In this document: positions 1 through 64,000 of the stretch, one piece after another
Position numbering within the stretch: position 1 is the stretch's first letter
Layout of the letters: each line of letters begins with the position of its first letter
Source of the DNA: Advenella kashmirensis WT001
GTDB taxonomy: Bacteria > Pseudomonadota > Gammaproteobacteria > Burkholderiales > Burkholderiaceae_B
Assembly (NCBI RefSeq): GCF_000219915.2
Contig: NC_017964.1
Coordinates: 2,976,001 to 3,040,000 of the forward strand
DNA length: 64,000 bases
Direction: 5' to 3'
Notes under the pieces: generated by a model
The model's input: only the letters and a program-made list of their open reading frames with translations
What the model was told of the DNA's origin: nothing
Databases searched by the model: none
Translations under genes and position numbers: made by a program

Positions 1-562
1 CGGGTTTATCCCGAAGCAACAGACCCAGGCGGGCAATGTCAGCAGTTGCATCCTTGATACCGATAATGCCCTGCACTTGCGCCAATCGCAATATCGTATC
101 ATTGGACAAATCCGCAACGGTACGACCGGGCACATTGTACAGCATGATGGGCAAGCCGCCTTCACGGGCAATCGCCTCAAAATGGCGGAACAGACCTTCC
201 TGCGTGGGCTTGTTGTAGTAAGGCACCACCGACAGACCCGCGTCAGCCCCCATTTCCCTGGCTTTTTTGGTCAGATGAATGGCTTCCGCAGTTGAGTTCG
301 CGCCCACCCCGGCAATGACCGGGATCCGGCCGGCCGCATGCTCCACCGCCACCCGGATGAGTTCTGTATGTTCGCTTACATCTACCGTGGGCGATTCGCC
401 GGACGTGCCCACCACCACCAGGCCATCAGATCCTTCCTGGACGTGCCAGTCGATCAGCTTCTTGTATGCGTCGTAATCGATATCCCCATTGGGTAGCATT
501 GGAGTCACAAGGGCAGGAAAACTGCCGGTGAATACAGGATACGAAGAACTGTCGACCGCCAT
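1..562 (-). CDS. dapA: 4-hydroxy-tetrahydrodipicolinate synthase (DapA), 3' end outside window
   Basis: This is the first enzyme of the lysine/diaminopimelate branch. It condenses pyruvate with aspartate semialdehyde in the cytoplasm. About 187 N-terminal codons are present and the gene runs off the left edge. The translation starts [20 protein letters not shown] and carries the family's GTSGESPT phosphate/pyruvate-binding motif near residue 50. It also has the YNVPGRT segment with the conserved active-site Tyr, and ends in GIIGIKDAT, where the Lys is the Schiff-base residue. The ATG at 560-562 is the natural family start. The gene upstream on the same strand ends 202 bases away, so dapA probably has its own promoter. 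Identification is by motif recall; the C-terminal third is not visible. Confidence 0.93.
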
Positions 563-764
563 GATAGAAACGTCCAGAAAAGGTTGATATTAAATGCCTA
601 GCGTATAGCTAATTCGGTAGTTTAATTGAAATGCATAAAATTAATGGAAAATTTAATGACAATCCCGTAAAACACGTTTCAATTGACATCTGCCACTGGC
701 AGACGGCTGGATTTGACCAGCCATTCGGCGGGAAACGCTGCAACTGCCATCACGAACCGCAAGC

Positions 765-1394
765 TCACCCGGACAGGCCAATGGTTGCCGGATCCCCGGA
801 ACCCCTGCGGATAATCGCGGGGGTCGCCGTTGTCAGATCAATGACCGTGGTCGGCTGGGTCGGGCACGAGCCGCTGGCAATCACGCCGGCCAGCGCATGG
901 CCGTAACGATCGGTAATTTCATCCGGGTCGTTCAACGGCATCTCTTCGCCTTCGGGGATCAGGGAGGTCGATAGCAAGGGCGTGCCCAGCTCCTCGATCA
1001 GCAGCAAGGTGACCGGATGGTCCGGAACCCGGATGCCGATGGTTTTGCGCGAAGGATGAGAAACTCGCCGCGGCACATCCTTAGTTGCCTCCAGGATGAA
1101 CGTCCAGGGGCCGGGCGTCGCGTTTTTCAGCAAGCGGTATTGCGCGTTGTCGACCTTGGCGAATTTGGCGATCTCCGCCAGGTCGCGCACCAGCAGCGTC
1201 AGATGATGGCGCTCATCCAGGCCACGCAGGCGGCGCAGGCCGTCGGCCGCCGTCTTGTCGTCAAGACGCGCCACCAGCGCATAGCTGGAGTCGGTAGGTA
1301 TGGCCAGTAACCGGCCGTTATCCAGCAATTGCGCAGCCTGTTTGAGCAGGCGTGGCTGCGGGTTGACCGGGTGTACATCAAAAAGTATGGACAT
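765..1394 (-). CDS. YciO/Sua5/YrdC-family protein (L-threonylcarbamoyladenylate synthase type)
   Basis: This is a 209-residue protein of the YrdC/Sua5 superfamily. These bind dsRNA/tRNA and nucleotides, and in the TsaC/Sua5 branch they make threonylcarbamoyl-AMP for tRNA t6A synthesis. Visible marks are the N-terminal AIPTDSSYAL strand-loop (the KxR...PTDT..GL region), the TPGPWTFIL motif, the IGIRVPDHP motif and a C-terminal IIRRGSGD. The length and the SSY variant of the PTDT motif point to the YciO branch rather than TsaC itself, so the exact activity is uncertain. The ATG at 1394 is chosen because the family begins right at MSILFDVHP; an upstream ATG at 1427 would add 11 atypical residues. 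It lies upstream of dapA on the same strand. Confidence 0.85.
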   Translation of the reverse strand: MSILFDVHPVNPQPRLLKQAAQLLDNGRLLAIPTDSSYALVARLDDKTAADGLRRLRGLDERHHLTLLVRDLAEIAKFAKVDNAQYRLLKNATPGPWTFILEATKDVPRRVSHPSRKTIGIRVPDHPVTLLLIEELGTPLLSTSLIPEGEEMPLNDPDEITDRYGHALAGVIASGSCPTQPTTVIDLTTATPAIIRRGSGDPATIGLSG

Positions 1395-1444
1395 AATTAT
1401 TATTTCACTCTGTGGCTGGCTATGCACCTATTGTAGCGAATTGA

Positions 1445-1474
1445 GTGACACATGGTGCGGGTTCGGGTTAGAAT
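1445..1474 (+). promoter_or_regulatory. possible sigma-70 promoter of tRNA-Arg
   Basis: GTGACA (1445-1450) and TAGAAT (1469-1474) are separated by 18 bases, and the -10 box ends 13 bases before the mature tRNA. This is a consensus match by eye only. Confidence 0.35.
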
Positions 1475-1487
1475 CACGGGCTGGATT

Positions 1488-1564
1488 GTCTCCGTAGCTC
1501 AACTGGATAGAGCACCCGCCTTCTAAGCGGGTGGTTGTGGGTTCAAGTCCCGCCGGAGGCACCA
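1488..1564 (+). tRNA. tRNA-Arg (anticodon TCT)
   Basis: This is a 77-nt cloverleaf with an encoded CCA. The acceptor stem is GTCTCCG/CGGAGGC with one G-U pair. The D-arm TAGCTCAACTGGATAGAGC is followed by an anticodon stem CCCGC/GCGGG with loop CTTCTAA, giving anticodon TCT, which reads AGA (Arg). The T-arm is GTGGGTTCAAGTCCCGC. It stands alone between the divergent yciO-like gene and a repeat-bearing intergenic region. Confidence 0.96.
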
Positions 1565-1591
1565 ACTTTGCCATGGGTGCCATGCCCTATA

Positions 1592-1629
1592 TAAAATAAA
1601 GTGCACTAAATAAAATAAAGTGCACTAAA
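1592..1629. repeat. perfect 19-bp tandem duplication downstream of tRNA-Arg
   Basis: The 19-base unit at 1592-1610 (TAAAATAAAGTGCACTAAA) is repeated exactly and without spacer at 1611-1629. Each copy contains the palindrome GTGCAC. It lies 27 bases after the tRNA CCA end. Confidence 0.9.
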
Positions 1630-1682
1630 CACCCGATCAAAAGCGACTATATTCATCGTTTTTAAAAATTGCCGGGTAAATC

Positions 1683-1730
1683 GAAGCATTAGGCTACTGA
1701 AGCATTAGGCAACTGATCCATTAGGCAACA
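1683..1730. repeat. three tandem 16-bp imperfect repeats
   Basis: Units at 1683-1698, 1699-1714 and 1715-1730 share the core CATTAGGC. The first two differ at one base (GAAGCATTAGGCTACT versus GAAGCATTAGGCAACT); the third diverges at its ends. They could be a protein-binding array or slippage products. Confidence 0.8.
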
Positions 1731-2301
1731 TCACCGGCAAACTTGTCGTGCCAGAAACAGAGCCATAGTGCCTGCGGCTTATCCCAATTAAAAATAATAA
1801 AAATACCAATCTGGCCGGTCTTACGACGAATATACGACAGAACACAGCGCGCTAAATGCGTCAAAAATGGGTGTTCAGTGCTCATGATTGCATTTGCCGA
1901 AAACCCAAGTACCACAATGGCTGCACGCAAAGAACGCCCTCTCCTCCAAAACGTATCCAATATTTACTATTAACGCATCGGCAAATATTGCCACAGAACG
2001 CGTCTTGCGTATAGGGTACCAATCCCGTTATCCTTAAGAGGATCAGTGGCTGGGGCCCGTAGCCTCTTCATTATTGACGTCATTGACCCCACAGGCAGGG
2101 GCATTCACGGGCACCGCTGCTCCGCCTTATCCAAAGGCGCAGGCACAGTGAGACGGCCTGCAGGATTTATGCATTGAGCAGAAGATCGATGGCATCACCC
2201 TCGCAATTGCCGATACACTGAAAAAACACACGGTACAAACGAAGACCGCAGCACGCAATGCCAACTTGCAAACCAGAACCACACCAAGAGGAGAAGTATC
2301 A
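1731..2301. other. intergenic region, no gene recognised
   Basis: About 570 bases lie between the repeats and the SMP-30-like gene. Short open frames on both strands have no family resemblance and no Shine-Dalgarno. The only clear signal is the AGAGGAG ribosome-binding site near 2287-2293 for the next gene. Confidence 0.5.
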
Positions 2302-3453
2302 ATGAGACACACGCAACAAGAAGGAATCGATGGACCTGCGGACGGCCAGTCGGCCCGTTCGTCATTATCCGGCACTACCATGAACCGCCGGGGTTTTCTT
2401 ACCGCGGCGACGGCAACGGTGCTCACATCTGCCGTTGCGGCCAGGCCGGCAATGGCGCGCAATTTCGGCCCACAGACAGAACCGATACGTTATCCCGACC
2501 CGGATATCGTGGTGCTGGACAAGCGCTTCAAATACAAACTGGGCAACGCGGCCATCATGCGCCTGCATACCGGTATGCAATGGGCCGAAGGTCCCGCGTG
2601 GAACGCAGTCGGCCGCTATCTGGTGTGGAGCGACATCCCCAACAACGAACAATTGCGTTGGTCCGAAGAGGACGGCCATGTAGGCCGTCGCTTTCGCTCG
2701 CCCTCTGGCAATTCCAATGGAAATACCTTTGATTTCGAAGGGCGCCTGCTCTCGTGCGAGCATGATACGCGCCGCGTTGTACGCTACGAGCACAACGGCA
2801 AGGTGACTGTTCTTGCCGAACGCTTTGACAATAAAGGATTGAATGCGCCTAATGATATCGTGGTGCATCCGAATGATGGTTCGATCTGGTTTACTGATCC
2901 GGGCTATGGCGCACTGATGGAGTATGAAGGCAATCGGCATCCGGCCAGCACCGATTCGGCCAGCCCGATTCAGAAGGAAGCGGTCTATCGGATCGACGCG
3001 CAAACGGGTGCCATCGCCAAAGTGGCCGATCAGCCGTTCAAGCCCAATGGGCTGTGCTTCAGTCAGGATTACCGCAAGCTTTACGTCGCCGATACGGGAA
3101 ACTCACACTACCCCTCTGCCAAGAATCAGATTTGGGTCTTTGATATAGACGGTGCCAAACTGACGAATCCGCGCACCTTTGCAACCATGGCGTTCGAAGG
3201 CAAGTCAGGCTCGGCTGACGGCATCCGCTGCGACGAAGATGGCAATATCTGGGCCAGTGCCGGCTGGGGTGGCGAGGGCTATGACGGCGTACACATTTTT
3301 GCGCCTGACGGCGTACGGATCGGACAAATCCGATTACCGGAAATCTGCTCCAACGTATGTTTTGGCGGCTCCAAGCGTAATCGCCTTTTCATGACGGCCA
3401 GCCAATCGCTGTACGCTGTTTATGTGGAAACACGCGGCGCGCATATTACATAA
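2302..3453 (+). CDS. Tat-exported SMP-30/gluconolactonase-like protein
   Basis: This is a 383-residue protein with a long N-terminus carrying a twin-arginine signal (NRRGFLTAA near residue 30) and an AMA-type cleavage site, so it is probably periplasmic. The mature part is a six-bladed SMP-30/gluconolactonase/LRE-type beta-propeller. It has GMQWAEGPAW, then SNGNTFDFEGRLLSCEH, then APNDIVVHPNDGSIWFTDP (metal-ligand Asn/Asp blades), KPNGLCFSQD, and GSADGIRCDEDGNIWAS. Family members hydrolyse sugar lactones or organophosphate esters in a Ca/Zn-dependent way; the substrate cannot be read from sequence. The ATG at 2302 is chosen for the AGAGGAG Shine-Dalgarno about 8 bases upstream; MNRRGF at 2380 is an alternative start right at the Tat motif. 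It appears monocistronic. Confidence 0.88.
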   Translation: MRHTQQEGIDGPADGQSARSSLSGTTMNRRGFLTAATATVLTSAVAARPAMARNFGPQTEPIRYPDPDIVVLDKRFKYKLGNAAIMRLHTGMQWAEGPAWNAVGRYLVWSDIPNNEQLRWSEEDGHVGRRFRSPSGNSNGNTFDFEGRLLSCEHDTRRVVRYEHNGKVTVLAERFDNKGLNAPNDIVVHPNDGSIWFTDPGYGALMEYEGNRHPASTDSASPIQKEAVYRIDAQTGAIAKVADQPFKPNGLCFSQDYRKLYVADTGNSHYPSAKNQIWVFDIDGAKLTNPRTFATMAFEGKSGSADGIRCDEDGNIWASAGWGGEGYDGVHIFAPDGVRIGQIRLPEICSNVCFGGSKRNRLFMTASQSLYAVYVETRGAHIT

Positions 3454-3648
3454 AGTCGCACCGCGCGCGACGGGCCGGCGGTGCGTCAGAAGTGTAAAAA
3501 AAGCGACGAAGCATTGATGCGCAACGCCGGGCCGGCTATTTTATTAAAAACACCTTTGTCATGACATCAGGCATCAGCGGCGCGACTGCATGATGCCTAT
3601 TTGCGCACATGACTGATTGGTGCTTGATGCTAATTACCGGAGATTGAA

Positions 3649-4040
3649 ATGATCAGCTATACCATGGTAGGAACCAATGACCTGGAACAATCTATCCATT
3701 TCTACGATCCATTGTTTGTTGAAATGGGTTTGGAACAATGCTTCAGGGATAACAACTGTGTTTCATGGGGAAAAAAGACGGATATTACTTTCCCCCGTTT
3801 TTTTACCGGCTATCCTTTTGATGGAAAAAAGCCAACGCAGGCAATGGCGTCATGACGGCCTTCGAATTTGATAATTCGGAAATAATCGACCGGCTGTACG
3901 CGCTTGCTATAGAAAATGGGGGCTCCAGCGAAGGCGAGCCCGGTTTTCGGCCACGCTACTCAGAGGACTTTTATGCCGCTTATGTCCGCGACCCGGATAA
4001 CAATAAAATTGCTTTTGTGGGGCGTCTTGCTTCATCCTAG
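3649..4040 (+). pseudogene. VOC-family (glyoxalase/bleomycin-resistance-like) protein, frameshifted
   Basis: This is a small single-domain VOC protein of about 130 residues. The N-terminal half begins MISYTMVGTNDLEQSIHFYD, the classic first beta-alpha-beta unit. The C-terminal half (3852-4040 frame) ends with YAAYVRDPDNNKIAFV, the family's last metal-ligand strand. The two halves are in different frames. The break lies in a run of six A at about 3824-3829; a seventh A joins the halves as GKKANAGNGVMTAFEFD. Function within the VOC superfamily (dioxygenase, lyase, resistance) cannot be inferred. It has an upstream GGAG Shine-Dalgarno. The simplest reading is an intact gene with a homopolymer error. 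Confidence 0.8.
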
Positions 4041-4240
4041 TTTTGACCGACGACATTTGTGGCTGGCCCCAAAAACGCTCACGGAAAAAGCGGCAAGTGC
4101 ACTCAGCTTTGAGGGACCAGCCAGCATTACACATCATGGATTCTTGATTCGGTGTGCAATCTGCATAAGGCTTTTCCCCGTAGCTCGTCCCGGTAGCACA
4201 ATGGCAGCATGTAAACATGCATTTTACTTTTAACAGCCTT

Positions 4241-5131
4241 TCACTCGATCGCGATCACGTGTGCATCAGATTGAGAGGCTGACACCGGCCGGATGTCGCC
4301 GATGGATTCGACCAGCGTCTCCAATAACGGCGACTGGGCCGCATCCGCAGTAAACAGGCTGAAGCGAACTGCCGGCAACGGCGGCAAACCCATTGATTCG
4401 TCTGCAACAGCAAGATCGGGTGTCATCTGGCTTTGAGTCATGGGCGCGATAGCAAAGCCGGACCGCACAGCGCAGCGCATACTTTCGAAACTGCTGCACA
4501 CCATCGCAATTTTCGAAGCCATCCCAACCCTGGCCAGTTCGGCAAGCGCTACCTGGCGATAGGGACAAGGCTCAGGGAAAAACGCAAGCGGCAGTGCTTT
4601 AGAAGAACTCGGCGGCCACGGTATATGCGGACTGCAAGCCCACAGCAAAGGTTCCTGCCACATTAAACGTCCAATACGCGCCGACTCGCAGTGCGAGCCC
4701 AGGACGATGTCCAAAGCACCTTCCTGTAACTGGCCCAGCAGTGTGCCTGGAATACCCACCGTCACCTCGATATCCAAGGACGGATGCGACAACCGAAATT
4801 GATTCAATCTGTTCAATAGCGTAGATTGTGCAAAATCTTCTGCGATACCTAATCTGATTTGGCCAGATGCTTTATGTCGACCCACTTCAACCAGCGCATC
4901 CCTCCCCAAGGCAAGAATAGCCCGGGCGTACACCAGCAATTTTTTTCCATCTGCTGTCAACGTCATGGACCGGGTTGTGCGTTGCATTAAATCTGCCCCC
5001 AGTTGTGATTCAAGACGGCGAAGGTGCCCGCTTATTGCCGATTGCGTCAAATTGAGGCGGCTTGCAGCGCGGCCAAAGCCCCCCTCGTCGATGACGGCAA
5101 CAAATGTTCTGAGCAGTACAGGATCAAGCAT
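4241..5131 (-). CDS. LysR-family transcriptional regulator, divergent from azoreductase gene
   Basis: This 296-residue regulator has an N-terminal winged HTH at residues 1-60 (LLRTFVAVIDEGGFGRAASR, then LTQSAISGHLRRLESQLGA) and a LysR substrate-binding domain from about residue 90 (GQIRLGIAEDFAQS). LysR proteins usually act on a divergent neighbour. Here the neighbour is the azoR-like gene starting at 5238, about 106 bases away, so that gene is the likely target and the inducer may be a quinone, azo or other electrophilic compound (inference). The start at 5131 matches the usual family start. Confidence 0.9.
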   Translation of the reverse strand: MLDPVLLRTFVAVIDEGGFGRAASRLNLTQSAISGHLRRLESQLGADLMQRTTRSMTLTADGKKLLVYARAILALGRDALVEVGRHKASGQIRLGIAEDFAQSTLLNRLNQFRLSHPSLDIEVTVGIPGTLLGQLQEGALDIVLGSHCESARIGRLMWQEPLLWACSPHIPWPPSSSKALPLAFFPEPCPYRQVALAELARVGMASKIAMVCSSFESMRCAVRSGFAIAPMTQSQMTPDLAVADESMGLPPLPAVRFSLFTADAAQSPLLETLVESIGDIRPVSASQSDAHVIAIE

Positions 5132-5237
5132 ATATTGTGATTTATTATGAATAATACAAAATTAATCAATTTGTACACTAAGTCCAATTGTGCTGCAATG
5201 ACATTTGTTTTCCCCAGCCACAAAAGACGGATTTACT

Positions 5238-5878
5238 ATGACCAATCTATTGCATATTGCCGCATCGCCTCGCACCGAACGCTCCGCTTCACGGGAGGTT
5301 GCTCACCACTTTATTTCCAGTTATACGGATACCAATCCTGAGACTGCCAAGTGCATACAATTGATATCTGGCAGACGGCCCTGCCCGAGTTCGATGAGCA
5401 CGCGATGGCGGCAAAATATGCCGGGCTGACCGACACGCCATTGAACGCCTCACAGCAGACAGCCTGGGACGGCCTGCGAGCATTGGCCTCCCACCTGCAT
5501 CAGGCCGATATTGTGGTGCTGTCTGTCCCGCTTTGGAATTTTGGCATTCCCTATAAACTCAAACAGCTCATTGATCTGGTTACGCAAAAGGATATTCTCT
5601 TTACCTTTGACCGCAATGGTTTCAATGGCATGCTTACCAACAAACAGGCAGTGGTCATTTACGCCCGTGGACTCGACTACGGCACACACTCAGCCACGCC
5701 GTCCAGTCGTTTTGACCTGCAAAAGCCCTATATGGAAATGTGGCTGAACTTCATTGGCATCACGGACACGCATTCGATCATTGTGGAAAAAACCCTGTTC
5801 GGCACTGAAATCGATCACGATGCCCGGCATGCGGCAGCAATGCAAGCGGCGCAACTAGGCCGGCAATTGCAAATGTAA
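5238..5878 (+). pseudogene. azoR: FMN-dependent NADH:quinone/azo oxidoreductase (AzoR-like), frameshifted
   Basis: This is a flavodoxin-fold reductase of about 213 residues after repair. AzoR enzymes reduce azo bonds and quinones by two electrons using NADH and FMN. The N-terminus MTNLLHIAASPRTERSASRE is the phosphate-binding loop for FMN. The middle VPLWNFGIPYKLKQLIDL and the ARGLDYG segment are strong family marks. The first 36 codons are in one frame and the rest in another. The switch is at CCAAGTGC near 5348-5350, where an extra A gives TAKVHTIDIW. It is divergent from a LysR gene that probably regulates it. The symbol is by family; the substrate is not known. Confidence 0.86.
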
Positions 5879-5942
5879 AGCTGCTGAAAAGACCTATAGC
5901 AGTACCGCAGTATCCTGGATAGTTCGACAATCAAGAGGCCGC

Positions 5943-6191
5943 TTAGTCGGTTTCTTGCTTTCCAAACCGTCTGGCCCGCTGGATCGGCCGCCAGGCGCTC
6001 CTGAACATAATAATGCCGCCAAACAAACATACGATGCCCAGCACAATGGTGCCGTAAGCAACACCCTGCGATCCATAATGTTGATATATCCAGCCCGATT
6101 TTTCAACTTCCTGGGCGGGCGATCCAAGACGATGAATACCACTGATCAGTGCGGTCAAGCCGACGATCAACATACCAATGCTTCTGAACAT
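5943..6191 (-). CDS. small membrane protein of unknown function
   Basis: This is an 82-residue protein with two predicted transmembrane helices (residues about 3-20 and 42-62) and a basic tail (RSAWRPIQRARRFGKQ). I do not recognise a family. It starts 18 bases after the stop of the 190-residue membrane protein on the same strand, so the two are probably one operon. Confidence 0.55.
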   Translation of the reverse strand: MFRSIGMLIVGLTALISGIHRLGSPAQEVEKSGWIYQHYGSQGVAYGTIVLGIVCLFGGIIMFRSAWRPIQRARRFGKQETD

Positions 6192-6209
6192 AACGATCCG
6201 TCCCGACGA

Positions 6210-6782
6210 TCAATGAGCAGCGCGGGCTGAACCGTTATATTGAGCGACCCGCGCTGCAATTGCCTGTGGGTCACCCTGAAAGCTGGCAAGCTCAGGCCAC
6301 AGGTCTGGCGCCCAGCGATGAATTATCCGGTCCCACAGGATGGCCAGCTCTTTACCCAGCAGTCTGTTAAGCAGCGTACGCGTATAAAAGTGCAGTGCAA
6401 GCAAAATCAGAAAAACGGTCCCGGCAGCAACGCTTATGCTAATGATAAACAGCATGAAATCGCTCATAAGCCAATTGAACCAGGCACGTATCGGCTCACT
6501 GGTCGCGCCGAATTTGGATAGCAGAAAAAGAACCAACGCCACTGCGGTGATAATATAAGCTAGCCATTTCAAACGGGTTTGAGCCTTTGAGAAACGCTGA
6601 TAGCATCGGGCAAAATCTCCATAGCCCGTGGCCTGTTCCAGGTTTATCGCCTGCTGGTAGAAGTCATCGTCTTTCACCGCGGGTACATTTTGGTTATCTA
6701 ACAATTGATGCATGCTTTCCAACTGTTGTTTTGCAAACAGCATCAACTGCACAGATGCGCCGAACGTATAAAGTAAATTCAT
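6210..6782 (-). CDS. membrane protein of unknown function
   Basis: This 190-residue protein has a soluble, mostly helical N-terminal part (residues 1-65, with LFAKQQLESMHQLLD). Two transmembrane segments follow at about residues 73-90 and 108-132, then a C-terminal amphipathic tail. I recognise no conserved family motif. It is the first gene of a two-gene unit with the 82-residue membrane protein downstream. Composition matches the neighbours and there is no sign of transfer. Confidence 0.65.
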   Translation of the reverse strand: MNLLYTFGASVQLMLFAKQQLESMHQLLDNQNVPAVKDDDFYQQAINLEQATGYGDFARCYQRFSKAQTRLKWLAYIITAVALVLFLLSKFGATSEPIRAWFNWLMSDFMLFIISISVAAGTVFLILLALHFYTRTLLNRLLGKELAILWDRIIHRWAPDLWPELASFQGDPQAIAARVAQYNGSARAAH

Positions 6783-6855
6783 GTATAAACCCAGCCCTCA
6801 CCGACCTTCAGGCAAAAAATAGAGCCGGCAAGTTTAACATGCGCAATTGATTGCA

Positions 6856-8846
6856 CTACAGGACCGGATCAGGCGAGCCCGCATACAGAGCGGTATTCGT
6901 TGAGGTCACCAGCATCTGATATCTTTCAAATTGAGCAAGAATATCGTTGATCACCTGGGCAGAGGTCAGACCCAGAATGTCATACCCGCGACTGCCATCG
7001 GCAAACACTGTACGGGCCTGCCATTCGTGCGGGTGCACTGTTTCATTACGAGCCGCAGCCGCAGTAAATGCCGCCATTCTCCTGGCTTCGGGCTGCACAC
7101 CATAGACAAAATTGCGCTTGTCCTCAGCGACAACCGTCAGCCTGACCATGTCATCAATCGTGGTGATTTCGACATCAAGCCCGCGTTTTTTGAACTCGTC
7201 GGCAACTTCGTGCAGTGCAGGACTCGCCACTTGTGAAATGAACCTTTCTGCATCCTCTTTTCTGGGCGTATGCATGATTGCAGATAAGCGTTTGCGCCAG
7301 GAAATTTCTGAGCCAGGGGCCGGCGTCGCAATGGCCCGTCGTCGATCCAGACGATGCATATCGGCTTTCATTCCCTTGATGAGCCCAGCACCAGCAACAG
7401 CATAATGACAGCAAAAGGCAGTGCGCTGGTCAGGGTGACGGTCTGCAAGGCCGTCAGTCCGCCAGCAAGCAGCAAAAGGGCTGCCGTGGTGCCTTCCAGA
7501 GCGCACCAATAGATCCGCTGCCAGACGGGCGCATCTTCCTTGCCACCGGCAGCCAGCGTGTCAATAACCAAGGAGCCAGAGTCGGCCGATGTGACGAAAA
7601 AAACGGCCACCAGAATCACGGCCAGCGTTGAGGTCAAACCGGGCCAGGGCAGGAACTCGAAAAATTGAAACAGCGCAACCGAGGCATCGGCAGCGACATC
7701 GCGCGACAGCTGGCCCGCTGCCACCCCCATATCAAGAAATATGGCGGTAGTGCCAAACACGGTCATCCACAGGAACGTAAATGTGCTCGGCACAAGCAAT
7801 ACGCCCAGAACGAATTCACGGACGGTACGCCCTCTGGAGATGCGGGCAATAAACATCCCGACAAAAGGCGACCATGCAATCCACCATGCCCAGTAAAACA
7901 GGGTCCACGATTTCATCCAGTCCTGCGCACGAAATGCCTGCGTGGTAAACGAGCGGGCAAAGAAGTTATCCAGATAGGCACCGATATTCTGCACAAAAGC
8001 ATTCATCAGAAAGCTGGTGGGCCCGACAAACAAGACAAACAGCATCAGCACCACGGCAACAATAAGATTGAATTCGGACAGTCTTCTGATGCCCACGTCC
8101 AATCCGCTGACAACAGACAATGTCGCCAATGCAGTTACCACCGCAATCAGGAAAATCTGGAACCACGGCTCTTGCGGTGCGCCCAGCAAATGAGCCAGGC
8201 CGGAGTTGATCTGCAATACGCCAAGCCCCATGGAAGTGGCAATACCGAACAGTGTGCCGCAAATGGCAAAGATGTCCACGGCATCGCCCATCCAGCCATT
8301 AATCCGCTTGCCGAGTAAGGGGTAGAGGCCGGATCGGACCGTGAGCGGCAGGTTATAGCGAAAGCAGAAATAGGCCAGGGACAAACCGACAACGGCATAG
8401 ACTGCCCAGGCATGCAGCCCCCAATGAAAGAATGTAATGACCTGGGACTCACGGGCAGCCGCGGCTGCATCACTTACGCCGGAAGGCGGCGCAGCAAAGT
8501 GGTGCATGGGCTCGGCAACCGCAAAAAACATCAGGCCAATGCCCATGCCTGCTGCAAACAACATGGCTATCCAGGTCAGATACGGGTAATCCGGTTCCGA
8601 ATCGTCCGGACCCAGCTTCAGATTACCGTAACGACTGAGTGCAAGATAGGCAATAGCAAAGAAAAACAGGGCCACTGCCAATATATAAAACCAGCCAAAG
8701 CTCTCAATTACGACATTTTGCAGTTTGCCAAAAATTTCCTGCGCGTCGGCCGGGAACAGGATTCCGATCAATAAAAACAAAACCACGATGATCGTTGAAC
8801 CCCAGAATACTCTTGGGTGTATCGTACTGTTAACTCGGAACCCCAT
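6856..8846 (-). pseudogene. betT: BCCT-family choline/glycine-betaine transporter (BetT-like), frameshifted
   Basis: This is a secondary transporter of about 663 residues after repair. The BCCT core occupies residues 1-490: an N-terminal [19 protein letters not shown] helix, the glycine-rich [17 protein letters not shown] stretch, and the conserved [20 protein letters not shown] signature. The last ~170 residues form a long soluble tail of the BetT type, which in that family senses osmotic state. A frame break at about 7383-7386 (GGG, needs GGGG) separates [13 protein letters not shown] from [11 protein letters not shown]. The ATG at 8846 follows a GGGAG site; a GTG at 8852 is possible. Substrate choice between choline and betaine is not certain. 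Confidence 0.88.
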
Positions 8847-9100
8847 GATCACTCTCCCTTATACTTGCATTGCCTGAAAGTGTAACATCCGGCCGCTGTG
8901 CTTTGCCGCGCTTGCCCAAACACCGCTTTGTCTTCGATCAATCTTGCCGTTCCAGGCATCGGCAATCACAGCCTCCGTCCCTGAGTCATCAGGTGCAGCA
9001 TTGGGAGTGCGCCCGATTGCCAGGCTGATGAAACGGCCAACGCCAGCCCCGGCGCAATCAATAGCAAACGACAGGCATACGTGTTGGACCTGCGTCTGCA

Positions 9101-10555
9101 CTACAAGTAGGGCGAGGCCAGCCAGATCAGTTTGTTCCTGAGCGTTGCCAGCAAGCCCTGCTTGCGCAAGGATTCAAAGGTCACCCGCTGGCCATGCGCA
9201 ATTTCATTATCGATGGCCTCGTTGATCCACCCGGCCAGGCGCCGGTCGTACACCTCGATATCGATCTCGAAATTAAGCCGCAGGCTGCGTGAATCCCAAT
9301 TGGATGAACCGATCAGCGACCAGCTGTCGTCCACGGTCATCAACTTGGAATGATCGAAATTGCCGGAACCTTTCCACACCCGGCAGCCTGCCTCTATCAT
9401 CTGGTCAATCTGGGCCATCATGGCGTAGTGGATCAGACGCAGATTATTCCTGCCGGGGATGACAATATCCACTTGCACACCGCGTCGGGCGGCAGTGGTC
9501 AGGGCTCCGATCAGTACCACATCCGGCAGAAAATAGGGAGACTGGATCCTGATACGCTGTTGCGCAACGGCGCAGGCGGCCAGCAAGACCTTGTGCGTGC
9601 TTTCGATTTCCCGATCCGGGCCGGAGGGGACGCAGCGGGCGGCCATATCGGCAGGCATGAAAGCAGGCTCGGCCGCGACCCAGTCGCCCAGTTTCAGTTG
9701 CTCGCCGGTGGAGAACAGCCAGTCATGACAAAAGACAACCAGCAACTGGGCCACAATCGGGCCTCGCATCTGAAAATGAATATCGCGCGCCGTATTATCA
9801 TGGGCAATTTCCGTCAGAAACTCTTCACGGATATTCATCCCGCCGGCAAATCCCTGCGCGCCGTCCACTACCAGAATTTTGCGGTGACAGCGCATGTTGG
9901 CATACGGCATGCGCCAGGTAACGGCATTGGTCTCGAAAAGCTCCACCATCACGCCCTGCTCTCTTAGCCGATGCACAATGGTGGGATGAGAGTAGCGCAC
10001 GCCAATGGAGTCGATCAGCACCCGCACGCGCACTCCGCGCAGGAACGCTGCAATCAGGCTATCGGCAAAACGATGACCGACAATATCGTTATCGAAAATA
10101 TAGGTTTGGAGCAATACCGAGTCGATCGCAGCGTCAATGGCCGCAAGCATGGCCGGATAGGTCTGATCTCCGCCATTGAGCGGAATGATTTCGTTACCGC
10201 CACACAAAGGAAAACGGGTCACCGTGTCGCTGGCTTTTTTCAGTGACAGGCATTGTGCGGCAGCGTGGCGTGTCAGATCACTGACCGTAACGCTGGCATG
10301 ATCGGCTCCCTCTTTGAGCAACCTGTCCCGGTGGGATTTGATCCGGGTTTGCCGAATACGGTTGATGCCCACCACAAAATAGAGGACCGGCCCCAGAAAC
10401 GGAGAAAACAGCACCACACCGACCCACGCAATAGCGGCACGTACATCACGTTTGGTCAACGCAATATGAACCGCTGCCGCAACGCTCAACACCACACTTG
10501 CTGCGAAAATCAGATGGGTTTGATACTCAACCAGAAATTTCCACAGAGAAGCCAT
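9101..10555 (-). CDS. cls: cardiolipin synthase (PLD superfamily)
   Basis: This 484-residue membrane enzyme condenses two phosphatidylglycerol molecules to cardiolipin. Two N-terminal transmembrane helices (about residues 9-27 and 38-60) come before two phospholipase D domains. The HKD motifs are visible as CHRKILVVDG (about residue 220) followed by GGMNI, and as FDHSKLMTVDD (about residue 400) followed by GSSNWDSRSL. The length is typical of ClsA-type enzymes. The ATG at 10555 is used; a GTG lies one codon upstream. The 250 bases between this gene and the BCCT gene hold only a doubtful 80-codon frame. Confidence 0.93.
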   Translation of the reverse strand: MASLWKFLVEYQTHLIFAASVVLSVAAAVHIALTKRDVRAAIAWVGVVLFSPFLGPVLYFVVGINRIRQTRIKSHRDRLLKEGADHASVTVSDLTRHAAAQCLSLKKASDTVTRFPLCGGNEIIPLNGGDQTYPAMLAAIDAAIDSVLLQTYIFDNDIVGHRFADSLIAAFLRGVRVRVLIDSIGVRYSHPTIVHRLREQGVMVELFETNAVTWRMPYANMRCHRKILVVDGAQGFAGGMNIREEFLTEIAHDNTARDIHFQMRGPIVAQLLVVFCHDWLFSTGEQLKLGDWVAAEPAFMPADMAARCVPSGPDREIESTHKVLLAACAVAQQRIRIQSPYFLPDVVLIGALTTAARRGVQVDIVIPGRNNLRLIHYAMMAQIDQMIEAGCRVWKGSGNFDHSKLMTVDDSWSLIGSSNWDSRSLRLNFEIDIEVYDRRLAGWINEAIDNEIAHGQRVTFESLRKQGLLATLRNKLIWLASPYL

Positions 10556-10625
10556 CACAAAGACACCCGCTTACCTTCATAACCACTAAAAAGACAACAT
10601 AATAGTGTGTTGCGCCAGTTTTTTC

Positions 10626-10654
10626 TTGTGCGTTGAATATATACTTGCTATACT
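10626..10654 (+). promoter_or_regulatory. probable promoter of tRNA-His
   Basis: TTGTGC (10626-10631) and TATACT (10649-10654) are 17 bases apart, with the -10 box 17 bases before the tRNA. This is a close match to sigma-70 consensus. Confidence 0.6.
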
Positions 10655-10671
10655 CTTACGCTTACTCGGAT

Positions 10672-10748
10672 GGTGACTGTAGCTCAGTTGGTAGAGTCCC
10701 GGATTGTGATTCCGGTTGTCGTGGGTTCGAGCCCCATCAGTCACCCCA
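10672..10748 (+). tRNA. tRNA-His (anticodon GTG)
   Basis: This is a 77-nt cloverleaf with encoded CCA. It has the extra 5' G (G-1) paired with C73 that marks histidine tRNAs: 5' GGTGACT pairs with AGTCACC. The anticodon arm GGATTGTGATTCC gives GTG, and the T-arm is GTGGGTTCGAGCCCCAT. It closely resembles the E. coli hisR product. Confidence 0.97.
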
Positions 10749-11032
10749 AGTTTTCTAATAAAAACAGAAGCTTATCACAGCACCCATGTAACCGCACTTG
10801 TTACATTGGAACAAAAAACAATCAATAAATCCAAAACCCAGGTCTGCGCAATCAGATCACGCGCATCTGGTTCTGCCTGCTTCATACCTTCTCTGACTAG
10901 CTCCGCCCCATAAACAGGGCAAGAGTATTCATCAACACAAATTACTCACACCATTGCAGCAGGCCGCAAGGTGCCAGCCTATCTCCTGCAGCAGACACGC
11001 GGCCGTCACAGAGCCGGCCCATTGCGCAACAC

Positions 11033-11236
11033 CTACTGGTCGCGCGAGCGACGATTCAATTTCCATACCGAGACCGCCGCGGCAATAAAAAAAGACACTA
11101 ACAGGCCGGCAAAGGCAGCCACCACAAAGTTACCAAGTACGATCCAGAATATCACGGTTAGCAGCAACCCGACCGACAGCGGCCGGGCTCCCAGGGCAGA
11201 CACGATATTTCCCAGTTTTGACAATACACCTTTCAC
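11033..11236 (-). CDS. small membrane protein of unknown function
   Basis: This is a 67-residue protein starting at a GTG preceded by AGGAAAG with good spacing. That start is preferred over an ATG 45 bases upstream with no site. Residues about 20-55 are almost entirely hydrophobic (two short helices around LLLTVIFWIVLGNFVVAAFA) and end in a basic WKLNRRSRDQ tail. No family is recognised. It stands alone between tRNA-His and the indolepyruvate oxidoreductase. Confidence 0.5.
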   Translation of the reverse strand: MKGVLSKLGNIVSALGARPLSVGLLLTVIFWIVLGNFVVAAFAGLLVSFFIAAAVSVWKLNRRSRDQ

Positions 11237-11600
11237 TTTTCTTTCCTGATTCTTGCGCTTTGTTGCGCACACGACTAACATGATTCTAGGATATACCCTA
11301 ATGCGGGTTATTTTTGTTTCGCTGTAGCTGAAAATGCCTTAACTTTACGTTAACGTCAATTAAAGAATTTGCCTGCCGATTTTCGTTACCTGTGACTCCG
11401 CTGCAACTCCGGGCTCACATCGGCCGGCAGACATGATGAGTTGCAGCAAAAAATCGGCTGCCATTCATCAGGACGATATAGCATCGCCTCGAAAGGCGGT
11501 GAACATTCCAGGCCGTTGCTCATACCGTTCACAAGACGACTATGACAATGTCAGGGAATCATGCGCTTATATGCATATGGACCATATCGGAGACAAAAGT
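11237..11600. other. divergent intergenic region upstream of indolepyruvate oxidoreductase
   Basis: About 360 bases lie between the small membrane protein and the start at 11601. The frame open from 11433 is the in-frame upstream extension of the next gene and looks non-coding. A GGAGAC ribosome-binding site sits just before 11601. No other signal is seen. Confidence 0.5.
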
Positions 11601-14600
11601 ATGAATGCCCCACTACCTAAAGTGGCACAGGATGCCCTGAAGAATACCACCATTGACGACAAATATAGCCTGGAAAGGGGCCGCGTCTATATGAGTGGCA
11701 CCCAGGCGCTGGTGCGTCTGCCCATGCTGCAAAAAGACCGGGACCGCCGCGCCGGGCTGGACACTGGCGGATTCATTTCCGGCTACCGCGGCTCGCCCCT
11801 GGGCAATCTGGATCTGAGTTTGTGGAAGGCAAAAAAATACCTTGCCGAGCATGAAATCTCCTTCCAGCCCGGTGTCAACGAAGAGCTTGGCGCCACCGCG
11901 GTTTGGGGCTCACAGCAGGTCAACCTGTTTCCTGGCGCAACCAAACAGGGCGTATTTGCCATGTGGTATGGCAAGGGGCCGGGCCTGGACCGCTCCATGG
12001 ATGTATTCAAACACGCCAACTCGGCAGGCTCCAGCCAGTTTGGTGGTGTATTGCTGCTGGCGGGCGATGACCATGCTGCCAAATCGTCCACTGTAGCCTA
12101 TCAGTCTGAGCATAACCTGCAGTCTGCCGGCATTCCCGTCCTCTACCCCAGCAATGTGCAGGAATATCTGGACTTTGGCGTACACGGCTGGGCCATGAGT
12201 CGCTATTCCGGCTTGTGGGTCGCCATGAAATGCGTGACCGACGTGATCGAATCGAGCTCGTCGGTCGAACTGGATCCGGATCGCGTGCAGACCATTACGC
12301 CGCCAGACTTTGACATGCCCGAAGGCGGTTTATCCATTCGCTGGCCCGATCCGCCGCTGGACCAGGAAGCCCGGCTGAACAATTACAAATTCTATGCAGC
12401 ACTGGCCTATGTGCGCGCCAACAAACTGGACAAGATCATTTTTGATTCGCCCAAGGCCCGGTTCGGCATCATGACCGCCGGCAAAGCCTACCTGGACGTG
12501 CGCCAGGCGCTGACCGATCTGGGGCTGGACGAAGCAACCTGTGCAGACATCGGCATTCGACTATACAAAGTGGGCTGTGTCTGGCCGCTAGAGGCGCAAG
12601 GCGCCCGACACTTTGCCGAAGGCCTGGATGAGATCCTGGTGGTTGAAGAAAAACGTCAGATCATGGAATACGCCCTGAAGGAAGAGCTGTATAACTGGCG
12701 CGATGACGTCCGCCCCGATGTCTACGGTAAATTCGATGCGCGTGACGATGGTGGCGGCGAATGGTCCGTGCCCCGCGGCAACTGGTTATTGCCGGCCAAT
12801 TACGAATTGTCTCCTGCGATTATCGCCAAGGCCATTGCCAAACGCTTGGAAAAACATGCCCTTCCCGACGAGGTTCGCGCCCGCATCCAGGCCCGCATTG
12901 CGATTATCCATGCCAAGGAACAGGATGCCAAGCGGCCGGTTGTCGTGCAGGATCGCAAGCCCTGGTTCTGTTCGGGCTGCCCCCACAACACGTCTACGCG
13001 CGTGCCCGAAGGCTCCCGCGCAGTGGCCGGCATCGGCTGCCACTATATGACCATCTGGATGGATCGTAGCACCGATACCTTTACCCAGATGGGTGGAGAA
13101 GGCGTCCCCTGGATCGGCCAGAAAGACTTTACGACCACCAAGCATATTTTCGCCAACCTGGGTGACGGCACCTACTTTCATTCCGGGATTCTGGCGATCC
13201 GCGCTTCGATCGCAGCCAAAGTCAACATCACCTACAAAATTTTATACAACGATGCCGTTGCCATGACCGGCGGGCAACCTGTAGATGGCACGCTGACCGT
13301 GCCGCAAATCAACGCCCAGTTGCATGCCGAAGGCGCCACCCGCATCGTGATCGTCAGCGACGAACCGGAAAAATATAAAGGGGTCAGCCTGATCGGCAAC
13401 CCCGACGTATTCCATCGCGATTCACTGGACGATGTGCAATTGGAACTGCGCGATACCGAAGGCACGACTATCCTGATTTACGATCAGACCTGCGCGACCG
13501 AGAAACGTCGGCGCCGCAAACGCAATGCCTACCCCGATCCCGATCGACGCGTCTTTATTAACGAGGCAGTCTGCGAGGGTTGCGGCGACTGCGGCGTAAA
13601 ATCGAACTGTCTTTCGGTGGAACCGGTAGACACGCCGATGGGCAGCAAGCGCCGCATTAACCAGTCCTCCTGCAACAAGGACTATTCCTGCCTGAACGGT
13701 TTTTGTCCCAGCTTTGTGACCGCCGAAGGCGCCAAAGTACGCAAGCCCCAGACGGCCACGCTGTCTTTTGAAAAAATAGAAGCTGACATTCCGGAACCTG
13801 CGACGCCGGTGATTGACCGCTCATACAACATTCTGGTGCCTGGCGTAGGCGGCACCGGTGTGGTCACCATTGGCGCCCTGCTGGGCATGGCCGCACACCT
13901 GGAAGAAAAAGGCGTCAACGTGCTGGATATTACCGGATTGGCGCAAAAAGGCGGCGCCGTCGTGAGCCATGTTCAGATTGGCAACCAGCCGGCAGACCTG
14001 CATTCGACCCGCATCGGCGTGGGCGAAGCCGATCTGATTATCGGCTGCGACGCCATTGTGGCAGCGTCTCGCGAGATTACATCAAAAACCCGCAAGGGCA
14101 TCACGGTGGCAGCCATCAACAGCGCCAAGGTGCCCACCGCAGAAATTTTCCAGAACCCGAAATGGCAGTTCCCTTCAGCCATTACCGAGAATGATATGCT
14201 GGATCTGCTGGGCCAGGAAAAATGTGATTTCCTGGATGCCAATGGCTATGCTGTTGCGCTGCTGGGCGATGCAATTTTCGCCAACCCGCTAATGATGGGC
14301 TACGCCTGGCAAAAAGGATGGATCCCCCTGCATCATGAAAGCCTGGAGCGCGCCATCGAACTCAATGGCGTTGCCGTTGACAAAAACCTGGCCGCCTTTG
14401 AATGGGGCCGCTATCTGGCGCATCACGGCCTGCAGTCCGTCCCGCTTGGCAGCAGCAAGCGCACGGCGCGCCACGAAAATCTGATCAGCATGCCCGAGAG
14501 CACCGACACGCTGATCAAGCGCCTTGCGCAACACCTGACCAAATATCAGAACGAGCGGTATGCACGACGCTTTACACAGGCGGTCGCACGCATCCGCGAG

Positions 14601-15161
14601 ACCGAAAAAACACGCGGTTTCAGCGGCCATATCCTGACCGAGGCGGTAGCCCGCAATCTGGCCAAGTTGATGAGCTACAAGGATGAATACGAGGTGGCTC
14701 GCCTGTACACTGACCCGGCCTATTTTGACAAATTGCGTGAGCAGTTCGAAGGCGAGCCGGGTCGCGACTATGCATTGCACGTTCATCTGGCGCCGCCCGC
14801 ATTCAGCAAAAAAGATAAAAAAGGCCACCTGATCAAGAAGAAATACGGTCCGTGGGTAATGAAAGCCTTTGCGGTGCTGGCACACCTCAAACCCCTGCGC
14901 GGCACCGCCCTTGATCCCTTTGGCCGTACCGAAGAACGACGCGCCGAACGCGCCCTGGTCGAGGAATATTTCGCGTTACTGGACGAAATCAATCAGAGCC
15001 TGAATGACAGCAACTACGATACGGCCGTGGAGCTGGCCCGCCTGCCCGACGATATCCGTGGTTATGGTCACATCAAAGAGGCCAATATGCAAAAGGCAGC
15101 AGCAAGGCGCGTTCAACTGCTTGAAGACTATCGCCGCACGGCGTTAAGCAAGGCAGCATAA
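11601..15161 (+). CDS. indolepyruvate ferredoxin oxidoreductase, single-chain fused type
   Basis: This is a 1186-residue fusion of the 2-oxoacid:ferredoxin oxidoreductase parts. It oxidatively decarboxylates aryl pyruvates (indolepyruvate, phenylpyruvate) from aromatic amino-acid transamination to aryl-acetyl-CoA. The pyrimidine-binding alpha-like domain comes first (GGFISGYRGSPLGN at about residues 55-68). A TPP-binding domain with WFCSGCPHNTS follows at about residue 455, then cysteine clusters near 655-710 (CEGCGDCGVKSNC and CNKDYSCLNGFCP). A gamma-type domain starts near residue 740 (GVGGTGVVTIGALLG). The ATG at 11601 has a GGAGAC site; the frame stays open 168 bases upstream but that part looks non-coding. 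No separate ferredoxin gene is adjacent. Such fused forms are common in Burkholderiales. Confidence 0.93.
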   Translation: MNAPLPKVAQDALKNTTIDDKYSLERGRVYMSGTQALVRLPMLQKDRDRRAGLDTGGFISGYRGSPLGNLDLSLWKAKKYLAEHEISFQPGVNEELGATAVWGSQQVNLFPGATKQGVFAMWYGKGPGLDRSMDVFKHANSAGSSQFGGVLLLAGDDHAAKSSTVAYQSEHNLQSAGIPVLYPSNVQEYLDFGVHGWAMSRYSGLWVAMKCVTDVIESSSSVELDPDRVQTITPPDFDMPEGGLSIRWPDPPLDQEARLNNYKFYAALAYVRANKLDKIIFDSPKARFGIMTAGKAYLDVRQALTDLGLDEATCADIGIRLYKVGCVWPLEAQGARHFAEGLDEILVVEEKRQIMEYALKEELYNWRDDVRPDVYGKFDARDDGGGEWSVPRGNWLLPANYELSPAIIAKAIAKRLEKHALPDEVRARIQARIAIIHAKEQDAKRPVVVQDRKPWFCSGCPHNTSTRVPEGSRAVAGIGCHYMTIWMDRSTDTFTQMGGEGVPWIGQKDFTTTKHIFANLGDGTYFHSGILAIRASIAAKVNITYKILYNDAVAMTGGQPVDGTLTVPQINAQLHAEGATRIVIVSDEPEKYKGVSLIGNPDVFHRDSLDDVQLELRDTEGTTILIYDQTCATEKRRRRKRNAYPDPDRRVFINEAVCEGCGDCGVKSNCLSVEPVDTPMGSKRRINQSSCNKDYSCLNGFCPSFVTAEGAKVRKPQTATLSFEKIEADIPEPATPVIDRSYNILVPGVGGTGVVTIGALLGMAAHLEEKGVNVLDITGLAQKGGAVVSHVQIGNQPADLHSTRIGVGEADLIIGCDAIVAASREITSKTRKGITVAAINSAKVPTAEIFQNPKWQFPSAITENDMLDLLGQEKCDFLDANGYAVALLGDAIFANPLMMGYAWQKGWIPLHHESLERAIELNGVAVDKNLAAFEWGRYLAHHGLQSVPLGSSKRTARHENLISMPESTDTLIKRLAQHLTKYQNERYARRFTQAVARIRETEKTRGFSGHILTEAVARNLAKLMSYKDEYEVARLYTDPAYFDKLREQFEGEPGRDYALHVHLAPPAFSKKDKKGHLIKKKYGPWVMKAFAVLAHLKPLRGTALDPFGRTEERRAERALVEEYFALLDEINQSLNDSNYDTAVELARLPDDIRGYGHIKEANMQKAAARRVQLLEDYRRTALSKAA

Positions 15162-15368
15162 TGGCTGCGGCAGCGGCGCTCACCTTGCGTCGCTGCCAAT
15201 TGCCATGGCCTCGCCCACCTGGTCGCCGCTACAGGCAATCGGGTCCCGGGTAGTTGCACAACACCGGGATTCGAAACTTTGGTGCACACCGCTTTATCGT
15301 CAGAAGTTAGAAAGCCGACATGGTTACTCACTATAATAGATGGTTTGACAACCCATTTCGGAGCCATT

Positions 15369-15776
15369 ATGAAAACCAAGCCTGTTCTCGTCCAGGAAGA
15401 CGTACAGAAAATCATCGATGCAGCGGCCGCACATGCCAGCAAAAATAACTGGGCCGTGACTATTGCCGTAACTGACGATGGCGGCCATCTGCTGGCCCTG
15501 AAACGTCTTGATGGCGCGGCACCGGTTTCCGCCCATATTGCGCCGGCCAAAGCCCATGCAGCAGCCCTGGGTCGCCGCGAAACCAAAGGCTACGAAGAAA
15601 TGATCAACAATGGTCGCTACGCATTTCTGTCGGCACCAGCCATTTCAGGCATGCTCGAAGGCGGCGTGCCTGTTGTCGTTGACGGCCAGACCATTGGCGC
15701 TGTCGGTGTATCCGGCGTGCAGGCCAGCCAGGACGCTGAAACGGCCATAGCCGGTATCGCTGCGATTACAGGCTGA
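15369..15776 (+). CDS. GlcG/HbpS-family heme-binding-like protein
   Basis: This 135-residue single-domain protein belongs to the GlcG/HbpS (DUF336) family. It shows TIAVTDDGGHLLALKRLDGA near residue 35, AKAHAAALGRR near 60 and the glycine-rich end GGVPVVVDGQTIGAVGVSG near 100. Members bind heme or sit beside glycolate and aromatic-acid genes; their role is poorly defined. The ATG at 15369 follows a GGAG site. It is on the same strand as the indolepyruvate oxidoreductase but 207 bases away, so co-transcription is unproven. Confidence 0.85.
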   Translation: MKTKPVLVQEDVQKIIDAAAAHASKNNWAVTIAVTDDGGHLLALKRLDGAAPVSAHIAPAKAHAAALGRRETKGYEEMINNGRYAFLSAPAISGMLEGGVPVVVDGQTIGAVGVSGVQASQDAETAIAGIAAITG

Positions 15777-17494
<1,718 letters not shown>

Positions 17495-17554
17495 TCCACG
17501 ATCACCGCCAACCGATTGTCACATTTGCTGCAGTCGGTTAGCCTGAGCCAGAAT

Positions 17555-17592
17555 AAAAAAACACCCGGTCATTTCTGATCGGGTGTTTTTTA
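17555..17592. terminator. bidirectional rho-independent terminator (gdhA / pnp)
   Basis: The stem ACACCCGGTC/GATCGGGTGT has one G-U pair and loop ATTTCT. It is flanked by A6 on the left and T6 on the right, so it can stop transcripts from both convergent genes. Confidence 0.9.
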
Positions 17593-17697
17593 TTGGCTGA
17601 TATGTCCGCAGGCGATGAAACATCGAATGCCAACACGGCAACTGCTTGCCGTAACAGGGTATGGCTTCTGACGAAACAATACCCTTTACTGCTATGC

Positions 17698-19860
17698 TTA
17701 CTCTGCTGGTTTTTCAGCAGACTCGGTGCCTTCTGCCGGTGCATTTTCCTGCGCGCCTTCCAGACCGCCCAATGCCTTGGCTGACAGACGCAGACGACCG
17801 CGATCGTCGGCTTCAATAACCTTGACCTTGACCTTCTGTCCTACTGTCAGCACGTCATTGATGTTGGCAATGCGATAGTTGGCGATTTCAGAAATATGCA
17901 ATAGCCCATCACGACCAGGCAGAATCTGTACGATGCCACCAAAGTCCAGCAGGCGCTGCACAGTGCCCTCGTAAACCTGACCCACTTCAACCACTGCAGT
18001 CAGCTCGGCGATACGACGCTCGGCTTCCTTGGCTTTGTCCAGATCAGCGCTGGAGATGGTAACCACCCCTTCGTCGCTGATATCAATATGGCAACCGGTT
18101 TCTTCTGTCAGCGCACGAATCGTGGCGCCGCCCTTGCCGATCACATCACGGATTTTTTCCGGATTGATTTTCATGGACAACATGCGTGGCGCAAAGGTAG
18201 ACAGCTCTTCGCGTGAACCGGTCAGCGCCTCGGTCATTTTACCCAGGATATGCATACGGCCATCACGGGCCTGAGCCAGTGCGACCTGCATGATTTCCTT
18301 GGTAATGCCCTGGATTTTGATATCCATTTGCAAAGCAGTAATACCGTTTTTGGTGCCGGCTACTTTGAAATCCATATCGCCCAGGTGATCTTCGTCGCCC
18401 AGAATATCGGTCAGCACAGCGAACTTGCCACCATCCTTGATCAGACCCATGGCCACACCGGCAACGTGATCCTTGACCGGCACACCAGCGTCCATCATGG
18501 CCAGCGAGCCACCGCAAACAGAAGCCATGGATGAAGAACCGTTGGATTCTGTAATTTCAGACACGACACGAATCGTGTACTGGAAGTCCTCATGCGCAGG
18601 CAGCGTGGAAATCAGCGCGCGCTTGGCAAGGCGGCCATGGCCGATTTCACGGCGTTTTGGTGCGCCGAAACGACCAGTTTCGCCCGTAGCAAACGGAGGC
18701 ATATTGTAGTGAAGCATGAAGCGGTCACGATGTTCGCCCATGACCGAGTCAATGATCTGCTCGTCCTGCTTGGTGCCCAGCGTAGCAATAACCAGTGCCT
18801 GTGTTTCACCGCGCGTAAACAGCGCACTGCCATGGGCACGTGGCAACACACCCAGGCGGATAGAGATCGGACGTACTGTACGGGTGTCACGACCGTCAAT
18901 GCGGGGCTCGCCTGCCAGAATCTGGCCGCGCACGATTTTGGATTCCAGATCGAAAATAATATTTTCGATGGCGACGGCGTCGGGCGCATCCTGACCTGCC
19001 TGCGCTGCCTGTTCAGCCAGCGTTTGCTTGACCGCCGCAGTCACTTCGCGCAGCTTGGTTGTGCGTTCCTGTTTCTGACGGATTTCATAGGCGCTTTTCA
19101 GGCCCGATTCGGCAGCAGCAGTCACCGCAGCGATCAGCGCTTCGTTTTTGGCTTCCGGCTGCCAATCCCACTCGGGTTTGCCGGCTTCGGCCACCAGATC
19201 ATGAATGGCATTGATGGCAGCCTGCATTTGCTCATGGCCAAACACCACACCGCCCAGCATCACTTCTTCAGACAACTGCTTGGCCTCTGATTCGACCATC
19301 AGCACAGCGTTTTCAGTACCGGCAACAACCAGGTTCATTTCTGAATCGACCAACTGATCCTGTGTTGGATTCAGCAAATACTGGCCATTAATGTAGCCTA
19401 CGCGCGCAGCGCCAATAGGACCGTCAAATGGAATACCGGACACAGCCAATGCAGCAGAACTGCCGATCAGCGCGGCGATATCGGGATCAATCTGAGGATC
19501 AACCGACAGCACATGAATAATGACCTGTACTTCGTTATAGAAGCCCTCAGGAAACAGCGGACGCAAAGGGCGATCGATAAGGCGGGATGTGAGTGTTTCT
19601 TTTTCGGAAGGCTTGCCTTCGCGTTTGAAAAAACCACCGGGAATACGACCGGCAGAATAGGTTTTCTCAACATAGTCGACCGTGAGCGGGAAAAAATCCT
19701 GTCCGGGCTTGGCATTTTTTGCTGCAACGACGGTGGCCAGCACAACGGAATCACCCATTGAAACCACAACGGCACCTGAAGACTGGCGGGCGATTTCGCC
19801 GGTTTCCAGCACAACAGTCTGATCGCCATACTGAAACGACTTGGTCACTTTGTTAAACAT
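17698..19860 (-). CDS. pnp: polyribonucleotide nucleotidyltransferase (PNPase)
   Basis: This is a 720-residue phosphorolytic 3'-5' exoribonuclease, also a degradosome partner. It has two RNase PH domains (residues about 10-225 and 325-550) separated by an alpha-helical linker. A KH domain follows with [16 protein letters not shown] near residue 562, then an S1 domain near 620-690 ([19 protein letters not shown]). [20 protein letters not shown] near residue 78 is a strong family signature. Downstream of rpsO on the same strand with a hairpin between, it reproduces the conserved rpsO-pnp arrangement in which RNase III processing autoregulates pnp in E. coli. Confidence 0.98.
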
Positions 19861-19954
19861 TTTTCAATCCTTACAATAAAGCCAGAGAGATCTGTCCGTT
19901 TTCAGCCGCACACCACGATTCTGTGTACGCGTCCAAACCTCGTTCCGGCACAAT

Positions 19955-20001
19955 AAAAAAAACCGTGCCAGGCGCCAGCCTGGCGCTCTGCACGGTTTTG
20001 T
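19955..20001 (-). terminator. rpsO-pnp intergenic hairpin (terminator / RNase III site candidate)
   Basis: Outer arms AAAACCGTGC (19959-19968) and GCACGGTTTT (19990-19999) enclose an inner CAGGCGCCAG/CTGGCGCT stem. On the minus strand, after rpsO, the stem is followed by a run of T, so it can act as a partial terminator. The same position holds the rpsO terminator and RNase III site in E. coli. Confidence 0.75.
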
Positions 20002-20020
20002 GTTGGGCGCAAACCCAATA

Positions 20021-20290
20021 TCACTTACGCAGACCGAGTTTTTCGATGAGTGAGCGGTAAGCGTCAGGGTTACGACCTTTCAGGTAGTCGAGCAGTTTAC
20101 GGCGACGGCTAACCATGCGCAACAAACCACGACGAGAGTGGTGGTCTTTCATGTGTTCTTTGAAATGACCGGTTAATTCGTTGATACGGGCGGTCAGCAA
20201 TGCAACCTGCACTTCGGGAGAACCTGTATCGCCCTGAGCGCGACCGTATTGAGCAACAATTTCAGATTTTTTGATATCAGCAACTGACAT
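20021..20290 (-). CDS. rpsO: 30S ribosomal protein S15
   Basis: This 89-residue protein matches the usual S15 length. S15 binds the central domain of 16S rRNA early in 30S assembly. Recognisable segments are [40 protein letters not shown] and RRKLLDYLK. It is upstream of pnp on the same strand. Confidence 0.98.
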
Positions 20291-20934
20291 ATTGAATAAG
20301 CCTCATGAACTGGCGGTAAAACCGAGGCGTTTTACCGTGAAGTATTAAAAATAAAATATCGGATAATTTCCCGACCGAATCACCATAGACATAAAACACA
20401 CATAACCGGGCATATATACTCACCGGCACCAGCGTTTGCGATTGCTTTGGCCTTCGAAGCAGGCCCTGATCACTCGCGCGCCAGGACTTTGCAAAAAGCA
20501 AAGCAAACTACCGGCAACAAGCCCAGCGGCCCGGCAGCCAAAATACCGCCGTCAGAATTAACCCTTGGTTTTTATGCACGATTGATTGCGCCATGATGAC
20601 CATCTTGCCCCCGGAAATACGAAATACGCTATTTGCCCGGATAGACGGTTGCACACCCAACATGCTCATTCTGATCTGTCCCGTTGCGCATTTACACGCT
20701 ACAATGAACACATCAGATGCCATGCAGGGCTGCATTTGGCTTTCAGTCAAGACCGATAATTATATATGATTCAGCCCGAAAACACACGCAAACCTTAGCC
20801 ATACAGGTTCAAATATGCCTAATTTCCGTTGTTTTTCCCTATTTCCGGGCTTTTTTTCCAACACTGACCTGCACCGCCGGCGTAAAACCCCGTTTTTTTC
20901 GCAACCAGCTGCGCCGCGTAAAGTGCTGTGCAAC
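20291..20934. other. rpsO promoter region and long divergent spacer
   Basis: About 640 bases lie between rpsO and the preferred start of the lipoprotein gene. Open frames on both strands (for example 80 codons at 20508-20750 minus) lack family resemblance. The in-frame upstream extension of the lipoprotein from 20815 is possible coding sequence. No further signal is resolved. Confidence 0.4.
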
Positions 20935-21426
20935 ATGGGTCTGATCGCCCTTTGCGCGACGCTGGGCGCTTGCGCCACCTATCGGGACGTGCCGCCCAAT
21001 TCGCCCAAAGCGGTCGTTCTGGAAACCATGGGATCGCCCAATTTCACCTGCCCCATGGCTGATGGCGGCACCCGGGCCATCTGGACCCGGCAACCCAACG
21101 GTCAATATGCGTATGGCACGCGCTTCAATAGCGCAGGCATCGCCGACCGGGTGGAATCCATTTTGACCGATGAGAATTTTCGCAAACTGGACAAGGGAGT
21201 ATGGACGCCCCAGGACGTCACCTGCGAGTTCGGCCCGCCTGCCAAGGTAACCCGTGTGGGACTGGGTGAGAAAAATGAAGTGGTCTGGGAATATCGTTAC
21301 AAACAGGCCAACGCCTGGAACTCACTGATGTATGTGTATCTGGGCCGTGACGGTCAGCAGGTCACACATCATCACCCCGGCCCCGATCCCGCCTATGACT
21401 ATGAATTTGAAATCATGGGCTTTTAA
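20935..21426 (+). CDS. small outer-membrane-type lipoprotein
   Basis: This is about 163 residues. The N-terminus MGLIALCATLGAC is a short lipoprotein signal with lipobox LGAC, so the mature protein would start at Cys13 and be lipid-anchored. The body includes PKAVVLETMGSPNFTCPMAD, then GTRAIWTRQPNGQYAYGTRF and EFGPPAKVTRVGLGEKNEVVWEYRY. The two GSP/GPP segments resemble the repeated half-motif of SmpA/OmlA (BamE-like) lipoproteins, a loose likeness only. An ATG at 20815 in the same frame would add 40 residues before the signal, which is unusually long for a lipoprotein. Confidence 0.75.
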   Translation: MGLIALCATLGACATYRDVPPNSPKAVVLETMGSPNFTCPMADGGTRAIWTRQPNGQYAYGTRFNSAGIADRVESILTDENFRKLDKGVWTPQDVTCEFGPPAKVTRVGLGEKNEVVWEYRYKQANAWNSLMYVYLGRDGQQVTHHHPGPDPAYDYEFEIMGF

Positions 21427-21455
21427 GAACGTGCCGGGTCGCGGCGCGTTCCTGC

Positions 21456-22382
21456 TCAGTCTTTTTTGAACCAGTCTTTGGGTTTGCTTTGCTCCGATGA
21501 ATCCGCAATATGCGGTTCATTGCGCGCAGGCGATTGCGACCGGTCAGCCTGACCCGCATCAATCGGCTTGTGGGGCGTTGACGTGCCCTCTGCCTTAGCG
21601 CCCGCGACCTCTGCCGCTTCTGCTTCCCTGCTCTCGCGACGGCTATCGTGCAACTGCTGCGCACGACGCCAGCGCCAATACCACACGATCCAACCCGATA
21701 ACCCATACACAATAAACAACAGGAAAAGCACAATGGGTGGATCAGACGATACAAAGGCAAAGATAAGCACCAGCACCAGCATGATGTTTTGCGGCGACAG
21801 TTTTTTCTCCAGCGCCAGAGACTTGCCGCTGAAAAACGGTGCATTTGAAATCATGCTGATGCCTGCGTATACCGTTAGCACAAAGGCCAGCCAGGCCAGC
21901 GACTCATAGTCTGGGATGCGATTATCGACCGACAGCCAGACAAAACCAGCTACCAGCGCCGCTGCGGCCGGACTGGGCAAGCCCTGGAAGAAGCGACTGT
22001 CGACCACACCGATATTGGTATTGAAACGCGCCAGGCGCAACGCCGCACCAGCCACGTATATGAAGGCAGCAATCCAACCCCAGCGTCCCAGCGCCTGCAA
22101 CTGGTATTCATACATCACCAGCGCCGGTGCAATACCAAAAGAGACCATGTCGGACATGGAATCGTATTGCTCGCCAAAAGCCGACTGGGTATTGGTCAGC
22201 CGTGCCACGCGACCGTCCATCGCATCGAGCACCATCGCGACAAAAATGGCGATGGCGGCCACCTCGAAGCGTCCGCTCATGGCTTGCACTACGGCATAAA
22301 AGCCGGCGAACAGATTGGCCGTCGTGAATGCATTAGGCAGCAGGTAAATCGCGCTGCGCGGGCGTGGCAGATTTTCGTTCAT
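21456..22382 (-). CDS. pssA: CDP-diacylglycerol--serine O-phosphatidyltransferase
   Basis: This 308-residue polytopic membrane enzyme forms phosphatidylserine from CDP-diacylglycerol and serine. The CDP-alcohol phosphotransferase motif is complete near residues 53-78: DAMDGRVAR, eight residues, G, three, D, three, D. Six or so hydrophobic helices follow. The last ~70 residues are a hydrophilic, Ala/Glu/Ser-rich tail not typical of the core family. The start overlaps the end of psd by 4 bases, so translation is coupled and the two successive steps to phosphatidylethanolamine are co-expressed. Confidence 0.93.
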
Positions 22383-23062
22383 AACGGATCGCTTTGATTG
22401 ACCGGTGTACCGGGTTCGGGCAAATCAGCCAGTGCTGTGGACGTAGCCGACACCTTATCGCCAATGGCTACCCTGGGCCGGGAAGCCGGCGGCAAATAGA
22501 CGTCGACACGGGAGCCGAAACGAATGAATCCATAGCGCTCGCCAGCCCGCCGGCTATCGCCCGGCTTGACATAGCACAGAATACGGCGCGCCACCAGGCC
22601 GGCAACCTGTACAACCGTTACCTGCTCGCCAGAATCCAGCGCGATATGGACTGCGTTTCTTTCGTTTTCGACCGATGCCTTGTCCAGCGCTGCATTGACA
22701 AACGAACCAGGATAATACTGGACCTGGGTTACGCGCCCGCTGACCGGGAAGCGGTTGGAGTGAACATTGAAGACATTCATGAACACGCTGATCTTCAGGG
22801 CCTGCTGTTGAGTATAGGGGTCGGTGGTTTTGTCTACCGACACAATGCGCCCGTCAGCCGGTGACAGCACCACACGTTCGCCATCGGGAGCCTGGCGTTG
22901 CGGATCACGAAAAAACTGAATCACAAAAATGGCCAGCAACCAGAAGATCAGCCCCGCAGCAACGGACCACCATGATACCAGCAGCGCCAGAATAACGGAG
23001 CCGGCGATGAAGGGCCAGCCCTCTCGGGCCAGAATAGGATGCGGGTAGGAGGGTTTATACAT
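22379..23062 (-). CDS. psd: phosphatidylserine decarboxylase proenzyme
   Basis: This 227-residue short-form (archaeal-type related) proenzyme decarboxylates phosphatidylserine to phosphatidylethanolamine. Two N-terminal hydrophobic stretches anchor it. Conserved parts are [13 protein letters not shown] near residue 68, [18 protein letters not shown] near 94, and [11 protein letters not shown] near 181. The Ser of that last GS pair is the self-cleavage site that becomes the pyruvoyl group. It is first of the psd-pssA pair. Confidence 0.95.
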
Positions 23063-23656
23063 GCAATTGAAACCAGCTGATTAAAACGTCATTTTAGTCG
23101 TAAACACCTGCAGCGGCGAAGGGGGATACACCAAAAGTGTAATTTTTGTATTACACCGCGCATTTTCATGCCGGCAGGCACCATGCGCGCTATGCCAGAG
23201 ACGTTCGGTCAGGGAGGTATAACACGGCGTGCTCACCACTCCTAGAAATCCGCTACGCTAACCGCAAGGCATCTGAACCGGCATTACCCGGCATTGCCCT
23301 GCCAGCCCACACAGGCCCGGGCGTGTGCGGATGCAATACAAATGTGATAGTCTCACTTGCGGCAAGCAAATTATTTCGCATCCGCAAAAAAATCATTCCA
23401 GCCTCCCTCATACTGGCATTCACCGACAAACCGCACCGATTTTGCACATCGGCAAAATCGCTTTGGTGCATCGCAATGCCGCCATAATGCAATATGTATC
23501 CATATGTATATTTTGTTTTAAAGTACATTAAAATCCATTAAAAATAGAACTGCGGTTTTAGTCCAAAAGACAGTTCGTCAAAAATTAGGGTAAAACCTGA
23601 ACCCTAAGCATGAGCATTTCGTTCATACTAGCAACACCGTTATAAAGGAGTTTTCC
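23063..23656. other. long divergent intergenic region psd / gltI
   Basis: This is 594 bases with no convincing gene. It must hold promoters for psd (left) and the glt operon (right). The last ~150 bases are AT-rich (repeats of ATTAAAA around 23525-23545) and end with the AAAGGAG ribosome-binding site at 23645-23651. Room exists for a small RNA, but none is recognised. Confidence 0.5.
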
Positions 23657-24547
23657 ATGAAGTTATCAAGTCTCGTGCTTGCTGCACTTATTTCTTCAAT
23701 TGGTTTGTCCGCCCACGCCGAAGGCCGTCTGGACAAAATCAAAAGTACAAAAACAATTTCTCTGGGTCATCGTGACTCCTCTATACCCTTTTCCTACCTG
23801 GACGGTGGAAAGCCAGTTGGATACTCCAAGGAAATTTGCGACGGCATCGTCAAGGCGCTGGAAAAACAGCTCGGTACAGAACTCACTGTCAAACAGGTAC
23901 CTGTGACCTCGGCCAGCCGAATTCCCCTGATCATGAACGGTACGATCGACCTGGCTTGCGGCTCTGCAACCAATAATGCGGAACGCCAGAAGCAGGTTAG
24001 TTTTGCACCGACCACATTTGTGACCGCTACCCGCTTCGTCTCGGCCAAGGCCGACAATATCAAGGATGTCGCCGGCTTCAAAGGCCAGACCGTGACGTCC
24101 ACCGCCGGCACCAGCAATATCAAATGGCTCGCCGCTACCAATGCCAAGGAAAACCTGGGCATGAACATTATTCCTTCGAAAGATCACGCAGGTGCTTTCC
24201 TGACCGTTCAGGCTGGCCGTGCCAAAGCGTTCTTCATGGATGATGTACTGCTGGCCAGCCTGGTTGCCAACTCTGAAGATCCTGAAAAATGGGTCGTTAG
24301 CGACAAAGCACTCACGACCGAGCCTTATGCGATCATCCAGCCCAAAAACGATCCCGAGTTCAAGAAAGCCGTGGATGACGCAGTGATCGCCATGATCAAA
24401 AGCGGCGAAATCGAAAGGCTCTACAAGAAATGGTTTGAAAGTCCCATTCCTCCGAAAAACATCAATATGAATCTGCCTATGTCGGAAGCACTGAAAAAAG
24501 CGCTGGCCAACCCAACAGATTCACCAGATCCGGCAACATATCAATAA
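23657..24547 (+). CDS. gltI: glutamate/aspartate-type ABC transporter substrate-binding protein
   Basis: This 296-residue periplasmic binding protein has a signal peptide (MKLSSLVLAALISSIGLSAHA, cleaved after about residue 22). The mature start GRLDKIKSTKTISLGHRDSS and the phrase SIPFSYLDGGKPVGYSKEIC mark the GltI family, as do GTIDLACGSATNN and the C-terminal KWFESPIPPKNINMN. It opens a four-gene operon with two permeases and an ATPase. The hairpin after its stop suggests more receptor than permease is made. Aspartate/glutamate specificity is inferred from family. Confidence 0.93.
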   Translation: MKLSSLVLAALISSIGLSAHAEGRLDKIKSTKTISLGHRDSSIPFSYLDGGKPVGYSKEICDGIVKALEKQLGTELTVKQVPVTSASRIPLIMNGTIDLACGSATNNAERQKQVSFAPTTFVTATRFVSAKADNIKDVAGFKGQTVTSTAGTSNIKWLAATNAKENLGMNIIPSKDHAGAFLTVQAGRAKAFFMDDVLLASLVANSEDPEKWVVSDKALTTEPYAIIQPKNDPEFKKAVDDAVIAMIKSGEIERLYKKWFESPIPPKNINMNLPMSEALKKALANPTDSPDPATYQ

Positions 24548-24563
24548 ACCGGCCTCTGTCGGA

Positions 24564-24604
24564 CGGCACAAAACACAGCGAAAGCGGGTTTTGTGCCGTT
24601 TTTT
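24564..24604 (+). terminator. attenuator-like terminator between gltI and gltJ
   Basis: The 11-bp perfect stem CGGCACAAAAC/GTTTTGTGCCG (24564-24574 and 24588-24598) is followed by a T-run. Placed inside the operon it should cut read-through, lowering permease relative to binding protein. That is common for binding-protein-dependent transporters. Confidence 0.8.
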
Positions 24605-24630
24605 GTTTTCTATAAATAGCGTTTCAAATT

Positions 24631-25395
24631 ATGTCAATCTCCACATTATTTTGTGACCCGGCCAATATCGATAACGCGTCCCTATTCTGCCAGTTATCCC
24701 CTAGCGGGAATACCTATCTGGAGGCATTCGTTTCAGCCGTCGGCTGGACACTGCAGTTGTCTGCAATTGCATGGGTGCTCGCATTTATCATGGGCGTCGC
24801 GGTGGGTATCGGTCTGACCAGTCAAAATCGGCTGGTGTCCAGAATCTGTTCGGGCTACGTCGAGCTGTTCAGGAATATTCCCCTGCTGGTGCAATTGTTC
24901 CTCTGGTACTATGTGATCCCGCAAGTGCTGCCAGAGCAAATAGGCAAAGCCATCATCAGCATGCAGTATCCGTATTCGGTCTTCTGGCCAGCGGTATTGT
25001 GCCTGGGTCTGTTTACTTCATCACGGATTGCCATCCAGTTGTCATCGGGCATTCGTTCTCTGCCGCGCGGACAATCGATGGCGGCAACGGCGCTTGGCCT
25101 GACGCGGTTTCAGATGTACAAGTATGTGTTATTGCCCATGGCAATGCGCATCATTACCCCGCCACTGACCTCTGAAATGCTCAACCTGCTAAAAAACTCT
25201 TCGGTTGCCTACACCATCGGCTTGCTGGAGATTACCGGCGCTGCCGCGTCCATGCAGGAATCCACATTCCAGACGTTCCCGTCATACCTGGCCGCAACCG
25301 CCCTGTATGTCATCATCAACTTATTGATTCTGGTAATCATGTCGGCCGTTGAACGTTTCTTCAGTGTTCCTGGCTTTATTTCAGGGAAAGGGTAG
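24631..25395 (+). CDS. gltJ: amino-acid ABC transporter permease (GltJ-like)
   Basis: This 254-residue inner-membrane permease of the HisM/GltJ group has five or so transmembrane helices. The coupling (EAA) loop reads SSRIAIQLSSGIRSLPRGQS followed by AATALGLTRFQMYKYVLLP, residues about 130-170. It pairs with the second permease, which starts 6 bases after its stop. Together they form the channel for the gltI receptor and GltL ATPase. Confidence 0.9.
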   Translation: MSISTLFCDPANIDNASLFCQLSPSGNTYLEAFVSAVGWTLQLSAIAWVLAFIMGVAVGIGLTSQNRLVSRICSGYVELFRNIPLLVQLFLWYYVIPQVLPEQIGKAIISMQYPYSVFWPAVLCLGLFTSSRIAIQLSSGIRSLPRGQSMAATALGLTRFQMYKYVLLPMAMRIITPPLTSEMLNLLKNSSVAYTIGLLEITGAAASMQESTFQTFPSYLAATALYVIINLLILVIMSAVERFFSVPGFISGKG

Positions 25396-25401
25396 GAGCA
25401 C

Positions 25402-26157
25402 ATGATGAATTTTCAAGACTTACTTCTCTCTGCTTCATCGGTCAGCATCGCCGCCTTTGACTGGGGCGTCATCCAGCAAGCCGCGCCCGCGCTGTTAAAG
25501 GAGGGCCTGGTCTTCACACTGAAGCTGACGGTTTACTCCACGGTCCTGGCGTTGATCTGGGGCACTATACTGGCCATGATGCGCCTGTCGTCCATCAATA
25601 TTTTCCGCTGGTTCGCGGGATCCTACGTCAACGTCATGCGTTCGCTGCCGCTGATCCTGATCCTGTTCTGGTTTTTCTTCCTGGTGCCGTATATTCTGGG
25701 CTGGTTCGACTTCATGTGGGCGACCTATATAGACGGCAATGAATCAGCCAGGATGGTATCGCGGCCGCTGAGCGGGTTTACCTGCGCACTGATTACGTTC
25801 ACGCTGTTTGAAGCCGCCTATTTCTGCGAAATCATGCGGGCCGGTATCCAGTCCATTCCGCGCGGACAGGTGGGCGCAGGCTATGCACTGGGGTTGCGTT
25901 ACTTTCAGGTAATGCGACTGATCGTGCTGCCACAGGCTTTCCGTAATATGCTGCCTGTGATTTTTACGCAAATGATTGTTCTTTTCCAGGATACGTCTCT
26001 GGTGACCGTGTTGTCACTGAATGACCTGCTGGGTATGGCGCGCATCAACGCCGACATTACCGGTCGTCCCGTTGAGCTGTACATATTCGCAGCGGCTATC
26101 TATTTTGTCATCTCTTTAGTTTGCTCTCGTCTGGTCAAAGTGTCGATCGGCGTTTGA
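25402..26157 (+). CDS. gltK: amino-acid ABC transporter permease (GltK-like)
   Basis: This is the 251-residue partner permease. Helices start near residue 30; the [20 protein letters not shown] segment and the EAA loop ([20 protein letters not shown] then [20 protein letters not shown]) are typical. [20 protein letters not shown] precedes the loop. It is tightly packed after gltJ with an AGGAGC site and 25 bases before the ATPase gene. Confidence 0.9.
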
Positions 26158-26182
26158 CGATTATTCGATAAGGTATTTCTCC

Positions 26183-26923
26183 ATGGCTATGATTGAATTT
26201 AAAAACGTTAGTAAATGGTATGGAAAATTCCAGGTGCTGACCGATTGCACAACCGAAATCAACAAAGGTGAAGTTGTGGTGGTTTGCGGCCTGGCAGGCT
26301 CAGGCAAATCCACATTGATCAAAACCGCCAACGGTCTGGAACCCTTCCAGAAAGGCGAGATTTTCTTCAACAGTGTCTCGGTAGGCAGCCCAAAAACGGA
26401 TTTGCCCAAACTGCGCTCCAAAATCGGCATGGTGTTTCAGCACTTTGAACTGTTCCCGCATCTTTCCGTCATGGAAAACCTGGCGCTGGCTCAGGTCAAG
26501 GTCCTGGATCGCTCCAAGGACGAAGCAATGGAGCGCGGTCGCAAGTTGCTGGACCGCGTAGGCCTCATTGAACATAAGGACAAGTTCCCGGGCCAGTTGT
26601 CTGGCGGACAGCAACAGCGTGTGGCCATTGCCCGTGCGCTGGCCATGGATCCAATGGCCATGCTGTTTGATGAACCTACATCGGCGCTTGACCCTGAAAT
26701 GGTCAACGAGGTGCTTGATGTGATGGTAGATTTGGCCAAGGAAGGCATGACCATGATGGTGGTGACCCACGAAATGGGTTTTGCCCGAAAGGTGGCTGAC
26801 CGCGTTATCTTCATGGATGCAGGCCAGATTGTTGAGGACTGCGACAAGGAAGAGTTCTTCGGCAACCAGGAAGCGCGCTCAGACAGGGCCAAGCATTTCC
26901 TGTCGAAAATCCTGGGGCATTAA
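26183..26923 (+). CDS. gltL: amino-acid ABC transporter ATP-binding protein (GltL-like)
   Basis: This 246-residue ATPase energises import. Walker A is GLAGSGKST (residues 36-44); the usual family form is GPSGSGKST, so two loop residues differ while the consensus GxxGxGKS/T holds. The Q-loop [13 protein letters not shown], the signature [15 protein letters not shown], Walker [16 protein letters not shown] and the switch His in [10 protein letters not shown] are all present. It is the last gene of the operon, followed by a strong terminator. Confidence 0.93.
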
Positions 26924-26942
26924 AACTTCCGTTTTTTCCAAT

Positions 26943-26980
26943 AAAAAAGGCTGGGCAATCTACATTGCCCGGCCTTTTTT
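26943..26980 (+). terminator. rho-independent terminator of gltIJKL
   Basis: GGCTGGGCAAT and ATTGCCCGGCC pair across the loop CTAC. The stem is flanked by A6 and T6, so it may also act on the convergent pcaF transcript. Confidence 0.92.
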
Positions 26981-27071
26981 ATTTACCGCTATCGGCATGT
27001 ACTGCTACATATGTTCAGCAATGCCGATGGGATATTCGCCCCGCCACGCTAACGCAATGGCGGAATCGGCA

Positions 27072-28273
27072 TTACACGCGCTCGATGATAACGGCGGCGC
27101 CCTGGCCGACACCAATACACATGGTGCACAAGGCATACTTGCCGCCAGTGCGCTGCAATTGATACATGGCAGTCGTGATCAGACGTGCACCTGATGCACC
27201 CAGCGGGTGACCCAGGGCAATCGCGCCACCGTTCGGGTTCACATGTGCCGCATCATCAGGCAGACCCAAGTCACGTGTTACAGCCAGCGCCTGTGCGGCA
27301 AAGGCTTCGTTCAATTCAACCACGTCCATCTGTTCAATTGTCAGGCCGGTTTTTTCCAGCACTTTACGCACGGCCGGAATTGGACCGACACCCATGATGC
27401 GTGGCGCCACGCCAGCCACAGCCATCCCCACGACGCGCGCCCTGGCGTAAGGCCATATTTCTTGACTGCTTCATCAGAGGCCAGCAGCACGGCGCAGGAA
27501 CCATCATTTACACCGGATGCATTACCCGCTGTCACGCTGCCATCGGGGCGCACAACGCCCTTGAGCTTGGCAAGTGCCTCCGGCGTCGTTGCACGCGGAT
27601 GCTCGTCCGTATCAACAACCACGGGGTCGCCTTTGCGCTGAGGCACGCTCACGGGAATAATCTCTTCCTTGAATACGCCATCGGCAATGGATTTTGCTGC
27701 GCGTTGCTGGCTGCGCAATGCAAATGCATCCTGGTCGGCACGAGAGATCTTGAAGTCGTCCGCGACGTTTTCAGCAGTCTCCGGCATAGAATCGACGCCA
27801 AACGCTGCTTTCATTTTCGGATTGATAAAACGCCAGCCGATCGTGGTATCTTCAATTTTGGCGGCCCGGGAATAAGCGGATTCGGCTTTGCCCATGACAA
27901 ACGGCGCACGTGACATACTTTCTACGCCGCCGGCAATCATCAGATCGACTTCGCCCGATTTGATGGCGCGCGCTGCCGTACCTACGGCATCCAGACTCGA
28001 TGCACACAGGCGATTCAATGTCGCGCCCGGGACCTGTACGTCAATCCCCGCCAGCAACAGCGCCATGCGGGCAACGTTACGATTGTCTTCACCGGCCTGG
28101 TTGGCACAACCATAGATCACGTCATCCAGTTTGCTCCAGTCGACGTTCGGATTGCGCTCCATCAATGCCTTGATCGGCAGTGCGGCCAGGTCATCGGTGC
28201 GCACGGTGGACAGACCGCCACCATAACGGCCGATAGGCGTACGGACAGCATCACAAATATAAGCGTTATTCAT
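27072..28273 (-). pseudogene. pcaF: 3-oxoadipyl-CoA thiolase (PcaF-like), frameshifted
   Basis: After adding one base this is a 400-residue thiolase, the exact PcaF length. It cleaves 3-oxoadipyl-CoA with CoA to succinyl-CoA and acetyl-CoA. Active-site pieces are NRLCASSLDA (acylated Cys, about residue 90), [18 protein letters not shown] (His) and [12 protein letters not shown] (second Cys). The start MNNAYICDAVRTPIGRYGG is characteristic of PcaF. The frame changes at GCGCGCGTCG near 27435; GCGCGCCGTCG restores [19 protein letters not shown]. It is the last of a pcaI-pcaJ-pcaF run on the minus strand. Confidence 0.9.
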
Positions 28274-28321
28274 ACATTTCCTCTGTGTTATTTCATTCTG
28301 ATATTAATATCGATCGGATAC

Positions 28322-28963
28322 TCAGGCGAAAATCAGTTTCGCGCCAGTGAGCGACTGCAACTGTTCATCTGTGATATCAACGAGTTTTTCCACCACGGTC
28401 ATACCCGCCGGTGTCACTTCCAGGACGGCGATATCGGTGTAGACCCGACTGACCACACCCAAGCCCGTGACAGGCAGGGTGCACTTTTCCAGAATTTTGG
28501 GCGAGCCGTCTTTGGCATTGTGCTCCATCAGGATATACACCTTGCGGGCGCCCACAGCCAGATCCATGGCACCGCCTACTGCTGGCGGCTCGCCGGGACG
28601 GCCCAGCGACCAGTTGGCCAGATCGCCGTCGGCCGATACCTGCATTCCGCCCATAATGCACAAGTCCAGGTGCCCACCGCGCATAATGGCAAATGAATCC
28701 ACGTGGTGAAAGAATGCGCCGCCGGTCAGCAATGTGACCGGCTTTTTGCCGGCATTGATCAATTCACCGTCAATGTCCTCGCCCGTCGCAGCCGGACCCA
28801 TGCCCAAAATGCCGTTCTCGCTGTGCAGCAGAATCTCGTCTTCGGGCTTCAGGTAATTGGCGACCAGCTCGGGCATGCCGATACCGATATTGACGTAACT
28901 GCCGGGAGCGATATCTTTGGCCAGACGTTCGGCCATTTGGTTTCTGTTCAATTTATTCATCAT
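28322..28963 (-). CDS. pcaJ: 3-oxoadipate CoA-transferase subunit B
   Basis: This 213-residue beta subunit of a class I CoA transferase moves CoA from succinyl-CoA to 3-oxoadipate. The catalytic Glu is in LLHSENGILGMGP near residue 48, the family's S-E-N-G motif. GSYVNIGIGMPELVANYL near the N-terminus and GGAMDLAVGARKVYILMEH near residue 130 are also typical. It follows pcaI after 9 bases. Acetoacetate-type (ScoB/AtoA) specificity is the alternative; the adjacent pcaF favours 3-oxoadipate or adipate. Confidence 0.88.
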   Translation of the reverse strand: MMNKLNRNQMAERLAKDIAPGSYVNIGIGMPELVANYLKPEDEILLHSENGILGMGPAATGEDIDGELINAGKKPVTLLTGGAFFHHVDSFAIMRGGHLDLCIMGGMQVSADGDLANWSLGRPGEPPAVGGAMDLAVGARKVYILMEHNAKDGSPKILEKCTLPVTGLGVVSRVYTDIAVLEVTPAGMTVVEKLVDITDEQLQSLTGAKLIFA

Positions 28964-28972
28964 ATGACCTGC

Positions 28973-29651
28973 TTAGCTGGAGATGGCCGGATTGGCTACT
29001 TCGACAATCCGATTCACGAAAATACCGGGTGTGATAATCGTTTCCGGATCAAGCTGGCCCAGTTCGACTTTCTGCTTTACCTGAACGATGGTGGTTTTTG
29101 CCGCCATACACATGACCGGCCCGAAGTTGCGGGCTGCCTTGCGATAGATCAGGTTGCCCCAACGGTCGCCCTTCTCGGCCAGCACCAGCGCAAAATCGCC
29201 GTGTATCGGCTTTTCGAACACATAGTCAACGCCGTCAATATTGCGTGTTTCCTTGCCCTTGGCCAAATCCGTGCCATAGCTGGTGCGCGTATAGAATCCG
29301 CCGATCCCGGCGCCGGCAGCGTGCAGTCGTTCTGCGATCGTGCCTTGCGGCACACATTCGAGTTCGATTTTGCCGTCCTTGTACATCTCGTTAAAGACGT
29401 AGGAATGCGAAGCCTTGGGAAAGGAGCAGATCATTTTACGTACGCGGCCTGCCTTGATCAGCGCCGCCAGCCCCGTGTCATGGTTACCCGCATTATTGTT
29501 GACCACGGTCAGCTCTTTTGCGCCCTGATCGATCAGAGCATGGATCAGTTCCGTCGGGTGGCCCGCGCCACCAAACCCGCCGATAAGCACAGTGCGCCAT
29601 CAAAGACATCGCAACCGCAGCCTGTATATCGTCCATAAATTTATTGATCAT
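28973..29651 (-). pseudogene. pcaI: 3-oxoadipate CoA-transferase subunit A, two frameshifts near the 5' end
   Basis: The alpha subunit would be 226 residues. From about 29590 downward the frame is intact: LIGGFGGAGHPTELI is the CoA-binding loop, followed by NNNAGNHDTGLAALI and a C-terminal TPGIFVNRIVEV. The first ~20 codons from ATG 29651 (MINKFMDDIQAAVA) reach the body only after two added bases: G making GCGGAT, and A making GCAACTGTG, which give ADVFDGATVLIGG. Both sites are at about 29590-29610. A GTG at 29590 alone would lose the conserved N-terminal strand. It is first of the pcaIJF run. Confidence 0.85.
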
Positions 29652-29737
29652 CTGTTATACCTGTATTCTCTTTTGTCTGAATCTGTATTTGTGCCATTAC
29701 TGGTGCAAGTCATTATTTCATATTTCGCTTGTGTTAT

Positions 29738-31387
29738 TTATCCGAGCGCGCGCCACAAGACTTTTCCCGAGGATGTTTTGGGCAGCGCATCAGTGAAGAC
29801 GACGATTCGTGGCGCCTTGTACGAGGCCATTTTCTGACGACACCAATCCAGGATGTCCTGTTCCGTGACACTGCCGCGACTACCGTCGCGCAACACAACC
29901 CAGGCCTTGACGGTCTCTCCGCGTTTTTCGTCTGTCACGCCAACGACGCAGGCTTCAAGAATCGCCGGATGGGCATACATCATGGACTCCACTTCGGCTG
30001 GCCAGACCTTGAAACCCGAGGCATTGATCATGCGCTTGAGTCGGTCCACCATAAAGTAGTATCCATCTTCGTCCATGCGCGCCAGATCTCCGGTGCGCAA
30101 AAAACGCTTGTTATCAATGCTGATGAAAACCTCGGCCGTAGCCTGTTCATTGTTCCAGTAGCCCTGCATGACCTGAGGCCCGTGCACCACGATTTCACCG
30201 ACCTCACCCTGCGGCACCTCCTGCAAAGTGAGCGGGTCAATAATACGCGAATCCACATCAAAAATCGGAATCCCCAGGCATTGTCTTTTGGGATGCCGCT
30301 CCGGGTTGATGTGCGACGGCGCCATGACTTCAGACATCCCGTAGCCTTCAATGTAGGTCAGGCCAAACTCGCGTTGCAATTTCTCTGCCACCGCTTCGGG
30401 CATGGCCGCCCCGCCCCCGCTGATTCGGGCTATGCTGGACAGATCATAGGTCGACAGATCGGGCATGGCCAGCAGATCAACCACCATGGCGGCGATCAAG
30501 GCCAACCGGCCTACGCGGTGGCGCTCAATGCATTGGGCCGCCACCACACGATCCCAGCGCGTCATAATAACGATGGTCGCGCCCAGATAAATGGCGCTGT
30601 TCATGACCCCTTCCATGCCGGTAACGTGGAAAAACGGCAGCACGCCCATAAAAACCGCGTCCTGGTTTCCGCCGTCATACCATACCGCTGCAGACACGGT
30701 GTTATACATGGTGGAACAATGGGTATGAACGCAACCTTTGGGATGGCCGGTAGTGCCGGACGTATACGGCATGACAGCCATATCTGCCGGCACGGCAGAT
30801 GAGGGCGACGGGACGCGGCCGCCGGCCAGGGCGTCGCGCCAAAGCGTTACGCCATTGCCAGCCAGCGCCTGCGCAGCTTCGGCGACCACATCGGGTACGT
30901 TCTGATCCGATCCTGCCGCAGGCAGATAATCGTGATAAGCCGCCACCAGTTTGCTGGCCGGCGCGGCAGCGCCAAGCAGGGCAACCTGCTCATGCAGCTC
31001 TTGCCCATAGATAATCACGTTTGCGCCGGTATCACGAATGTAATGCTGCAGTTCGTCGGCCCGATTCATCGGATTAACGGGCACCACTACCGCATCGGCC
31101 CGCAAAATGGCATAGTAGGCAAGGACAAATTGCGGGCTGTTTTGCATATACAGCAATACCCGGTCACCCTTGCTCACACCGCAGTCGTGCTGCAGATACC
31201 CTGCAAGCGCCTGGACCTGCGCCAGCACCTGCCCATAACTGTAGCTGGCGCCGTAATAGACCAGGCAAGACTTGTGCGGATAGCGCTGTGCCGATATCTC
31301 CAGATTGGCATGCAGCGCCGTTTCCGGCACGCTTAGCGAGCGGCTGCGTCCATGGGGCCAGACGGCGGAATAATCGGGACGGTTCAT
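29738..31387 (-). CDS. acyl-CoA ligase (AMP-forming), PimA-like context
   Basis: This 549-residue ANL-superfamily ligase activates a carboxylic acid with ATP and CoA. Motifs are the P-loop [13 protein letters not shown] near residue 200, YGMSEV near 325, [19 protein letters not shown] near 420 and the C-terminal catalytic [11 protein letters not shown]ys near 540. The ATG at 31387 overlaps the thiolase stop as ATGA, so the two are translationally coupled. An upstream in-frame ATG at 31432 lies inside the thiolase gene. With a fused hydratase/dehydrogenase, a thiolase and paired dehydrogenases nearby, it matches PimA, the pimeloyl-CoA ligase of pim operons (inference). Confidence 0.87.
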
Positions 31388-32561
31388 GCCACTTCGAACA
31401 GCCCTGCCGCGCCCTGGCCGCCACCAATGCACATCGTGACCACCACGTATTTCACTCCCCTGCGCTTGCCCTCGATCAGGGCATGGCCGACCATGCGGGC
31501 GCCAGACACGCCATACGGATGGCCGACAGCAATCGCGCCACCGTTGACATTGAGCCGATCATCGGGAATACCCAGTTTGTCACGGCAATACAGCACCTGG
31601 CAGGCGAAGGCTTCATTCAGTTCCCACAAGCCGATATCGTCAACTTTCAAACCGGCACGCTCAAGCAAACGAGGCACCGCAAAAACCGGACCAATACCCA
31701 TCTCATCGGGTTCGCATCCTGCAACAGCAAATCCGCGGAAAATGCCCATGGGGCTCAGGCCGCGCTGACGCGCCAGTTCGGCGTCCATCAGCACGCAGGC
31801 CGAAGATCCGTCTGAAAACTGGCTGGCGTTGCCGGCCGAGATCACGCCCTTGGGGAAAACCGGCCGAATTTTCGACACGCCTCTAGCGTGGTATCGGGAC
31901 GGATGCCTTCATCTGCAGCAATGGTTACCTCACGACGGGCGATGCCGCCGGTTGCCTTGTCAAAAACGCTCATGACCGTTGTCATGGGCACAATTTCGTC
32001 ATTGAACAGGCCTTCAGCCTGGGCCCGGGCGGCACGCTGCTGGCTGCGGGCGCCATATTCGTCCTGTGCCTCGCGCGAAATGCCATAGCGCTTGGCGACG
32101 GTTTCCGCAGTCTGTAACATGCTCCAGTACAGTTCGGGTTTATGTTGACGTAGCCAGGGGTCCTGGCGCATGAGTGTGTTGGCATCATTTTGCACGCAGG
32201 AAATACTTTCGACGCCGCCGGCCACCAGCACCGGAACCTGGTCAACAATAATGCGCTGTGCCGCCATGGCGATCGCCTGCAACCCCGACGAGCAAAACCG
32301 GTTGACGGTCACACCACCTGCACCGATCGGCAGACCGGCACGCAAGGCAATGGCCCGTGCAATATTGCCGCCGGTCGTGCCTTCAGGCAAGGCCGACCCC
32401 ATGATGACATCTTCCACTTCAGCCACGTCAATACCGGCACGCGCAACGGCATGCGACACCGAATGCGCCCCCAGCGTTGCGCCATAGGTCATATTGAATG
32501 CACCCTTCCAGGACTTTGCCAGTCCGGTACGGGCGGTTGAAACGATTACTGCTTCTCTCAT
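31384..32561 (-). pseudogene. acetyl-CoA acyltransferase (thiolase, PimB-like context), frameshifted
   Basis: This is a 392-residue thiolase after adding one base. It shows the acylated Cys in NRFCSSGLQA near residue 90, NEAFACQ near 320, [11 protein letters not shown] near 350 and [15 protein letters not shown] at the end. The break is at GAGGCGTGTCG near 31880; restoring GCGCTGTCG gives [17 protein letters not shown]. The ATG at 32561 has a GGAGAAG site. The 3' end overlaps the ligase start. It is distinct from the PcaF-like thiolase, so two thiolases of different chain specificity serve this region. Confidence 0.9.
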
Positions 32562-32768
32562 GTCTCTTCTCCAGGGCGGGCACATGACATTGAGCGGCTT
32601 AGCATCAATATCAAGGCCAACCAACGCAAACTTCAATTGTATCGGAACAGAAAATACGCAACCCTACTGGCACCGGCAGACACGAAAAGCATAGCCATAT
32701 TTTGCCTGCCGCGTACCCGTAGATGTCATACCGTTGGCAGGCGATAGCATGCCTGCCGATGTACTGTC

Positions 32769-34852
32769 TTACTTTAGCGCTTCACCACTTTGTGCATGTT
32801 TTTCCAGCAAGGGCGCTGCTTGCCATGCCTTGGGCCGGGCCGAACCGGCACCAAACTGTCCCAATGCCCGCACCACATTGAACAAACCGGCCTGTTGCGC
32901 ATAGTGCATTGGTCCGCCACGATGCAGCGGGAAGCCATAGCCATTCAAATAAACAATGTCGATATCCGACGCGCGCAGGGCAATGCCTTCTTCGAGGATC
33001 TTCGCCCCTTCATTGGCCAGCGCGTAAACACAACGCTCCACAATTTCCTGATCGCTGATTTTGCGCGGCGTAACACCCTTTTCCTGGCGGAAGGTGTCGA
33101 TCAGTTTTTCGACCTCGGGGTCAACCTGCGGCTTGCGATCGCCAGCCACATAACGATACCAGCCCGCACCTGTTTTCTGGCCAAAACGGCCGGCCTCGCA
33201 CAGGCGATCGGCCACGACCTCTTCATATGCTTGCGGATCGGCTTCCTTCTTGCGCTTGCGGATTGCCCAGCCAATGTCCAGTCCGGCCAGATCGCCCACC
33301 CGATAAGGTCCCATTGCAAAACCGAAATTTTCCAGCGCGCGGTCGATCTGCGACGGCGCGGCGCCTGCAGCATTACCTCGTCAGCCGCATCGCGATAGGC
33401 ATACAGCATACGGTTGCCGATAAACCCGTCACACACGCCTGAGACCACCGGTTTCTTGCCGATTTTTTTGCCCATATCGATACACGTGGCCAGCACATCC
33501 TTGGCTGTTTTTGCACCTCGCACGATTTCCAGCAGCTTCATGACATTGGCCGGACTGAAAAAATGCAGTCCGATCACGTCTTGCGGGCGCTTGGTAAACG
33601 AAGCGATCTGGTCAACATCCAGGGTGGACGTATTGGAGGCCAGAATCGCACCGGGTTTGATGACACGATCAAGTTCGCGGAACACGACCTCTTTGACACC
33701 CATGTCTTCAAAGACGGCTTCAATGACCAGGTCGACTTCGCCCAATGCGTCATAAGACAGCGTCGTGCTGAGCAGCTTCATGCGCTCTTCCACCTGCTCT
33801 GCCGTAATCCGCCCTTTTTTCATGGTGTTTTCGTAGTTCTTGCGAATGGTGGCCACGCCGCGCTGCAGCGCTTCTTCCTTCTGCTCAAGCAGAATCACCG
33901 GGATACCGGCATTCAGATAGTTCATGCTGATGCCGCCGCCCATGGTGCCGGCGCCGATCACGCCGACCAGGCCAATCGGACGCAACGGGGTATCGGCCGG
34001 CACATCAGGAATTTTTGTCGCTGCGCGTTCGGCCGCAAACACATGACGAAGCGCCAGTGATTCGGGCGAGGCCATCAATTGCGTAAAGAGATGGCGCTCA
34101 CATGCCAGCCCGTCGTCAAAAGCCATGTGCGTACTGGCCGCCACTGCCTCAACGCAGGCGGCGGGCGCCGGAAAGCGCGCAGAGCCTGCCTTGGCCGCAT
34201 TACGGGCGTTAAGCAACAAGGCGTCAGCATCCGCATCGGCAACCGCCAGATCGCGAATCCGCTTGAGCGGCGCATCGCTGGCCAGACCTTTGGCAAATTC
34301 AATGGCTGCCGCTTGGGGATCTGCGTCAACCACTTTATCAAACAGCGCAGTATCGGCAAGCGTCGCAGCTTTGACGACCTGACCGGACACAATCATGTTC
34401 AGCGCCTTTTCCAGTCCCACGACCCGCGGCAGGCGTTGGGTGCCGCCCGCACCAGGCAGAATGCCAAGCTTGACTTCAGGTAAACCGACTCGGGCCGCGG
34501 CCGCAGCAACGCGATAGTGTGCGCCAAGCGCAAGCTCCAGCCCGCCGCCAAGACACACACCATTGATGGCAGCCACGACAGGCTTGGCCGATTGCTCCAG
34601 TACTTCGATGACCGTGCGCAAAGTGGGTGCCTGCGATGCCTTGGGTGTACCGAATTCGGTCACATCTGCGCCGCCGGAAAAAGCCCTCTCGGATCCACCC
34701 AATACGATAGCCCGGACGGCCGAATTATTGTTGGCGCGATCGACGCCTTCAACAATGGCTTTGCGCAAACCATGCCCCAGGCCGTTGACCGGCGGGTTAT
34801 TGAATGTAATGACGGCAATCCCGTCCTTTTCTTCGTAAAAAGCGTGATCCAT
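32769..34852 (-). pseudogene. fused enoyl-CoA hydratase / 3-hydroxyacyl-CoA dehydrogenase (FadB/PimF-like), frameshifted
   Basis: This is a bifunctional beta-oxidation enzyme of 694 residues after repair. The crotonase domain is at residues 1-190, with the oxyanion loops ERAFSGGADVTEFG and INGVCLGGGLELALGAH. The NAD-binding [12 protein letters not shown] is near residue 298, and the 3HCDH signature region has HFFSPANVMKLLEIV and GFIGNRMLYAY. Two C-terminal dehydrogenase repeats follow. The frame breaks near 33370, where CAGGC needs CAGGGC; then VMLQGAAPSQIDRALENFGF is continuous. It is the first gene of the minus-strand catabolic operon, divergent from the dehydrogenase pair at 35184. Confidence 0.9.
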
Positions 34853-35183
34853 GGCAATGTCTCCTTGTCTGGCCCGATTAGATGCATAGCACGTCGTTAC
34901 TACGCTAGTTTGTTTCGCATAGCAGAACTAACATGCCCCGAGAATTCTTCGATAATACTCCGTGCCACTATTGGGTGTAAAGCGAATTGTCGGCTGAAAG
35001 CAATTCTACTTTTTCTATCGGCCTGTCTTTTCATTTAATGCATTGCTCGCTATAATCAATTCCATAAATCAATTATTCATTCCACCATGCAGAACGAAAA
35101 GAAATCCGACCGTGTAGCAGCCCGTACTGCGACAATGATGGTTTCGCCTCTGCCGCTCAATAACCTGAAAAGGAATTCCATCC
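34853..35183. other. divergent promoter region of the catabolic cluster
   Basis: These 331 bases separate the hydratase/dehydrogenase operon (left) from the dehydrogenase pair (right). It is AT-rich around 35030-35080 (ATAAATCAATTATTCATT). It is a natural place for IclR-type operators, but no clear palindrome was confirmed by eye. Confidence 0.4.
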
Positions 35184-36380
35184 ATGGATATCCGCTACAC
35201 TCCTGAACAACTGGCCTTTCGCGATTCAGTTCGCGCCTTCCTGAAAGAGGCAGTGCCCGCCACTGTCCGCGATAAAACACAACAATGCCTGCCCCTGTCA
35301 AAAGCCGAACGCGAGCAATGGCAACGCAGCCTGTTTGCGCAAGGCTGGGGAGCGCCGTCCTGGGCAGTGGAATTTGGCGGCACCGGCTGGGATGCAGTGC
35401 AACGCCATATTTTCGAAGAAGAATGTGCCGCTTTCGGCGCACCCGAGCAATTGCCTTTTGGCCTGAAAATGGTCGCGCCGGTCATTCAGAGATACGGCAG
35501 CAAAGAACAGCAGGAGCGCTTCCTGCCTCGCATTCTGTCCGGCCAGGACTGGTGGTGCCAGGGCTATTCGGAACCGGGCGCCGGCTCCGACCTGGCATCG
35601 CTGAAAACAACAGCCGTGCGCGATGGCGACGACTATATCGTCAACGGCCAGAAAACATGGACCACGCTAGCGCAGCACGCCGACTGGATTTTTTGCCTGG
35701 TGCGCACTAATCCTGAGGTGCGCAAGCAGGAAGGCATTTCATTCCTGTTGATCGATATGAAAACGCCGGGTATTACTGTGCGCCCCATCATCATGCTGGA
35801 CGATGGCCATGAGGTTAATGAGGTTTGGCTGGAGAATGTGCGCGTTCCCGCTGCCAACCTGATCGGCGAAGAAAACAAAGGCTGGACATACGCGAAATTC
35901 CTGCTTGGCCACGAAAGAACCAACATTGCCCGCGTGGGCCGCTCCAAGGCAGCGCTACAACTGGTCAAAGAGGCTGCCGCCAGGCAAACCGGCAATGATG
36001 GCCTGCCGCTATTGCAGGATGCGCGATTCCGCGATCGCCTGGCGCAGGTCGAAATGGATCTGATGGCGCTTGAAATCACCAATCTGAAACTGATTTCGCA
36101 GGAAGGCAGCAGCCATGCCCCAGGGCCGGAAGCCTCCATCCTTAAAGTAAAGGGCTCGGAGATCCAACAGGCAATTACCGCGCTGGCCTCACAGGTCGCC
36201 GGCCCGTATGCGGCGGCCCATATTTTACCGGACGATCAGGTGCACGAACTATCTTCAGCCTTCCCGCAGGCCCAGGAGCACATGACGGCGCAATATTTCA
36301 ATTATCGAAAAACCACCATCTACGGTGGATCCAACGAAGTGCAGAAAGGCATTATCTGCAGGATGATTCTGGGGCTGTAA
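35184..36380 (+). CDS. acyl-CoA dehydrogenase, PimC-like large subunit
   Basis: This 398-residue FAD enzyme catalyses alpha-beta desaturation of an acyl-CoA. The N-terminus MDIRYTPEQLAFRDSVRAFL is typical. The flavin/substrate segment reads WWCQGYSEPGAGSDLASLKT near residue 120, and the C-terminal KTTIYGGSNEVQKGII near 375 is the adenine-binding region. It closely recalls the large subunit of pimeloyl-CoA dehydrogenase, and the next gene resembles the small subunit. The identity is motif recall plus context, not alignment. Its neighbour starts 54 bases downstream. Confidence 0.88.
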   Translation: MDIRYTPEQLAFRDSVRAFLKEAVPATVRDKTQQCLPLSKAEREQWQRSLFAQGWGAPSWAVEFGGTGWDAVQRHIFEEECAAFGAPEQLPFGLKMVAPVIQRYGSKEQQERFLPRILSGQDWWCQGYSEPGAGSDLASLKTTAVRDGDDYIVNGQKTWTTLAQHADWIFCLVRTNPEVRKQEGISFLLIDMKTPGITVRPIIMLDDGHEVNEVWLENVRVPAANLIGEENKGWTYAKFLLGHERTNIARVGRSKAALQLVKEAAARQTGNDGLPLLQDARFRDRLAQVEMDLMALEITNLKLISQEGSSHAPGPEASILKVKGSEIQQAITALASQVAGPYAAAHILPDDQVHELSSAFPQAQEHMTAQYFNYRKTTIYGGSNEVQKGIICRMILGL

Positions 36381-36434
36381 ACCACCCGCCATCCCTTCCC
36401 GATACCGAACAAAATACGCTACGGAGCCATCCAC

Positions 36435-37597
36435 ATGGACTTTACCTTTACCGAAGAACAACTTGCCCTGCAAGATACGCTTACCCGCTTTATCGACAAA
36501 GACTATACCTTTGAACAGCGCCGCAAAAATCTTGCCGCCAATCAACATATGAGCCAGGGCACCTGGGCAGCGTTTGCAGAACTGGGCATTCTGGCCCTGC
36601 CCTTTGCCGAAGAAGACGGCGGCCTGCAAGGCACACCGCTGGATACCTATCTGGTCATGCGCTCGCTCGCCAAAGGACTGATTCTTGAACCGTACATCAG
36701 CACCGTGGTTCTGTCGGGCACGTTTTTGCAGCAGCACGCCACGGCGCAGCAGCGCAGCGTACTGATTGCCGCAATTGCAGACGGCTCGGCCCGCTTTGCC
36801 TTTGCTCACTACGATGTCCAGTCACGCTATCAGGAATCGCGTATCCATACCCAGCTGTCAACAAGGAGGGCAACTGGATACTGAATGGCCACAAGGCCAT
36901 GGTGGTTGACGCGCCAGTGTGCGATCACTGGCTGATCACCGCCAGGACCGCCGGACAGGAAAACGACAGCCACGGCCTGTCGGTCTTTCTGGTCAAGGCA
37001 GACCATCCTGGCATTACGGTCAAATCGTATCGGTTGCACGACGGCCATCTGGCAGCCGATCTGGTAATCGAAAACGCCGAGCTGCCGCCAGAGGCGCTGA
37101 TCGGCGACGCAGACACGGCCTACCCTGCCATCATGCAAGCGCTGGCAGCTACCAATGCTGCATTGGCCGCCGAAGCCGCCGGCCTGATCCAGGCATTGAA
37201 TGATGCAACCCTGGAGTATTTGAAAACCAGAAAACAGTTTGGCGTAGCCATTGGCACCTTTCAAGCCTTGCAGCACCGCATGGCCGATATGGCTATCGCG
37301 GCAGAACAGGCCACTTCCATGGCGCTGCTGGCAGCCATCAGCCAGGCTGGCGACGACCCGCAGGACCGCATCATCAAAGGCGCAGCGGCAAGAGTGCTGC
37401 TGGCAAAACTGTCGCGCCATGTCGGCGAAGAAGCTGTGCAACTGCATGGCGGCATGGGCGTCACAGACGAACTGGTCGTGCCTCATTACTTCAAACGGGT
37501 CACTGTGCTAAATAGCCAGTATGGCGATGCAGACTTTCATTTGCAGCGATATAGTGATAGCTTGCTAACGCAACAGAACAACCAGAGCCCCGCTTGA
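36435..37597 (+). pseudogene. acyl-CoA dehydrogenase, PimD-like small subunit, frameshifted
   Basis: This is 387 residues after repair. The N-terminus MDFTFTEEQLALQDTLTRFI, ALPFAEEDGGLQGTPLDTYL and EPYISTVVLSGTFL are typical of the smaller partner in pimeloyl-CoA dehydrogenases. The C-terminal half includes RKQFGVAIGTFQALQHRMAD and AVQLHGGMGVTDE. The frame changes near 36853 (CAGCTGTC needs CAGGCTGTC), giving AVNKEGNWILNGHKAMVV. It probably forms a heteromer with the upstream dehydrogenase. The thioesterase starts 15 bases after its stop. Confidence 0.87.
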
Positions 37598-37612
37598 GGA
37601 AACACCCGTATC

Positions 37613-38032
37613 ATGATTGACCAGACTATTCCAGAACACTACTACCTGCTGAACCGGTACAGCACCTTTTCGGATCTGACCGGGCCGTTTTATGAAAAAA
37701 GAGTGAATGACCGCCACGTGGGCATTGGCGTGCGAGTCAAGGCAACGCACCTGAACAAGGTAGGCGTCGCGCACGGCGGTCTGATCATGACCGTTGCTGA
37801 CAATGCCTTTGGCGATGCCATTCTTAACGCGCACAATGAGCCGGTGGCTTTCGTGACCATGTCACTGACCTGTGAATTCATGTCGCCGGTGCGTGAAGGC
37901 GACTGGCTGGAAGCAACGGTGGATATTCAACGCAAAGGGAAACGAGTGGTTTTTGCCAACTGTGATATGCGTGTGGGTGACAAGAAAGTGGCTTTTGCCA
38001 CTGCCCTGTTTTCCATGATCGACAAGAAATAA
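37613..38032 (+). CDS. PaaI-type hotdog acyl-CoA thioesterase
   Basis: This 139-residue hotdog-fold protein has the PaaI/HGG motif (VGVAHGGLIMTVADNAFG near residue 45), in which the Asp/Asn pair and HGG loop form the active site. A second strand reads VTMSLTCEFMSPVREGDWLE. In a catabolic operon such enzymes free CoA from dead-end acyl-CoAs. It is third in the rightward unit after the two dehydrogenases. Confidence 0.88.
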   Translation: MIDQTIPEHYYLLNRYSTFSDLTGPFYEKRVNDRHVGIGVRVKATHLNKVGVAHGGLIMTVADNAFGDAILNAHNEPVAFVTMSLTCEFMSPVREGDWLEATVDIQRKGKRVVFANCDMRVGDKKVAFATALFSMIDKK

Positions 38033-38109
38033 TCAGCACGAACGGCCGACGGGTAAACCTGCCGGTCGTTGCGCCACGGGCCTGCCAACAAGCCGGCGCA
38101 ATGGGCCGA

Positions 38110-38931
38110 TCACGCGGGCTGACCAACCGTCTCCTTGAGTTTGCTGACCACTGCCAGCAATTTGGGGCGCGCCTCTTCAAGCAGATATTGCTCGGATAAA
38201 TTGAAGGACGGCCCGCCGCAACTGATCGACATAATCGGAAACTGTCGCCCCAGATTCAAGCCAACTGCAATGGCGTTCACATCTTTTTGCCAGTCGCCAA
38301 ACGAACAGGTGCATCCCAGCCGCTCGTAATCTGCCAGCGATGAAGCGATACCGCTCATTAACGCATCACTGGCCAGCTCATCAAGTTCGCGTACCCGGCC
38401 GAATATCTCCTCACGCTCCTGCAGCGGAATTTCGGCCAGATACGCCCGGCCCATGGCCGTGGAAACAATCGGAATACGGGCACCCACGTCCATGCTGAGC
38501 GTTAGCGCTGACCGGCTGCGGCAATTTTCCAGATACAACATCGACAATCGATCGCGCGTTCCCAGCGTAACCATGCCCTGGGTTTCGTCGGCCAGTGCCT
38601 GCATAAGCGGTCGGGCAACCTGGCGGATATCCAGTTTGGCCAGCAAGCCCACGCCCAGAGAGAGTGTCGCCATTCCCAGTTGATATTTACTGCTCTCTTC
38701 GTCATGCGTCAGATAACCCAATCTGGTCAGCGTATAGGTAATACGTGACACCGTTGACTTGGGCAGCTTGCAACGCTGCGCAATTTCCTGATTGCCCAGC
38801 ACTTTATTACCGGAGCGAAAGCAAGCCAGTACATCCAGGCCGCGGGCGATCGCCGTGATGAAATGCCGATCGTCCTCATACTCGCTGGCCAAAGGGGGTT
38901 TGTTGAGGGTTTTCCGAATATCAGATGTCAT
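38110..38931 (-). CDS. IclR-family transcriptional regulator
   Basis: This is about 273 residues. An N-terminal winged HTH (residues about 20-80: AIARGLDVLACFRSGNK, then LGNQEIAQRCKLPKSTVSRI) is followed by the IclR effector domain (GTRDRLSMLYLENC, PIVSTAMGRAYLAE and a C-terminal ISCGGPSFNLSEQ). This is the PcaR/PobR-like shape, whose members sense aromatic or dicarboxylic acids. It sits between the two catabolic operons and is their most likely regulator (inference). The ATG at 38931 is preferred; an ATG at 39018 would add 29 atypical residues. Confidence 0.9.
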   Translation of the reverse strand: MTSDIRKTLNKPPLASEYEDDRHFITAIARGLDVLACFRSGNKVLGNQEIAQRCKLPKSTVSRITYTLTRLGYLTHDEESSKYQLGMATLSLGVGLLAKLDIRQVARPLMQALADETQGMVTLGTRDRLSMLYLENCRSRSALTLSMDVGARIPIVSTAMGRAYLAEIPLQEREEIFGRVRELDELASDALMSGIASSLADYERLGCTCSFGDWQKDVNAIAVGLNLGRQFPIMSISCGGPSFNLSEQYLLEEARPKLLAVVSKLKETVGQPA

Positions 38932-39302
38932 AAATAAATTCGCAGGAATAATTCCAATGTGCAGAATACAGTAGAGAATCGCATCGCGCGGCATATCATG
39001 CCTTTCGCATTTGCTCAATAGTATAATAATACCCGTTTTATACTATGTTTAAAAAGAAAATTCCATTGCTCATGGGTCCAGAGTAGTCTATGATAAAGTG
39101 CTAATGGTTAGCACCTGATTATAGAACATGTACCGCATTGCAGAATTTTGTTTCGATTTTTATGTAAGCTGCCCGGTTACTGCAAGGTGCTATCCAGCGG
39201 CTGCGCCGACCTGCCCTGTCGGCCTCTTTCGTCTGCGGCATGCACCTGCATCCGTTCGCTGCCAATATTGCATATGATATTTTTCTGACTGAGGTTGTAT
39301 TT
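38932..39302. other. divergent region iclR / nitronate monooxygenase
   Basis: About 370 bases with no gene. It is AT-rich near 39015-39060, with TAGTATAATAATA and TATACTATG as possible -10 elements facing both ways. No operator was confirmed. Confidence 0.4.
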
Positions 39303-40271
39303 ATGGCTCATCCTGTCGTACAAAAATTGCGCGCTCAAATGTCGCTTCCCGTGATTTGCTCACCCATGTTTATTGTGTCCAATCCGGACATGGTCATCGA
39401 GCAATGCAAAAGCGGACTGATCGGATCATTCCCGGCCCTCAATGCCCGTCCGGCATCACTGCTTGATGACTGGCTGGCCCGGATTACCAGCACGCTGGAT
39501 GATGAACGCAACCGGCACCCGGAGCAGAAAATTGCCCCATTCGCCGTCAATCAGATTATCCATACCTCCAACGACAGGCTTGATCACGACATGCAGGCCT
39601 GCGAGAAATACAAGGTTCCAGTCATCATTACCAGCCTGCGCGCGCCCACCGACGTTGCTGCGGCAGTCCATCGCTGGGGCGGGCTGGTCTTTCATGACGT
39701 CACAACCATCCGCCATGCCGAGAAGGCGCTGGAAGCCGGCGTGGATGGGCTGATTCTGGTGGCCGCCGGTGCAGGCGGACATGCCGGTACGCTGAGTCCG
39801 TTCGCACTGGTCTCGGAAGTGCGTAAATTCTACGACGGCCCGATTATTCTTTCCGGCTCAATCACCAGCGGCGATGCCATTCTGGCAGCCCAGGCCATGG
39901 GTGCCGATTTTGCGTATATCGGCACGCGCTTTATTGCCAGCCAGGAAGCAAACGCCGACCCGCGCTACAAGCAAATGATCGTCGAGGCAGCCGCCAAGGA
40001 CATATTGTATACGCCATTTTTCACGGGTATCCCCGGCAATTACCTGACGCCGAGCATTACAGCGTCGGGCCTGGATCCGGACAATCTGCAAGAGCAGGAA
40101 AAATCATCGACCAACTTTGGCTCGACCCGCGTCAAGGCGTGGAAAGATGTCTGGGGCGCGGGCCAGGGCGTAGGTACGATCGATTCAATCGATCCGGTAG
40201 CCACGATCGCCCAGCGCATGCAACAGGAATACCAGACTGCGCGCCAGCGCCTTGCCAGCGAGAACGCCTGA
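39303..40271 (+). CDS. nitronate monooxygenase / 2-nitropropane dioxygenase-like FMN protein
   Basis: This 322-residue TIM-barrel FMN enzyme of the NMO family has MSLPVICSPMFIVSNPDMVI at the N-terminus. AAGAGGHAGTLSPFALVSEV is near residue 160, GPIILSGSITSGDAILAAQA near 180, and GADFAYIGTRFIASQEA near 200 forms the phosphate site. NMOs oxidise alkyl nitronates, but many members beside beta-oxidation genes have other, unknown roles. The stop overlaps the next start as TGATG, so it is coupled to the enoyl-CoA hydratase. The ATG at 39303 matches the family start. Confidence 0.88.
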   Translation: MAHPVVQKLRAQMSLPVICSPMFIVSNPDMVIEQCKSGLIGSFPALNARPASLLDDWLARITSTLDDERNRHPEQKIAPFAVNQIIHTSNDRLDHDMQACEKYKVPVIITSLRAPTDVAAAVHRWGGLVFHDVTTIRHAEKALEAGVDGLILVAAGAGGHAGTLSPFALVSEVRKFYDGPIILSGSITSGDAILAAQAMGADFAYIGTRFIASQEANADPRYKQMIVEAAAKDILYTPFFTGIPGNYLTPSITASGLDPDNLQEQEKSSTNFGSTRVKAWKDVWGAGQGVGTIDSIDPVATIAQRMQQEYQTARQRLASENA

Positions 40272-41022
40272 TGAACGACACAACAACCACGCCCACTCTC
40301 CTTTCCAATGTTAGCGAACGGGTGCTGACGCTGACGATCAACAGGCCGGCACAGAAAAACGCGCTCGATAGCGCCACCTATGCGGCGCTCACAGCAGCAC
40401 TGGCGCAGGCCACCGCAAGAGAAGACCTGAACGCCATCGTGCTGACAGGAGCCGGCGGCTATTTCACGGCGGGAAACGATGTGCGTGATTTTGTCAACGC
40501 ACCTGAAGGCGCCAGCCGGGCCTGACATTTCTCAAAACCATCAGCAAGGTCAACATTCCCATCATCGCCGCCCTCGAAGGCGGCGCCATCGGCATTGGCG
40601 TCACAATGTTGCTGCATTGTGACTTTGTGATTGCCGGCACCGGCACCCAGTTTCGCATTCCCTTCGTGCCGTTGGGCCTGTGCCCTGAAGGCGCGTCCAG
40701 CCTGTTGCTTGCCCGTTATGTCGGGATCCGCAAGGCCAACGAATGGCTCTATCGCGGCACACCCTTTACGGCTGAAGAAGCCCAGCAGGCAGGTCTTATC
40801 AATCGCGTGGTCGTTGCAGGTCAGGCCGAAAGCGCCGCCCAGGAACTGGCCCGCGAAATGGCCGGCCAGTCCAGGCTTGCCCTGACCAGCACCAAAGCGC
40901 TATTGCAGCGTGCCGCGGCCCAGGACGTTGCCGCAACGCTGGATGCCGAAAGAGAACGCTTTGCGCAATGCCTGGTATCGCCCGAAGCAAAGACGGCATT
41001 CAGCCGCTTTCTGGCAAAATAA
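40271..41022 (+). pseudogene. enoyl-CoA hydratase/isomerase, frameshifted
   Basis: This is a 250-residue crotonase-fold enzyme after repair. It shows LTINRPAQKNALDSATYAAL, the oxyanion loop GGYFTAGNDVRDF, and EGGAIGIGVTMLLHCDFVIA in the second frame. PFVPLGLCPEGASSLLLAR follows, in which Glu is the usual catalytic position. The break is at GCCAGCCGGGCC near 40516; adding C gives ASPGLTFLKT. It is translationally coupled to the preceding NMO gene and followed after 32 bases by an acyl-CoA dehydrogenase. Confidence 0.88.
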
Positions 41023-41054
41023 CGCACTCATTTTTATAAGGATTAATCACAATC

Positions 41055-42207
41055 ATGATACGTGATCAGGAAACCCAGACCCTTCTTGAAGAAGCGTTCG
41101 CCGCTTCGTTAGCGAAGTCCTTGTCCCCGCCGAAGAAGAAGTTGCCGAAACCGACGAAATCCCGCAGCGGATCCGGGATCAGATGAAAGAGCTGGGTCTG
41201 TTTGGCCTGGCTTTGCCCGAAGAATACGGCGGTCTGGGTCTGACTATGGAAGAGGAAGCACGCATTGCGATGGAATTGGGTCGCACTTCCCCTGCGTTTC
41301 GTTCCTACATCGGCACCAACAATGGCATCGGCTCCTCGGGCATCGTGATCGACGGCACACCGGAACAAAAAGAAAAATATCTGCCACGCCTGGCCAGCGG
41401 CGACCTGATCGGTTCGTTTGCCCTGACTGAACCGGAAGCCGGTTCCGATGCCGGATCCTTGCGTACAACGGCCGTACGCGATGGCGATCATTACATCATT
41501 AATGGCACCAAGCGGTTCATTACCAACGCACCGCATGCCGGCATTTTTACCGTCATGGCGCGCAGCAATCCCGACATCAAAGGCGCTTCGGGTATTTCAG
41601 CGTTCATTGTCGAGGCCGGCACCCCTGGCCTCACATTGGGCAAGCGTGATAAAAAAATGGGCCAGAAAGGTGCGCACACGAGCGATGTGATTTTTGATAA
41701 CTGCCGCATACCGGCAAGCCAGTTGATCGGCGGCAAGGAAGGCGTGGGCTTTAAGACTGCCATGAAAGTGCTGGATAAGGCCGCCTGCATATTTCCGCTG
41801 TCGCCATCGGCGCGGCCAAACGCATGCTGGCCGATGCACTGGCGTTTGCCAAGGACCGCAAGCAATTCGGGCATCCTCTAGTTGATTTTCAATTGATTCA
41901 GGGTATGCTTGCAGATAGCAAAACGGATATTTACGCCGCCGAATGCATGTTGCTTGATGCAGCACGCCGTCGCGACAGCGGAGAAAGCGTATCTGCGCTG
42001 GCCTCCTGCGTGAAATATTTTGCTACTGAAATGTGCTGTCGTGTTGCCGACCGAGCCGTGCAGATCCATGGCGGATCGGGTTATATTTCCGAATACGCGA
42101 TCGAACGTTTCTATCGCGACGTACGCCTGTTCCGTCTATACGAAGGCACATCACAAATTCAGCAAATTATTATTGCAAAGGATCTGATTAAAGAAGGTAA
42201 TATCTGA
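41055..42207 (+). pseudogene. acyl-CoA dehydrogenase, two frameshifts
   Basis: This is 384 residues after adding two bases. Break one is near 41099 (TTCGCCGC needs TTCGCCCGC), joining MIRDQETQTLLEEAF to ARFVSEVLVPAEEEV. Break two is near 41795 (AAGGCCGCC needs AAGGGCCGCC), joining FKTAMKVLDK to GRLHISAVAIGAAKRM. Family marks are GSFALTEPEAGSDAGSLRT near residue 130, GTKRFITNAPHAGIF near 155, and a C-terminal IHGGSGYISEYAIERFYRD with RLYEGTSQIQQ. It is third in the operon with NMO, hydratase and Bug genes. Confidence 0.9.
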
Positions 42208-42291
42208 CTTGTAAGGTCCTGCAGTAACCAGATCAAACACTCAGACGAGCCATCCGCAATTATCCGCATTACTAAAAAACAGGAGACAAGT

Positions 42292-43274
42292 GTGATAAAA
42301 CCAGGCAAGTCCATTTATACCGCCGCCATTGCTATGCTCATGGCAGGCGGTATGCAGTCCGCTCAGGCAATGTCCGAGGCAGCCAAGAACTTTCCTGACA
42401 AGCCAATCACAATCGTGATTGGCTATACGGCCGGCGGCTCAACCGACATTCCATTCCGTGTGCTGGCAGAAAACCTGACAGGTATTCTCAAGCAGCCGGT
42501 GATTGTCGAAAACAAACCGGGTGCCGGCGGCGTTTTGCCAGCCATGCAGCTGCATAACAAAAAGCCGGACGGCTACACCCTTGCCCAAACGCCAACACCG
42601 GTGTTTCGCCTGCCCTATATCAGCAAAATCGACTGGAACCCGGCCACCGACCTGACCTATGTCATCGGCCTGGCAGGTTATTCTTTCGGACTGGTCGTGC
42701 CGGCCGACTCGCCCATCAAGTCGATGAAAGAGTATATTGAGTACGCCCGACAAAACCCTGAAAAACTCACCTATGGTTCGCCGGGCATTATGACAACCCT
42801 GCATATCACCATGGAAGCCATAGCCCAGGACGCCGATATCAAACTGGTGCATGTTCCTACAAAGGCAATGCAGAATCGCTCAAAGCCATTATTGGCGGGT
42901 TTGTCATGTCAGTCGCAGATACCCCGGCATGGGCGCCTTATGTAGAAAACGGCAAGCTGCGCCTGTTGTCTACCTGGGGTGAAAAACGCAGCAAAAAATT
43001 TCCTGATGCGCCCACGCTCAAGGAGTCTGGTATTAACCGTGTCCAGCTTTCGCCTTTCGGACTGGCGGTTCCCAAGGACACCGATCCGGACATCGTGAAA
43101 AAGCTTCATGACGCACTCAAGCTGGCCATGGAAAAACCCAATTTTCGCGAAGCGCTGGAAAAATACGATATGGAACCGCTCTATATGAGCACCCAGCAAT
43201 ACACCGAATTTGCGAAAAAAACCACGGCAGACGAAGGCAAGGTGCTCGAATCCCTCGGCTTTAAGAAAAAGTAA
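42292..43274 (+). pseudogene. Bug/TctC-family periplasmic solute receptor, frameshifted
   Basis: This is 327 residues after adding one base. It starts at GTG 42292 with an AGGAG site and has a signal peptide ending near MQSAQAMS. The mature domain begins with FPDKPITIVIGYTAGGSTDI, the Bug hallmark, followed by VIVENKPGAGGVLPAMQL. The break near 42860 (GTTCCTACA needs GTTCCCTACA) restores HVPYKGNAESLKAIIGG. Bug proteins bind dicarboxylates, amino acids or aromatic acids with a carboxylate pincer. No TctA/TctB permease is nearby. As the last gene of a catabolic operon it may capture that operon's substrate (inference). Confidence 0.9.
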
Positions 43275-43293
43275 GCGCACCCAGACAGACGCC

Positions 43294-43335
43294 ACCGCTG
43301 TCCGATACACAGCTGAACCTGTACCGGACAGCGGT
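43294..43335 (+). terminator. perfect 11-bp inverted repeat after Bug gene
   Basis: ACCGCTGTCCG (43294-43304) and CGGACAGCGGT (43325-43335) are exact complements across a 20-base loop, 20 bases after the stop. No T-run follows, so it may be a factor-dependent terminator or a transcript-stabilising hairpin. Confidence 0.5.
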
Positions 43336-43851
43336 AAACCGCGAGTATCAACACGTCCTATCAGAACAATCAATACACGCTAAACACGCGCCCCACTCAG
43401 GCCGAACAACGAAAGGCGTGCCATCACCTGAACGTTGCTCCGCGCAAATATATCTGCGCAATCTGCCTGCCCAATCATGATCAATAGTGCCCGGCCATGA
43501 CGCTATCTTAGCGGTTCGATCGGCTCCGCACTTGTGCACTCTTTTCAAAAATCCTGCTGGCCCGCAAGAATCTGCCTGTCTACTCTGGCATAACCAACGT
43601 GACTTGCATTTTCGCCCAATTCAAGCTTTCCCAACACATGCTGTAGACTCTCTCCCTTTCATATTCTCGGCGACCTGAAAAGATTTGCTTGCCCCTTATC
43701 ATTCAAATATTTTGAATATACTCTACAAACCAGATGAAACAAACTCACCCCGCAATGCAGCATAATATTGACTATGCAAGAACCGCAAGCGATTTGCGGT
43801 ATCAAAAACAAACAACGATCTATTGAACATCTTTTTAAAGGGTTTACTATC
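43336..43851. other. intergenic region upstream of nitroreductase
   Basis: About 515 bases without a convincing gene. Short frames on both strands show no family likeness. The segment near 43690-43720 is AT-rich (TTCAAATATTTTGAATATA, an imperfect palindrome) and could be the promoter/operator of the nitroreductase. Confidence 0.4.
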
Positions 43852-44450
43852 ATGTCCGGAAATGTTCTGCAGCACCTGAAAAACCGCCGTACCATCTACG
43901 CGCTGGATCGCGATATCAAACTCGGTAATGACGAACTGGTCAGCCTGATTCAAAACACCATCAAGCAAGCGCCCTCTTCCTTCAATTCCCAGTCTTCACG
44001 CGCAGTCGTCCTGTTGGGTAAACACCAGGACCGCGTTTGGGAAATTGCCAAGGAAACGCTCAAAGCCATCGTACCAGCTGACGCTTACCCCGCCACCGAA
44101 GCAAAACTCAGCGGCTTTCAAGCTGCCTATGGGACAGTGCTGTTCTACGAAGATCAGGACGTCGTGTCCGATCTGCAGGAAAAATTCGCACCTTACGCCG
44201 AGAATTTCCCCATCTGGTCTGAACACTCGACCGGCATGGCGCAACTGGCGGTCTGGACTGCGCTGGCCGAACACGGCATTGGCGCCTCGCTGCAGCACTA
44301 CAATCCGCTGATCGACGATAAAGTGCAAGCCGAATGGAATATCCCGGCCAGCTGGAAACTGCGTGCCAGATGCCTTTTGGCAGTATCGTGAACCCGGCAG
44401 GTGAAAAAGAATACATGGACGACAAGGAGCGCTTTCGCGTCTTTGTGTAA
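43852..44450 (+). pseudogene. nitroreductase-family protein (Frm2/Hbn1-like), frameshifted near 3' end
   Basis: This is a 199-residue FMN-dependent nitroreductase-fold protein. The N-terminus has LKNRRTIYALDRDIKLGNDE and the FMN loop APSSFNSQSSRAVVL; the middle has WSEHSTGMAQLAVWTALAEH followed by GASLQHYNPL. The subgroup resembles yeast Frm2/Hbn1 and bacterial relatives. The final ~27 residues (QMPFGSIVNPAGEKEYMDD...) are in another frame; GCCAGATG near 44367 needs GCCCAGATG. The ATG at 43852 is the family start. The physiological substrate is unknown. Confidence 0.88.
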
Positions 44451-44560
44451 ACCGCGTTTTCCTGTACTGCAGCGCCGTCTGCATCAGGCCAGCCATTCCA
44501 TTGACCGGAACATCAGAACCAGGCAAATTATCCCTTGTTTTTGAATCTTGTTCCGCTGTG

Positions 44561-44596
44561 CAAAAGCCCGCCCAGTCTAGTCCTGCGGGCTTTTGT
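44561..44596. terminator. rho-independent terminator after nitroreductase
   Basis: The perfect stem CAAAAGCCCGC/GCGGGCTTTTG has a 14-base loop and T-rich right side. It is symmetrical, so it can work in both directions. Confidence 0.85.
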
Positions 44597-44710
44597 CATT
44601 TTTCGGGAGGCAATCGGATTTCCTTTTTCATTTCATCGACAGAACGCTAATTCTTGACCAATGTTTGTTATCCTTTACCGGTTATCCAAATCTCATAAGG
44701 ATTAATTCAA

Positions 44711-45669
44711 ATGAAAATAAAAGGGACATCTCTTCTTGCGTACACCGCGCTTGCTGCCCTTGCTCTACCCATGTCAGCTCAGGCGGCGTGGCCAGACAAA
44801 CCGATCAAGGTTATCGTTCCCTATACGCCTGGCGGCGCAACCGACACCGTCACGCGTGTCGTCATGCAAAAGCTGTCGGAAAAGCTCAAGCAGCCTATCG
44901 TTATTGAAAACAAACCTGGCGCCAACAGCACGATCGGAACCAGCCAGGCCGCGCGCTCCAAGCCGGACGGGTATACGTTTGTCACGGTACTGGCCGCCTA
45001 TTCGGCCAATCCGCATTTATATAAGCTGAACTATAGCAACGACGATTTCGTTCCGGTATCGCATATTGCCGACCTGCCCCTGTTCCTGTTTGTCAGCAAG
45101 CAGGTGCCTGCCAAGAACCTGAAAGAACTGGTGGAGTACGGCAAGAAAAATCATTTGACCTATGCATCCAGCGGCACCGGCTCGAGCGCCCACCTGACAG
45201 GCGCCCACTTTGCTGATGAAGCCAATCTTGAAATGACGCACGTCCCCTATAAGGCAGTGCCCCCATTCTTGCTGATTTGCTCAGTGGCAGGGTTTCCATG
45301 GTCTTTGATCCGATCCTGGTGCCTATGAGTTACGTCAAGGAAGACAAATTGAACGCGCTGGCCATTACGTCGGCCAAACGCTGGGAAGGTGAAGACAATA
45401 TCCCGACCATGCAAGAAGCGGGCTTCAAGGGCTTTGTGATGAACTCATGGACCTCGCTCATGGCGCCGAAAGGCACGCCGCAGGAAATCGTGGACCGCGT
45501 CTCGTCGGAACTGGCCGAAATCGTCAAAGACCCGGATGTGAAGGCCAAATTCAAGGCCGCCGGCTTTGTCCCCGTCGGAGGCTCTGCAGCAGAACTGAGC
45601 GAACTCATTAAACGCGATTCAGCGCTGTACGAAAAAATCATCAAGGAAAATAATATTACAGTGCAATAA
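44711..45669 (+). pseudogene. Bug/TctC-family periplasmic solute receptor, frameshifted
   Basis: This is 319 residues after adding one base. The signal peptide MKIKGTSLLAYTALAALALP ends at AQAA, then WPDKPIKVIVPYTPGGATDT and IVIENKPGANSTIGTSQAAR mark the family. The break near 45260 (AAGGCAGTGCC needs AAGGGCAGTGCC) restores HVPYKGSAPILADLLSGRVS. It is monocistronic between two terminators. The ligand is unknown and no permease gene is adjacent. Confidence 0.9.
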
Positions 45670-45698
45670 CATCGCGCTCAGACCGCCCTTGTTACTGC

Positions 45699-45736
45699 GA
45701 CCCGGTTCTGCCCACTATGCGGTAACCGGGTTTTTG
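45699..45736 (+). terminator. rho-independent terminator after second Bug gene
   Basis: ACCCGGTT (45700-45707) pairs with AACCGGGT (45724-45731) and is followed by T5. It isolates the Bug gene from the riboswitch-controlled unit downstream. Confidence 0.8.
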
Positions 45737-45830
45737 TTTAACAGACCATGAACAAACAGTGACATGGCGATGCGTTGGTGGCTGGCCGGAGTTGCCCCCT
45801 TTTCCTGATCAACCTAGGGTAAACCCCGGC

Positions 45831-45858
45831 TTGTTGTCTTGCAGCAGGCGACTATCAT
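45831..45858 (+). promoter_or_regulatory. candidate promoter of the glycine riboswitch transcript
   Basis: TTGTTG (45831-45836) and TATCAT (45853-45858) are 16 bases apart, placing the transcript start just before the aptamer at 45881. Match by eye only. Confidence 0.45.
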
Positions 45859-45880
45859 ATGCGTTGTCGACATACGTGTT

Positions 45881-46048
45881 TGCAGGAGAGTTCAGCCCTG
45901 CTGACGCCGACGGAGCAACCACCCCGGAAACTCTCAGGCAAAAGGACTGCAAATAACGCGACACTCTGGAGAGAGGCGCATGCGCCCACCGAAGGGGAAC
46001 CGGCTTCATGAACGCCGGTGAAACTCTCAGGTACCGTGACAGATGGGG
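45881..46048 (+). promoter_or_regulatory. tandem glycine riboswitch
   Basis: Two consecutive glycine aptamers are visible. The first (45881-45951) has P1 TGCAG/CTGCA, the GGAGAGTTC entry, GCCGACGGAGCAACC, and the hallmark GAAACTCTCAGGCAAAAGGAC. After a ten-base linker the second (about 45962-46048) has CTCTGGAGAGAGG, a GCGCATGCGC arm, CACCGAAGGGGAACCGGC with a GCCGGT partner, and GAAACTCTCAGGTACC with GACAGATGGGG. This matches the cooperative two-aptamer class. The 43 bases before the start codon hold a small GTGAT/ATCAC hairpin next to the CGGAG site and no T-run, so control is probably at translation. The gene controlled begins at 46092. Confidence 0.95.
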
Positions 46049-46091
46049 TATGCAGATCGTGTGATTTGCATCACCGCTATCGGAGACGTTT

Positions 46092-47338
46092 ATGTCACGT
46101 GTCGCCATCATCGGTGCCGGCATTACCGGCATCACCACAGCCTATACCCTGGCCAAGCTCGGCTATTCGGTCACTGTCCTGGACAAAAACCGGGACGCGC
46201 CATGGAAACTTCGTTCGCCAACGGCGGGCAGCTCTCGGCAAGCAACGCCGAAGTCTGGAACAGCACCGCCACCATCATGAAAGGGCTGCGCTGGATCGGC
46301 AAGCGCAACGCCCCCTTGCTGCTCAATCCTGCGTTCAGTTGGCACAAATACAGCTGGCTCGCGGCCTTCATTCGCAATATTCCCAATCACAAAGCCAATA
46401 CCATCGAAACCACCCGGCTGGCGATTGAAGCGCGCCGTCATTTGTACGCCATGGCAGAACAGGAGAACATCGATTTCGATCTGGAGCGCAGGGGCATACT
46501 GCACATCTATTATGACAAAGACAGTTTTGACAAAGCCGTCAAAACCAATGCACTGCTGCAGGCCGGCGGCCTGGAACGTTTCGCGGTCACGCGTGATGAA
46601 GCCCGAACCATTGAACCGACACTGACCGGGGATTTCTTCGCGGGCTTGTATACCCCATCGGACGCCACTGGCGACATTCACAAGTTCACCAATGGTTTGG
46701 CCGCCGCATGCCGCCGGCTGGGCGTGCAATTTGTCATGGACACCTCGGTCACTCGCATTGCCAGCGATCGGCACCATCACCAGATTTTCCATCAGCGCTA
46801 TGACAATGGAGATTCCGCCTACCTTGAAGCCGATAATATTGTTGTCTGCGCCGGCACGGGCAGCCGGGCCATCGCCCGCATGCTGGGCGATACCATGAAT
46901 GTCTATCCGGTCAAAGGCTATTCAATTAGTGTCCATCTGGACGATGCGACCAGCCTGGCCGCCACGCCCCGGGTCAGCCTGCTGGATGAAGACGCCAAAA
47001 TCGTGACCAGCTTTCTGGGTGATCGCTTCCGGGTGGCGGGTACGGCCGAATTCAATGGCTTTAACAAGGACATTCGCGCAGACCGGGTACAGCCGCTGAT
47101 TGACTGGACCCGCCGTCTGTTTCCCGAGATATCCACCCGGCGCGTGGTGCCATGGTGCGGCCTGCGCCCGATGATGCCCGATATGATGCCGCGCGTATGC
47201 CGTGGCCGCAAACCCGGCGTATTCTACAACACCGGCCACGGCCACCTGGGATGGACCTTGTCTGCCATCACCGCCCAAATGCTGGGCGAATTGGTGGAAG
47301 CATCGAGGCAAAATTCCACGTTGCAGCCGGCGTATTGA
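46092..47338 (+). pseudogene. dadA: D-amino-acid dehydrogenase / glycine-oxidising FAD enzyme (DadA-like), frameshifted
   Basis: This is a 415-residue FAD-dependent oxidoreductase of the DadA/DAO type after repair. The Rossmann motif VAIIGAGITGITTAYTLAKL starts at residue 4, then VTVLDKN. The second frame carries ETSFANGGQLSASNAEVW, HIYYDKDSFDK, GDIHKFTNGLAAACRRLG, YPVKGYSISV and a C-terminal GHGHLGWTLS. The frame breaks near 46199 (GACGCGCCATGG needs GACGCGGCCATGG), giving RDAAMETSFANGG. DadA enzymes deaminate D-amino acids to 2-oxoacids and pass electrons to the respiratory chain. Control by a glycine riboswitch suggests glycine, or a D-amino acid in glycine metabolism, is the substrate (inference). 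Confidence 0.9.
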
Positions 47339-47391
47339 AACGCATCAGACGCGTGCGATATGCAATCATTTAAGCTTGCATATCGCCGTCT

Positions 47392-48113
<722 letters not shown>

Positions 48114-48117
<4 letters not shown>

Positions 48118-48791
48118 ACTTCACTCTTTTTCTGGACGAGTTTGACAATTATTGTGGCGGCCGAGCAAATGACCCAGTAGGTCAGGCCCGCAAACAACAG
48201 CATTTGAATCAGCGTGCCATCACGTTCCCCCACGCTTTTGGCCCGGCTGAAGAAATCACCCAGCGCGATAACATAAACCAGTGACGTGTCCTGGAAGATC
48301 ACGATGCATTGCGTCAGGGTAATCGGCAACATCTTGCGCAGGGCCTGTGGCAGGATGATCAGGCGCATGGATTGCGCCCAGTTCATGCCCAGCGCCTTGG
48401 CTGCATTGAACTGCCCCGCCGGCAGGCTCTGAATGCCGGCACGAATAATTTCACAGAAAAAAGCCGCCTCCAACAGGGAGAAAGCCACCATCGCGGAGAT
48501 CAGGCGAATGTCTACACTGGGAGAAATGTTCAATACCGATTTGAGCACCTGGGGCACAATCAGAAAGAACCAAAGCAGTAGCATCACAAGTGGAATAGAA
48601 CGAAACAGCGAAACGTACGTCTTTGCCAGCCAGTTCAGAATCGGCACCCTGACCACGCTCATTGCCGCAAGCACCACTCCCAGGCCCAGACCCGCCACAA
48701 TTGCGACAGCCGTCACCTGGAGTGTGAGCCACATGCCAGTCATCAGCAAGCCACGAGACTGCACGATCATGTTCCAGTCAATATCAAACAT
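48114..48791 (-). CDS. amino-acid ABC transporter permease (second GltK-like)
   Basis: This 225-residue permease has the EAA loop FFCEIIRAGIQSLPAGQFNA followed by AKALGMNWAQSMRLIILPQA near residues 115-155, and about five helices. The start is one base away from the upstream permease stop and the end overlaps the ATPase start, so the operon is tightly coupled. Confidence 0.9.
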
Positions 48792-48792
48792 A

Positions 48793-49530
48793 TCAGTCTC
48801 CCAGTAAGCCAGGAATATGACTTCGGTTTTTGATGAAACCCATCAGCCGAATAATCACGAAATTGATCAGCATATACGCCAGCGTGACGCAAATGAACGA
48901 CTCATACGGCTGCGCCGTGTAGTCCACCAGTTGCCGGGCCTGGCCGGACAGTTCCAGCAAGCCGATGGTAGATGCGACCGCCGAGTTTTTTGAGATGATG
49001 AGAAACTCCGAGGTTAGCGGCGGGATAATGGTGCGATAGGTAACGGGCATAAGGATATAGCGGTAGGTCTGAAATAATGTAAAACCCAGCGCCAGCCCGG
49101 CGCCTTTCTGACCCCGCGGCAATCCCTGTATGCCGGCGCGTATCTGCTCGCAAATACGTGAGCCCGTGTATACGCCAAGCGACAACACCGAGACTACAAA
49201 GAACTGCACCGACGGATCCAGATTTTTGATCCAGTCCCCGGCAGATACCGGCAACATTTCAGGCACGACAAAATACCAGATGAAAAACTGCACGATCAGC
49301 GGTACGTTCCGGAACACCGACACATAGGCCGTCCCGATAAACGCCAGCGACTTTTTGGGTAGCGTGCGCATGACGCCGAATACAGAGCCCAGGATCAGCG
49401 CCAGTACCCAGGCAAACACCGTCAGAAGAACAGTATTGACCAGACCAATGCCCAGCCATCCCAGATAGGTTGAGTTTTCACCAGTGGCTACCTGCTCAAG
49501 CAGAAAGCCCCAGTTCCATTTGTAATCCAT
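48793..49530 (-). CDS. amino-acid ABC transporter permease (second GltJ-like)
   Basis: This 245-residue permease begins MDYKWNWGFLLEQVATGENS. GLVNTVLLTVFAWVLALILG forms the first helix, and the loop GSRICEQIRAGIQGLPRGQK followed by GAGLALGFTLFQTYRYILMP is the EAA motif. The ATG at 49530 is preferred to a GTG four codons upstream. It follows the binding-protein gene after about 66 bases. Confidence 0.9.
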   Translation of the reverse strand: MDYKWNWGFLLEQVATGENSTYLGWLGIGLVNTVLLTVFAWVLALILGSVFGVMRTLPKKSLAFIGTAYVSVFRNVPLIVQFFIWYFVVPEMLPVSAGDWIKNLDPSVQFFVVSVLSLGVYTGSRICEQIRAGIQGLPRGQKGAGLALGFTLFQTYRYILMPVTYRTIIPPLTSEFLIISKNSAVASTIGLLELSGQARQLVDYTAQPYESFICVTLAYMLINFVIIRLMGFIKNRSHIPGLLGD

Positions 49531-49596
49531 TGATAACACCACTGTAGAACGCGGTCATGCCGCGTGATTCATTGCACAAAAAAAGGCCCGTCTGCT

Positions 49597-50518
49597 TCAG
49601 GACGCAGGCTTATCGCTGGGCTGGGCGAACAGCTTTTTCATTCCCTCGGACATCTCAAATTCCAGATTGATGTTCTTGGGAGGAATCGGTGTTTCAAACC
49701 ATTTGTGATAAATCTGCGCCGCCTGACCGGATGTCTCGGCTTTGGCAATAACCTCATCCAGCACCTTCTTTATTCCTGCATCGTCCTTGCGTACCATGCA
49801 GCCATAGGATTCATAGGATTGCGGTGTACCGGTAATTACGTAATCCTGCGGATTGGCGATTTTCGCCGCTCGCCTGCAAGCAGCGCATCATCCATCATCA
49901 TGCTTTGGCGCGCCCGGTTGACAGTGTCAGGAAAGATTCGCTGTGATCCTTGGCGCTGATAATGCGCATGCCCAGTTTCTTTTCTACATTCAGTTTGCGC
50001 AACAGAATCTCCGACGTTGTGCCCGCCCCCACCACTACGGTCTGGTCTTTCAGATCAGCAAAGTCCTTGATACCGGAATCCTTCTTGGCCAGCAATCGGG
50101 TACCAACCTGGAAAATGCTGTTCGAAAAGGTGACCTGCTTGCCGCGTGATTCATTGTTGGTCGTGGTAGTGCATTCAAAATCGATCGTGCCATTTTGCAG
50201 CAGCGAAATACGATTCTGCGAGGTGATCGGAATCATTCGTACTTTAAGATCAGGATTGGCGGTCACGGCTTTGATTTTGTCCAGAATCAGCTGGGTAAAA
50301 TCCATTGAATAACCGACAGGCTTCTGGTTCGAATCGTAATAGGAAAACGGAATGGAGGCTTCGCGATAACCAACCACGACAACGCCATCGTCCTTGATTT
50401 TCTTCAGTGTCCCGTCCAATGGTTCCTGCGCGCCCGCCACGCTCACCAATGACCCTGATAGAATGCCCGCAACGGCAATATTGATGACTGCTTTAACCTG
50501 CTTGACCAACGTGCTCAT
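49597..50518 (-). pseudogene. glutamate/aspartate-type substrate-binding protein (second GltI-like), two frameshifts
   Basis: This is 307 residues after adding two bases. A signal peptide ends at VAGAQ near residue 31. The mature chain shows GVVVVGYREASIPFSYYDSN, GTIDFECTTTTNNESRGKQV and a C-terminal KWFETPIPPKNINLEFEMSE, all GltI marks. Break one is near 49908 (AAAGCATGATG needs one more base) and break two is near 49866 (GAGCGGCGAAAA needs GAGCGGGCGAAAA), restoring DDALLAGERAKIANPQDYVI. The ATG at 50518 has an AAGGAA site. It lies between the beta-propeller gene and the permeases. Confidence 0.9.
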
Positions 50519-50544
50519 GATTTGTTCCTTGTTCTGATATGGAG

Positions 50545-51822
50545 TTAACCTACGATATGGGATACATCAATGACATACAGCTGCCGCTCGGATTCGTGTA
50601 CCGAATCGATGCACACCTGCCGGCCATCACGGCGCCAGCGCGGATGCAGGTCGCATCGGTTGACTTTCTTCAATACAGGATCCGTATAAAAACTGCCCAG
50701 TTTATGACAAACGCCATTATCCATGTCGAACAGGATCAGCAGGCGTTCATTGGTTTCCGAATCGGGATAAGTGTCACTCAGCAGCCAGCGCTTGTTGACC
50801 GGTGAATAAGTCATATGGCCATTCTCGGTCAGAATATCCCTGCCCACGATTTGCACGGTTGCCGCATCCTCATCCCGGTAAAGATGGTAATGGATCTGCC
50901 CCTGGTGCGGGCTCCAGACAATGATCCGCTGATCATCACACCATAAAGGATGTGATATCTGGTACTCGGATTTTTCATAATCGAACGTGCCCACCGCATT
51001 GGGGTCGAAATCTGCAGCCAGTTGCGGCAATGGGTGATCGGAGTCTTCCAGCAGGCGCAGATTGGAACCATCCGGATCCATGGTAATGAGTCGATGCAGA
51101 AAGCAGGTCTCATCTTCTACGCGTTCGGTCCAGCGATGCAGGAACAGCACACGGCTGGAAGACGGATTGATTTCCACATGAGAGATCCAGTGAATGGCTT
51201 TCTCCATGGACTGAACCGGATGAAACTGGCTCAACTGCAATAGGCTGACGACCAGTCTGTATGCGCCCGTATCCAGATCCAGATGGTAAATGCCATCATC
51301 GGCAGGCGCCATGGGGACAGCCGGAGGGTTGTGTTCCCAGTAGCCGATGGTTTCGTGCGTAATAAATAGACGGCTGTAATTGATACCCAGCGCATAGCGA
51401 CTGTTGGGTGCGGCAACGGTAATGGGTACGGGAAAATGCGTTTTTTCTCCCGTATCAACATTGCAGACGGTCGATTGAAACCCGGGATAAGGGCCGATGA
51501 CGGTGGTCGCTCGGGTATTGTAGATGCAATAACTGCCATCGCGCCCGTCCAGCCATTGCAACTGGCATCCCATTTGCCAGTTCCAGGTCGTGGTCGTGTC
51601 GATCGAGACGTATTTTTCATTGTCGGCAAGATCGAAATAACCCACCTCGGCGCTCAGGTCTGCCCCCAATTGGGCGGTCATGAAGGGCACGCGGTTGGCC
51701 AGCAGCCGGGTGCCCGTCTTATCCCAGTTCGATTTGTTGTAGTAGCCAAAGAAATGATGCATGCCGTCATGACCGACGCGTCGGCATGGCGCAATACTGG
51801 ATATATATTTTGTGTGGTCCAT
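50545..51822 (-). CDS. beta-propeller protein of unknown function (PD40/oligogalacturonate-lyase-like repeats)
   Basis: This 425-residue protein has no signal peptide, so it is probably cytoplasmic. Repeated short strands ending in W/F-S-x-D-G-x-x-like turns suggest a six- or seven-bladed propeller. Distinct segments are HHFFGYYNKSNWDKTGTRLL at the start, SHPLWCDDQRIIVWSPHQGQ, NGHMTYSPVNKRWLLSDTYP and a final DLHPRWRRDGRQVCIDSVHE. The last two recall the oligogalacturonate lyase and TolB/PD40 style, but I cannot assign an activity. It starts the operon: the binding-protein gene begins 26 bases after its stop, and a LysR gene is divergent. A catalytic or sensing role tied to the imported compound is possible (inference). 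Confidence 0.7.
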   Translation of the reverse strand: MDHTKYISSIAPCRRVGHDGMHHFFGYYNKSNWDKTGTRLLANRVPFMTAQLGADLSAEVGYFDLADNEKYVSIDTTTTWNWQMGCQLQWLDGRDGSYCIYNTRATTVIGPYPGFQSTVCNVDTGEKTHFPVPITVAAPNSRYALGINYSRLFITHETIGYWEHNPPAVPMAPADDGIYHLDLDTGAYRLVVSLLQLSQFHPVQSMEKAIHWISHVEINPSSSRVLFLHRWTERVEDETCFLHRLITMDPDGSNLRLLEDSDHPLPQLAADFDPNAVGTFDYEKSEYQISHPLWCDDQRIIVWSPHQGQIHYHLYRDEDAATVQIVGRDILTENGHMTYSPVNKRWLLSDTYPDSETNERLLILFDMDNGVCHKLGSFYTDPVLKKVNRCDLHPRWRRDGRQVCIDSVHESERQLYVIDVSHIVG

Positions 51823-51969
51823 AGTTCACTAAAGTCTGGAGACGAGTTCATTCGTAAACCGCCAGACTAAGACCACAGAGGCATACATTCAAATTCTTTT
51901 TTAAACCATAGCTATTCAATATTGATATACTTCAGAGGATACACCCCCCTTTTGTACGGGATACTCCTA

Positions 51970-52872
51970 ATGAGCAAATCACTCAATTTCCAGCAATTGA
52001 TGGCTTTTCGGGCGGTCATGCAAACCGGCACGACCACCGCGGCCGCGCAAATGCTCAATACCACCCAGCCATCCATCAGCCGGCGGCTGCAGGAACTGCA
52101 AGCGTCAACACAACTGAAATTGTTTGAACTGCACGGCGGCAGATTGCGCCCGACCAGCGAAGGCCGGCTGTTACACAAAACCATCGAACGATATTTCGGC
52201 GGACTCGAGAGAATCGAAACCGTAGTCGACTCCATGCGCAAGGCTGGTGTCGGCGCACTGCGCATCGGTTGCACCCCCACGTTGGGGATAGGCTTACTAC
52301 CCCAGGTGATTGCGGAACTGCTTAAGAAATTTCCTAAAACCCATATCAGCCTGGAGACGGCCAGCACGCCGCAATTATCGAATTTTCTGCAACAGGATCT
52401 GCTGGACGTGGTTCTGACGACTGGTCGGATTGAGGACAATGAACTCGATAGCGAAGTGCTGATCAGCACCTGCGCCGTTTGCGTGCTACCGTTGGACCAT
52501 CGCCTGAAACAGGCAGATCGCATTAACCTTGAGACTATCAAAAGTCAGAAGATCATCTCGTTGAGCGACTCTGATGAACTCACGCAAAAGATCAAGCACT
52601 TTCTGCATTCCCACCATATTTCTCATGATTTTATTATCGAGACGCCATCGTCAATTACCGTATGCGCACTGGTTGCGGCCGGCACCGGCATTGGTATTGT
52701 CAATCCCTATGTGGCGACGACATTTGAAGGGCAACTGCTGATCAAGCCCTTTCACCCGCAGATCGCAACCCCCGTACAACTGGTATTGCCAACCCATACC
52801 GCCCCGTCGTTCCTGACTAACCATCTGATTGACATTCTACGTGCGCATATTCAGCGCCTGAAATTCAACTGA
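51970..52872 (+). CDS. LysR-family transcriptional regulator, divergent from propeller-glt operon
   Basis: This 300-residue regulator has an HTH in residues 5-62 (NFQQLMAFRAVMQTGTTTAA, then NTTQPSISRRLQELQ) and an effector domain with GALRIGCTPTLGIGLLPQVI near residue 93 and VAAGTGIGIVNPYVATTFEG near 235. The second half resembles NocR/OccR-type regulators that respond to opines and amino acids. The ATG at 51970 matches the usual start; an upstream in-frame ATG at 51922 adds 16 residues. It probably controls the divergent operon starting at 51822, across a 147-base promoter region. Confidence 0.9.
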   Translation: MSKSLNFQQLMAFRAVMQTGTTTAAAQMLNTTQPSISRRLQELQASTQLKLFELHGGRLRPTSEGRLLHKTIERYFGGLERIETVVDSMRKAGVGALRIGCTPTLGIGLLPQVIAELLKKFPKTHISLETASTPQLSNFLQQDLLDVVLTTGRIEDNELDSEVLISTCAVCVLPLDHRLKQADRINLETIKSQKIISLSDSDELTQKIKHFLHSHHISHDFIIETPSSITVCALVAAGTGIGIVNPYVATTFEGQLLIKPFHPQIATPVQLVLPTHTAPSFLTNHLIDILRAHIQRLKFN

Positions 52873-53141
52873 TAAAACAGCGAGCCCGGGACATAACAAG
52901 ATTGAACCCGCCATGCATTGAGCCGGATATTGGAGCTGGAATTGGGGCGGGGATTGGACAGAACGTGGGGCAAATCGCAGGCAGGATATTGAGCCCAACC
53001 GAATGTCGCCCTTGCCTGCGATGACATCCATGTTAACACCGGCAACGCATTAAAGCCACCGATACCTGCACCTGTATTACATTGAAGCCGGGCAGTGCCG
53101 GACAGGCGAGCGCCCGTCCGCTGCATACCAAATAATGCCGT

Positions 53142-54131
53142 TTAGTTTACCGACACATTCGAGGTTTTGATGACCTGGGCCCACTTGGCTGTTTCACTCT
53201 GGATGAACTTGGCAAAATCCTCAGGTGAACCGCCAGCAGACTGGCCACCCGTGCTTTCAAACGCTTTTTGCACTTCGGGTTTTTTCAGGATATTGTTAAA
53301 GGCTGTATTCAATTTGCTGATAATCGGCTCGGGGGTGCCTGCAGGCGCAATCACGCCCTGCCAGTTGTAGGATTCAAAGTCCTTCAAGCCGGCTTCCTGC
53401 ATGGTAGGCACATCGGGCAGCAAAGGCAGCCGCTTGGCGCTGGTCACGGCCAGTGGATGCACTTTTTTGGACTGGATGGCCGGCATGGCGGCATAACCCA
53501 TTTCAAACATCATATCGATATGGCCCGCCATCAGGTCGCTGCCGGCAGGGGCGCCACCCTTGTATGGAACGTGGGTCAGCTCCACTTGTGCGTCGGTGGC
53601 AAAAAGCTCGCCAGACAAGTGATGGGCGCCGCCAACACCGGACGAACCGAAGGTCAGTTTGCCAGGTTCTTTTTTGGCCAGTGCAATCAGGTCGGCAACG
53701 GTTTTAACGTTCAGCTTATTGTTCACACTCAGGATCAGCGGGCTTTCTTCGATAAGAATGACCGGCGCCAGGTCTTTGGCCACGTCATACTTCACGTTCT
53801 TTGGCATTAATGTGGGATTGACCGACAGCGGCGCCAAATTGCCACTGCCTATCGTATAACCGTCGGGCTTGGCGCGAGCGATATAGTCTGTGCCAATCAC
53901 GCCACCTGCACCGGCCTTGTTCTCTACCACCACGTTGGCCTTGAGCTCTTTGCCCAGCTCTTCTGCCAGCAGGCGCATGCGGGTATCGGCAAAGCCGCCT
54001 GCAGCGTAGGGAACGATAAAGGTAATAGGTTTGGCAGGCCAATTGTCCTGGGCCGCAGCGGTAGCCACCAAGCCCAGCACGCCACTGGCGGCCAGAACGG
54101 TATTGAGGGTCAGTTTCTTGAAGTTTTTCAT
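53142..54131 (-). CDS. Bug/TctC-family periplasmic solute receptor
   Basis: This 329-residue protein is the only intact one of three Bug genes here. The signal peptide (to about residue 27, ending ATAAA) is followed by NWPAKPITFIVPYAAGGFAD, VVENKAGAGGVIGTDYIARA and HVPYKGGAPAGSDLMAGHID, the three family landmarks. It ends KWAQVIKTSNVSVN. Its start is 32 bases after the stop of the aminotransferase gene on the same strand, so the two are probably co-transcribed and the ligand may be an amino acid or oxoacid (inference). Confidence 0.93.
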   Translation of the reverse strand: MKNFKKLTLNTVLAASGVLGLVATAAAQDNWPAKPITFIVPYAAGGFADTRMRLLAEELGKELKANVVVENKAGAGGVIGTDYIARAKPDGYTIGSGNLAPLSVNPTLMPKNVKYDVAKDLAPVILIEESPLILSVNNKLNVKTVADLIALAKKEPGKLTFGSSGVGGAHHLSGELFATDAQVELTHVPYKGGAPAGSDLMAGHIDMMFEMGYAAMPAIQSKKVHPLAVTSAKRLPLLPDVPTMQEAGLKDFESYNWQGVIAPAGTPEPIISKLNTAFNNILKKPEVQKAFESTGGQSAGGSPEDFAKFIQSETAKWAQVIKTSNVSVN

Positions 54132-54163
54132 CGTGTTTCCTTAAACGAGATAACTGATTAATA

Positions 54164-55305
54164 TCATAATTTGCAAAGACGTCTTGCGCCCTCTTCCAAA
54201 GTGGCATCATCCTTTGAAAACGACAGGCGAATAACGCCCAGATCGGTTCCATCGGAATAAAACGCCGAAACGGGAATGGTTGCCACGCCGAACTCTTCGA
54301 TCAGCCTGCGTACCAGCTGTACGTCAGACAAATAACTGAAGTGATGAAAACGGGCAAGCATGAAAAACCCGCCCTTGCTGGGCAGCAGTTCGAATTTGGA
54401 TGCTTTGAGTGCATGGGCCAGCAGATCACGCTTTTCCTGATAGATGGTAGACAGGTTCAGGTAATGATTGGGCGTTTCCATCATGGCTGCCAGCGCATAC
54501 TGCATGGGTGTATCGGCGCAATACATGAGAAACTGGTGAATCTTGCGTATTTCAGCCGTGATAGCTGCAGGCGCAACGCAATAACCGATACGCCACCCGG
54601 TCACATGAAACGTCTTGCCAAAGGATGTGACCACCACAGCCCGCTCGCGCAACCCGTCGTAACGAGACATGCTGCGGTGAATGTCCTGGTCGAACACCAC
54701 GTGTTCGTACACTTCATCAGACAAAATAACGATATCGGTGTCTGCCACGATATCCTGCAGCGCGGCGATATCGGCGTCCGAGAGCACGGCGCCGCTCGGA
54801 TTATGGGGCGAATTGATGATAATCATGCGCGTGCGATCGTTAACGGCATCGCGCACTGCATCCCAGTCTATGCCGTAGCTGGGCGGCACCAGTTTGATTG
54901 CGACCGGCATGGCCCCTTGCAATTTGACAATCGGCGCATAGCTGTCAAAACACGGTTCGAAATAAATCACCTCATCCCCTGGATGGATGAGTGCCGCAAT
55001 AGCGCAATAAAGCGCTTCGCTGGCGCTGCCCATGACCGTGACTTCATTGAGTTCATCATAACTGTGGCCGTACAGCAGCTGGATTTTTTCAGCAATTTTA
55101 TTGCGCAATGGCTCAATGCCAATCATGGGGGAATATTGATTGTGTCCTTCGGACATGGCGTCGATGGCATGATCGATCAGTTCGGGTGCACACGGAAAAT
55201 TGGGCGCGCCTGCGCCAGATTGACAGCCTGATGACGCTCGGCAAGATCACCGATGACGCTGAAAACAGTGGTGCCCACGGCGGGCAGCTTCGAACGGATC
55301 TGCAT
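54164..55305 (-). pseudogene. PLP-dependent aminotransferase (YbdL/methionine-aminotransferase-like), frameshifted
   Basis: This is a 380-residue fold-type I enzyme after adding one base. From ATG 55305 it reads MQIRSKLPAVGTTVFSVIGD, then HQAVNLAQGAPNFP once the missing G near 55213 (CAGGCGCG, needs CAGGGCGCG) is restored. Further marks are NSPHNPSGAV near residue 170, ILSDEVYEHVVFD near 200, and the PLP-binding Lys in TSFGKTFHVTGWRIGY near 235. The N-terminus strongly resembles E. coli YbdL, which transaminates methionine and aromatic amino acids. It lies upstream of a Bug gene and downstream of an amino-acid binding protein gene on the same strand. Confidence 0.88.
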
Positions 55306-55327
55306 GATCGTTACCTGATAAACGGAA

Positions 55328-55356
55328 TGAAAAAAACCGGCCGCCCGGGCCGGTTG
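55328..55356 (-). terminator. rho-independent terminator of the ArgT-like gene
   Basis: ACCGGCC (55336-55342) and GGCCGGT (55348-55354) pair; on the minus strand the stem is followed by a run of seven T. It falls between the binding-protein gene and the aminotransferase. Confidence 0.85.
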
Positions 55357-55375
55357 CGCTTGCTGCGCTCTCGAC

Positions 55376-56155
55376 TTATTTGGCGACCCAGTCGGCGTTG
55401 AAATATTTTTGGGTAAGCTTGCTTATCGTACCATCTTTCTTGAGTGCATCAATCGCGCCGTCAAGACGCTTTTTAAGTTCATCATTACCCTTGCGTATAC
55501 CGAAGCCGGTACCCACGCCCAATACCGAGGTATCGTCAAGCGGTGCGCCCGTGATTTCGTAATCCTTGCCTGCGGGCTTTTCCAGAAAGGCACTCACCGC
55601 GCTGGGCGTTTTCTGCACGGCTGCCTGAATGCGATTGCTTTGCAGATCCTGATAAATCTGATCCTGTGAGGCGTACGAGACGATTTTTACACCCTTGGGC
55701 GCCCAATGCTTCTTAACGAAGGCTTCCTGCGCCGATCCCTGCAATACGCCGACAACAGTCGCTTTCAGGCTTTCCGGCGTGGCCTGCAGGCCTGAGCCTT
55801 TTTTGGCGATCAGCTGGCTGGGGACGTCGTAAATGGGCACCGTAAAGTCAATGACTTTCTGGCGCGGTTCGGTAATATTCATGGCCGAGTTGATGTAATC
55901 AAATTTACGCGCATTGAGTGCGGGGATCAGCCCGTCAAAGCTGGTCTCGACCCATTCGCACTTGACCTGAAGCTTGGCACAGACCGCGTCATTGAGCTCA
56001 ACGTCAAAACCGACCAGTTTGCCATCGGGGGTTTTGCTTTCAAATGGCGGGTACAGGGCTTCGACGCCCACTTTGAGCACATCCTGTGCAAAGGCAGGAG
56101 CGCCAAACGTGCTGGCGGCCAGTAAGCCTGCCGCGATAAGGGTTTTGATATTCAT
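55376..56155 (-). CDS. lysine/arginine/ornithine-type ABC substrate-binding protein (ArgT/HisJ-like)
   Basis: This 259-residue periplasmic receptor has signal peptide MNIKTLIAAGLLAASTFGAP ending at AFA. The mature chain has VLKVGVEALYPPFESKTPDG, VGFDVELNDAVCAKLQVKCE, then WVETSFDGLIPALNARKFDY and SAMNITEPRQKVIDFTVPIY, the standard cluster-F landmarks. It ends with its own terminator and has no permease or ATPase beside it, so it must share components encoded elsewhere. Confidence 0.92.
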   Translation of the reverse strand: MNIKTLIAAGLLAASTFGAPAFAQDVLKVGVEALYPPFESKTPDGKLVGFDVELNDAVCAKLQVKCEWVETSFDGLIPALNARKFDYINSAMNITEPRQKVIDFTVPIYDVPSQLIAKKGSGLQATPESLKATVVGVLQGSAQEAFVKKHWAPKGVKIVSYASQDQIYQDLQSNRIQAAVQKTPSAVSAFLEKPAGKDYEITGAPLDDTSVLGVGTGFGIRKGNDELKKRLDGAIDALKKDGTISKLTQKYFNADWVAK

Positions 56156-56291
56156 AGCTTGCCGACCTTAAAATAGAGAAAACCCCTGATAAACAGAGGT
56201 TTTGAACCAGGATATAGCGCACATGCGTCTATGACACATCCGCACTCATACCTGTTTTGTACGCCCTGGCGCCTGCCATTTGACAGCCGCC

Positions 56292-56326
56292 TTGCGCCAG
56301 AACTGAAAAACCAGCCTCTGGCGCAA
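56292..56326. terminator. inverted repeat downstream of ilvC
   Basis: A perfect 10-bp stem TTGCGCCAGA/TCTGGCGCAA with a 15-base loop lies just past the ilvC stop. There is no clear T-run on the minus strand after the stem, so its termination role is tentative. Confidence 0.5.
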
Positions 56327-56336
56327 AAGCCTACTC

Positions 56337-57352
<1,016 letters not shown>

Positions 57353-57414
57353 TTAAAGCCTCAAGAATTTAGTTAAATTTGTTTGAATGTCTGCTTACTG
57401 CGCTTACCACCAGA

Positions 57415-57909
57415 TTACATCACCCGCAGGATACGTTCGCCGCGCCCGATACCAGAGACGCCTGTACGAACCGTTTCCAGGATCGCACTGCGATCCAGCG
57501 CAGACAGAAACGCCTGGATTTTTTCCTGTACACCCGTCAGTTCAATTGTGTAGGACTTATCAGTCACATCTACAATATGCCCCCTGAAGATGTCAGCCAG
57601 GCGCTTGATTTCTTCGCGCTCCTTGCCCACCGCACGAACTTTGACCAGCATGAGCTCACGTTCGACATGAGCCCCTTCGGTCAGATCGACTACTTTAACC
57701 ACATCGACCAGACGGTTCAAGTGTTTCGTGATCTGTTCGATAACGTCGTCCGAGCCGGCAGTCATGATTGTCAGGCGTGACAGTGTCGCGTCTTCGGTTG
57801 GTGCAACAGTCAGCGTTTCAATGTTGTAGCCCCGGGCCGAGAACAGGCCCACCACGCGGGACAGCGCACCGGGTTCATTTTCCAGCAGAATGGAGATAAT
57901 GTGTTTCAT
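57415..57909 (-). CDS. ilvH: acetolactate synthase small (regulatory) subunit
   Basis: This 164-residue regulatory subunit gives valine feedback control to the catalytic subunit. An ACT domain covers residues 1-75 (ISILLENEPGALSRVVGLFS, then SARGYNIETLTV), and a C-terminal domain follows with GVQEKIQAFLSALDRSAILE. Length and motifs fit IlvH/IlvN. It starts 9 bases after the large-subunit stop. Confidence 0.96.
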   Translation of the reverse strand: MKHIISILLENEPGALSRVVGLFSARGYNIETLTVAPTEDATLSRLTIMTAGSDDVIEQITKHLNRLVDVVKVVDLTEGAHVERELMLVKVRAVGKEREEIKRLADIFRGHIVDVTDKSYTIELTGVQEKIQAFLSALDRSAILETVRTGVSGIGRGERILRVM

Positions 57910-57918
57910 GGTTTCCCC

Positions 57919-59636
57919 TTACAAGTCTTCTGAACCCAGCAACATTTCGGTCAGGCCCTTGCCTGCCTTGACCATTGGCCAGACGTTTTCGGTCCGGTCA
58001 GTGATAAAGTCCAGGAAGACCAGACGGTCTTTGTGCTTGCCGAAAGCTTCCTTGATAGCCGGCTCGACATCTGCCGGTTTATCGATCTGAAGGCCGATGT
58101 GGCCATAGCTTTCGACCAGTTTGACGAAGTCGGGGATCGAGTCCATGTACGACTCGGAGTAGCGCGACTGATAGTCGATTTCCTGCCATTGGCGCACCAT
58201 GCCCAGGTAACGGTTGTTCAGGCACAGCACTTTTGGCGTGAAATGATATTGCGTGCAGGTTGCCAGCTCCTGGATGTTCATCTGGATCGATGCTTCTCCG
58301 GTTACAACGGCAATTTGCGCATCGGGATGCGCCATCTGCACACCCATGGCGTACGGCAGGCCGACACCCATGGTGCCCAGGCCGCCGGAATTGATCCAGC
58401 GACGCGGGTGATTGAATCGATAGTATTGCGCCGCCCACATCTGGTGCTGGCCCACGTCCGAGGTAACGAAAGCGTTGCCTTCGGTAACCTTGCACAGGGT
58501 TTCAATGACAAATTGCGGCTTGATCAGCTCACTGCCGTTATCGTATTTCAGGCAATCCCGACCACGCCATTCATTGATCTGCTTCCACCACGCCTGCAAT
58601 GAGCGACTGCTTTTCTGTTCGGCCAGCGCATCGGCCACCAGCGGATTCATTTCCTGCAGCACTTCCCGAACGTTGCCCACAATGGGAATATCAACCTTCA
58701 CCCGCTTGGAAATGGACGAGGGATCAATATCGATATGAACGATTTTGCGCTGGGCTTGTGCAAAGTGCTTGGTATTGCCGATCACGCGATCGTCAAAGCG
58801 TGCACCGACAGCGATCAGCACATCGCAGTTCTGCATGGACATATTGGCTTCATACGTGCATGCATGCCCGGCATGCCCAGATACTGATCAGAATCCGGGT
58901 TCTGCGCGCCCAGCGCCATCAACGTGGTGGTGACCGGTGCCCCGCTGAGCCGCACCAATTCGCGCAGTTCATCGGATGCGTCGGACAGGATGACCCCGCC
59001 GCCCGCATAAATCATGGGACGCTCGGCGCCCGCCAGCAACTGGGCGGCCTTTTTGATCTGCCCCAGGTGGCCCTTGACCACCGGTGAGTAGGAGCGCATC
59101 TTGATTTCAGACTTGGGGGGCGCGTATTTGCACATGGTCATGGAGATATCCTTGGGGATATCGACCAGAACCGGGCCGGGACGACCGGTGCGGGCAATGT
59201 AGAATGCCTTGCGCATGGTATCGGCCAGGTCTTTGACGTCGCGAACCAGGAAATTGTGTTTGACGCAGGGTCGGGTAATGCCGACAGTATCGCATTCCTG
59301 AAAGGCGTCTTCGCCGATAGCCTTGGTGGGCACCTGACCACTGATGATGACCAGCGGGATGGAGTCCATGTAGGCAGTGGCAATACCGGTGACCGCATTG
59401 GTCAGGCCCGGGCCGCTGGTGACCAGACACACGCCAACTTTGTTGGAGGAGCGCGAATAGGCATCGGCAGCGTGCACGGCAGCCTGCTCGTGTCGCACCA
59501 GAATATGCTTGAAGTCTTTCTGTTTATAGATTGCGTCGTAAATGTAGAGCACCGCGCCACCAGGATAACCGAAAACGTGCTCGACGCCCTCTTCGGCCAG
59601 GCAGCGCACGACGATATCGGCGCCATTGAGTTCCAT
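57919..59636 (-). pseudogene. ilvI: acetolactate synthase large (catalytic) subunit, frameshifted
   Basis: This is a 572-residue ThDP enzyme after adding one base. It condenses two pyruvates to acetolactate, or pyruvate with 2-oxobutyrate. MELNGADIVVRCLAEEGVEH and VFGYPGGAVLYIYDA hold the conserved early Glu region. VTSGPGLTNAVTGIATAYMD is near residue 77, and the ThDP motif GGLGTMGVGLPYAMG with its later NNRYLGMVRQWQ partner is in the second frame. The break near 58860 (CATGCACGTATG, needs CATGGCACGTATG) restores GMHGTYEANMSMQNC. The ATG at 59636 has an AAAGGAA site. It is the first gene of ilvIHC. Confidence 0.95.
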
Positions 59637-60125
59637 GTTATTTCCTTTCATAACCAGCATTCCCGCGTTGATTGGTCCTGTGACCTGCGGCGTCAGCGGG
59701 ATCCGTCAACATCTGCAGCGCTTTGTTCCTCACGGAGGAACGCCACCTGCAGACATTGATGTACCAGCCTGGCCATCAATCTGGGTCTGCGCGCACACAA
59801 GGTGCGGGAGAGTTCGAAATGGAGACGTTTATTCACGCTTTTGGCACGAATAACCGCTATTGTTCGTTAAGTTAAGGCGCACTGCAATTGAAGCGGATAG
59901 CTAAAACAGGGTGTCCGTAGATACCGGCGACGGATTGTGCGCAGGTATAGTCCTCAAATGTACCCCATTGCAACACCAAACGCAATCGGGAATTTTCATT
60001 ATGCACAAATTTATTGTCGGGCAACGGTACAATAGGGCTCTTTGCTGTGTCGCCTCTGTGGGCACTGCCTGTCGCCTGCCTGCGACCGGCACCGGGGAGC
60101 CTGCGTCTTTTCACTGGTTTGGTGT
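59637..60125 (-). promoter_or_regulatory. structured leader of ilvI and divergent promoter region
   Basis: On the minus strand ahead of ilvI, nested hairpins occur at about 59711-59757. The inner stem is GTTCCT/AGGAAC with loop CACGG (59725-59741), enclosed by an outer CTGCAG/CTGCAG pair. This could be an attenuator. A weak minus-strand open frame across it (GTG about 59836 to near 59693) is not rich in Leu/Ile/Val, so classic leader-peptide attenuation is not supported. The right part must hold the promoter for the FUSC gene. Confidence 0.4.
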
Positions 60126-62313
60126 ATGGATATTCGCGCGGAAAATTTCGTCAAATTCTTCTACAGTTCCCATCTTTTCCATGGAACGCGCCAGGCCACG
60201 GGGGTGCTGCTGCCGGTACTGGTGATGGCCGGTTTTTTCAACGAGCCCATGATAGGCGTGGCGCTGGCCACCGGAGCGCTGTGTCCGGCCATTATCGATC
60301 AGGTGGGGGCACCAAGCGCTCACGTCTGAACGAAATGCTGGGCGGTATTGTACTGGGGCAGATCTCGGGATTGATCACCGGGCTGGCCAGCCCCTATCCC
60401 GCCCTGCTCTGGCTGGTGGTGTCCGCCCAGGTATTCTTCTATTCCATGCTATCGGTCTATGGCCGCCGCGGCGGACTGATCGGATTCGGGTGCCTGTTGC
60501 AGATGATGCTGTCCATGCACACCCCGATGTCGGTTGACGAGGCGCTCACCCATACCAGCTATACGGCCATGGGCGGCGTTTTCTACATTCTGTACAGCAC
60601 CTCCATCAGTCACCTGTTCAAGCTGCGCGAAGAAAGGCAGACCCTGGCCGCCGCCCTGTACGCCACGGCATCTTATGTGAGTACGCGTGCTGATTTCTAC
60701 GACACGCACAAGAATCTGGACGACAGCTATCGACGCCTGATTCCGCAAATGATCGCGATGACAGAGCAGCACCAGAGTGCACGCGATGTCGTGCTACGCA
60801 ATCTGCCCCGCGACAACGATGCCAGCGACCAGCAGCGTATTTTGCTGTGGAATGTCTTTATCGACATGATCGCCCTGCTCGATACCATGGTGGCGTCGCA
60901 GACCGACTATGCCACCTTGCGCGCGCGCTTTCAGGATCATGACATCCTGCTGTTCATGCGCGATACCCTGTTCAAGATCAGTCGCACCCTGAACCGGACC
61001 GCATATAGCCTGGCGCGCAACAAACCGGTGGATTATCGCAACAGTGTCAGGGCGGAGCTGCGCGCCATGGAATATGAGCTGCTGCAACTGAAACAGGATG
61101 GCATCCAGCGCACGGAACCGGAAACCTATCTGCTGGTGGTGCAGATTGTGCGCCGCCTGCGTAATGCCAGCCGGTTTGTAGACCGCATTGCCGATAATCT
61201 GCGTGGCTCACGCCTTGAGCCGGTCAATAGCCTGAAGCGCGACAACTCGCTGCGCCGTTTTATTACACCGCAAGCTATTACCCTGGCCCCCTTCAAGCGC
61301 AATCTGAATCTGAACTCGTCCATTTTCCGCTACGCCTTGCGCACCACCTTTGTGGTTACCCTGGTGCTGCTCATTTCAACGGTCGTCAGTCTTGTCTATG
61401 GGCACTCGGCAATTGTGCGCGCATTTACCTCGCACAGTTACTGGATCATCCTGACGGTGCTCATTATCATGCGGCCCGGGTTCGCGCTCACACGTCAGCG
61501 CACAATCGGTCGTCTGGTCGGCACGCTGGCCGGCTGCCTGATCACCATCGCGCTGTTTAACCTGACCAGCAGTCCGTTAATTCTGATTGCCATCATGATT
61601 CCGGCGATGGTGCTGGGCAATGCTTTCGTATTGACCAACTATCCGCTAAGCTCGTTGTTGATGACGATTTATATCCTGATCGCCTTTCACTTCCTGAGTC
61701 CGGGTAACCTGCTTATTATCGGCGAACGCGCGCTCGATACCCTGGCCGGGTGTGTGCTGGCCTTTGCCTGCGGCTCGATTCTGCCTGGTGGGAAAAGCAG
61801 CGCATCATGCCGCTGGCGCAGGAGGCCATAGCGGCCGCGCATGACTATATTCTGGCCGTACAGGCGTACATCACGTCGGTTCACGCCGACCCTGAGCAGA
61901 AAATATCCTCGGCCGACAACGAACGCTATGTGCAGGCGCAACTGTCTCGAAAAAATATGCACACCGCCTTTGGCGCGTTCGCAGACAGCTTCTACCGGAT
62001 GATGAACGAACCCAAATCCAAGCAGATCCATATTAAGGAACTGAACACGATTCTGGTGCAGACCGACGCTGTGGCCAGTCAGATCGCCGCCATTGCGCCG
62101 GTCCTGGCCGGCCTGGACAAAATACCGCCCAATATGCAGCAGACCCTCACCAACGTCTCTGACTTGCTGGACAAAGACGCACAGGCCATTACCGAAGCGC
62201 CATCGCAAATTGAAACCGAAGGCCAGTACGGCAGCCTGGTCTTTCCACTCAAACAGATGCAACAGGCCGCGCTGCGTATTCGCCAGCAGGCGACCAATAT
62301 TGGCTTGATGTAA
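60126..62313 (+). pseudogene. FUSC-family inner-membrane protein (YccS/AaeB-like), two frameshifts
   Basis: This is about 729 residues after adding two bases. An N-terminal block of about six helices (residues 20-165) begins ENFVKFFYSSHLFHGTRQAT. A long cytoplasmic helical region follows, then a second helix block (about 420-560: SIFRYALRTTFVVTLVLLIS with GHSAIVRAFTSHSYWIILTV) and a C-terminal helical tail. This repeated half-structure is the FUSC fold of aromatic-acid efflux and YccS proteins. Break one is near 60310 (GTGGGGGCACC needs another G); break two is near 61788 (CCTGGTGGG needs CCTGGGTGGG). The exported compound is unknown. No membrane-fusion partner is adjacent. Confidence 0.87.
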
Positions 62314-62395
62314 TCGAATCGGCAACATACCCTGGCGGCGGCAGCGAACTGCCAACCGCGGCAGGTCGGCACGCATCCATTCACACAAGGCGCCT

Positions 62396-62416
62396 CGTTA
62401 ATCGTTAATCGTTAAT
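62396..62416. repeat. three tandem copies of CGTTAAT
   Basis: CGTTAAT is repeated three times exactly from 62396 to 62416 and followed by CGTC. It lies in the 200-base spacer between two convergent genes. It may be simple slippage. Confidence 0.85.
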
Positions 62417-62515
62417 CGTCGCTCATTATCGAACGCACCATGTGCCGCGACGCTGCTGCACCCTGCCCCGGCAGACGAGCTGCTTCACGGCACTATATCT
62501 GAAACCCATGACCAT

Positions 62516-63747
62516 CTACTCGAACAGCTGCTCATCCACTTTAAGGGCGCCGGGCCAGAAATAGAGGATCGCCGAGACCAGCTGGATGGCAATCATGATG
62601 CCCCAGCCGGTCAGGTGCGCCACGGCAGGATACTGGCCGTCCGTTGCAGGCCAGAAATCCAGGACGAATCCTACGCCCACCTGCATGGAAAAAATGCTAA
62701 TGAAAAAAATCATGTTGAAGGCAGTGGTAACGCGACCGACAACCTTGCGGGGAAATACCTCGGCCAGCAAGGCATAGGCAAGAATGCAACTGGCGGCGAC
62801 AAACCCATAGGCGCCCCAGATCAACGACGGCGCGACGGGCACACGAAACAGAATCAGCAATTGCACCAGCACGAACAGCGTCATTCCCAGCCCGCAAAAG
62901 GCGCGCAGGCCCAGACCGTAGCGTTCGATACGCGCGCCACCAGACCAGTGATGACCGTGCCGGCCACCATGGTCAACCCCAGCATGGACACCAGACTGTC
63001 GGCCTGACGCGCGGTCAGTCCGGATACGTCGGTCAGATACGGTTTGACCCACAGCGACTGGGCGGCATAGAAGGCGCCGCCCACGGCGCATGGAAAAGGC
63101 ACCACGCGCCAGAACACCGCATTCTTCAAAATAATACGCACACCATGGATTTGTTTGGACACCGACTCATGCGGCGCCATCCGCTGCTTCGACTCGGGCA
63201 CCAGCAGCCAGATGACGGTAGCCACGGCAATGGTGAACACGGCCATGCCGACGCTGATTTCCCGCCAGGTGTATTGCGTCAGCAGCACGGCCAGCGGCGT
63301 GCCGACCACCACGCCGCCCATGCCGCCCAACGCCACCATCAGGCCATTGAGTAGCGGCCAGCGCGAGGAAGGGAAATTCTGGGCTATTGCCAGAAATCCG
63401 GCGCCAAGGCAGACCGAAACACCCACGCCGATCATAATGCGACCGATAATCAGCCCCTGCATGGAGTGTGTCATGCCGTAAAGCACCGTCCCGGCAGCGG
63501 CCACCAGCAACAGGATCGCATCGGTGCGGCGTGCGCCATAGCGGTCCAGCGCCAGCCCGGCAGGAAGCTGGGCCAGAGCAAAGCCGATAAAGTAAAAGCT
63601 GGTCAGCAGCCCCAGGTCGCTGGCCGTCAGATTCATTTCGCGCGACAGAAACGGCGCAAAGCCGATATTCAGGCCGCGATATACATAGGACAAAAAATAG
63701 CCCAGTGCAAAAAGTACAAAAATCCTTATTGCAGCCTGACGGCTCAT
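62516..63747 (-). pseudogene. major facilitator superfamily transporter, frameshifted
   Basis: This is a 410-residue, twelve-helix transporter after adding one base. ALGYFLSYVYRGLNIGFAPF leads, and the loop 2-3 motif is GLALDRYGARRTDAI. GRIMIGVGVSVCLGAGFLAI is near residue 100 and GGMGGVVVGTPLAVLLTQYT near 140. The second frame begins near RIERYGLGLRAFCGLGMTLF. The break is near 62930 (GCGCGCGTATC, needs GCGCGCCGTATC). The start overlaps the yaaA stop as ATGA, so the two are coupled. The substrate is unknown. Confidence 0.88.
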
Positions 63748-64000
63748 TGTTTTCTCCGGAAGACCAGTTTGTCTTCCGTGGACTCCTCGGCGGCAAAGGC
63801 ATAGCCCTGCTCATTGAATTTTTTCAGGGCCGCCGGCGTTTTAGCTTTGGTCTCAATGGCAAACCGCGCCATCAGCCCGCGCGCACGCTTGGCATTGAAA
63901 CTGATAATTTTGTAGACACCGTTTTTGTAGTCCTGGAAAACACACTGGATAACGCGCGCATCCAGCGTTTTGCCGTCAACTGCCTTGAAGTATTCTTCCG
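63744..64000 (-). CDS. yaaA: YaaA-family peroxide-stress protein, 5' part outside window
   Basis: The last ~85 codons of a gene running off the right edge. The visible chain includes EYFKAVDGKTLDARVIQCVF, KIISFNAKRARGLMARFAIE and EQGYAFAAEESTEDKLVFRR before the stop at 63744-63746. These match the C-terminus of E. coli YaaA (DUF328), a DNA-binding protein that limits intracellular iron damage during peroxide stress. The stop overlaps the MFS start as ATGA. Confidence 0.9.
   Translation of the reverse strand, partial: EEYFKAVDGKTLDARVIQCVFQDYKNGVYKIISFNAKRARGLMARFAIETKAKTPAALKKFNEQGYAFAAEESTEDKLVFRRKQ

Follow-up and report, generated by a model that had tools for sequence, protein, structure and literature searches.

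A tandem glycine riboswitch ahead of a DadA-like flavoenzyme gene in Advenella kashmirensis, a pairing that recurs in many proteobacteria

The window analysed here is a stretch of 64,000 nucleotides from Advenella kashmirensis WT001 (contig NC_017964.1, positions 2,976,001 to 3,040,000; the coordinates below count from its first base). On its forward strand two glycine riboswitch aptamers precede a DadA-like gene. The initial annotation had proposed such a tandem switch and named an RF00504 covariance search as the check. This search gave aptamer 1 at 45873-45959 (+), with 66.1 bits and an E value of 1.7e-11 over the window, and aptamer 2 at 45956-46052 (+), with 53.5 bits in a whole-genome search, both above the gathering score of 32. 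The window scans list aptamer 1 only, leaving out a lower-scoring overlapping match from the same clan. The gene starts with the ATG at 46092, 39 nt beyond the end of the aptamer 2 match, and the CGGAG at 46081-46085 (+), six bases before this ATG, is its likely ribosome-binding site. With two aptamers ahead of one gene, the tandem switch is real, far beyond chance. Aptamer 1 is the higher scoring of the two in the window, as opposed to genome G009, where the order is reversed (63.7 bits for aptamer 2 vs 56.5 for aptamer 1); in a translational ON-type glycine riboswitch, aptamer 1 is the better conserved one, according to the available part of PMC13104608.

Upstream of the switch lies a split TctC-type receptor gene in two frames (44711-45328 and 45277-45669), which an ORF pair at 42292-42945 and 42906-43274 resembles by eye. 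Behind the dadA-like gene runs a convergent amino-acid-type ABC transporter (47392-50518, -), comprising an ATPase, two permeases and a family 3 binding protein, the ORF for the latter matching positions 1-98 of the 132 in the Pfam model; beyond it is a 425-aa ORF (50545-51822, -) with no Pfam match at E 0.001.

The dadA-like gene itself is interrupted. Its first 36 codons occupy 46092-46199 (+), and the main piece of 378 codons plus stop occupies 46202-47338 (+) in another frame, which places the break near 46200 and confirms what the initial annotation implied in speaking of a "repaired enzyme". The translation of the first piece agrees with the start of P0003, an intact 415-aa protein from the protein database that is 99% identical to the gene product. 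The main piece matches the Pfam DAO family. With NF009074 (PRK12409, "D-amino acid dehydrogenase"), whose curated cut-off is 494, it reaches 624.8 bits and P0003 reaches 688.2; the proposed DadA-like FAD enzyme gene is thus borne out. Canonical DadA, represented by NF001933 (PRK00711), has the same fold family, but the main piece and P0003 reach only 281.2 and 334.9 bits against a cut-off of 383, P0003 is 32% identical to E. coli DadA, and the canonical enzymes fall in a separate clade. By these scores the gene belongs to the PRK12409 family and is not a canonical dadA.

The interrupted frame raises the question of whether the WT001 locus is a relic, a switch standing ahead of a dead gene, which would be compatible with any reading of the family as a whole. 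Apart from the break, this is favoured by the 578 genes with potential frameshifts in the WT001 genome, for which the available text of PMC3669393 judges sequencing errors very unlikely. However, broken frames also affect gcvT (two pieces) and gcvP (three) in this assembly, and an intact protein 99% identical to the product exists; dN/dS of the main piece is 0.046 against Advenella incenata (L069) and 0.050 against Advenella sp. S44 (L062), and 214 and 206, respectively, of 219 leader bases are unchanged. We regard a relic as rather unlikely.

To see how general the arrangement is, counts were made in genomes at several taxonomic depths. In the window's family 61 genomes were covered; NF009074 matches above the cut-off occur in 20, and in all 20 a glycine aptamer lies at most 350 nt upstream of the gene, with a second one in 19. 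An order-level draw of 300 genomes contained 12 with NF009074, of which 11 (the window's genome, G003 and nine of ten others) have the switch upstream. The corresponding figures for a phylum-level draw of 398 genomes are 24 of 25, made up of all 17 newly fetched loci, six from the order draw and the window's genome; the two draws share eight genomes, and G263 is the sole exception in both. Finally, among the named loci, which are the best 80 of at least 587 matches, 79 show an upstream aptamer when searched with a covariance model made for this analysis, and the same 79 carry a pair of CTCTCAGG-type motifs within 420 nt. Because aptamers of related loci went into the training of this model, and no fewer than four named loci appear to overlap genomes of the family or order draw, the Rfam counts serve as the independent check. 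The named genera that carry the pairing are alpha-, beta- and gammaproteobacteria. No significant aptamer was found at the metagenome-bin locus L085 or at G263 (L045, L047) with search filters off, the best match being 10.5 bits at E 0.3. The pairing of switch and dadA-like gene is therefore a conserved arrangement and no local oddity, and its recurrence in many proteobacteria points to glycine breakdown as a possible true function of the enzyme.

The initial annotation had contrasted this target with the more usual gcv operon or transporter. This contrast is not quite right, as the same genome has one further RF00504 pair, about 110 nt upstream of a gcvT match, and the pairing with dadA is a conserved arrangement of its own. 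Across the 61 family genomes the other aptamer targets are gcvT, at 35 of 42 gcvT places, and genes of the transporter type. Behind the aptamers, the first ORF to reach 150 aa is Gly_transporter in G022 and G040, AA_permease in G044 and G046, and Na_Ala_symp in G001; in G044, G046 and G001 a gap of about 390-430 nt separates it from the aptamers. The PF03458 "Gly_transporter" genes directly behind a switch lie at L032:6064-6681 (-) in G040, which belongs to the window's genus, and at L030:7681-8310 (+) in G022. In the WT001 genome itself, the second tandem switch and the gcvT and gcvP pieces that follow it lie in C1:3529000-3541000 (L031).

The region between aptamer 2 and the gene was examined for signs of how the switch might act. 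Between 45650 and 46300 a single terminator-like site was found, which precedes the aptamers (45777-45796); the stretch from the aptamers to the gene has none, as the initial annotation had stated; transcription attenuation was accordingly rejected for the window. The RNA 46030-46104 has a predicted minimum free energy of -28.9 kcal/mol (z -3.0; 2 of 200 shuffles were as good). In the predicted glycine-free fold (46035-46099, +), a hairpin pairs 46042-46058 with 46063-46081, and 46035-46041 pair with 46093-46099, a segment that takes in the second and third start-codon bases. The 3' strand of the P1 helix of aptamer 2, at about 46040-46047 as read from the match end, is included in the arm, so P1 and the predicted fold would be mutually exclusive. 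In 13 aligned leaders (the window, L062 and 11 family genomes), eight of the nine pairs of the inner hairpin show pair-keeping changes on both sides, with two broken cells in total.

Similar pairing is predicted widely in the leaders of the NF009074 genes (group A), for which the counts are descriptive, the leaders being related. Of 97 distinct leaders, 87 have at least five of the nine bases beginning at the P1 strand paired with downstream sequence, compared with 63% in shuffles, and the mean energy is -27.2 kcal/mol vs -21.9 in the shuffles. In 29 of the 97 (6.3 expected), TCTGG, the sequence found in the 5' P1 strand, is present no more than 30 nt from the start. In the predicted folds of 63 leaders, three or more P1-strand bases pair with the 22 nt immediately upstream of the start; the other 34, a third of the set, do not fit a simple covering of the start. 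Nor is pairing with the start codon a general rule, since ATGTC starts occur in only 27 of the 97 leaders (32 of 319 mechanical ATG starts nearby have them). Runs of four or more T are found in just eight, which makes transcription attenuation doubtful for group A as a whole.

These features resemble the gcvT switch of Neisseria gonorrhoeae, for which the available part of PMC13104608 proposes, from mutants, translational ON control with pairing of the initiation region and aptamer 2. Both have two aptamers, no terminator before the gene and, by prediction here, pairing of the start region with aptamer 2 sequence. They differ in the target, which in the window is a flavoenzyme gene. In the absence of glycine the 3' strand of P1 in aptamer 2 and the bases just before it would enter the downstream hairpin, and in the window the same strand region would also pair onto the start codon, blocking ribosomes from starting. 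When glycine binds, the aptamers would fold, P1 would reclaim its strand and the start region would be freed. The translational control suggested by the initial annotation is thus supported as far as the predicted fold, which reaches the start region, and the covarying hairpin go; the translational step itself we infer.

The switch is not confined to the NF009074 family. Among the next 80 DadA-like matches in the 61 family genomes, six have an aptamer upstream and 74 do not. The six genes with a switch but below the cut-off (G050, G034, G011, G012, G051 and G043) appear to be of the PRK00711 kind, five of the six having been scanned and scoring 492-507 bits against this model (cut-off 383). 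A tree of 73 proteins puts them in a single clade (100/97) next to relatives without the switch and distinct from the NF009074 clade (100/100), and the switch labels need two changes; the tree carries a long-branch warning and an unsettled bootstrap, and G263 is labelled group A (NF009074) in it though it has no switch. Switch control may therefore have been gained twice, or it may be older and since lost. Two leaders of the PRK00711-type genes (group B; L024 and L025) have a hairpin with a T run, unlike most group A leaders, so group B may be under transcriptional control. The residues H138 and N322 are common to both switch-controlled groups, which does not count as evidence: controls were similar, with two positions for the reverse pattern and none or one in each of five other clades.

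The genomic setting was considered in relation to the glycine cleavage system. Within the family, the switch-dadA pairing is present in 11 of 14 genomes without gcvP vs 13 of 42 with it (Fisher p 0.004), a count that leaves out three genomes below 1 Mb and two less than 90% complete; with all 61 genomes the figures are 13 of 19 vs 13 of 42 (p 0.011), and with one genome per genus 8 of 11 vs 11 of 29 (p 0.08). These p values are rough because the genomes are related. The order draw of 300 genomes had no tendency for NF009074 to go with a lack of gcvP, which was present in 10 of 12 NF009074 genomes vs 214 of 288 others. Replacement of the gcv system by dadA hence holds within the family and fails across the order. 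Malate synthase G, which could use glyoxylate, was found in 50 of the 61 family genomes and in 12 of the 14 lacking gcvP, two of these 12 being partial matches below the cut-off. As for neighbours, gcvP, the switch and dadA are consecutive and co-directional in G271, dadA lies directly behind an AA_permease gene in G263, and several Bradyrhizobium dadA loci have a peptide ABC transporter and M20 and M81 peptidases nearby. A conserved operon partner was sought and rejected: neighbour clusters covered at most 15 of the 80 named loci (the best 80 of at least 587 matches) and several consisted of antisense or spurious ORFs, in surveys that were rough, one using mechanical ORFs and dadA being unplaced in 18 of the 80 loci.

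Can the structure of the enzyme tell us its substrate? The predicted model (pLDDT 88.2) and the sequence profile both match glycine oxidases best, the nearest solved structures being ThiO and its relatives (4ysh, 7cyx, 1ryi, CmiS2). Arg359 of the studied enzyme aligns with the functional Arg302 of B. subtilis ThiO. The two differ, on an alignment read by eye, at ThiO Tyr246 (Lys303 here) and Met261 (Ala319 here), and the ThiO model TIGR02352 gives only 115.4 bits for the main piece and 148.2 for P0003, below its cut-off of 250.8. E. coli DadA, run as a control, also matches glycine oxidase best, so this resemblance leaves the substrate undecided, and the structure was rejected as proof of glycine specificity.

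Taken together, the aptamers, the gene family, the conserved switch-gene pairing and the covarying hairpin lead us to consider it probable that a tandem ON-type glycine riboswitch governs translation of a PRK12409-family FAD enzyme, one most likely to oxidise glycine. The enzyme would convert glycine to glyoxylate and ammonia, removing an excess of glycine beside the glycine cleavage system or, in some relatives, in its place. That glycine might be the substrate was suggested in the initial annotation, and the comparative evidence leans that way: the switch recurs on members of the family, and the family-level gcvP pattern agrees, from which we infer the substrate. Against this reading, sequence and structure fail to separate the PRK12409 enzyme from DadA, two members (G263 and L085) have no switch, the peptide-transport neighbours in Bradyrhizobium fit other substrates as well, NF009074 goes with gcvP at the order level, and the family-level association weakens to p 0.08 at one genome per genus.

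The main competing account of the substrate takes the enzyme for a genuine D-amino acid dehydrogenase, acting for example on D-alanine or D-serine, with glycine serving only as a stand-in signal, linked to the substrate for instance by common uptake routes or by an upset of cell-wall D-alanine that glycine causes. The NCBIfam name of NF009074 agrees with this, as a name and not as a test, and the residues aligned with the catalytic region are identical to those of E. coli DadA. The AA_permease family, a member of which precedes the gene in G263, includes carriers of D-alanine, D-serine and glycine. The glycine riboswitch class, however, is specific for glycine, and a sensor of this class stands before nearly every PRK12409 member, whereas most of the next-best DadA-like matches have no aptamer; we consider this account unlikely. 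The substrate might instead be a derivative of glycine, such as sarcosine, iminodiacetate or some other N-substituted form, or an amino acid that comes from peptides and yields glycine when broken down. This would suit the sarcosine and iminodiacetate oxidases among the nearest folds and the transporter and peptidases near some Bradyrhizobium genes, but induction by glycine would be odd logic were glycine the product and no such neighbours recur across the loci overall in the rough surveys, making this quite improbable.

If the enzyme does oxidise glycine, its family is misleadingly named. NF009074 matches the gene above its cut-off, but its name does not mention glycine, and a glycine-recognising regulator ahead of nearly every checked member of a family named for D-amino acids suggests another substrate, giving a definite guess for the family. 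Tentatively, and as a possibility that we rate somewhat below even, PRK12409 may be a misnamed, electron-transport-linked glycine dehydrogenase, providing a widespread second route of glycine breakdown beside glycine cleavage or replacing it in some lineages, with switch control having reached DadA-like enzymes in two separate clades. It could possibly be the gene of EC 1.4.2.1, an old activity termed "glycine dehydrogenase (cytochrome)". We know of no gene for this activity, and a literature search for one found none. Were glycine the substrate, many database names would be wrong, many bacteria would have an overlooked glycine sink, and it would be easier to explain how some relatives manage without the glycine cleavage system. 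Glycine riboswitches are a known class, and the dadA-like target is provisionally new: the literature as far as it was accessible contained no description of dadA under a glycine riboswitch, which may be listed in Additional file 5 of PMC3766115 (riboswitch-controlled genes), in PMC7161355 or in PMC5066625.

Other RNA elements were also seen near dadA loci, with an nhaA-I RNA match at L036:145-208 (-) and a C4 antisense RNA match at L035:1103-1195 (-).
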